Virus record (IMG/VR): IMGVR_UViG_3300042565_001014
Span: 1-24,201 of that record
DNA length: 24,201 nucleotides
Source: a virus
Strand: one strand, 5' to 3'
Shown here: piece after piece, positions 1 through 24,201 of the stretch
How positions within the stretch are numbered: the first letter of the stretch is position 1
How the letters are laid out: each line of letters opens with the position of its first letter
The notes under the pieces: generated by a model
Seen by the model: only the letters and a program-made list of their open reading frames with translations
Told to the model about the DNA's origin: nothing
Databases searched by the model: none
Position numbers and translations under genes: made by a program

Positions 1-111
1 GTTCCAGCCGTCTGCTGTGTCAGCCGCACAGTCCTCAAAACAGTCGACGCCAGCTGCCTCGTCAATGTGTCGTTCTGTGCAACCGTCCGGATAGTGGCTC
101 AGGTATGTCAT
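1..111 (-). CDS. Unknown small protein, 5' part only (cut by window edge)
   Basis: The reading frame starts with ATG at 111 and stays open for 37 codons to the window edge, so only the N-terminus is visible. The start overlaps the stop of the methyltransferase gene as ATGA and is preceded by a very good ribosome-binding site, GAGGAGG, six to seven bases upstream. Both are typical of a coupled gene in a phage operon. The visible peptide begins MTYLSHYPDGCTERHIDEAA and has three cysteines (residues 11, 25 and 29) and two histidines (6 and 16). Metal binding is possible but cannot be judged from a fragment. It is the last visible gene of the operon that starts at the 4625 promoter. No family is recognised. 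Confidence 0.6.
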   Translation of the reverse strand, partial: MTYLSHYPDGCTERHIDEAAGVDCFEDCAADTADGWN

Positions 112-1421
112 TTCTCCTCCTCGTTTGCTTTGTTCGCCAACTGGTCAATCAGTATTCGCACAGCTGCTGCGGCCTGCTGTGGAACAACACCGTTCCCAAG
201 CACCTTCAGAGCTCTTGTGCGGGCCTCCAAACGACTGCTGACCCAACCGTCCGGTAAACCCATCATCCACTCCACAAAGACCGGATTCAGACGTCCCTTG
301 CTGTCCACTGGTTCAGGAGCTGGCCGTCCGACTATCGGTTCCCATCTTGCGATGGCCTCGGCGTACACGCCGAATCTATCTGCAGTTGCGCCTGCACGAT
401 GTCCGTCAGGAAAGCCTGCTGGCCTTTCGCTATCCGCCTGGCTGACGTTTCCGGATTGCTGCTCGCCTTCGTCCCATCGGCAGCAACTGGTGTCGGCAGC
501 AACCTCCTTCGGTTCGGGTCCGGCTGCTGGTGAAGGTGCGACGCAACTATGGCATTCAGAGGAACTGTCACCCGTTGGCTTTGTGACGCTGGCCCGTTGC
601 TGCTGGCATCCTGACAGGTCGGTGTTGGTAACAGTTTCACCTTCGCTGACAGGTTGTCCCCTTTGTAGGTTTCTGTCTTGTAATGCTCCTTCGCGTCGTT
701 CGCAATCGGCGTCGGGAGTAGCCGCGTCGCTTCGATCTCCAACGGCCGACCGTGACCATTGCCGTTCCCGTGTTCCGCCCTCATCCGATCCGTCCACTTG
801 TCCCACTCGTCCACCGTCTTGCCCCGCCCCATGTCCACCGCCGTCGGCGTCGGCAGCAGGAAAATCCACTCCTCTAGGTTGGAGTGGTATCCGTCCTCCC
901 GAGGCTCTTCCAAGGTCCGCATTGCTGTTCTCGGCGTAGGCAAGACAGAACCAGCGAAGGCGTCCATGCGGGGCACCAACGTCTGCTGCTCGTATACAAG
1001 TCCACTCCGCAGAGAACCCGTTTTCGGCCAGCGCAGAAACAACTCGGGCCAAAGCGTGTCCATTGTTTGCGGTAAGAATGCCGGCGACGTTTTCGAGGAG
1101 GAGCCATTCGGCACCAGTTCGGCGAGCAACCTTGCAGACGTCATCAATAAGCCACCTTTCGTCCTCAATACCTTTACGTTTCCCAGCCACAGAAACCGGC
1201 TGACACGGGAACCCTGCGGTTACCAGGTCCACATGTGGCGGGTCGGTGATCTGCGTCAGATCCCCAAGATTAGGGATGTCAGGATGATGGTAGGCCATCA
1301 CCTCACAGGCTGCCTTGTCAATCTCGGCATACCAGGTGAGCTCAACATCTACACCAGCCAGTCCGAGACCCATCTCAAGGCCACCATAACCAGCGCATAG
1401 GGCAGCGACCTTCAGGGTCAT
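108..1421 (-). CDS. dcm: DNA (cytosine-5)-methyltransferase
   Basis: This 437-residue protein transfers a methyl group from S-adenosylmethionine to C5 of cytosine in DNA; in phages this usually protects the genome from host restriction. Visible motifs are the SAM-binding motif I (CAGYGGLEMGL, about residues 9-19), motif IV with the catalytic Cys73 (GFPCQPVS), motif VI ENV (110-112), motif VIII (GAPHGRLRWF, about 149-158) and motif X (LGNGVVPQQAA, from 408). FVEWMMGLPDGWV precedes motif X, as in actinophage relatives. The start is ATG 1421, which overlaps the upstream stop as ATGA; GTG or ATG codons further upstream would overlap that gene more. Oddity: residues about 165-365 in this frame are low-complexity, Gly/Asp/Arg/Ser-rich with repeated ADADG-type motifs, and the same DNA reads as a better protein in another frame (see 332-1144). 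The target sequence cannot be predicted. Confidence 0.9.
   Translation of the reverse strand: MTLKVAALCAGYGGLEMGLGLAGVDVELTWYAEIDKAACEVMAYHHPDIPNLGDLTQITDPPHVDLVTAGFPCQPVSVAGKRKGIEDERWLIDDVCKVARRTGAEWLLLENVAGILTANNGHALARVVSALAENGFSAEWTCIRAADVGAPHGRLRWFCLAYAENSNADLGRASGGRIPLQPRGVDFPAADADGGGHGAGQDGGRVGQVDGSDEGGTRERQWSRSAVGDRSDAATPDADCERREGALQDRNLQRGQPVSEGETVTNTDLSGCQQQRASVTKPTGDSSSECHSCVAPSPAAGPEPKEVAADTSCCRWDEGEQQSGNVSQADSERPAGFPDGHRAGATADRFGVYAEAIARWEPIVGRPAPEPVDSKGRLNPVFVEWMMGLPDGWVSSRLEARTRALKVLGNGVVPQQAAAAVRILIDQLANKANEEEK
332..1144 (-). CDS. Putative overprinted LPTP-repeat protein inside dcm
   Basis: This second same-strand frame lies wholly inside the methyltransferase gene and would give 270 residues from ATG 1144. 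AAAGGTGG sits seven bases upstream of that ATG as a plausible ribosome-binding site; the frame itself is open from a TTG at 1168. Five LPTP motifs occur at about residues 68, 97, 143, 172 and 216, several followed by a small residue and Asp (for example LLPTPTAVD, LLPTPVAAD). From memory, such W/LPTPxxxD repeats are common in phage proteins encoded within or next to cytosine methyltransferase genes. A hand count over 783-900 gives about 90% G or C at third positions in this frame and about 45% in the methyltransferase frame. It may be a separate overlapping protein, or the original middle of the methyltransferase displaced by two compensating frameshifts. Its function is unknown. Confidence 0.45.
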   Translation of the reverse strand: MTSARLLAELVPNGSSSKTSPAFLPQTMDTLWPELFLRWPKTGSLRSGLVYEQQTLVPRMDAFAGSVLPTPRTAMRTLEEPREDGYHSNLEEWIFLLPTPTAVDMGRGKTVDEWDKWTDRMRAEHGNGNGHGRPLEIEATRLLPTPIANDAKEHYKTETYKGDNLSAKVKLLPTPTCQDASSNGPASQSQRVTVPLNAIVASHLHQQPDPNRRRLLPTPVAADGTKASSNPETSARRIAKGQQAFLTDIVQAQLQIDSACTPRPSQDGNR

Positions 1422-1819
1422 GAGGTGCGCCATAACGATTGCCAGACAGCGACTGGTCTTGCGTGACACTGCACCCGCCGGCTGTTCATCACCCGGTCAG
1501 TCTTACATATGATCCCGTTTCTTGCGCTGGCCCGCATCACTGCACCCATCGCTCGAGGCTCATGCGTCGAGTACCCTAGACCCTCCAGCTCCTCCCACAC
1601 ATCATCAGTTGTGAACTCGAGCCTGCTGTACGCCAACCGCCAGACAGCCTCAGTCGCGATTCGCTTCCACTCATCGTCAGCATTGCGCTCCACCTGATCG
1701 ATGGCTGCGGCTCGAGCGTTCTCAGCCTCTCGAAGTTCCTGCTGTCGAACCATCTCATCGAAGTCGAACTCGTAACCAACCTGATCGGCCATATCCTGTT
1801 CGAAGTCCAGCTGCTCCAC
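1418..1819 (-). CDS. Conserved phage protein, possible winged-helix DNA-binding
   Basis: The product has 133 residues. GTG 1819 is chosen because GGGAGG lies seven bases upstream and the codon falls just after the ERF stop (1822-1824); upstream codons in this frame would run into the ERF gene. The N-terminal half is acidic and probably helical (EQLDFEQDMADQVGYEFDF, then a Glu/Ala/Arg-rich helix). The C-terminal half has FTTDDVWEELEGLG followed by EPRAMGAVMRASARNGII and a basic end. That arrangement of helix, turn, helix and a short basic strand recalls small winged-helix proteins found beside recombination genes in actinophages; this comes from pattern recognition, not from a search. Its stop overlaps the dcm start as ATGA. 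It could be a replication accessory protein or a regulator. Confidence 0.65.
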   Translation of the reverse strand: MEQLDFEQDMADQVGYEFDFDEMVRQQELREAENARAAAIDQVERNADDEWKRIATEAVWRLAYSRLEFTTDDVWEELEGLGYSTHEPRAMGAVMRASARNGIICKTDRVMNSRRVQCHARPVAVWQSLWRTS

Positions 1820-1821
1820 GA

Positions 1822-2424
1822 TTATGCCTCCCTCTCCAAAGTGCGGCTGAGCTCTGGCCGGGTCCAGCCCTCCCATTGCCCGATCTGCTCCCAGAGTTCC
1901 TTAGCCTGCTCCTTGTCACCATCTGTGGCAGCAAGCACAGCCTTCTTGGCCTGTGCCTCAGAAAGATGATCCGGCCAGGTCTGTGAATTGCTCGGGTCGA
2001 ATTCGACCCTTTCAACCTCGTACACGTCATGATCGGGGTCACGCTCATCGGTTGGAAGCATGAACGCTTGAATCAGCGCAGTCCTCCAAGCAACGCTCAT
2101 CGCCTTCGCTGTGGCCTTGTCGCCATGATCCATTGCCTCACCGACACAGATCGTGGTCAGCGTGTCACCCTTCGGCCCGATGATGTGATACTTGACGGTG
2201 ACGGTCACGGACCGGACAGTCTTGCCTGCGGCAGCTGGCAACTGTTGAACCGCAGCATCGAGAACCTCAGGAAGAATGACCAGTCCGTGCTCACGGCAGG
2301 CTGGGCCGATGGCGTTGACGACTGCGTCCACACCACGAAACGACCATCCCTGTCCATGCTTCTCATCCTTCGTTACTGCCCGCACATCACGCATCACGTT
2401 TCGCATTGCTTCGTGAACTGTCAT
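1822..2424 (-). CDS. erf: ERF-family single-strand annealing protein
   Basis: This 200-residue protein is a recognisable ERF (essential recombination function) family annealase. Such proteins bind single-stranded DNA and anneal complementary strands during phage recombination, circularisation and repair. The family core is clear: GQGWSFRGVDAVVNAIGP at about residues 24-41, REHGLVILPEV near 44-54, and GEAMDHGDKATAKAMSVAWR at 95-114, followed by LIQAFMLPTDERDPDH. The C-terminal about 60 residues are Glu/Lys/Ala-rich and look like the usual variable tail. ATG 2424 is chosen because AAGGAGG lies eight bases upstream; longer versions reach back into the preceding gene. No exonuclease partner is seen here, but an SSB that could cooperate with it is encoded at 13852-14244 under a near-identical promoter. 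Confidence 0.9.
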   Translation of the reverse strand: MTVHEAMRNVMRDVRAVTKDEKHGQGWSFRGVDAVVNAIGPACREHGLVILPEVLDAAVQQLPAAAGKTVRSVTVTVKYHIIGPKGDTLTTICVGEAMDHGDKATAKAMSVAWRTALIQAFMLPTDERDPDHDVYEVERVEFDPSNSQTWPDHLSEAQAKKAVLAATDGDKEQAKELWEQIGQWEGWTRPELSRTLEREA

Positions 2425-2453
2425 CGTTGACTCCTCCTTGTTTGTTGTTGCCA

Positions 2454-2699
2454 TCAGACTTCGACCACTGTGGCGTATACATCCCAGCCGGCTGCTGTTC
2501 TGCGCTGCGCCACCTGCCAACCCTTACGATGGCCGGCCTGCCGCCAGCGCTGTGCATCATTCCGGTTGGTGACTGCAACGACCTTCCTCCAGACGCCAGG
2601 TTGACTACGTAGCACTGCGTCAACCTTGTCGTAGTGAGGGTTCTTGCGGCCACCAGTCGACGCAGGCGGGACTGCTACCGGATACTCATCTTCACTCAT
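2454..2699 (-). CDS. Small basic unknown protein
   Basis: The product has 81 residues. ATG 2699 is well supported by AAGGAG eight bases upstream, and it overlaps the end of the preceding gene by 8 bases. The sequence has a short acidic, proline-containing start (MSEDEYPVAVPPAS), then a basic compact region rich in Arg, Lys and Trp (NRNDAQRWRQAGHRKGWQ), then a possible strand WDVYATVVEV. The charge pattern and the place just before the ERF annealase would suit a nucleic-acid-binding accessory protein, but that is only inference. No family is recognised. Confidence 0.7.
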   Translation of the reverse strand: MSEDEYPVAVPPASTGGRKNPHYDKVDAVLRSQPGVWRKVVAVTNRNDAQRWRQAGHRKGWQVAQRRTAAGWDVYATVVEV

Positions 2700-3048
2700 T
2701 GAATTTGCTCCTTATAGTTTTGACTAGCGCCCACTCGAAATCTGTTTCATCGCAGCCTGTGGGCATGGCCTCGATAGTTTCAGCAAGCTCAGTGACAAGC
2801 TCAGGGTCTGACTGGTTGATGGATTCCAGCCTCGTCACAGCCAGCAGTTTCGCAGCAGTGAAGTAGTCCGAATCCGTGACTTCGATATTTAGGGCAGCGA
2901 TCTGCCTTGCCAGGCTTTCGTAGTCGCCTTGCATGACAGCGAACAGGCAGGCGACCTCATGCTCTGGGCACATCACAGTGAGAGCTATCCCATCAAGGAG
3001 GGAGCAGGCCCGCACGTGACCCTCGGCCTCGCACAAGGTGCAGCGCAT
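2692..3048 (-). CDS. Small protein with possible N-terminal zinc site
   Basis: The product has 118 residues. It starts with CxxC (CTLCEAEGH) and has CPEH about 22 residues later, which together could form a zinc site; the remainder is mostly acidic and helical. ATG 3048 directly follows a GTG in frame (3051) and shares one base with the upstream stop (TGATG); either codon may be used. The protein carries QGDYESLARQI, nearly the same as QGDYESLVRGL in the protein encoded immediately upstream. The paired motif suggests that the two proteins share a partner or contact each other. It lies in the early/middle operon with ERF. No function can be assigned. Confidence 0.7.
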   Translation of the reverse strand: MRCTLCEAEGHVRACSLLDGIALTVMCPEHEVACLFAVMQGDYESLARQIAALNIEVTDSDYFTAAKLLAVTRLESINQSDPELVTELAETIEAMPTGCDETDFEWALVKTIRSKFNE

Positions 3049-3632
3049 CACGGCTTTTCTCTCACTCTTGATAGGGAGATGGTGTAACCGTCACGATGCT
3101 CCTGGCACCACTCATCAGGATCGTAGCCACGTTCACGTAGAGCTCCGAGTCGCCATCCCAGCGAACCGGTGATCGGTAGGCAGGCCCTGATCTCCTGCAG
3201 AATCCGGTCAGCGGCCTCGATCGGTGAGTTCGGAATCTCTCCTGTTTCCGGATTGACGACAGCAGCAGCGACAATCTTGCGGAGCAGCTCGTCGCTATCC
3301 CAGTTCTTGCGGGTGATCTTGGCTCGGCGCTCCACTGTGCCGACGCCTTCTACCGTGACCCTTCTATCAGGCATCGTGTCAGCGATAAAACGCTTGGCGT
3401 CATGCTCAATGACCCTCAGGTCACCGATCACCTGCTGTAGCGGCTCGAGTCCTCGCACGAGGGACTCATAGTCGCCTTGCTCTGCTAGGAGGCGGACGCT
3501 GTCACCCATCCTGGCGATTGCCTCTCGCAGCGCAACGACTGGTTCCTGTCGGCCAGGAAGGGCATCAGCCTGAACGAGCTCTGTGGTCGTCACGTTGGCC
3601 TGCTCACCGGTTGGCTCGGCTGGTTCCCTCAT
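3048..3632 (-). CDS. Conserved actinophage protein of unknown function
   Basis: The product has 194 residues; ATG 3632 overlaps the upstream stop as ATGA. The order is a disordered acidic N-terminus, a helical stretch with QGDYESLVRGL near residues 52-62, then RRVTVEGVGTVERRAKITRKNWD around 89-111, and a C-terminal Trp/Arg-rich part ending GYDPDEWCQEHRDGYTISLSRV. From memory, the GVGTxERRxxxxRKxWD stretch occurs in many actinophage proteins encoded near recombination or nuclease genes; its biochemical role is not known to me. Here it is three genes upstream of ERF, which fits a DNA metabolism role. Cytoplasmic; no membrane segment or signal peptide is visible. Confidence 0.75.
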   Translation of the reverse strand: MREPAEPTGEQANVTTTELVQADALPGRQEPVVALREAIARMGDSVRLLAEQGDYESLVRGLEPLQQVIGDLRVIEHDAKRFIADTMPDRRVTVEGVGTVERRAKITRKNWDSDELLRKIVAAAVVNPETGEIPNSPIEAADRILQEIRACLPITGSLGWRLGALRERGYDPDEWCQEHRDGYTISLSRVREKP

Positions 3633-3868
3633 GGCTGCATCACGATCGCTTCAGCAGCGGCTCGGGCTGCCTCAAGGCTCCCGAACTCTCCGCTGGTCAC
3701 CGGTCGGGAACCCTCACCGATGTTGTGATGGTAAAGCCAGATGATGTCTGGGCCACCATACGCATGGTATGAGGTCCTGATTCCGAAGATGGTGAGGGAG
3801 CCATCGGCTGACTCGTAGCGACGCTCAGCCACCTGCCTCCATTCGACTGTTGACCCTTGCACTGTCAT
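3629..3868 (-). CDS. Small unknown protein
   Basis: The product has 79 residues. ATG 3868 is chosen because AAGGAGG lies seven to eight bases upstream within a CA-rich leader; the longer open frame to 3961 reads through the preceding gene end and leader and is unlikely to be translated. The sequence looks like a small beta-rich domain: WRQVAERRYESADGSLTIFGI, then SYHAYGGPDIIWLYHHN, then a short helix SLEAARAAAEAIV. This strand-rich, helix-ending pattern is frequent in small phage proteins. Its stop overlaps the next start as ATGA, showing translational coupling. No family is recognised. Confidence 0.7.
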   Translation of the reverse strand: MTVQGSTVEWRQVAERRYESADGSLTIFGIRTSYHAYGGPDIIWLYHHNIGEGSRPVTSGEFGSLEAARAAAEAIVMQP

Positions 3869-3914
3869 TGCCTTTCCTCCTTGTGTGGTTGTGATTGCTG
3901 TGGGCCGTTGGGTA

Positions 3915-4112
3915 TCAGGCCAGCGAACCAGATCGTGCGCTGGTGCTGACGATGCTCGCAAACTCGGCCTGAATGCCGAGATCGCTGGCTGCTGCGCTCA
4001 TCTGCGCCAAGCCCTTCGCAGCCTTGACCTTCATGCTGCCATCGCTGTTGAAAAACGTCGCAGCGTAATCTGCTGACTTGCTCAGGACGTAGTTGATTTG
4101 CTCAGTAAGCAC
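3915..4112 (-). CDS. Small unknown protein
   Basis: The product has 65 residues from GTG 4112, with AAGGGA seven bases upstream and only 11 bases after the preceding stop. It is Ala/Ser-rich and probably helical (YVLSKSADYAATFF, then KVKAAKGLAQMSAAASDLGIQ), without cysteine or any catalytic-looking motif. It is followed by 46 bases holding the CA-rich leader of the next gene. It is supported by codon-like composition and operon position rather than by any recognised family. Confidence 0.55.
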   Translation of the reverse strand: MLTEQINYVLSKSADYAATFFNSDGSMKVKAAKGLAQMSAAASDLGIQAEFASIVSTSARSGSLA

Positions 4113-4123
4113 GTTGGTTCCCT

Positions 4124-4330
4124 TCAGGAGAGCTCGCGGGCAAAGTGGTCGACCATGCCGATGAGGTAGGAGTAGCGATCATTGTCGTTGGCTGCGAGTG
4201 CCTCTTGGGCTGCATCCTTCATTTGGTCGTGGCGCTGTGTGGCGACCTCTCGGGTCGTCTTTGAGATGCGCCACCAGTTCGCAGCAGCTCGTTGGCCACG
4301 CTCGTATTCGCTTGCGTTAGTCTCAGCCAT
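4124..4330 (-). CDS. Small helical unknown protein
   Basis: The product has 68 residues. ATG 4330 overlaps the upstream stop as ATGA and has AGGAG seven bases upstream; the longer frame to 4372 would overlap the upstream gene without its own binding site. The sequence is hydrophilic and helical, rich in Ala, Arg, Glu and Gln (SEYERGQRAAANWWRISKTT). It has the look of the very small early proteins of actinophages, some of which interfere with host processes, but nothing here shows a specific target. Confidence 0.65.
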   Translation of the reverse strand: MAETNASEYERGQRAAANWWRISKTTREVATQRHDQMKDAAQEALAANDNDRYSYLIGMVDHFARELS

Positions 4331-4557
4331 CAGAGCGCTCCTGACTTCATGCCAGCAGCGATGCCTGCCCACTCGTCACGAATCGGCAGGGCCTTGCACG
4401 CTTCCTCGACAGCAGCGAAGGTTTCGTATCCCCAGCCAACCATGCTGTTTCCGAAGGTGCCATCAGCGCACTTGAACACGATGGCGCTGTCGAAGCTGCC
4501 CCAGCGAATCTCGTGGGCAGTGACACGCTCTGACGTTGGGATTTCTGTGATGCTCAT
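4330..4557 (-). CDS. First gene of the left operon, small unknown protein
   Basis: The product has 75 residues. ATG 4557 follows AAGGAG by six bases and is the first gene downstream of the promoter at 4597-4625. The sequence reads as strand-rich at first (VTAHEIRWGSFDSAIVFKCADG), then GNSMVGWGYETFAAVEEACKAL, which could be a strand followed by a helix. Its leader, including the ribosome-binding region, is nearly the same as the leader of the 15841 gene, yet the two proteins are not recognisably related. No family is recognised. Confidence 0.65.
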   Translation of the reverse strand: MSITEIPTSERVTAHEIRWGSFDSAIVFKCADGTFGNSMVGWGYETFAAVEEACKALPIRDEWAGIAAGMKSGAL

Positions 4558-4564
4558 TGCTTGC

Positions 4565-4640
4565 TCCTTGTTGTCGTGGTTCCTTGCCATGCAAGCATTA
4601 TTACACACTAGAAACGTGGCGTCAACTATTAGGGCAAGAA
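4565..4640 (-). repeat. Duplicated promoter-leader block (copy 2; copy 1 at 15848-15928)
   Basis: About 75 bases, from just upstream of the -35 box to the ribosome-binding site, match a block at 15848-15928 in the same orientation. The core (4610-4632 and 15898-15920) is identical over 23 bases. The -10 region, the dyad near the start site and the AAGGAG leader are similar, with a few substitutions and small indels. The proteins downstream differ, so only the control region is shared. Confidence 0.85.
4597..4625 (-). promoter_or_regulatory. Sigma-70-type promoter, copy 2 (left operon)
   Basis: On the minus strand TTGACG (4620-4625) is followed after 17 bases by AATAAT (4597-4602), five of six matches to the -10 consensus. 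The predicted start is near 4590, inside the short dyad CTTGC-CAT-GCAAG (4583-4595), which could be an operator. The first gene begins at 4557. The -35 region and upstream bases are identical to those of the promoter at 15885-15913, which strongly supports both. Confidence 0.8.
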
Positions 4641-4671
4641 ACTTTCGGGGGCGCTCTAAAGCCGGAAACGC

Positions 4672-4708
4672 AGCTGCCCGCCACCGGAAGGCTCGGCAGC
4701 GGGCAGCT
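4672..4708 (-). terminator. Hairpin terminator after the lysis genes
   Basis: A perfect 10-bp GC-rich stem (AGCTGCCCGC with its complement) encloses a 17-base loop. It lies between the holin stop (4743) and the next promoter (4625), exactly where the late operon should end. No long T tract follows, which is common for actinobacterial terminators. A small 5-bp hairpin at 4723-4735 precedes it. Confidence 0.65.
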
Positions 4709-4742
4709 CACGCAACAAGGAGGCTCCAGAGGAGCGATCACA

Positions 4743-4985
4743 TCATAGCAGACCGCTCTCTCGGTCCTCAGCAACAAGGGACGGGTTCCCAGGCTCGGCA
4801 AACGGGATGGATGCCAGGCTCGTCAACATCGAGAGGACGAAGCCAGCGGCAGCCGCACCAGTTATGGCCTTCCAATCCATGCTCCACGCCGAAACCATGT
4901 CGCCACCAGCGCCAACAAGCACGAACTGTGCTGCTGTCTTGAGGGCACGCTCGAGCGCCTGCGTCCAGAAACTTGTAGTAAACAT
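4743..4985 (-). CDS. Holin, r1t-type
   Basis: This 80-residue membrane protein has the signature of r1t-like holins: MFTTSFWTQALERALKTAAQ, an amphipathic start, followed by two hydrophobic segments at about residues 18-35 and 41-61 and a short charged tail. Holins build up in the cytoplasmic membrane and open it at a set time, releasing the endolysin to the cell wall. ATG 4985 has AGGAG five bases upstream. It lies directly downstream of a membrane/coiled-coil protein and the amidase endolysin, which together form the lysis cassette. A strong hairpin follows it. Confidence 0.85.
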   Translation of the reverse strand: MFTTSFWTQALERALKTAAQFVLVGAGGDMVSAWSMDWKAITGAAAAGFVLSMLTSLASIPFAEPGNPSLVAEDRESGLL

Positions 4986-4993
4986 TGCCGCTC

Positions 4994-5302
4994 CTAAGTT
5001 GACTGGTGGCTTGACAGAGCTGTCTTGATTAGTTGCTCGAGCCGCTCAACGTTGCGGCCCTCCTCTGCCATGTGAACTCTGAGATCAGTCATGGCTGAAT
5101 GCAAATCTTTGCCTTGCTGCTTCACCTCAGAACGCATCTCCTCAACAGACTTATCGAGCCGGTCTGTATGTGCCTCAACACGCCGACCGGCTTCCTCGAC
5201 CCTACCCATTCTGCGGAATAGCGCCAAGACTCCCCCTAACGCTGCGGTGAAGATCGCCCCGTAGGTAACAACGATGATTGACTCCCACGGGAACTGTTGC
5301 AC
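4994..5302 (-). CDS. Membrane protein with coiled coil, lysis-associated
   Basis: The product has 102 residues from GTG 5302, which has GAGG eight bases upstream; an ATG at 5341 in the same frame is possible but lacks a binding site and overlaps the endolysin by 29 bases. One transmembrane segment (about residues 7-30, WESIIVVTYGAIFTAALGGV) is followed by a long heptad-like hydrophilic helix (RVEAHTDRLDKSVEEMRSEV onward). Lying between endolysin and holin, it could be a second holin, an antiholin or a spanin-like lysis accessory. The sequence alone does not separate these. No signal peptidase or lipobox motif is visible. Confidence 0.7.
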   Translation of the reverse strand: MQQFPWESIIVVTYGAIFTAALGGVLALFRRMGRVEEAGRRVEAHTDRLDKSVEEMRSEVKQQGKDLHSAMTDLRVHMAEEGRNVERLEQLIKTALSSHQST

Positions 5303-5312
5303 AGGAACAACC

Positions 5313-6122
5313 TCACTTGCCTCGCGCTCGCGACAGCTCATACAGCGATGACAGGTAGTTTGCCAATCCAGCGACGGCAGCTGGGTCGTTGCCTGGGACT
5401 GTCACGAACTTGGCTCCCATGAACAGGGCCGAGTCAACCTCGCCCTGCGTGCGAAGCGGGTAGCGCAGATTGCCTGACACGTGCCACATGCCGCCATCTC
5501 TTGGGTCCCGCACAACTAGCGTTCGCATCTCGTCCTCCGGATCAGGTTCTGGCTGCCAGCCAGCAGCCTCAATTATGGCACCTCTAAGCACAGACTCGAG
5601 CTGCTGACGGTCAGGTCGTCTAGTCCAAGCATCTGACCGGTCGACTGGTTGGGCCTCGCCGTGTGTTGTTAGGCCAGGTCTGACTTTCGTCTCAGCAGCT
5701 GGTAGATAGCGTGCCGCTGCGACCGGATCGAATCCGGCTTCTCGCCACCAGCGAACTAATGTGCCGGCGAGAAGCGCAGTCGCTTTCTTGAACCATTGGG
5801 AATCTGGATTGAGATCCACAGTTCGGCAGGCATACGAAACCCCGACTGTCGTGCTGTTGTAACCGCTGGCCGCACAATGGAAAGCAGTGTAAGTGGCCGG
5901 GACCATCTCTATGACTGAGTCTGAGTCCACGAGAATGTGATAGCAGCCTGCCTCGAGCCGGCGAGAGATGTACGCTGCCACGTTCTCAGCGCCAGTGTCA
6001 GGACCTACCGAGTCCATGACGCTCTCTGCTGTGTGAATCAGAACACCGCCAGTCCAGCCCTTGACACGGTTGGGATAGAACTGCTGCGTCGCTGGTGGGT
6101 TGTCGAGGAGGTAGTAGCCCAT
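5313..6122 (-). CDS. Endolysin, N-acetylmuramoyl-L-alanine amidase
   Basis: This 269-residue enzyme is predicted to cut the bond between N-acetylmuramic acid and L-alanine in peptidoglycan at the end of infection. Residues about 20-180 look like a zinc amidase of the Amidase_2/PGRP type: VLIHTAES (His30), AFHCAASGYNSTTVGVSYA (His82) and THGEAQPVDRSDAW (His154 and Asp161 or Asp164), which would provide zinc ligands and pocket residues. A Pro/Glu-rich linker near 190 leads to a C-terminal region of about 70 residues (MRTLVVRDPRDGGMWHVSGN onward) that could bind the cell wall, but I do not recognise it. No signal peptide, so export depends on the holin. ATG 6122 is preceded by a hairpin that includes its only Shine-Dalgarno-like bases. 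Confidence 0.85.
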   Translation of the reverse strand: MGYYLLDNPPATQQFYPNRVKGWTGGVLIHTAESVMDSVGPDTGAENVAAYISRRLEAGCYHILVDSDSVIEMVPATYTAFHCAASGYNSTTVGVSYACRTVDLNPDSQWFKKATALLAGTLVRWWREAGFDPVAAARYLPAAETKVRPGLTTHGEAQPVDRSDAWTRRPDRQQLESVLRGAIIEAAGWQPEPDPEDEMRTLVVRDPRDGGMWHVSGNLRYPLRTQGEVDSALFMGAKFVTVPGNDPAAVAGLANYLSSLYELSRARGK

Positions 6123-6124
6123 AC

Positions 6125-6148
6125 CCTGCCATTTTATCAGTCGGCAGG
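6125..6148 (-). other. Hairpin directly upstream of the endolysin start
   Basis: On the minus strand CCTGCC and GGCAGG pair perfectly around a 12-base loop. The 3' arm, GGCAGG, is the only purine-rich Shine-Dalgarno candidate and ends two bases before the endolysin ATG, so folding would cover the ribosome site. A weak terminator or chance pairing are alternatives. Confidence 0.4.
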
Positions 6149-6164
6149 TTGTTGTCGGACTGCT

Positions 6165-6860
6165 TCACAAGACGGTCAGAGCGTCAACTGGTCCTGCGTC
6201 TGTGATCGTGAACTGCCCGATGGCTTCCAGTGTGAACGTGTCTGCTCCACCAGTCGAAATGCCTACGTTGCATGTAATGGTCTCAATAACTGACTCGTAG
6301 TAGGGCACTACCCATGAGTACGACAACATGACCTGAGTCATGTTTTGCTCCAAATCAACAATCCCCGTTACGCCTGCGGGCAAGAAATCACTGCGCATGC
6401 CAAACATCCCCGGATACAACATCCAAGGTGGGTAAACCAAGGACGCAGACTTGTAGATCCAAATGTTCCAACCGAACCGGTACATGCGGCCCGCCCTGCC
6501 AGCAAACTCAATGTCAGGAAACGACAAAGAGCCGGTGCAGTTTCCATTGCAGGTGAACTCCTCGTCAAACACGTCCTCAGACAGACCGACAACCATGCCG
6601 GCCTCCTGCACCCGACCGATCAGCCCTACCGCATAGACGCCTCGTGGCGGGTCAAACATGACCATTACCCGGTCGCCCGGTGCCACGTCAGCAAACAGGC
6701 TTGTGGCCTGAATCGTCGTGTCCTCAGGGTCCCCATCCATCGCAACATCCAGCCGGCCTGCCCCGTAGACGGCTCCGACAGTGCCAGGGAGAAGGCCAGC
6801 TGTTGAAGCAGAGCGTTCATCAACTGCCTGAATCAAGGTCCGAACATCGTCGAGGTTCAT
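6165..6860 (-). CDS. Minor tail protein with OB-fold-like N-terminus
   Basis: The product has 231 residues; ATG 6860 overlaps the upstream stop as ATGA. Residues about 23-85 (PGTVGAVYGAGRLDVAMDGD, then PGDRVMVMFDPPRGVYAVGL) resemble the OB-fold domain of tail-tip and baseplate spike proteins, in which a short barrel with a GDRVxV strand is typical. The C-terminal 130 residues are strand-rich, aromatic and cysteine-containing (FTCNGNCTGSLSFPDIEFAG) and may form a host-facing or trimeric domain. Located between the tail hub protein and the endolysin, it is most likely part of the tail tip. I know no closer function. Confidence 0.7.
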   Translation of the reverse strand: MNLDDVRTLIQAVDERSASTAGLLPGTVGAVYGAGRLDVAMDGDPEDTTIQATSLFADVAPGDRVMVMFDPPRGVYAVGLIGRVQEAGMVVGLSEDVFDEEFTCNGNCTGSLSFPDIEFAGRAGRMYRFGWNIWIYKSASLVYPPWMLYPGMFGMRSDFLPAGVTGIVDLEQNMTQVMLSYSWVVPYYESVIETITCNVGISTGGADTFTLEAIGQFTITDAGPVDALTVL

Positions 6861-7873
6861 GCCAGCTCCAATCTTGACGAAACACTGTGTCTCATCTCAC
6901 GTCCGATCACGAGAGGCAACGTCCAGCCAGTCTCGAAGTAGCGCTTGCCGTTCACTTCGACAACCCCGTAGCAATCATGATCGGGGTTTGGTGCGCCTGA
7001 AAAGTCAATACTCCGAAACGATTGGCGGGATAGCTCGGCACGCACGCCAGCGATGCGTTGCGCCTGCGCTATCGAGTCGATGCCCTGCTCGCGGTACACC
7101 TGCACAATCCTGCGTCCGCCACGGTTGGGCACGCTATTTGGTGCGTCTGGCGCGATCTCTTGCTGAACGACGATCGGGCCACCAGTGCCGCCGCCACCGA
7201 TTACGAGCCAAACGTTTGGAGCCGTAAACAGGTCGCTGTCCTCAATACGGGACTCGCTGATGATGGACGGTCCAGAATAGCTCGCAACAGGCTCAATCTC
7301 GCCAGACGGGTAACTCTTGAGGACGAGGAAACCGTCACGGTCAAAATGCGGTGGGAGGAGCCCAGCAAGATCAGCGAAACCTCGTAGCGCATCAATGAAC
7401 TTCGTGCCGACCGGATAGGCGACTGGCTCACCGATCAGATCACCGACAGGATCGATTCTGCGTCGGGTGACGCCAGCAGCATCGCAGACGCGGGCCAAGA
7501 CTTGGTCTAGCTGCTCGCCGGCCCGCCCTGACAGATTGTACGGGGAGGCTGACCCGAGAAGGATCCCTGCGTCAGCCAAGTAAGGCTCGGGAGGTGTTTT
7601 GACCGAGCCGGCGATAAAGCGCTCTGGAAGCCCAGCGACTGTGAACATTCCGAGACGCGTTGCTACACCTTCACTCGTTCTGAACACAGGGACGAGCCAA
7701 TCGGTGAGAGGGTTTATCTCTGACCAGTCAGCAGGATCGAATGACGCTCCACGGCAGACACGCTGGATGGTTGCGCGCCCATCCCAGGTGATGCTTCCAC
7801 CAGTTGAGCCTGCTGCACCGATCGTGACGCCAGCAGCGTCTGTGACCTGCCACTCAATCGCGTATGCCAGCAT
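6857..7873 (-). CDS. Tail-tip hub protein (minor tail protein)
   Basis: The product has 338 residues from ATG 7873; a TTG at 7879 overlapping the upstream stop is also possible, and neither has a strong binding site, suggesting translational coupling. The N-terminal segment SITWDGRATIQRVCRGASFD, followed by INPLTDWLVPVF and RLGMFTVAG, is the pattern seen in actinophage tail hub proteins that follow the large minor tail protein. Later parts (GDLIGEPVAYPVGTKFIDAL, GGRRIVQVYREQGIDSIAQA) fit the gp27/Tal-like hub fold, which joins the tail tube to the tip. It sits between the 930-residue protein and an OB-fold protein, as expected for a tail tip operon. Confidence 0.75.
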   Translation of the reverse strand: MLAYAIEWQVTDAAGVTIGAAGSTGGSITWDGRATIQRVCRGASFDPADWSEINPLTDWLVPVFRTSEGVATRLGMFTVAGLPERFIAGSVKTPPEPYLADAGILLGSASPYNLSGRAGEQLDQVLARVCDAAGVTRRRIDPVGDLIGEPVAYPVGTKFIDALRGFADLAGLLPPHFDRDGFLVLKSYPSGEIEPVASYSGPSIISESRIEDSDLFTAPNVWLVIGGGGTGGPIVVQQEIAPDAPNSVPNRGGRRIVQVYREQGIDSIAQAQRIAGVRAELSRQSFRSIDFSGAPNPDHDCYGVVEVNGKRYFETGWTLPLVIGREMRHSVSSRLELA

Positions 7874-7875
7874 CG

Positions 7876-10668
7876 TCAACTACCGGGATAAGGCCCAGGA
7901 GGCAACGGGGGCACAGGTGGCTCAGGGTCGACCGTCAGCAGATCGTAGACAAACTGTGAAACGAGTACCGTCGCGTCATCAGGGGAGGCTACTAGCGTCA
8001 CGACCTCTGGCTGGCGGGTAATCTCCCGCACCTGCGCACGATACGAGTGCCTTCCTCCAGGTTCCTGTTCGACGCCGGTCGGAGTCTCAACTGACGCAAA
8101 CCAACGGTTGCCTCGATTGTCAAGAACTGCCAAATACGGGAGTCGGAGAGGGTCTCGTAGTCCAAGTTGATCCTGCGTCGCAGCAGGCAGACGTTTGTTG
8201 CCGGCAAATGTTGATAGGTTCCCAAAGCGCAGCCGGCCACGCGTCCCGAAATCTGCGATGTCAGGCAGATTGTTACGTGCCCCATCAGCGCCAACCAGCA
8301 GTTGAACCTCAAACTCATCAAGCCGGTCACTGAGACCGCGAACCGGAAGCGCCCCGTCACGGTCCTCGAACTCGTAGTAGGTGACACGCTCGAGCATCTG
8401 ATAGCTACGCTCGCCAACATCCATCAGCCAGATGTTGCGCAGCGGAAACACGTTGGAGGCAAACAAGTACCCGCAGTAATCATCAACTGGTGGGGCGACC
8501 TCGTCTGTCTCGGACCAGTCCGAAGCGAACCCTGTGGTGGACACGATGCGAACCCGATACTCATTGCCTGAGCCGGCCGTTGAGCCACGAATCGCTTCGA
8601 CGTCATACGCTGTGTATGTCTCCTCTGAGCCATCAACCTCGGCGTGGAAGATGGTCTGCCAGCCAGAGTCCACGTAGAAACCTGCGTCGGCCACATATGA
8701 CCGTCTCTGAATCTCGTAGTACGCGACCTCTGAGCATTCGGCCTCCTCTGTGACACCATCCCACTGCAAGGCGATGAGTGGCAGGTTGAGGTTCAAGGGG
8801 TCCGAATCGTTGAAGCCGTAGTAGGTCGCGGTCAATCCGGTCGGGGTTTCTGGCGCAACACCGACTGCGATTGAGGTTGTTCCGTCGTTGCGGAAGTCGG
8901 CTGGATCGCCACCGTATGCGATCAGTTCAGTCGTCACGCCAGTTGCTGCGAACCCGATGGTGAACGCTGGGAACAAGCCTCCACTGCTGGCCCCAGGCTC
9001 ATTGGTCCCGTCAGTGAATGATAGAACCTGCCAGCCGGTGCCATCACCAGACGCAAACAGAAACGCCACGTATAGGTCTGGTGTTGACCATGTGCCAGTA
9101 GTCGTCAAAGGCAGGTCGAACAGCTGCCACGCGCCGGCTGCCTCAAGCATCATCGGGGTCACAACTGTGGAGGTTGCGATGGTGTTGCCGAGTACGTCAA
9201 TGACATACACGCACAGATTGTTCTCTGGCAGGCCGTCCCCTTCGGCTCGAGCGTAGAAACGCACTCGGTCCGGTTCGGTGTCAATGTCAAGGACTTGTAA
9301 CAGAATCGGTTGTCCAGGCTCTCGCACCAATCCGAAGCCGTAGAAGTCCTGCAACGCTGCATAGGGCTGTCCGTCAACTGACAGATCGTTGTCATCACGC
9401 TGAAGCAGAACGGCTGGAGCGTAGCCAGTGCCTGAGCCTTCCGAGCGAGGGATGCCCTCAATGAACGCTGGTTGGACCTCTGTGACGTTGTTGGCGTTTC
9501 CTGTGCCAACCCCTAAGGCGCGCACCGACAGGCCCTCTGAGGACAACGTAGGACGCCAGTCGACTGCCTGCTGCTCATCTAGTCGGGCATTGAACAGGAA
9601 CAGGTCACCGCTGGTCTTGCCCCATGGCCCACCGCTGATGGCCTCAACCGACCATTGGTTCCAGCCGAACAGCTGCTGCGAGTCAACACGGCGTGCTACA
9701 GCCGAACGAGTCTCCTCGCAGTGCGTCACTACCGCCTCAACACGGTAGATAGCGCCACCGACAGCATCGATCACTTCAGGGTCATCCGGTCGTGACATCA
9801 GCCAGAGAATCTCGTTTGTCGAGTCGAAATCCTCAAGATCTGTTTCAGTCCACGGCAGGCCAGTCACAGGGTTGTTGTACCAGGTGTAGGAGATCGTTTG
9901 CGGCTGGGATGGCATCAACTGAGCCTGACCCCAGACTGTCGCACCGTTGACGTAGATAGCCGGCCGGATCCGAACCGGCTGATCGAACTCGGAGCCACGA
10001 GCTCTCGGGTCAATGATTCGTTGCGCCACACACGAAACTGTCAGCCCCAAGATTCTGCGCCCACTCAGGCCAGTCTCTAGACCATCAGCGACAAACGACC
10101 ATTGGCTGAAGGGACTCAGAACGTCTGCGCTACCAATCGGGTAGAACTCCTTAGGCCACGGCACCAACCCAATGAACTCATCGTTCAGCACCGGCACAGG
10201 GTCAAAGAACGCCACGACTGTGCTAGTCCACCAGCCCTGGTAGGTGCCTGCCGTAAATGGAGAGTCATCGATCAACTCGTACCAGTCGCGGCTAGCTGCT
10301 GTCATACGGGTCTGATTGACGCTATACGTCCCGTTGCCGAGCGAGCCAGGAGGCAACGTGCCATAGATCGCACCAGTCGGGCGGATGAACCGGCTCGAGT
10401 CACCATCACCGCTCATCAGATAGGTATCTGTCTCAACGACGACCGGCTCCAGGTCGGCAGCGTCATAAATGTCTACCGTGTCATAGGCGTTCGGCACCTC
10501 CTTGCCGGAGTAAAGCCACAGCCGGTCGATGTCCTCAGCAACAGTTGAGTCCACGGTCCATGAGTACGAGGCTCCACCTGTTCCAGCCACGGGCCGATCT
10601 ACTTGACGGGTCGGCAGCCACTCCATCCCATAGACGCAGCCGGCCGCGCGATTCGGATTCCAACTCAT
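7876..10668 (-). CDS. Large minor tail protein (tail tip, Fn3-like domain)
   Basis: The product has 930 residues; ATG 10668 overlaps the tape measure stop as ATGA, the usual place for the distal tail protein. The first 420 residues are strand-rich with many Trp and Tyr (MSWNPNRAAGCVYGMEWLP). Residues about 425-602 resemble a jelly-roll, carbohydrate-binding-like module (ILLQVLDIDTEPDRVRFYAR, WQLFDLPLTTTGTWSTPDLY). Residues about 603-727 look like a fibronectin type III domain (PETPTGLTATYYG to ASDWSETDEVAPP). The last 200 residues end in a Pro-rich tail, PEPPVPPLPPGPYPGS. A host surface contact role is likely for the middle modules, but the domain names come from pattern recognition and need a profile search. 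Confidence 0.75.
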   Translation of the reverse strand: MSWNPNRAAGCVYGMEWLPTRQVDRPVAGTGGASYSWTVDSTVAEDIDRLWLYSGKEVPNAYDTVDIYDAADLEPVVVETDTYLMSGDGDSSRFIRPTGAIYGTLPPGSLGNGTYSVNQTRMTAASRDWYELIDDSPFTAGTYQGWWTSTVVAFFDPVPVLNDEFIGLVPWPKEFYPIGSADVLSPFSQWSFVADGLETGLSGRRILGLTVSCVAQRIIDPRARGSEFDQPVRIRPAIYVNGATVWGQAQLMPSQPQTISYTWYNNPVTGLPWTETDLEDFDSTNEILWLMSRPDDPEVIDAVGGAIYRVEAVVTHCEETRSAVARRVDSQQLFGWNQWSVEAISGGPWGKTSGDLFLFNARLDEQQAVDWRPTLSSEGLSVRALGVGTGNANNVTEVQPAFIEGIPRSEGSGTGYAPAVLLQRDDNDLSVDGQPYAALQDFYGFGLVREPGQPILLQVLDIDTEPDRVRFYARAEGDGLPENNLCVYVIDVLGNTIATSTVVTPMMLEAAGAWQLFDLPLTTTGTWSTPDLYVAFLFASGDGTGWQVLSFTDGTNEPGASSGGLFPAFTIGFAATGVTTELIAYGGDPADFRNDGTTSIAVGVAPETPTGLTATYYGFNDSDPLNLNLPLIALQWDGVTEEAECSEVAYYEIQRRSYVADAGFYVDSGWQTIFHAEVDGSEETYTAYDVEAIRGSTAGSGNEYRVRIVSTTGFASDWSETDEVAPPVDDYCGYLFASNVFPLRNIWLMDVGERSYQMLERVTYYEFEDRDGALPVRGLSDRLDEFEVQLLVGADGARNNLPDIADFGTRGRLRFGNLSTFAGNKRLPAATQDQLGLRDPLRLPYLAVLDNRGNRWFASVETPTGVEQEPGGRHSYRAQVREITRQPEVVTLVASPDDATVLVSQFVYDLLTVDPEPPVPPLPPGPYPGS

Positions 10669-13157
10669 GCGACCATCGCCTCCAGTCTCATCCGGCGACG
10701 CAACTGGTCAGCGACGGCCTCGCCGGCTGCTTCACCGATTCGCGCCCCGTCCTCAGCGGTCATGCCAGCAGCGACTGTGATGGGCACAGTGATAGCGATG
10801 TTGCCTGCTGCGGTAGTAGCCCCAGCTGCGCCGGTAAGACTCAGACCTAGCGCACTACTACCCAGCCTCCCGATTGCTGTGTCGACAAGACCAGTGTTGC
10901 TCTCGATGCCTATGGCCAAACCGCGCGCCAACTCGTAACCTGTTCTCATCATCTCTGTGGACGGCGACTTCACTCCAAGAATCTCGTTGATCTTGTCTTT
11001 GACCCTTTGAGCGTAGATTGCTGCCTGCCATACAGCCTGCGCCTGCTCCTTAGAAAGCCCAGCGCCCAAGCCTTTGTCAAGATTGTCAGCGATCGCCCGA
11101 CCCTCAGTCTCGTTTACAACGTCCTGAACGCTCTTGGTGACTGCCGTGCCGAAGTCGCCAAAGGCTGTCATGCCGGCGAGTTTCTTAGTCTCAGCGTTGC
11201 GGATGACAGCATCCAGCTCCTGAGCTGCTGGAACGCCAAGTTGCAGGTTGGCTCTGAACACACCAACAATGGCGTCGGCCTCGGCACCAGTGATTCCCCG
11301 CAACCGGAGGAACTCCCTGACTGCCAATTCGTTCAAGGCCACTCGAGCCTGCTGCTCGGCTGCGTATACCTGGGCTAGATGATTCTCAAGATCCTGCAGC
11401 TGTGTCCCGTACATGCCGACTAGCATCGCTGACCGCTCCGGCCCGAGCTGCGCCAAGAGTGTAGTCACGTTGCCGAACCCATCAGCCTGCGTCTGATACA
11501 TGGTTGTTACCCATTGCTGCGTGAGAGCAACCTGCTCGTCAAGATTGGCTTTCAACTGGTCAGGCGTAGTTTCATCTGTAATGTCTTGGAACAGGCTCAG
11601 GACTGTGGGAAGATTCGACGCACCAGCCTCAGCCAACACAGTCATGCTTTGCGCGGCGATCGCAGCTTCGCGACCGAAACCAGCAACAGTGGACACTGCC
11701 TCGCCAATGATCTGACCAGCACTGCTGAAAGCAACATTTACGGCATCACCAAAGTCATTGAAGGAGACAGTCGTATCAGAAACTGTTTCCTGAACATCTT
11801 CGCCACCTCCACGAACGTCCTCACCGAACTCGAGCCATGACTGGCCATCAGGTGCTTCTAGTGCAAGGAACTTTGAGATCGGATCAAGGTTGTCGTTGAC
11901 CCAATCACCAAGATTGCGAGCCTCGCTCAAGAATGCGCTGATATACGGCACAGACTGTGCAACGACATTCGCCAAACCCTCGAACGCTTCGGCCAAATCC
12001 ACTAAGGCCTCGGTGATCGGTTCGACAACTGGTTCGCCCAAGACCTCCAGAGCGTCACCGAACTTCTCGCTGGCGCGGTCCGATGCGACTTGCACATTGC
12101 TCATGCCGTCTGCGACGCTTTGAGCATTCGGGGCAACCTGCTCTAACGCCAGCGAGAGACCCGCAGCAGACTTCTCAGCGCCAGTCAACTCATCAGCAGC
12201 AGCCTTGCCTGTCATTTCCAGGGCGCGGACTTCAATCGCTGCGGTGTTGATGTCAATGCCGTATTGCTGAAGGCGTGGACCGCCACGGCCAAGACTCCGA
12301 GAAAGGGTCCTGATGATCTCGTCCATTGTGCCCAGTTGCGGATTGTTGATGCGAACCTGAGCAGCCAACGCAGCGATGTTTTGCGTGTTCTTTACGATCT
12401 CATCGTCTGCTAGACCGGCAGCCTGCTGGAACTGCGTATATCGCAACGTCGCGATCAGCACCGCCTCATCGGACGAGCCTGTGTCCTGAGCCAACTGGCG
12501 CAAACTCTGACTGAACCCGGTGCTACCGGACTCTAGGTCCTCAATGCGGGAACCCAATGCCCCAAGCGTGTTCTCCCAGGTTTGGGTGACAGCGACAGAT
12601 TCGAACGCAGCGTCATACAGAAACTTGACGCCAACCGCAGCGCCAGCTGCCCCAGCAGCGACAGCAGCCGCACCAGTTGTTAGGCCAGCCAATCCTGCTT
12701 TCGCAGTGCCTAACTTCGCTCCTAAGAAGCCAGCAGCACCGCCCATGCCCTCAACAGACTCAGTCGCGGTGTCAGCACTCTTACCTGTTTCCTCAACCTG
12801 CTGATTGAACTCATCCACTGCTGTTGAGTCAACAGAAACAGAAAGTTCAACCTCGGTGTCAATCGCAGCTGCGGCCTCGTCACCGGCCTCTGTAATGGCG
12901 GAAGCGTCAGCGTCAACTGTGACCTCAACAGGGCGATCCTCTGCCGTCGCCTCAGCAAGAGCTTCTGAAACTTCCTCGGTGACGCCTGTCGCATCAACCT
13001 CTGGCTGAATGATTGGTAGACCAGCGAGAGCTGCCTGCATGGAGTCGGACAGCACTTCGCCAAACGCCTGCGCGACGTTGGTCAGCCGGCTCCCGAGCTC
13101 CTCAATGGAAGCCAGCGCCGGACTGATATCCAACTCAAGAGTTTCCCTAACTGACAC
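10665..13157 (-). CDS. Tape measure protein
   Basis: This 830-residue protein sets tail length and is the longest helical protein here. The N-terminus (MSVRETLELDISPALASIEE) is typical of actinophage tape measures, followed by Ala/Glu-rich helices, a hydrophobic Ala/Gly stretch at about residues 150-185 (GLTTGAAAVAAGAAGAAVGV) that could insert into the host membrane, and more long helices with a Gly/Ala-rich end. Using the common estimate of 0.15 nm per residue, the tail would be about 125 nm long (inference). GTG 13157 has AGGAG nine bases upstream and overlaps the upstream chaperone gene by 11 bases. No peptidase or lysozyme-like motif was noticed. Confidence 0.9.
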   Translation of the reverse strand: MSVRETLELDISPALASIEELGSRLTNVAQAFGEVLSDSMQAALAGLPIIQPEVDATGVTEEVSEALAEATAEDRPVEVTVDADASAITEAGDEAAAAIDTEVELSVSVDSTAVDEFNQQVEETGKSADTATESVEGMGGAAGFLGAKLGTAKAGLAGLTTGAAAVAAGAAGAAVGVKFLYDAAFESVAVTQTWENTLGALGSRIEDLESGSTGFSQSLRQLAQDTGSSDEAVLIATLRYTQFQQAAGLADDEIVKNTQNIAALAAQVRINNPQLGTMDEIIRTLSRSLGRGGPRLQQYGIDINTAAIEVRALEMTGKAAADELTGAEKSAAGLSLALEQVAPNAQSVADGMSNVQVASDRASEKFGDALEVLGEPVVEPITEALVDLAEAFEGLANVVAQSVPYISAFLSEARNLGDWVNDNLDPISKFLALEAPDGQSWLEFGEDVRGGGEDVQETVSDTTVSFNDFGDAVNVAFSSAGQIIGEAVSTVAGFGREAAIAAQSMTVLAEAGASNLPTVLSLFQDITDETTPDQLKANLDEQVALTQQWVTTMYQTQADGFGNVTTLLAQLGPERSAMLVGMYGTQLQDLENHLAQVYAAEQQARVALNELAVREFLRLRGITGAEADAIVGVFRANLQLGVPAAQELDAVIRNAETKKLAGMTAFGDFGTAVTKSVQDVVNETEGRAIADNLDKGLGAGLSKEQAQAVWQAAIYAQRVKDKINEILGVKSPSTEMMRTGYELARGLAIGIESNTGLVDTAIGRLGSSALGLSLTGAAGATTAAGNIAITVPITVAAGMTAEDGARIGEAAGEAVADQLRRRMRLEAMVA

Positions 13158-13536
13158 GCAAACGCTCCTGCAACATGCCGACCTGACCGGTACTCATCAC
13201 CGATGCTTCTGGCTGTGGGCGGCCCTCACGATGGGCTAAAACCCTTTCTGCCACAAGATCACGGCTCTTAGATTGTACGTCAGCAGGGTTGTCAGCCGGA
13301 CGGTTCATCGCCAGCCAAGCCTCAGTTTCCTCGGTCGCTGAACCTAAGGCAGCGCCGATCTCCCAAGCCTCCATCTCGTTCACAGCAGCTGGTGACCAGC
13401 CGAACGTGTTGGCGCAGCGCCGATAAAGGACTGCGAACCACTCGAGCGAGGAGCCAGCCAATGCTGTCGGGGGAGCCTGGGAGTCTGACGGACCGGCTCC
13501 GGTCAACCGCCAGACTGGTAAGGGACCTCTCGCCAA
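13147..13536 (-). CDS. Tail assembly chaperone 2, probable frameshift product
   Basis: This frame lies between the first tail chaperone and the tape measure gene, where the lambda T-like chaperone segment is always found. It is in the -1 frame relative to the first chaperone and overlaps its 3' end; the only nearby start is a TTG at 13536 without a ribosome-binding site, and the frame stays open further upstream. It is therefore probably translated mainly as a C-terminal extension of chaperone 1 by programmed -1 frameshifting. The sequence is helical, with LEWFAVLYRRCANTFGW and VNEMEAWEIGAALGSATEET, as expected for a protein that holds the tape measure before tube assembly. The listed start is the first possible codon, not a proven one. 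Confidence 0.7.
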   Translation of the reverse strand: MARGPLPVWRLTGAGPSDSQAPPTALAGSSLEWFAVLYRRCANTFGWSPAAVNEMEAWEIGAALGSATEETEAWLAMNRPADNPADVQSKSRDLVAERVLAHREGRPQPEASVMSTGQVGMLQERLRVS

Positions 13537-13841
13537 TGGCTGATGGTCGTACCGAGGAGTTCGCCGGCAAGGAGCCAGACAGGCAGCTCGTCTAGATCCT
13601 GCGAAAGTGTCCCATCGGAAAGGGTCGCGACAACGTTACGCCACCAGTCTGCGACGTCCTCAGCGCCAGCCATGAACGAACGATCGGCCTCTGTAGGGTT
13701 CTTACCGAGCGACTCGATGGCCTCGACGAACGTCCGCAACTCACCGATCTTTGGCCGGCGAAGCACATTCGACGTTCCGTCAATCACCAGTTTGACTCGG
13801 CCATCGGATAGCAGCTCTACGCCATCTTTGCTCTTGCTCAT
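13503..13841 (-). CDS. Tail assembly chaperone 1
   Basis: The product has 112 residues and corresponds by position and size to lambda gpG. ATG 13841 is preferred because GAGGGG lies six bases upstream; ATG 13847 is too close to that site. The sequence has a short strand-rich start (GVELLSDGRVKLVIDGTSNV) and then an acidic helical part with WWRNVVATLSDG and LPVWLLAGELLG. Tail assembly chaperones bind the tape measure protein and recruit tail tube subunits; they are not part of the virion. It follows the SSB gene by 10 bases, so SSB and tail assembly are transcribed together. The overlap with the next frame suggests a frameshift. Confidence 0.75.
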   Translation of the reverse strand: MSKSKDGVELLSDGRVKLVIDGTSNVLRRPKIGELRTFVEAIESLGKNPTEADRSFMAGAEDVADWWRNVVATLSDGTLSQDLDELPVWLLAGELLGTTISHWREVPYQSGG

Positions 13842-13851
13842 CGCCATCCCC

Positions 13852-14244
13852 TCAGAACGGATCTTCTTCGGACATGCTACGCGTATTGCTCGGGGAGCGT
13901 GGGCTATCGCCCTTCGCTGCCCACAGAACCGATTTGGCGACGTCATCAGCGATGACCTCAACCTTGCTGCGCTTGTTGCCGTCCTGCTCCCAGCGTGACT
14001 GCTTCAGCCGGCCAGTCACAATGACTCGGTCACCTTTGGCGACAGTCTCAGCCACGGACTCGCCCAACAAGCGAAAGCAAGTGACGTCATAGTAGGACGG
14101 CTCACCCTCCTGCCAATCTCCACCTGGTCCCCTCTGGCGCTCTGAGACAGCAACGCTGAAGGAGCCGACAGAAAGGCCCGACGACGTGTACCTCAGTTCA
14201 GCGTCGCGAGTCACGTTACCAATGATGGTTACTACAGCACTCAT
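13852..14244 (-). CDS. ssb: Single-stranded DNA-binding protein
   Basis: The product has 130 residues with a standard SSB OB fold at about residues 1-110: MSAVVTIIGNVTRDAELRYT, then VGSFSVAVSERQ, then YYDVTCFRLLGESVAETVAK, then GDRVIVTGRLKQSRWEQDGN. The C-terminus ends SMSEEDPF, an acidic tip like that with which bacterial SSBs recruit replication and repair partners. It would coat single strands during phage replication and could cooperate with the ERF annealase encoded at 1822-2424. ATG 14244 has AAGGAGG four bases upstream. The position is unusual: it lies after two strong hairpins and immediately before the tail chaperone genes, inside the late structural cluster. Confidence 0.9.
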   Translation of the reverse strand: MSAVVTIIGNVTRDAELRYTSSGLSVGSFSVAVSERQRGPGGDWQEGEPSYYDVTCFRLLGESVAETVAKGDRVIVTGRLKQSRWEQDGNKRSKVEVIADDVAKSVLWAAKGDSPRSPSNTRSMSEEDPF

Positions 14245-14280
14245 AGTTCCTCCTTGATCTCGCATTGATGCGGCAGGCTC

Positions 14281-14309
14281 AGCATAGCAGTGCCTTGTGA
14301 CAGCAGTGG
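14281..14309 (-). promoter_or_regulatory. Weak candidate promoter for ssb
   Basis: On the minus strand TGCTATGCT gives an extended -10 (TATGCT at 14281-14286) 36 bases upstream of the SSB start. A -35 box 17 bases further up (CCACTG) is poor. The main support is context: the gene follows two perfect hairpins that probably end the upstream transcript, so ssb and the tail genes need either their own start or read-through. Confidence 0.25.
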
Positions 14310-14325
14310 TGAGGGTAGACGCGAA

Positions 14326-14358
14326 GGGACCGCCGGCCCACGACAAACCGGCGGTCCC
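14326..14358 (-). terminator. Perfect 11-bp hairpin, second of a tandem pair
   Basis: GGGACCGCCGG and its exact complement flank an 11-base loop. It directly follows another perfect hairpin on the minus strand without a spacer. It is very GC-rich with no T tract, like many actinobacterial terminators, and could act in both directions. A recognition site for a protein or an RNA stability element are alternatives. Confidence 0.65.
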
Positions 14359-14389
14359 ATCTGAGGCTGGAGCAGATACAGCCTCAGAT
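14359..14389 (-). terminator. Perfect 11-bp hairpin overlapping a stop codon
   Basis: ATCTGAGGCTG and its exact complement flank a 9-base loop. The outer base lies in the TGA stop (14389-14391) of the 168-residue gene, so the hairpin starts where translation ends. Together with the hairpin at 14326-14358 it forms a 64-base double stem-loop that ends the four-gene cassette. Confidence 0.65.
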
Positions 14390-14895
14390 CATGAGCTTTC
14401 CTTGCTGTCCATCGGCACCATCTTGGCCTCAACGTTGACCAAAGTGTCCACGCCATTGACCTGACGGAGAACCTGCATCCAGATGGAGTCATCTTCGCCG
14501 TGCCAGCAGAAATATGGGTCAACCTCGTCCACGCCGATCAGGCAAGGTGCCAGCGCCTCCAAGAACCGGTCCTCACAACCAGTTTTGCTGCTGTAACCCA
14601 CGAAGTGCAGGTCACCGTCAACCATTGCCATCTCAAACCCGACCTCCTCCAGAATTCTCTGCGCCGTGGAGTAGAGCTCTGGATAGTTCCACGGCATCCA
14701 TGAGAACCAGACATTCGGATGCGGCCAGTTGACAGGCTCCTCGCCTGCTGGGGTTCCCCCGAAAGCGTAACCTCCGGCACCTCCACGCTTCAGGTCGTTG
14801 CGATTGTTCAGATCGCACAGGATCTGATACGCCTCATCGAGTTTGTCGGCTGGGATACATGCGTTCACCCACATCAAATCTACGTGATAGCCCAC
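14389..14895 (-). CDS. Unknown protein, last gene of the accessory cassette
   Basis: The product has 168 residues from GTG 14895, which has AAGGAG eight bases upstream in a CA-rich leader. It is acidic and aromatic: MGYHVDLMWVNACIPADKLD looks like a first strand and helix, NVWFSWMPWNYPELYSTAQR and FEMAMVDGDLHFVGYSSKTG follow as strand-helix-strand-type pieces, and a final strand-rich part contains DEVDPYFCWHGEDDSIWMQV. This looks like a compact alpha/beta cytoplasmic protein with no visible catalytic motif. Two perfect hairpins start at its stop codon. I do not recognise a family. It is well supported as a gene by its start, length and composition. Confidence 0.75.
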   Translation of the reverse strand: MGYHVDLMWVNACIPADKLDEAYQILCDLNNRNDLKRGGAGGYAFGGTPAGEEPVNWPHPNVWFSWMPWNYPELYSTAQRILEEVGFEMAMVDGDLHFVGYSSKTGCEDRFLEALAPCLIGVDEVDPYFCWHGEDDSIWMQVLRQVNGVDTLVNVEAKMVPMDSKESS

Positions 14896-14925
14896 TGTGC
14901 TTTCTCCTTCTTTGGTTGTTGGTTG

Positions 14926-15159
14926 CTACTGAATGCGTTCGATGAACAGATGCCCTGGGCCATTTCCCTCCTCGTCCTGACTGACAGCCACCTCAAGGAT
15001 CATGCCATCACCAGTGCGAAGGTGAAGAACTGTCCAGAGCTCATCAGGCCACTCATCGTCTAGAGGAACGACTGTGCACTTGACGACTGTCGCGCCCATC
15101 AGAACGCCAACGTGATCGTTCATGGCCTGCGTGTATTGGTCTTGCTGGGTCAATGTCAT
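14926..15159 (-). CDS. Small unknown protein of the accessory cassette
   Basis: The product has 77 residues from ATG 15159, with AAGGAG eight bases upstream and only 14 bases after the preceding stop. A short helical start (MTLTQQDQYTQAMNDHVGVL) is followed by alternating strand-like pieces (ATVVKCTVVPLDDEWPDELW, GMILEVAVSQDEE), suggesting a small acidic beta-rich domain. No motif or family is recognised. It is the third gene of the cassette started by the 15885-15913 promoter. Confidence 0.65.
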   Translation of the reverse strand: MTLTQQDQYTQAMNDHVGVLMGATVVKCTVVPLDDEWPDELWTVLHLRTGDGMILEVAVSQDEEGNGPGHLFIERIQ

Positions 15160-15173
15160 GGTCTTTGCTCCTT

Positions 15174-15572
15174 CTACTGTTGGTGATTGGCTAACTCGCC
15201 AGGGTAAGGCAAGTCGATGTGGTCAGGGGTCATCAGGATCGCAGCGTCGATTCCGAGTGACGGAGCCACCATCTGGATGGCTCCACGCAAGGTCTGTCGC
15301 CGGCTAATCGCCACGTCCAGCCGAGACCCGGCTGACTGGATCTCTCCAAGCGAGTTGCACGAATCGTTGGAGTTGATCCGGTTGATTGCTGCGGTGGCTC
15401 GTTCTGCGACCCATTTAGCGTGGTCCATGATCTCGTTCTCGCAGTAAGCCAAGTCGCTGATCAGTCCGGCAATCGGCCACAGGTCGTCCTGCTTGGTGAT
15501 CGGGCTGTTGAGGATCAGGTCGGTGATGGCTTCTGCTGCCCGTCGGTAGGTCATCTTGGTGGTCGTGTTCAT
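15174..15572 (-). CDS. Unknown helical protein of the accessory cassette
   Basis: The product has 132 residues. ATG 15572 is chosen because AAGGAG lies eight bases upstream in the leader CACGACACAAGGAG, which also precedes the previous gene; the longer frame to 15635 would overlap that gene. The protein is largely helical (MTYRRAAEAITDLILNSPIT, YCENEIMDHAKWVAERATAA, SRLDVAISRRQTLRGAIQMV) with no hydrophobic segment long enough for a membrane. No catalytic motif or family is recognised. Its position in a four-gene unit with an early-type promoter suggests an accessory role unrelated to virion structure. Confidence 0.7.
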   Translation of the reverse strand: MNTTTKMTYRRAAEAITDLILNSPITKQDDLWPIAGLISDLAYCENEIMDHAKWVAERATAAINRINSNDSCNSLGEIQSAGSRLDVAISRRQTLRGAIQMVAPSLGIDAAILMTPDHIDLPYPGELANHQQ

Positions 15573-15613
15573 GTTGACTGCTCCTTGTGTCGTGTCGGTT
15601 GTCTGTGTTGCGC

Positions 15614-15841
15614 TCAAGACTCGCTGCTCAGCCACTCAAGCGCCAACATCTGGCCGGCGCTGAAGTTGACCTGATCCTGATCGCCGTGACGCAGGCCGTC
15701 CTCAGCAACGGTGGCGTAGTAGGTCATCCAATCCTGCGGATCGTCGGCAAAGGCCGAGTCGGTGTTGGCCAGTCCGGCGATGTACCCGTATCCCTCGCAA
15801 AACATCTTGCTCAACCGGTTGGGGATGATGGTGCTGCTCAC
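15614..15841 (-). CDS. First gene of the accessory cassette, small unknown protein
   Basis: The product has 75 residues from GTG 15841, which has AAGGAG eight to nine bases upstream. The longer open frame to 15913 runs through the -10 and -35 boxes of the promoter and is therefore not translated in full. The sequence is acidic and aromatic (FCEGYGYIAGLANTDSAFAD, DWMTYYATVAEDGLRHGDQD, AGQMLALEWLSSES). It resembles the very small acidic proteins that actinophages express early, but no target can be read from the sequence. Confidence 0.65.
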   Translation of the reverse strand: MSSTIIPNRLSKMFCEGYGYIAGLANTDSAFADDPQDWMTYYATVAEDGLRHGDQDQVNFSAGQMLALEWLSSES

Positions 15842-15847
15842 GATCTG

Positions 15848-15928
15848 CTCTCCTTGTGTCGTGTGGCCCTGTGCCATGCAGAGCATCGTAACACACGAGA
15901 AACGTGGCGTCAACTATTAGAGCAGAAA
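15848..15928 (-). repeat. Duplicated promoter-leader block (copy 1; copy 2 at 4565-4640)
   Basis: This is the partner of the block at 4565-4640, in direct orientation and about 11.3 kb away. It covers the region upstream of the -35 box, the promoter, the dyad near +1 and the CACGACA-AAGGAG leader. One short indel between dyad and -10 and scattered substitutions show that the copies are not a recent exact duplication. Confidence 0.85.
15885..15913 (-). promoter_or_regulatory. Sigma-70-type promoter, copy 1 (accessory cassette)
   Basis: TTGACG (15908-15913) and TACGAT (15885-15890) on the minus strand are separated by 17 bases. The block is a near duplicate of the promoter at 4597-4625, with an identical -35 region and an identical CTAATAG upstream of it. 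The -10 here matches consensus less well (4 of 6), so this copy may be weaker. The dyad TGC-CAT-GCA (15872-15880) lies at the predicted start site. Confidence 0.75.
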
Positions 15929-15937
15929 AGTTGCTCG

Positions 15938-15953
15938 GAGGCCCGATCGCCTC
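15938..15953 (-). terminator. Weak hairpin after the tail terminator gene
   Basis: GAGGC and GCCTC pair around a six-base loop right at the TAG stop (15953-15955) on the minus strand, and a TTTT run follows about ten bases later. The stem is short, so it could be a weak terminator separating the head/connector genes from the new promoter, or chance. Confidence 0.3.
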
Positions 15954-16402
15954 TAATCAAGCGCCAACGAAACCTGAAGCCGCCATCCGGCAAGGCCGCC
16001 CTGTGGGCCGAGGGGCACAGCAGGCCGCCACTCCACAGGGCCACAGCGCTCAACGAGCCAGGCAGAAAGCCCAGCTGTCAAACGATCACAATCATCAGCG
16101 ACGATTGACGAGGCGGCAGACAGCTCAGTCGGCTGCGGTGGCTGCGTATCACCGGTCGGCCAACAGCGCCACACGTCAATGTTCACAGCCACGACCCGAT
16201 TCGTGATTCCAGCGTCACGCAACCCGATCTGCCTGACCTCCACCTGGGAGAACCAGACGACGAGCACACCGTCACACTCCTCGATTGGTGGTTGTCCGTG
16301 CGATACATAGCGTCGTTGCGGCAGGCGTCGACCAGTCACCGGCTGAGCAAGTAACGCTTCGCACTCGGCTAGCACCGAGCTGCCAAGATCATACAGATCC
16401 AT
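15953..16402 (-). CDS. Tail terminator-like protein
   Basis: The product has 149 residues; ATG 16402 overlaps the upstream stop as ATGA. The pattern is that of actinophage tail terminator (head-tail completion) proteins: a helical start (LYDLGSSVLAECEALLAQPV), YVSHGQPPIEECDGVLVVWF, a strand with VVAVNIDVWRCWP, a helix TELSAASSIVADDCDRLTAG, and GPQGGLAGWRLQVSLALD at the end. Tail terminators cap the tail tube and bind the head connector. It follows the gp10-like gene, as expected. Unusually, no tail tube gene comes next: an accessory cassette with its own promoter does. Confidence 0.65.
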   Translation of the reverse strand: MDLYDLGSSVLAECEALLAQPVTGRRLPQRRYVSHGQPPIEECDGVLVVWFSQVEVRQIGLRDAGITNRVVAVNIDVWRCWPTGDTQPPQPTELSAASSIVADDCDRLTAGLSAWLVERCGPVEWRPAVPLGPQGGLAGWRLQVSLALD

Positions 16403-16866
16403 CAGTACGTCACCCCTCGGACCGCCAAATCCACCTCAATGGACCAGTTCTCGTTCGTGACTGTCTTATCCCACCAGCCCAGCGACCGGCTGTTCACGTT
16501 GCCAGGGTGATTGACTTCCATGTAGCGATACTCACCAGGACCGTTTGGTCCGTCCTCCCACCAGAACCTGAGAGCGTAGCCTTTGCCTCGTGGCCGAATC
16601 ACGTGCGGTGGCATCAGGTCATTGGAGAACGTGGCCTGCGGAGCGGTATACCCGATGGTCGCAGCGAACGAGTCGAACAACGGGAAGGTGGCCTGCCGAA
16701 AGAAAGTGTCGATCAGCCTATCGCCAGTCCTCGGTCGCCCAAGTGGGTCCGGCTCACCGACTGGTACAACCTCCTGCAAGCGTTTCTCCATGCCGACTAG
16801 AGCGTCATCAAACAGTCTCCTGCCGTAGTCTCGAAGCCTTTCAGTGACCTCGGAAACGTCAGCCAT
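16402..16866 (-). CDS. Head-tail connector protein, HK97 gp10-like
   Basis: The product has 154 residues. ATG 16866 is preferred because AGAAGG lies seven bases upstream and it overlaps the adaptor gene by only 8 bases; the frame is open further back to 16908. A helical start (VTERLRDYGRRLFDDALVGM) leads to the signature region VIRPRGKGYALRFWW and YRYMEVNHPGNVNSRSLGWW, in which the HPG motif and preceding strands are typical of HK97 gp10-like connector or tail completion proteins. These join the head adaptor to the tail. Neighbours on both sides (adaptor and tail terminator) agree. Confidence 0.65.
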   Translation of the reverse strand: MADVSEVTERLRDYGRRLFDDALVGMEKRLQEVVPVGEPDPLGRPRTGDRLIDTFFRQATFPLFDSFAATIGYTAPQATFSNDLMPPHVIRPRGKGYALRFWWEDGPNGPGEYRYMEVNHPGNVNSRSLGWWDKTVTNENWSIEVDLAVRGVTY

Positions 16867-17665
16867 AATGAACCCTTCTAGGCACGTCAGGAGACGCGAT
16901 GCGGGCACGCCGACGGCGACGAGATGGGTTCACCGCCTTCACCCAGGTATCTACCATCGGCAACCCAACCATCCCATCAGCGATGAGATCAAGCGGGTCA
17001 AACAGCACCTGAGAAACACCCTGTCTGGTGATGCTCGTCGTCCGAGCCGGCAACTTGCACTCCATCCCGCACATGCCTCGAGCCAGCTCACACGCATAAT
17101 ACGCAGCGACTGTGACACCCTCAGGCGGTGGCTCAACTCCATAGTCGAACGTCACAGACCACGTGTCAGGCTCACCAGTCGCACGCCACCAGTCCTGACG
17201 GCAAGGCCAATAGGCACCATCCTGCCGGACCAGCCATCGGGCCTCCTCCACTCTGTAAGCAGACGGGTCTAACGGTGTGCCAGCGAACTCAACCTGAGTG
17301 ACCGAAACGATCGGGTAGAAGCCGAGTGTGATGGCCCGCCGACTGGCATGATCGTCAGGATCGTCCCACTCATACCATCCCCAAGACTCATGCCAACCGG
17401 TAGGGACCGAAGTAAAGACACGGTCCACAGTGACTCGCGGGTCGGGTGGAGGCGGGTCAGTTCGTGGCCTTGCAGCCGGACGGACAGTCTGCTCAGCAAT
17501 CCCAGGATACTTGCGTCCCGAGAGCTCATACAGGACAGCAGACGCCAGCTGCCCTGCTGCGTCAGCAATCTCAGGTGAGATGGCGTCGACTGCTACACAC
17601 GCAGAGCAGAGCGAATCGTCACCAATAATGTCGTCAGCGGTGACCCACGGAGCCAAGAGGCTCAC
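16859..17665 (-). CDS. Head-to-tail adaptor protein
   Basis: The product has 268 residues from GTG 17665, 12 bases after the upstream stop, without a strong binding site. It has the layout of actinophage head-to-tail adaptors (HK97 gp6/SPP1 gp15-like): a helical start with ISPEIADAAGQLASAVLYEL, a Pro-rich loop, ITLGFYPIVSVTQVEFAGTP, WPCRQDWWRATGEPDTWSVT, VTVAAYYACELARGMCGMEC, and the end TRQGVSQVLFDPLDLIADGM with VDTWVKAVNPSRRRRRARIA. The adaptor ring binds under the portal and prepares it for the tail. This is one of the more certain structural calls in the head block. Confidence 0.8.
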   Translation of the reverse strand: MSLLAPWVTADDIIGDDSLCSACVAVDAISPEIADAAGQLASAVLYELSGRKYPGIAEQTVRPAARPRTDPPPPDPRVTVDRVFTSVPTGWHESWGWYEWDDPDDHASRRAITLGFYPIVSVTQVEFAGTPLDPSAYRVEEARWLVRQDGAYWPCRQDWWRATGEPDTWSVTFDYGVEPPPEGVTVAAYYACELARGMCGMECKLPARTTSITRQGVSQVLFDPLDLIADGMVGLPMVDTWVKAVNPSRRRRRARIASPDVPRRVHYG

Positions 17666-17677
17666 GGCACGATCCGA

Positions 17678-18367
17678 TCAGGAGCCGACTTCGATGTAAC
17701 CGCACTGCGCGGCTGGCATCTCGTCGTCAAGGAACCAACCCATGCTCGTAGTGATACCACCAGCGGACTGCACAGCAGCCGGGAAGTCAAAGTACGGGCC
17801 AGACGCTGGCATATCGTCGTTCTCCTGAGCGTACCCGGTGACTGGGATGCGGAGGATGTCGTTCTGCAGCGTCATGTTGCCGATCTGGAAACGCACGAAC
17901 GGGAAGAACCAGCGCCAGTACAGCACGTCTGACGCAGAACCGCCGATGAGCGAAGCGTTCGCCTGCTGGTTGCTGTTCCAGGCTTTGGTCCACATCTCGA
18001 GCGCCACACCGTAGGGGCACGGGTCAGTCGAAGAGGCGAGCGCCCCACCGATAGTGACGTCCTCGCCGGCGTCGTAGAACGTGTCGCTGTTGGTCAGAAG
18101 GCCAACCAGTTCAGAGTCCAACTGGCTGAACTCAATATCCACGTTGACACGCTTCGGCTTGTCGCAGTCCTTGTACTGCTGGGCGATATCGCCGCAACCG
18201 TTCTTGAGTTCGAAGTCGTCACCGGAGGACAGCTCCACAGACAGGTCAGCCTGAATGATGGCGTCACTCACGTAGCCGTTGCCAGCGCCATAATCAGGGA
18301 CGCCACCAGCGGTGAGTTTCGCCACACGGATGCGGCAAACCTGCAATGAACCAAGACAAACAGTCAT
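17678..18367 (-). CDS. Probable major tail (tube) protein
   Basis: The product has 229 residues from ATG 18367, with GAGG seven bases upstream. Features are a Cys-containing start (MTVCLGSLQVCRIRVAKLTA), then ADLSVELSSGDDFELKNGCG, DCDKPKRVNVDIEFSQLDSE followed by LVGLLTNSDTFYDAGED, and a strand-rich C-terminal half (YWRWFFPFVRFQIGNMTLQN, then LRIPVTGYAQEN). The beta-rich fold with a polar start and the loop after the first strands suits tail tube subunits, which stack as hexamers around the tape measure. It is the only good tube candidate in the window. The location, between capsid and adaptor genes, is not the usual one, so another virion role (for example decoration) remains possible. Confidence 0.5.
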   Translation of the reverse strand: MTVCLGSLQVCRIRVAKLTAGGVPDYGAGNGYVSDAIIQADLSVELSSGDDFELKNGCGDIAQQYKDCDKPKRVNVDIEFSQLDSELVGLLTNSDTFYDAGEDVTIGGALASSTDPCPYGVALEMWTKAWNSNQQANASLIGGSASDVLYWRWFFPFVRFQIGNMTLQNDILRIPVTGYAQENDDMPASGPYFDFPAAVQSAGGITTSMGWFLDDEMPAAQCGYIEVGS

Positions 18368-18376
18368 CTGACTACC

Positions 18377-19252
18377 TCAACTTCCTAGAGGACATTCTAC
18401 AGCACAAAGGTCAATCTCGATAGCGACGTGAGCGCACACAGACCAGTACGCGGCCACGATCCGCTCAGCACGCCACTCGATCAGGTTCACGTCACGATCC
18501 ATCGCTGCTGCGTAATCGCCAGGGTCGGGTAGGACACGAACCTGCCCGTCACGACGAACCTGAACAAGATCAGTTGCGAAAGCCCAAGCGGTCGTATCTG
18601 TCCGAGCCTCGCCATTCGGGCCAGTTCCAGGGTAACCAGCGTCAGCGACCACGATGTTGTCGTAGGCGTCCAGCAGGATGGCTCCCTCGCGTCGGATAGC
18701 GCCAGCCTCGTACCACGAAGTCACGACATCACGCGTGGCGTGAATCATGCCCCTCGTCGGGATGCGGTCGGCCAGCTCCCGCTGCAACTGGTGCAGACCA
18801 GGAGAGGTCGGCCAAAGGTTGCTGATCACGTCAGCGTTGCCATCACCAAAATACGGATTCGGGTAACCCTCAGCAGCTGCGATTTCGCCGGCCCAAAGCT
18901 CGCGTGCGATCAGCGCAGACTCGGCTGCGAGGAACACGCGCGTCGCCCGATCAACAAAGTCCCGGCTCCTAAAAGTCGCTGAGGAGCACGAGTCGCCATA
19001 GAAAGCGACGAACGGCTCAACCTCAATGACCCGATGCTCAGAGTCGAAAGCCTTGCTGACGTTCTCAGGGTCAGTTGAGGCATCAGCGCAAAGAACCGTG
19101 TTGCCACCGTTGTAGCCGCAACCGTACGGCTCAAAAGTAAGGCCAGCCGTCCACCGCGTGCCATCAACGACCTCCTCCGCAGAGGAGAGCAGTGAGACAC
19201 GCGGTGGCTGAACGAGCGGTGGGTCAACTGGCGTGTAAGACAGGTCAGGCAT
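18377..19252 (-). CDS. Conserved actinophage virion protein, unknown role
   Basis: The product has 291 residues from ATG 19252, following the capsid stop by 30 bases. It has a Pro-rich start (MPDLSYTPVDPPLVQPPRVS), Cys-containing segments (GCGYNGG, CAD, YGDSCSS), a helical part RDFVDRATRVFLAAESALIA, and RGMIHATRDVVTSW followed by VVADAGYPGTGPNG. From memory, this last arrangement (GxIHAxR, then VVAxAGYxGTGPxG) is shared by proteins encoded just after the capsid gene in many actinophages; their role is not known to me. A minor capsid, decoration or connector role is likely from position. No enzyme motif is visible. Confidence 0.65.
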   Translation of the reverse strand: MPDLSYTPVDPPLVQPPRVSLLSSAEEVVDGTRWTAGLTFEPYGCGYNGGNTVLCADASTDPENVSKAFDSEHRVIEVEPFVAFYGDSCSSATFRSRDFVDRATRVFLAAESALIARELWAGEIAAAEGYPNPYFGDGNADVISNLWPTSPGLHQLQRELADRIPTRGMIHATRDVVTSWYEAGAIRREGAILLDAYDNIVVADAGYPGTGPNGEARTDTTAWAFATDLVQVRRDGQVRVLPDPGDYAAAMDRDVNLIEWRAERIVAAYWSVCAHVAIEIDLCAVECPLGS

Positions 19253-19282
19253 CAGCCCAGCCTTTCTCTGTTGTCAGCCGAC

Positions 19283-21001
19283 TCAGGAGCCGCACGCAAC
19301 GGCATCTTCGATGGCAGCTGCCGAGGTTCCATCGGGGCACACGGTGGAGGTGATCCACAGGGACTCGATGCCTCGGTGAGCGACACCTTCGAAGGTTTCC
19401 ACGAACGTTTCGTAGTCGTTGGTGCTGTTGAGGGTTGCGTCCCGCACGATCCCGAGATCAAGGGTGCCGCCGTCAAGGAACAAGTGATGCCCCTCGTCGT
19501 ACAGGCCCCATTGCACGGTGCCAGGGAAGGCAGTCAGAGCGCCAGCGCCCTGAGCACCGAAAATCTGCGAGGTGCCAGTCGTCGGCGTGTCGTCGTAGAA
19601 CGTCACGTTCACACCGGCCACAGCCAGTCCGCTCCGGAACACAGCCTCACCATCAGACACGAACCGGCTGTCGCTGGCAAGCGAACGGACCAGATCGACG
19701 TCACCAAGCGTGGTGATCCACCGAGGAACCAGCGCACGAAGCACCACGTTCGGCGCACGGTGACGGCTGCGGTACGCAGCAGCAGCACGCTTGATCGCTT
19801 CGATAAGGTCACGAGATGCCCCGAAAGACTGACCGACTGTGACAGCAGTGCTGGCACCCTTGATGCTGTCAAGGAGGACAGTTTCTGCGGCCCGAGCGTG
19901 CGCTGCGAAGGCGAGCTCGTTGAAGTTGGCGACGTTCTCAGGGAAGGCTCGAGCGCCCATGTTGCCGAAGCGAAGCCGCTTCACGATGGCAGAGGTGAGG
20001 TACTCGCTGAAAGTCGGGCAGTCAATGGTCTGCACACCCTTGACCGCACCATCAGGGTCCTCGTCGGTGTCGTTGTCCCACACCGTGATGGCCGCATCAG
20101 CGTCGCTCGCGTTGTAGGTGATATCGATATCAGCGAGGGTCCGAGGCTGGGCCACACGAAGGCCGCCACGAGTTGCCTGGAACGCCGGCAGCGAATCGCG
20201 GACGGGCCGACCAGCCTCAGAGATCTGAGCCAAGCCGTAATCCACATCGGTGGGAGCGCACCAGCCGCCAGAGGCGACAATGCTTTCGGTCCACGACGCC
20301 GGATCCTGCGCGGCAGCAACGACTGCCTCGATCCGACCCTCAACAGTGGAGCCATCCATCTCAGGCAGGACTCGGTCCTCGGGGTAATCCGCCACGATGC
20401 GGGCACCGCGAACCTTGTTGCCGTAGACGCCAGCTGCGCCACTGTTCCACAGGTTTGCCATTTCACGAGCAAGGTCGCCCATGCCGGAGATTTCGCCATG
20501 CTGACCGACGATCCGGTACGAATTCGCAGGAGCCTGAGGACGCGGGTTCGCCTTGACCGGCGCAGCCTTTGCGATGCTGGCAAGAGGCGGAGCAGCAGCA
20601 GCCACAGGAGCCGCAGCCTCCTCAATGATTGCCTCAGCCTCAGCGACGACCTCGGCCACAACATCAGTAGTTGCCTGAGCCTCATCGTCGGCCTCGACTG
20701 GCTCAGCTGCTTCACCGTCAGCCGGCTCAGCAACCTCAGCAGAAAGGCGAGCTTCCAACTCAGCGATGGTCATCGCTGCCTCGGCAGCAGCCTCGAGCCG
20801 CTGGTAGGCCACGACGCCAAGCAGATCAGCGATCTCAACGATGCGAGCGAGCAGCTCCACATCAGTCGGTTCGATGCCTTCGACCTCGCCGGCGCGAATC
20901 TGTTCGAACAGAGTCACCAGTTCGGTGCGGGCAGCGCCGATCTCGTCGTCGGTGAGGGTTCCAGCCTCAAGGGCTTCAGCAATCTCAGTAACACGGTCCA
21001 C
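19283..21001 (-). CDS. Major capsid protein, HK97 fold, with N-terminal scaffold-like part
   Basis: The product has 572 residues from GTG 21001, with GGAGAAG about seven bases upstream. The last 410 residues have the features of actinophage HK97-type capsid proteins: GDLAREMANLWNSG, PTFSEYLTSAIVKRLRFGNM, DLVRSLASDSRFVSDGEAVF and FLDGGTLDLGIVRDATLNST near the end. The first 155 residues are unusual in amount: helical stretches, then an Ala/Glu/Val/Pro-rich segment (about residues 85-145) ending in a basic, Pro-rich linker, KANPRPQAPANSY. This N-terminal part is probably an internal scaffold (delta domain) that the upstream maturation protease removes. The 697 bases upstream hold its probable control region. 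Confidence 0.9.
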   Translation of the reverse strand: MDRVTEIAEALEAGTLTDDEIGAARTELVTLFEQIRAGEVEGIEPTDVELLARIVEIADLLGVVAYQRLEAAAEAAMTIAELEARLSAEVAEPADGEAAEPVEADDEAQATTDVVAEVVAEAEAIIEEAAAPVAAAAPPLASIAKAAPVKANPRPQAPANSYRIVGQHGEISGMGDLAREMANLWNSGAAGVYGNKVRGARIVADYPEDRVLPEMDGSTVEGRIEAVVAAAQDPASWTESIVASGGWCAPTDVDYGLAQISEAGRPVRDSLPAFQATRGGLRVAQPRTLADIDITYNASDADAAITVWDNDTDEDPDGAVKGVQTIDCPTFSEYLTSAIVKRLRFGNMGARAFPENVANFNELAFAAHARAAETVLLDSIKGASTAVTVGQSFGASRDLIEAIKRAAAAYRSRHRAPNVVLRALVPRWITTLGDVDLVRSLASDSRFVSDGEAVFRSGLAVAGVNVTFYDDTPTTGTSQIFGAQGAGALTAFPGTVQWGLYDEGHHLFLDGGTLDLGIVRDATLNSTNDYETFVETFEGVAHRGIESLWITSTVCPDGTSAAAIEDAVACGS

Positions 21002-21234
21002 GGTTCAACTTCTCCAGATTGTGGTTGTCTGATATGACAGATCTCTAGTTGGCGACCGGCGAAGCGGGTCATCAAGATCCCTGGCTATGCGGGGGACCTA
21101 GCAACACTGCGTAAATGGTACATGGCATCACAGCCTGCTGCAAGCATCGTCTGATTGGTGCCCTGAAGGTCGCAGGAACGTGGGACAGGTAGTTGGTGGG
21201 GAGTCGCCTCAAAGGTGGGCCAGCAAACGCTAAA

Positions 21235-21267
21235 CGGTTCTAGGAGGGTTCTAAGACGGTTCTTTAT
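21235..21267 (-). repeat. Three tandem 11-bp repeats (AGAACC motif)
   Basis: On the plus strand the units are CGGTTCTAGGA, GGGTTCTAAGA and CGGTTCTTTAT, one directly after the other; on the minus strand each carries AGAACC. An 11-bp period places each unit on the same face of the helix, as in cooperative protein binding sites. They end three bases before the palindrome array. Confidence 0.65.
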
Positions 21268-21270
21268 TGA

Positions 21271-21359
21271 CCCCTGCAATTTGCGGGGGAGGCTCCCTAG
21301 CAACTTGCGGGGGAGACTGGTGGGCAACTTGCCACCCTCCCTCGCAGTTTGCAGGGGAG
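21271..21359 (-). promoter_or_regulatory. Array of four operator-like palindromes
   Basis: Four 9-bp dyads of the form GCA(A/G)NTTGC have centres at 21280, 21304, 21328 and 21348, giving spacings of 24, 24 and 20 bp. Three are parts of longer palindromes of about 23 bp with CTCCC and GGGAG arms (21269-21291, 21293-21315 and 21337-21359); the one at 21319-21336 has GGTG and CACC arms. A degenerate fifth half-site (CTAGCAACACTGCG) lies near 21098-21111. Likely a multi-site repressor or activator region, or an iteron-like replication or partition site. Confidence 0.6.
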
Positions 21360-21668
21360 GTGGTGCCTATCGCTGGGATCTGCCTGCTGGCAGCTGATGG
21401 GGAAGGTGGCGGCCGCATCGGGAGCACACACCGAGCATCAGCACCTTGTGCGTCACTGGCCAATCGCATCGTGGGCAGGAACCAATCACAACTACAGAAT
21501 CATTAGAAAGCAGGGTCATAGGACCGAACAGCCTACCAGCCTCTGGCTTCTGGCCTCATCAGTGAATCCACAGCAAACGTGGATCAGCAACCTGCTATCG
21601 TGCCAACGACTGGCTAAACCTGTCTCTTTCCAGGCTAAGGGTCTTTCTGCGCCGAGCGTCAAACCTGC

Positions 21669-21700
21669 GACTGTCAAGCAGGCAAGAAAACCTGCCAGTC
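21669..21700 (-). terminator. Hairpin at the end of the phosphoesterase gene
   Basis: GACTG-GCAGG pairs with CCTGC-CAGTC around an 8-base loop, with a four-base bulge (TTGA) on one side, giving ten base pairs. Two bases of the stop codon TGA (21699-21701) are in the stem. No T tract follows. It probably marks the end of the upstream transcript before the long control region. Confidence 0.45.
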
Positions 21701-22865
21701 ACAGAACCCGTAGGTGATCCCAGCCGCTCTCACCAACCATAAATGTCAGCGTGCCAGTTGACGATCGGCCACCACCGAGATTCTCCCACCAGACCGAACC
21801 GCCATCCATCGCTGGGCATTGAAAGTGAACTCGGGGACCGTGATCCACGACTGATAGATGGTGATAGTGACCAGTCACTAGGTAATCGGCATCACCAATC
21901 AAACTCTGCTGAAACGCATGGTCCTTCCACCAGTTCTGCTGCTTCTGCTGCGGTGTCGAACCACGACCGGCAATGTGCCCGTGATGGAAACCGACCCGAT
22001 ACCCGGCCACCTCTAACAGAACCTCGAGCCGGTCATCGGGGACGTGAAACCGGACGTGATCGAATGCCTCGGGATTGCTAGAGAGCACCTCTGCCAAAAC
22101 CTCGATTACGGCTACGTCATCGTTGTCCCCTGGCCCTGTGAAAGCCTTGCCGTCCTTCCGGTTCTCACCGTGATTGCCGGCTACGGCTGACACGACCATC
22201 GGTATACCGAGCCGTGATAGCTCCACAACCCAGTCACGGAGTAGCCGCCGAACGACGCGTACTTGTTGCCGCCTATCGAGCTCCACAGCAAACGTCTGTG
22301 TTGCGTAATGCCCATCGCAACCTTCAAGCAAGTCGCCCATGCCAACGAGATAGATGGCCTCGGGCCTCAGTTGCTTTGCTCGCGCCAGAACACGCTGACC
22401 AGACTCCACGACCCGCTGAACAGTTCCAGCTGTGCCATCACCATCAGCCTTTCCGATCTGCCAGTCTGACGGGCAGATGATAAGTGACCCGCTGCCGTCC
22501 TTCGCGATCGGTGCCTTCCAACGGCTCAATCCACGCAGCAACTCATCTACGTCGATCCGCTGGCCGGTGCGACGCGCCAGCCGCGCCTTGTACTGATAGT
22601 GCCAATCACCGTCGCCGCCCATCCAGCGGTTGACCAGCAGCGACCCATCAGCAATCTTCCAGGCATCAGGGTCCATCTGCCATCCGATCAGCAGCGATGT
22701 CTCGTCAGGCTCCTGATCGAATACAGCAGATACAGCCTCGGCAGTCTCACCAGATTCGACAACGTGAGGCTCCCAGCCGCTCGGAAAACCGTGCTTGCGT
22801 CGCGCTGCAGCCTGCTGCGCCTGCCGACCCTCATTCGGCTCAAGGTAATCACTCAGATGTGGCAT
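21699..22865 (-). CDS. Metallophosphoesterase (calcineurin/Mre11-like)
   Basis: The product has 388 residues with all hallmark metal-binding motifs of the calcineurin-like superfamily: SDWQIGK (Asp134), VGMGDLLEG (Asp178), AGNHGE (Asn231-His232), FHHGH (His294-297) and TGHYHH (332-336). Such enzymes cut phosphodiesters or phosphomonoesters with two metal ions; actinophage relatives are often described as Mre11-like nucleases, but the true substrate is unknown. The N-terminal 120 residues are an extra domain with GWQMDPDAWKIADGSLLVNR and DWHYQYKARL, not part of the catalytic fold. ATG 22865 is preferred; a TTG at 22883 would increase the overlap with the upstream small gene from 17 to 35 bases. 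It sits, unusually, between protease and capsid genes. Confidence 0.85.
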   Translation of the reverse strand: MPHLSDYLEPNEGRQAQQAAARRKHGFPSGWEPHVVESGETAEAVSAVFDQEPDETSLLIGWQMDPDAWKIADGSLLVNRWMGGDGDWHYQYKARLARRTGQRIDVDELLRGLSRWKAPIAKDGSGSLIICPSDWQIGKADGDGTAGTVQRVVESGQRVLARAKQLRPEAIYLVGMGDLLEGCDGHYATQTFAVELDRRQQVRVVRRLLRDWVVELSRLGIPMVVSAVAGNHGENRKDGKAFTGPGDNDDVAVIEVLAEVLSSNPEAFDHVRFHVPDDRLEVLLEVAGYRVGFHHGHIAGRGSTPQQKQQNWWKDHAFQQSLIGDADYLVTGHYHHLSVVDHGPRVHFQCPAMDGGSVWWENLGGGRSSTGTLTFMVGESGWDHLRVL

Positions 22866-23082
22866 CGATGCCGTTCCGAACAAACCAGTGATCCAGCATG
22901 TTCACTGTCACATGCTTGTAATCATCGCCAAACTCAGGGTTGTGATGCAGCCAGCGGACCATGCCGGTTGGGCCATGACTCCCTGACTTTCGGGCAGAAA
23001 CCAACTGGTCCCGAACCTCATCAGGCAACTCGTCAATCGCTGAACGCTTGCGCCTATGGTCCTCAAAGTCAGATAACCGCAC
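22849..23082 (-). CDS. Small putative DNA-binding protein paired with the phosphoesterase
   Basis: The product has 77 residues from GTG 23082, with AAGGGG six bases upstream. It begins MRLSDFEDHRRKRSAIDELP, followed by DEVRDQLVSARKSG and TGMVRWLHHNPEFG, then YKHVTVNMLDHWFVRNGID. The RRKRSxIDxLPxxVRxxL stretch recalls small phage proteins with a helix-turn-helix (DUF3486/Mu gp27-like, for example), and the second half could be the recognition helices. It overlaps the phosphoesterase gene by 17 bases, so the two are translationally coupled and probably work together. From memory, this pairing occurs in other actinophages. It may alternatively regulate the array at 21271-21359. Confidence 0.65.
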   Translation of the reverse strand: MRLSDFEDHRRKRSAIDELPDEVRDQLVSARKSGSHGPTGMVRWLHHNPEFGDDYKHVTVNMLDHWFVRNGIDATSE

Positions 23083-23104
23083 GAGTACCCCTTAGGGTTG
23101 TCGG

Positions 23105-24201
23105 TCAGGAAAGCCGGGCAGCGAGCCTCGTCACAGCATCATCAGTCAAGCCCAGCACCGAGACTAATGCCTCGAGCCTCGCCAAGCGGTGATCAACGTC
23201 TGACTGGCCGCAACCGCAATCTCTGGATTCAATACCAGCAGCAACCAACGCAGTCTGAACACCAGACGCAGCCAACCCTGCCTGAACCCGCGGGACTGGG
23301 AAGCCAGGGACGTTTACCGCCAATGCGGCGACTAGCTCCAAGTTGCCGCCCAGATAACGCCAGTCACCGGAAAGCGAACCAGCGCGAAGCTCCCGCACCT
23401 GCTCAGGCTTCACTCCGGTCCGCAAAGCACCAGCGAACCAGATCCCGAAATCGTCCTCGCCAACAGTCACGTCAGCGACAGCACAGCCAGTGTGCTCGTA
23501 GTGCGCGATGGCCGCAGCCGCACTCGTCCCTGGCGCTGTCGACGCATGGCCCGTGCTCATAGTCAGACAGCCAACCGGCACGTCAACTGGTTCGAAAAGG
23601 TCGCTGATCGCACGGCAGTATCCTGTCAGGAAGTACGCATACGCGCTGCCTGAGCGTGGCGGTGTCAGGCAGACATCGGCTGGCCTACCCGTATGGCAAG
23701 TCTCCCAAAGAGCCATGTGTCCGAATACCTGTCCATCATCAGTAACAGTCATCGGGCAAGGTGCGTCAAACAATGGATCTGCGAACCAGGCAGCCGGCGG
23801 TGTATCTGGCACAGCAGCCGCGACCAGCGCCTCCTGCTCAAAACGGATCATTGGTAGATGCCAGCGGTGCGCTGAGGCGACCTCCACGACTCGAGCCGAC
23901 TCAATCGCTTGGAACACAACGACTGACACCGCCCCAATCCGACCTTCTACAAGGTGCATGACGCCATCGTTGTCGTACTCAACGACCTCGTCACCAACCT
24001 CCATGCTGACGCCAGTCAAGAACCCGTCGCGAACCTCAGCAGCAACCTCACGACCAAGCTCCGTGTTCAGGTTGAGAGTGCCTCGAGCCACGATGATCGG
24101 CCCATCCTCGCCAACCATGCCGTCGAACGTGTCCAAAGTCAAACCGTCGAGTGACTCGACCCTGCCCAAAGCATCGAGCCGGCCCACACGCTGATTCGGA
24201 T
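23105..24201 (-). CDS. Capsid maturation protease (5' end outside window)
   Basis: At least 360 residues are visible. The frame remains open to the window edge; the GTG at 24187 has no ribosome-binding site, so the real start is probably upstream of the window. The N-terminal part (IIVARGTLNLNTELGREVAA, then FLTGVSMEVGDEV) fits the HK97-type prohead protease fold with a likely catalytic Ser in TGVSMEVGD. The second half is the conserved region of actinophage capsid maturation proteases: GHMALWETCHTG, VCLTPPRSGSAYAYF, VPVGCLTMSTGHAS, HYEHTGCAVADVTVGEDDFG and LELVAALAVNVPGFPVPR. It would cleave the scaffold part of the capsid protein during head maturation. The last residues (CGCGQSD and a short helix) may bind the capsid or portal. 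Confidence 0.85.
   Translation of the reverse strand, partial: PNQRVGRLDALGRVESLDGLTLDTFDGMVGEDGPIIVARGTLNLNTELGREVAAEVRDGFLTGVSMEVGDEVVEYDNDGVMHLVEGRIGAVSVVVFQAIESARVVEVASAHRWHLPMIRFEQEALVAAAVPDTPPAAWFADPLFDAPCPMTVTDDGQVFGHMALWETCHTGRPADVCLTPPRSGSAYAYFLTGYCRAISDLFEPVDVPVGCLTMSTGHASTAPGTSAAAAIAHYEHTGCAVADVTVGEDDFGIWFAGALRTGVKPEQVRELRAGSLSGDWRYLGGNLELVAALAVNVPGFPVPRVQAGLAASGVQTALVAAGIESRDCGCGQSDVDHRLARLEALVSVLGLTDDAVTRLAARLS

Follow-up and report, generated by a model that had tools for sequence, protein, structure and literature searches.

A methyltransferase gene with a second frame inside it

The window, by which we mean the whole stretch of DNA that was analysed, is a 24.2-kb virus record carrying phage genes that include those annotated as an endolysin, tail proteins, a major head protein and an exonuclease. 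The minus strand at the beginning of this record carries a gene for a C5-cytosine methyltransferase that we call alpha (Table 1). Alpha matches PF00145 over residues 20-185 (E 1e-39), scores above the cut-off for TIGR00675 and matches phrog_363 with an E value of 3.5e-59, and the motifs that characterise PF00145, namely I, IV (PCQ), VI (ENV), VIII (RxR), IX and X, are all present in alpha and in order. The original prediction had described a methyltransferase frame with C5 motifs and a Gly/Asp-rich middle, and motifs I-VIII are indeed followed by an interval of approximately 170 residues rich in Gly, Ala, Ser and Asp and then by motifs IX-X. No conserved recognition domain was found between VIII and IX of alpha, the middle of which does not align among relatives and, in the codon-phase test described below, evolves by the rules of the other frame.

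Table 1 Features of the methyltransferase locus and its surroundings. Positions are nucleotides of the window unless marked aa (residues of the protein named)
Feature	Position	Strand	Remarks
Alpha, C5-cytosine methyltransferase, 453 aa	108..1469	-	GTG start at 1469
Alpha motif I	aa 27-32		
Alpha motif IV, GFPCQP	aa 86-91		
Alpha motif VI, ENV	aa 125-128		
Alpha motif VIII, GRLRWF	aa 169-174		
Alpha motif IX, NPVFVEWMMGLP	aa 395-406		
Alpha motif X, GNGVVPQQ	aa 425-432		
Alpha C-terminal part (YAEAIARWEP, motif IX, motif X)	174..365	-	All in the alpha frame
Beta, overprinted in the +1 frame relative to alpha, 270 aa	332..1144	-	ATG at 1144, stop at 332; five LPTP-bounded modules
Shine-Dalgarno-like AAAGGTGG	1152..1159	-	Ends 7 nt upstream of the beta ATG
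Dual-coded region	944..1144	-	Beta N-terminal part over the alpha conserved core to motif VIII
Beta WPKTGSLRSG / alpha ALAENGFSAEW	1001..1030	-	Dual coded; third-base conservation, codon choice, beta alignments
LPTP module region	332..943	-	Beta-frame selection; alpha here is an open, unconserved Gly/Asp/Ala/Ser-rich linker
LPTP motifs of beta	932-943, 845-856, 707-718, 620-631, 488-499	-	Beta aa 68, 97, 143, 172, 216
Beta module TAVDMGRGKTVDEWDKWTDRMRAEHGNGNGHGRPLEIEATRL	719..844	-	Module type found in 11 loci, in several layouts
Erf-like annealing protein	1822-2520		

Nested within alpha is a second open reading frame, beta, which had been predicted from the sequence as a 270-residue frame with five LPTP motifs and which is found exactly at positions 332-1144. 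Beta matches phrog_1008 (PHROG 1008) with an E value of 4e-20 and many further homologs of the LPTP frame were recovered. The link proposed between LPTPTA and ADADG also holds, as the two are the same DNA shifted by +1, and the overlap with conserved alpha motifs extends from about VI to VIII. Pfam and PDB searches with beta returned no match and a Pfam search of 43 beta members revealed neither an HNH nor any other domain. AlphaFold models beta with low confidence (mean pLDDT 61.5, pTM 0.31), the modules included, and for a relative in which the modules are fused into the methyltransferase (L052) it gives a confident catalytic domain with disordered modules; because of the catalytic part, a PDB fold search with the latter model returns nothing but M.HhaI and other C5-methyltransferases.

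When the alpha codons were shuffled synonymously, 3.9 stops were expected in the +1 frame over 270 codons, with a probability of 0.007 for none, and 0.16 LPTP motifs were expected, with five reached in 0 of 3000 shuffles. The third-position G/C of about 90% originally noted over 783-900 was confirmed by our count (0.90 in beta vs 0.41 in alpha). We nevertheless dropped it as proof of the beta frame because the bias is only local: over the whole LPTP region the values are 0.71 for beta vs 0.50 for alpha, with ordinary genes of the window at 0.59-0.67, so that composition alone is weak evidence. A separate 588-codon open frame on the plus strand at 19271-21037 of the window, antisense to the major head protein (19283-21001, minus strand), is probably a composition effect.

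Layouts of related genes

Approximately 200 loci were collected from viral contigs, genome contigs and annotated phages and their layouts were classified using profiles. In layout A (63 loci, the window included) alpha carries motifs I-VIII, IX and X, and beta consists of modules only in the +1 frame. In layout B (26 loci) the +1 beta carries modules together with motif IX (LNPTWVEWLMGFP...) while motif X stays in alpha; the C-terminus of beta here reads LNPTWVEWLMGFP..WTDLED and alpha reads the same DNA as EPDVGRVAHGIPSRVDRLRGLGNAVVPQ, followed by motif X. In layout C (22 loci) beta, again in +1, carries modules, IX and X, and alpha stops after VIII. Single-chain genes with the LPTP modules in the alpha frame are rare (L050, L052 and L125), and in two further loci, L040 (Gordonia phage Gudmit) and L055, the modules are split over the +1 and alpha frames in what appears from the sequences to be a frame flip of natural origin part-way through the array.

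The layout of the window is common to around 40 clusters (80% identity, N-terminal domain). Relatives with stops in the LPTP frame, or an LPTP frame devoid of homologs, would have told against the original prediction; homologs are numerous, and the +1 frame is open to the last LPTP in 49 of the 50 layout A loci that have LPTPs, the exception (L018) being a motif match past the end of the ORF. The prediction had also offered two explanations for the middle of the gene, an overprinted frame or a region flipped between frames by compensating indels. For the window it is the overprinted gene that stands, given the homologs, the internal start with its Shine-Dalgarno-like site, alpha codons chosen so as to keep beta intact and the purifying selection seen on the beta frame, and the flip finds its examples in relatives (L052, L050, L125, L040 and L055).

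Two 'DNA methylase' genes are annotated for layout C in phages of Streptomyces, Gordonia and Mycobacterium, and in Darolandstone, which has layout A, only alpha is annotated. The methyltransferase of phiBT1 (L038) is noted as one that 'may be inactive' and only its first half is annotated; the second half, with LPTP, IX and X, is an unannotated +1 ORF (locus 1619-2548), so this enzyme may be complete. Layout B loci include L057, L068, L069, L071, L082, L084, L088, L092, L099, L103 and L119, and the common phage proteins with LNPTWVEWLMGFP are probably beta subunits of the EcoHK31I-like kind.

A probable internal start for beta

In many relatives the alpha segment KGxxDER is encoded by AAAGGAxxxGATGA, which contains a Shine-Dalgarno-like site and an ATG in the +1 frame. 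The Asp of KGxxD is GAT in 20 of 24 LPTP loci compared with a background of 26% (p 4e-8), and its Gly is the Shine-Dalgarno-like GGA in 16 of the 24 against a background of 18% (p 5e-7). This GAT bias is absent in control methyltransferases without a detected beta. The window has GAC at the common start site and relies instead on an ATG located a few codons further on, preceded by a Shine-Dalgarno-like AAAGGTGG of its own that sits within the alpha codons for DERW. Very probably an internal start yields a second protein made of exchangeable modules.

Selection in both frames

Codon phase was examined in pairwise DNA alignments of nested genes; the contrast found is large, although the pairs lack independence. 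At positions 1/2/3 of alpha codons the mismatch rates were 0.27/0.22/0.47 before beta, 0.30/0.22/0.46 in the alpha/beta overlap, 0.40/0.22/0.22 across the module region and 0.23/0.19/0.47 downstream of it. The rates in the module region imply that there, and there only, the free position is position 3 of beta codons. Genes in which the enzyme is split display the beta-frame pattern in the module region and in IX-X too. Across the overlap as a whole alpha position 3 is not slowed (0.462 vs 0.467, all pairs), and judging by the alignments the dual constraint is focused on the WPxSG segment.

For the analysis of this segment the dual-coding group comprised 59 loci chosen solely by the presence of at least two LPTPs in +1 downstream of motif VIII. 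A group defined by the beta N-terminal profile was discarded as circular in favour of this one, and a 'none' group was rejected as control since it contained beta carriers without LPTP, the controls being split by score instead. Third bases at fourfold sites of alpha reach 1.7 times the expected conservation only around DLAELGYDAEW, which in +1 reads WPxSGSxRxG; in beta alignments the corresponding WPKTGSLRSG of the window includes the invariant residues P40, G43 and G48. The alpha Gly codon at this place is GGG in 57 of the 59 loci, against a background of 84/569 (15%, p 3e-39), and in 36 of 38 after thinning at 70% identity; among methyltransferases without a +1 profile match GGG is found at that Gly in 8 of 28. 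In addition, the Ala of the segment is GCC in 49/49 and the next Ala is GCG in 38/43, and the window itself uses GGG, GCC and GCG at these three codons. The choice of GGG preserves the Gly of the beta WPxSG and thus points to selection on both frames at once, which had been raised as a possibility by the original prediction.

Stop codons are depleted in both directions. Over the N-terminal part of beta the LPTP group has 21 stops in +1 where 76 are expected, and loci with weak +1 matches, many of them Firmicutes, have none where 26.6 are expected. Given beta, the alpha frame of 36 nested genes (5068 codons) contains 0 stops against 85.6 expected, while the third frame of the same genes has 154 against 164. 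As an open alpha frame was itself what placed a gene in the nested class, this zero is partly case selection, and the expectations per gene are the fairer measure: 5.3 for the window (synonymous shuffling of 190 beta codons, 0 present), 11.4 for L004, 7.2 for L118 and 7.0 for L006. The peak at synonymous sites, the codon choice and the two-way depletion of stops together indicate selection in both frames, and dual coding is well supported by these sequence comparisons.

LPTP modules are shared between genes, orders and frames

In total, 338 LPTP-bounded segments were clustered at 50% identity into 180 clusters, of which 22 span at least three loci, the commonest being found in 21, 20 and 18 loci. 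The module DGxKGGPNQRGSxGDLTLPSA is present in 21 loci and QLAVNGGSQHPDKRKAGGHGPTLADEVE in 18; the fused gene L052 carries the latter in its alpha frame. The module of the window that starts TAVDMGRGKTVDEWDKW is a member of the type present in 11 loci. The commonest modules recur in layouts A and C and in the fused alpha frame with varying ranks and neighbours, so that, as would be looked for in recognition cassettes, modules recur in differing order and combination. That no module type occurs twice in a gene is true in tight clusters; with looser clustering 22 repeats were observed vs 12.9 expected and we dropped this as a rule. In the fused genes the modules lie exactly between motifs VIII and IX. 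The pure fusions L050, L052 and L125 have no match to the beta N-terminal profile and encode the Gly as GGT, GGT and GGA, respectively. Selection on both frames, conservation of the modules in the beta frame and recurrence of module types across genes, orders and frames are well supported by sequence.

Interpretation of the nested pair

We consider it likely that the locus encodes a methyltransferase of two subunits, in which target recognition falls to a nested, overprinted subunit built of shuffled cassettes. In such an enzyme alpha (453 aa) would supply the catalytic motifs I-VIII and the C-terminal IX-X, and beta (270 aa) would be started in +1 at the internal ATG from its own Shine-Dalgarno-like site. 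The N-terminal part of beta (WPxSG...), which is overprinted on the alpha core up to motif VIII, is possibly a region that docks on alpha (944..1144). The remainder of beta is a series of LPTP-bounded modules of some 20-45 residues at the position of the target-recognition region of C5-methyltransferases, a link that is plausible, and each module may be one recognition cassette. Through the modules the alpha frame gives an open, unconserved linker. Beta would assemble with alpha and recognise the DNA target in trans, and the assembled enzyme would probably shield phage DNA against restriction by the host. The two-subunit reading is favoured by the position of the modules between VIII and IX, by the presence of IX or IX-X in beta of the sister layouts and by the loss of the N-terminal motif in fusions, such loss being expected if that motif serves docking in trans.

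One might instead suppose that beta is a real overprinted protein with a role other than recognition; it could for instance regulate alpha, or be an unrelated protein that binds DNA or counters restriction. We regard this as unlikely, although it deserves some weight, given that beta has no structural or family match to a recognition domain (Pfam, PDB, AlphaFold) and that alpha of the window keeps both IX and X. There is also a precedent for a different hidden protein, the ShiLan domain, an HNH endonuclease inside a phage methylase whose own frame is open (PMC11855218). The ShiLan domain, however, is mobile, a homing insertion that occupies the third frame of a different methylase gene, whereas beta is in +1, and among the 43 beta members no HNH or other Pfam domain was detected in the alternate frame. 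The exact placement of the modules between VIII and IX in fused genes speaks against a role outside recognition and, in layouts B and C, the motifs IX or IX-X carried by the beta ORF tie it to the enzyme. An improbable alternative to the two-subunit reading is that after motif VIII ribosomes slip by +1 out of alpha, continue in the LPTP frame and make one fused methyltransferase in place of two subunits. Layout C, where the alpha ORF ends just past VIII and the ORF with LPTP, IX and X is always in +1, would suit such a shift, and natural in-frame fusions are known (L050, L052). The beta WPxSG segment, however, lies upstream of any shift and would never be translated by shifting, yet its codons are selected; the internal ATG and Shine-Dalgarno-like codons are enriched; and a ribosome that shifted in the window would have to return to its first frame in order to include motifs IX-X.

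The LPTP frame could also be imagined as nothing but a by-product of alpha, whose Ala/Asp/Gly-rich repeats would give LPTP by codon arithmetic. In favour of this, DNA that reads LPTP gives ADADG after a shift of one base, and WP..G is in part a reflection of the conserved alpha segment LAxxGxxAEW. This reading is already contradicted and can hardly be upheld: substitution in the module region follows the phase of beta and not of alpha, the GGG preference and the alpha-preserving shuffles described above run against it, and in fused genes the modules occupy the alpha frame itself. Equally little credence can be given to a decaying, frameshifted copy in which modules once in frame were moved by indels. 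Frame flips do exist in the relatives L040 and L055, but in the window both frames are open, the motifs are intact and either start site appears usable, and its layout is shared by the clusters counted above.

More tentatively, as a proposal we hold at somewhat below even, the two-subunit reading may extend to a large class of phage C5-methyltransferases that place their specificity in a +1 overprinted subunit and draw on a shared library of LPTP cassettes, shuffled with both frames kept open. A moving hand-over, of the recognition region alone, with IX or with IX-X, would then link nested, EcoHK31I-like, AquI-like and single-chain enzymes.

Comparison with known systems

The small gene of M.EcoHK31I is nested in another frame of the large gene, and the window likewise has its second ORF in another frame inside the gene for the large subunit. 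M.EcoHK31I consists of two polypeptides, the large one with motifs I-VIII and X and the small one with motif IX (PMC3404938). Compared by reported motifs, the 26 layout B relatives have the same division as M.EcoHK31I (and M.EaeI); the window differs in having both IX and X in alpha and only LPTP modules in beta, and the recognition domain of M.EcoHK31I is reported in the large subunit. In M.AquI motifs I-VIII are in one subunit and the distal variable region with IX-X is in the other (PMC3404938). Actinophage genes of layout C (for instance phiBT1, RemusLoopin and Float294) share this division, and a separate downstream polypeptide with IX-X is found in all 22 layout C loci, whereas the window has IX-X in the alpha frame and the N-terminal part of beta overprinted on the alpha core. 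The phage 'DNA methyltransferase' families PHROG 1008 and PHROG 16143 match nested +1 ORFs, but their entries are silent on members being overprinted frames without the catalytic motifs I-VIII.

The multispecific C5-methyltransferases of Bacillus phages of the SPbeta/phi3T/SPR type carry exchangeable recognition cassettes of about 40 residues in their variable region. They resemble the present genes in having a variable region of exchangeable cassettes and differ in being one polypeptide in one frame; their cassettes and the LPTP modules are not known to be homologous. In the open-licence literature we found no description of the overprinted family, the module library or the module-only layout. 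The class has experimental precedents; the present layout, the cassette library and the breadth appear undescribed in the literature that could be searched.

Two-subunit cytosine methyltransferases were previously known from a few enzymes, and the overprinted arrangement is now seen at around 100 loci, mostly of phages. Among phage genes labelled 'DNA methylase' or 'hypothetical protein', many would accordingly be half of a pair, and beta escapes gene callers that do not allow nested ORFs. Should beta be the specificity subunit, cytosine methylation would have a natural recognition part that is modular and acts in trans, with a readable cassette library that could be decoded using methylome data.

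Nested frames outside the LPTP type

Nested ORFs at related genes have in places been annotated. In Paenibacillus phage Diva (L200, 1036-1740) the nested ORF is annotated as 'g49 internal gene', in phages related to Diva two DNA-cytosine methyltransferases are annotated at the same place, and in Streptococcus phage P0092 two 'DNA methyltransferase' ORFs are annotated one within the other. In several C5-methyltransferases from Firmicutes (L157, L159, L164, L171, L180, L190, L191 and L196) the same core is overlapped by a +1 ORF, in which a related RWMNWGTM motif precedes SLSDILE...PEKYFLSQ. The nested +1 ORFs examined from Firmicutes match phrog_16143 with E values of up to 6e-61, and a match to this type of +1 ORF is present in 211 phage records, mostly from Streptococcus. 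On this evidence the overprinted subunit may extend far beyond genes of the LPTP type.
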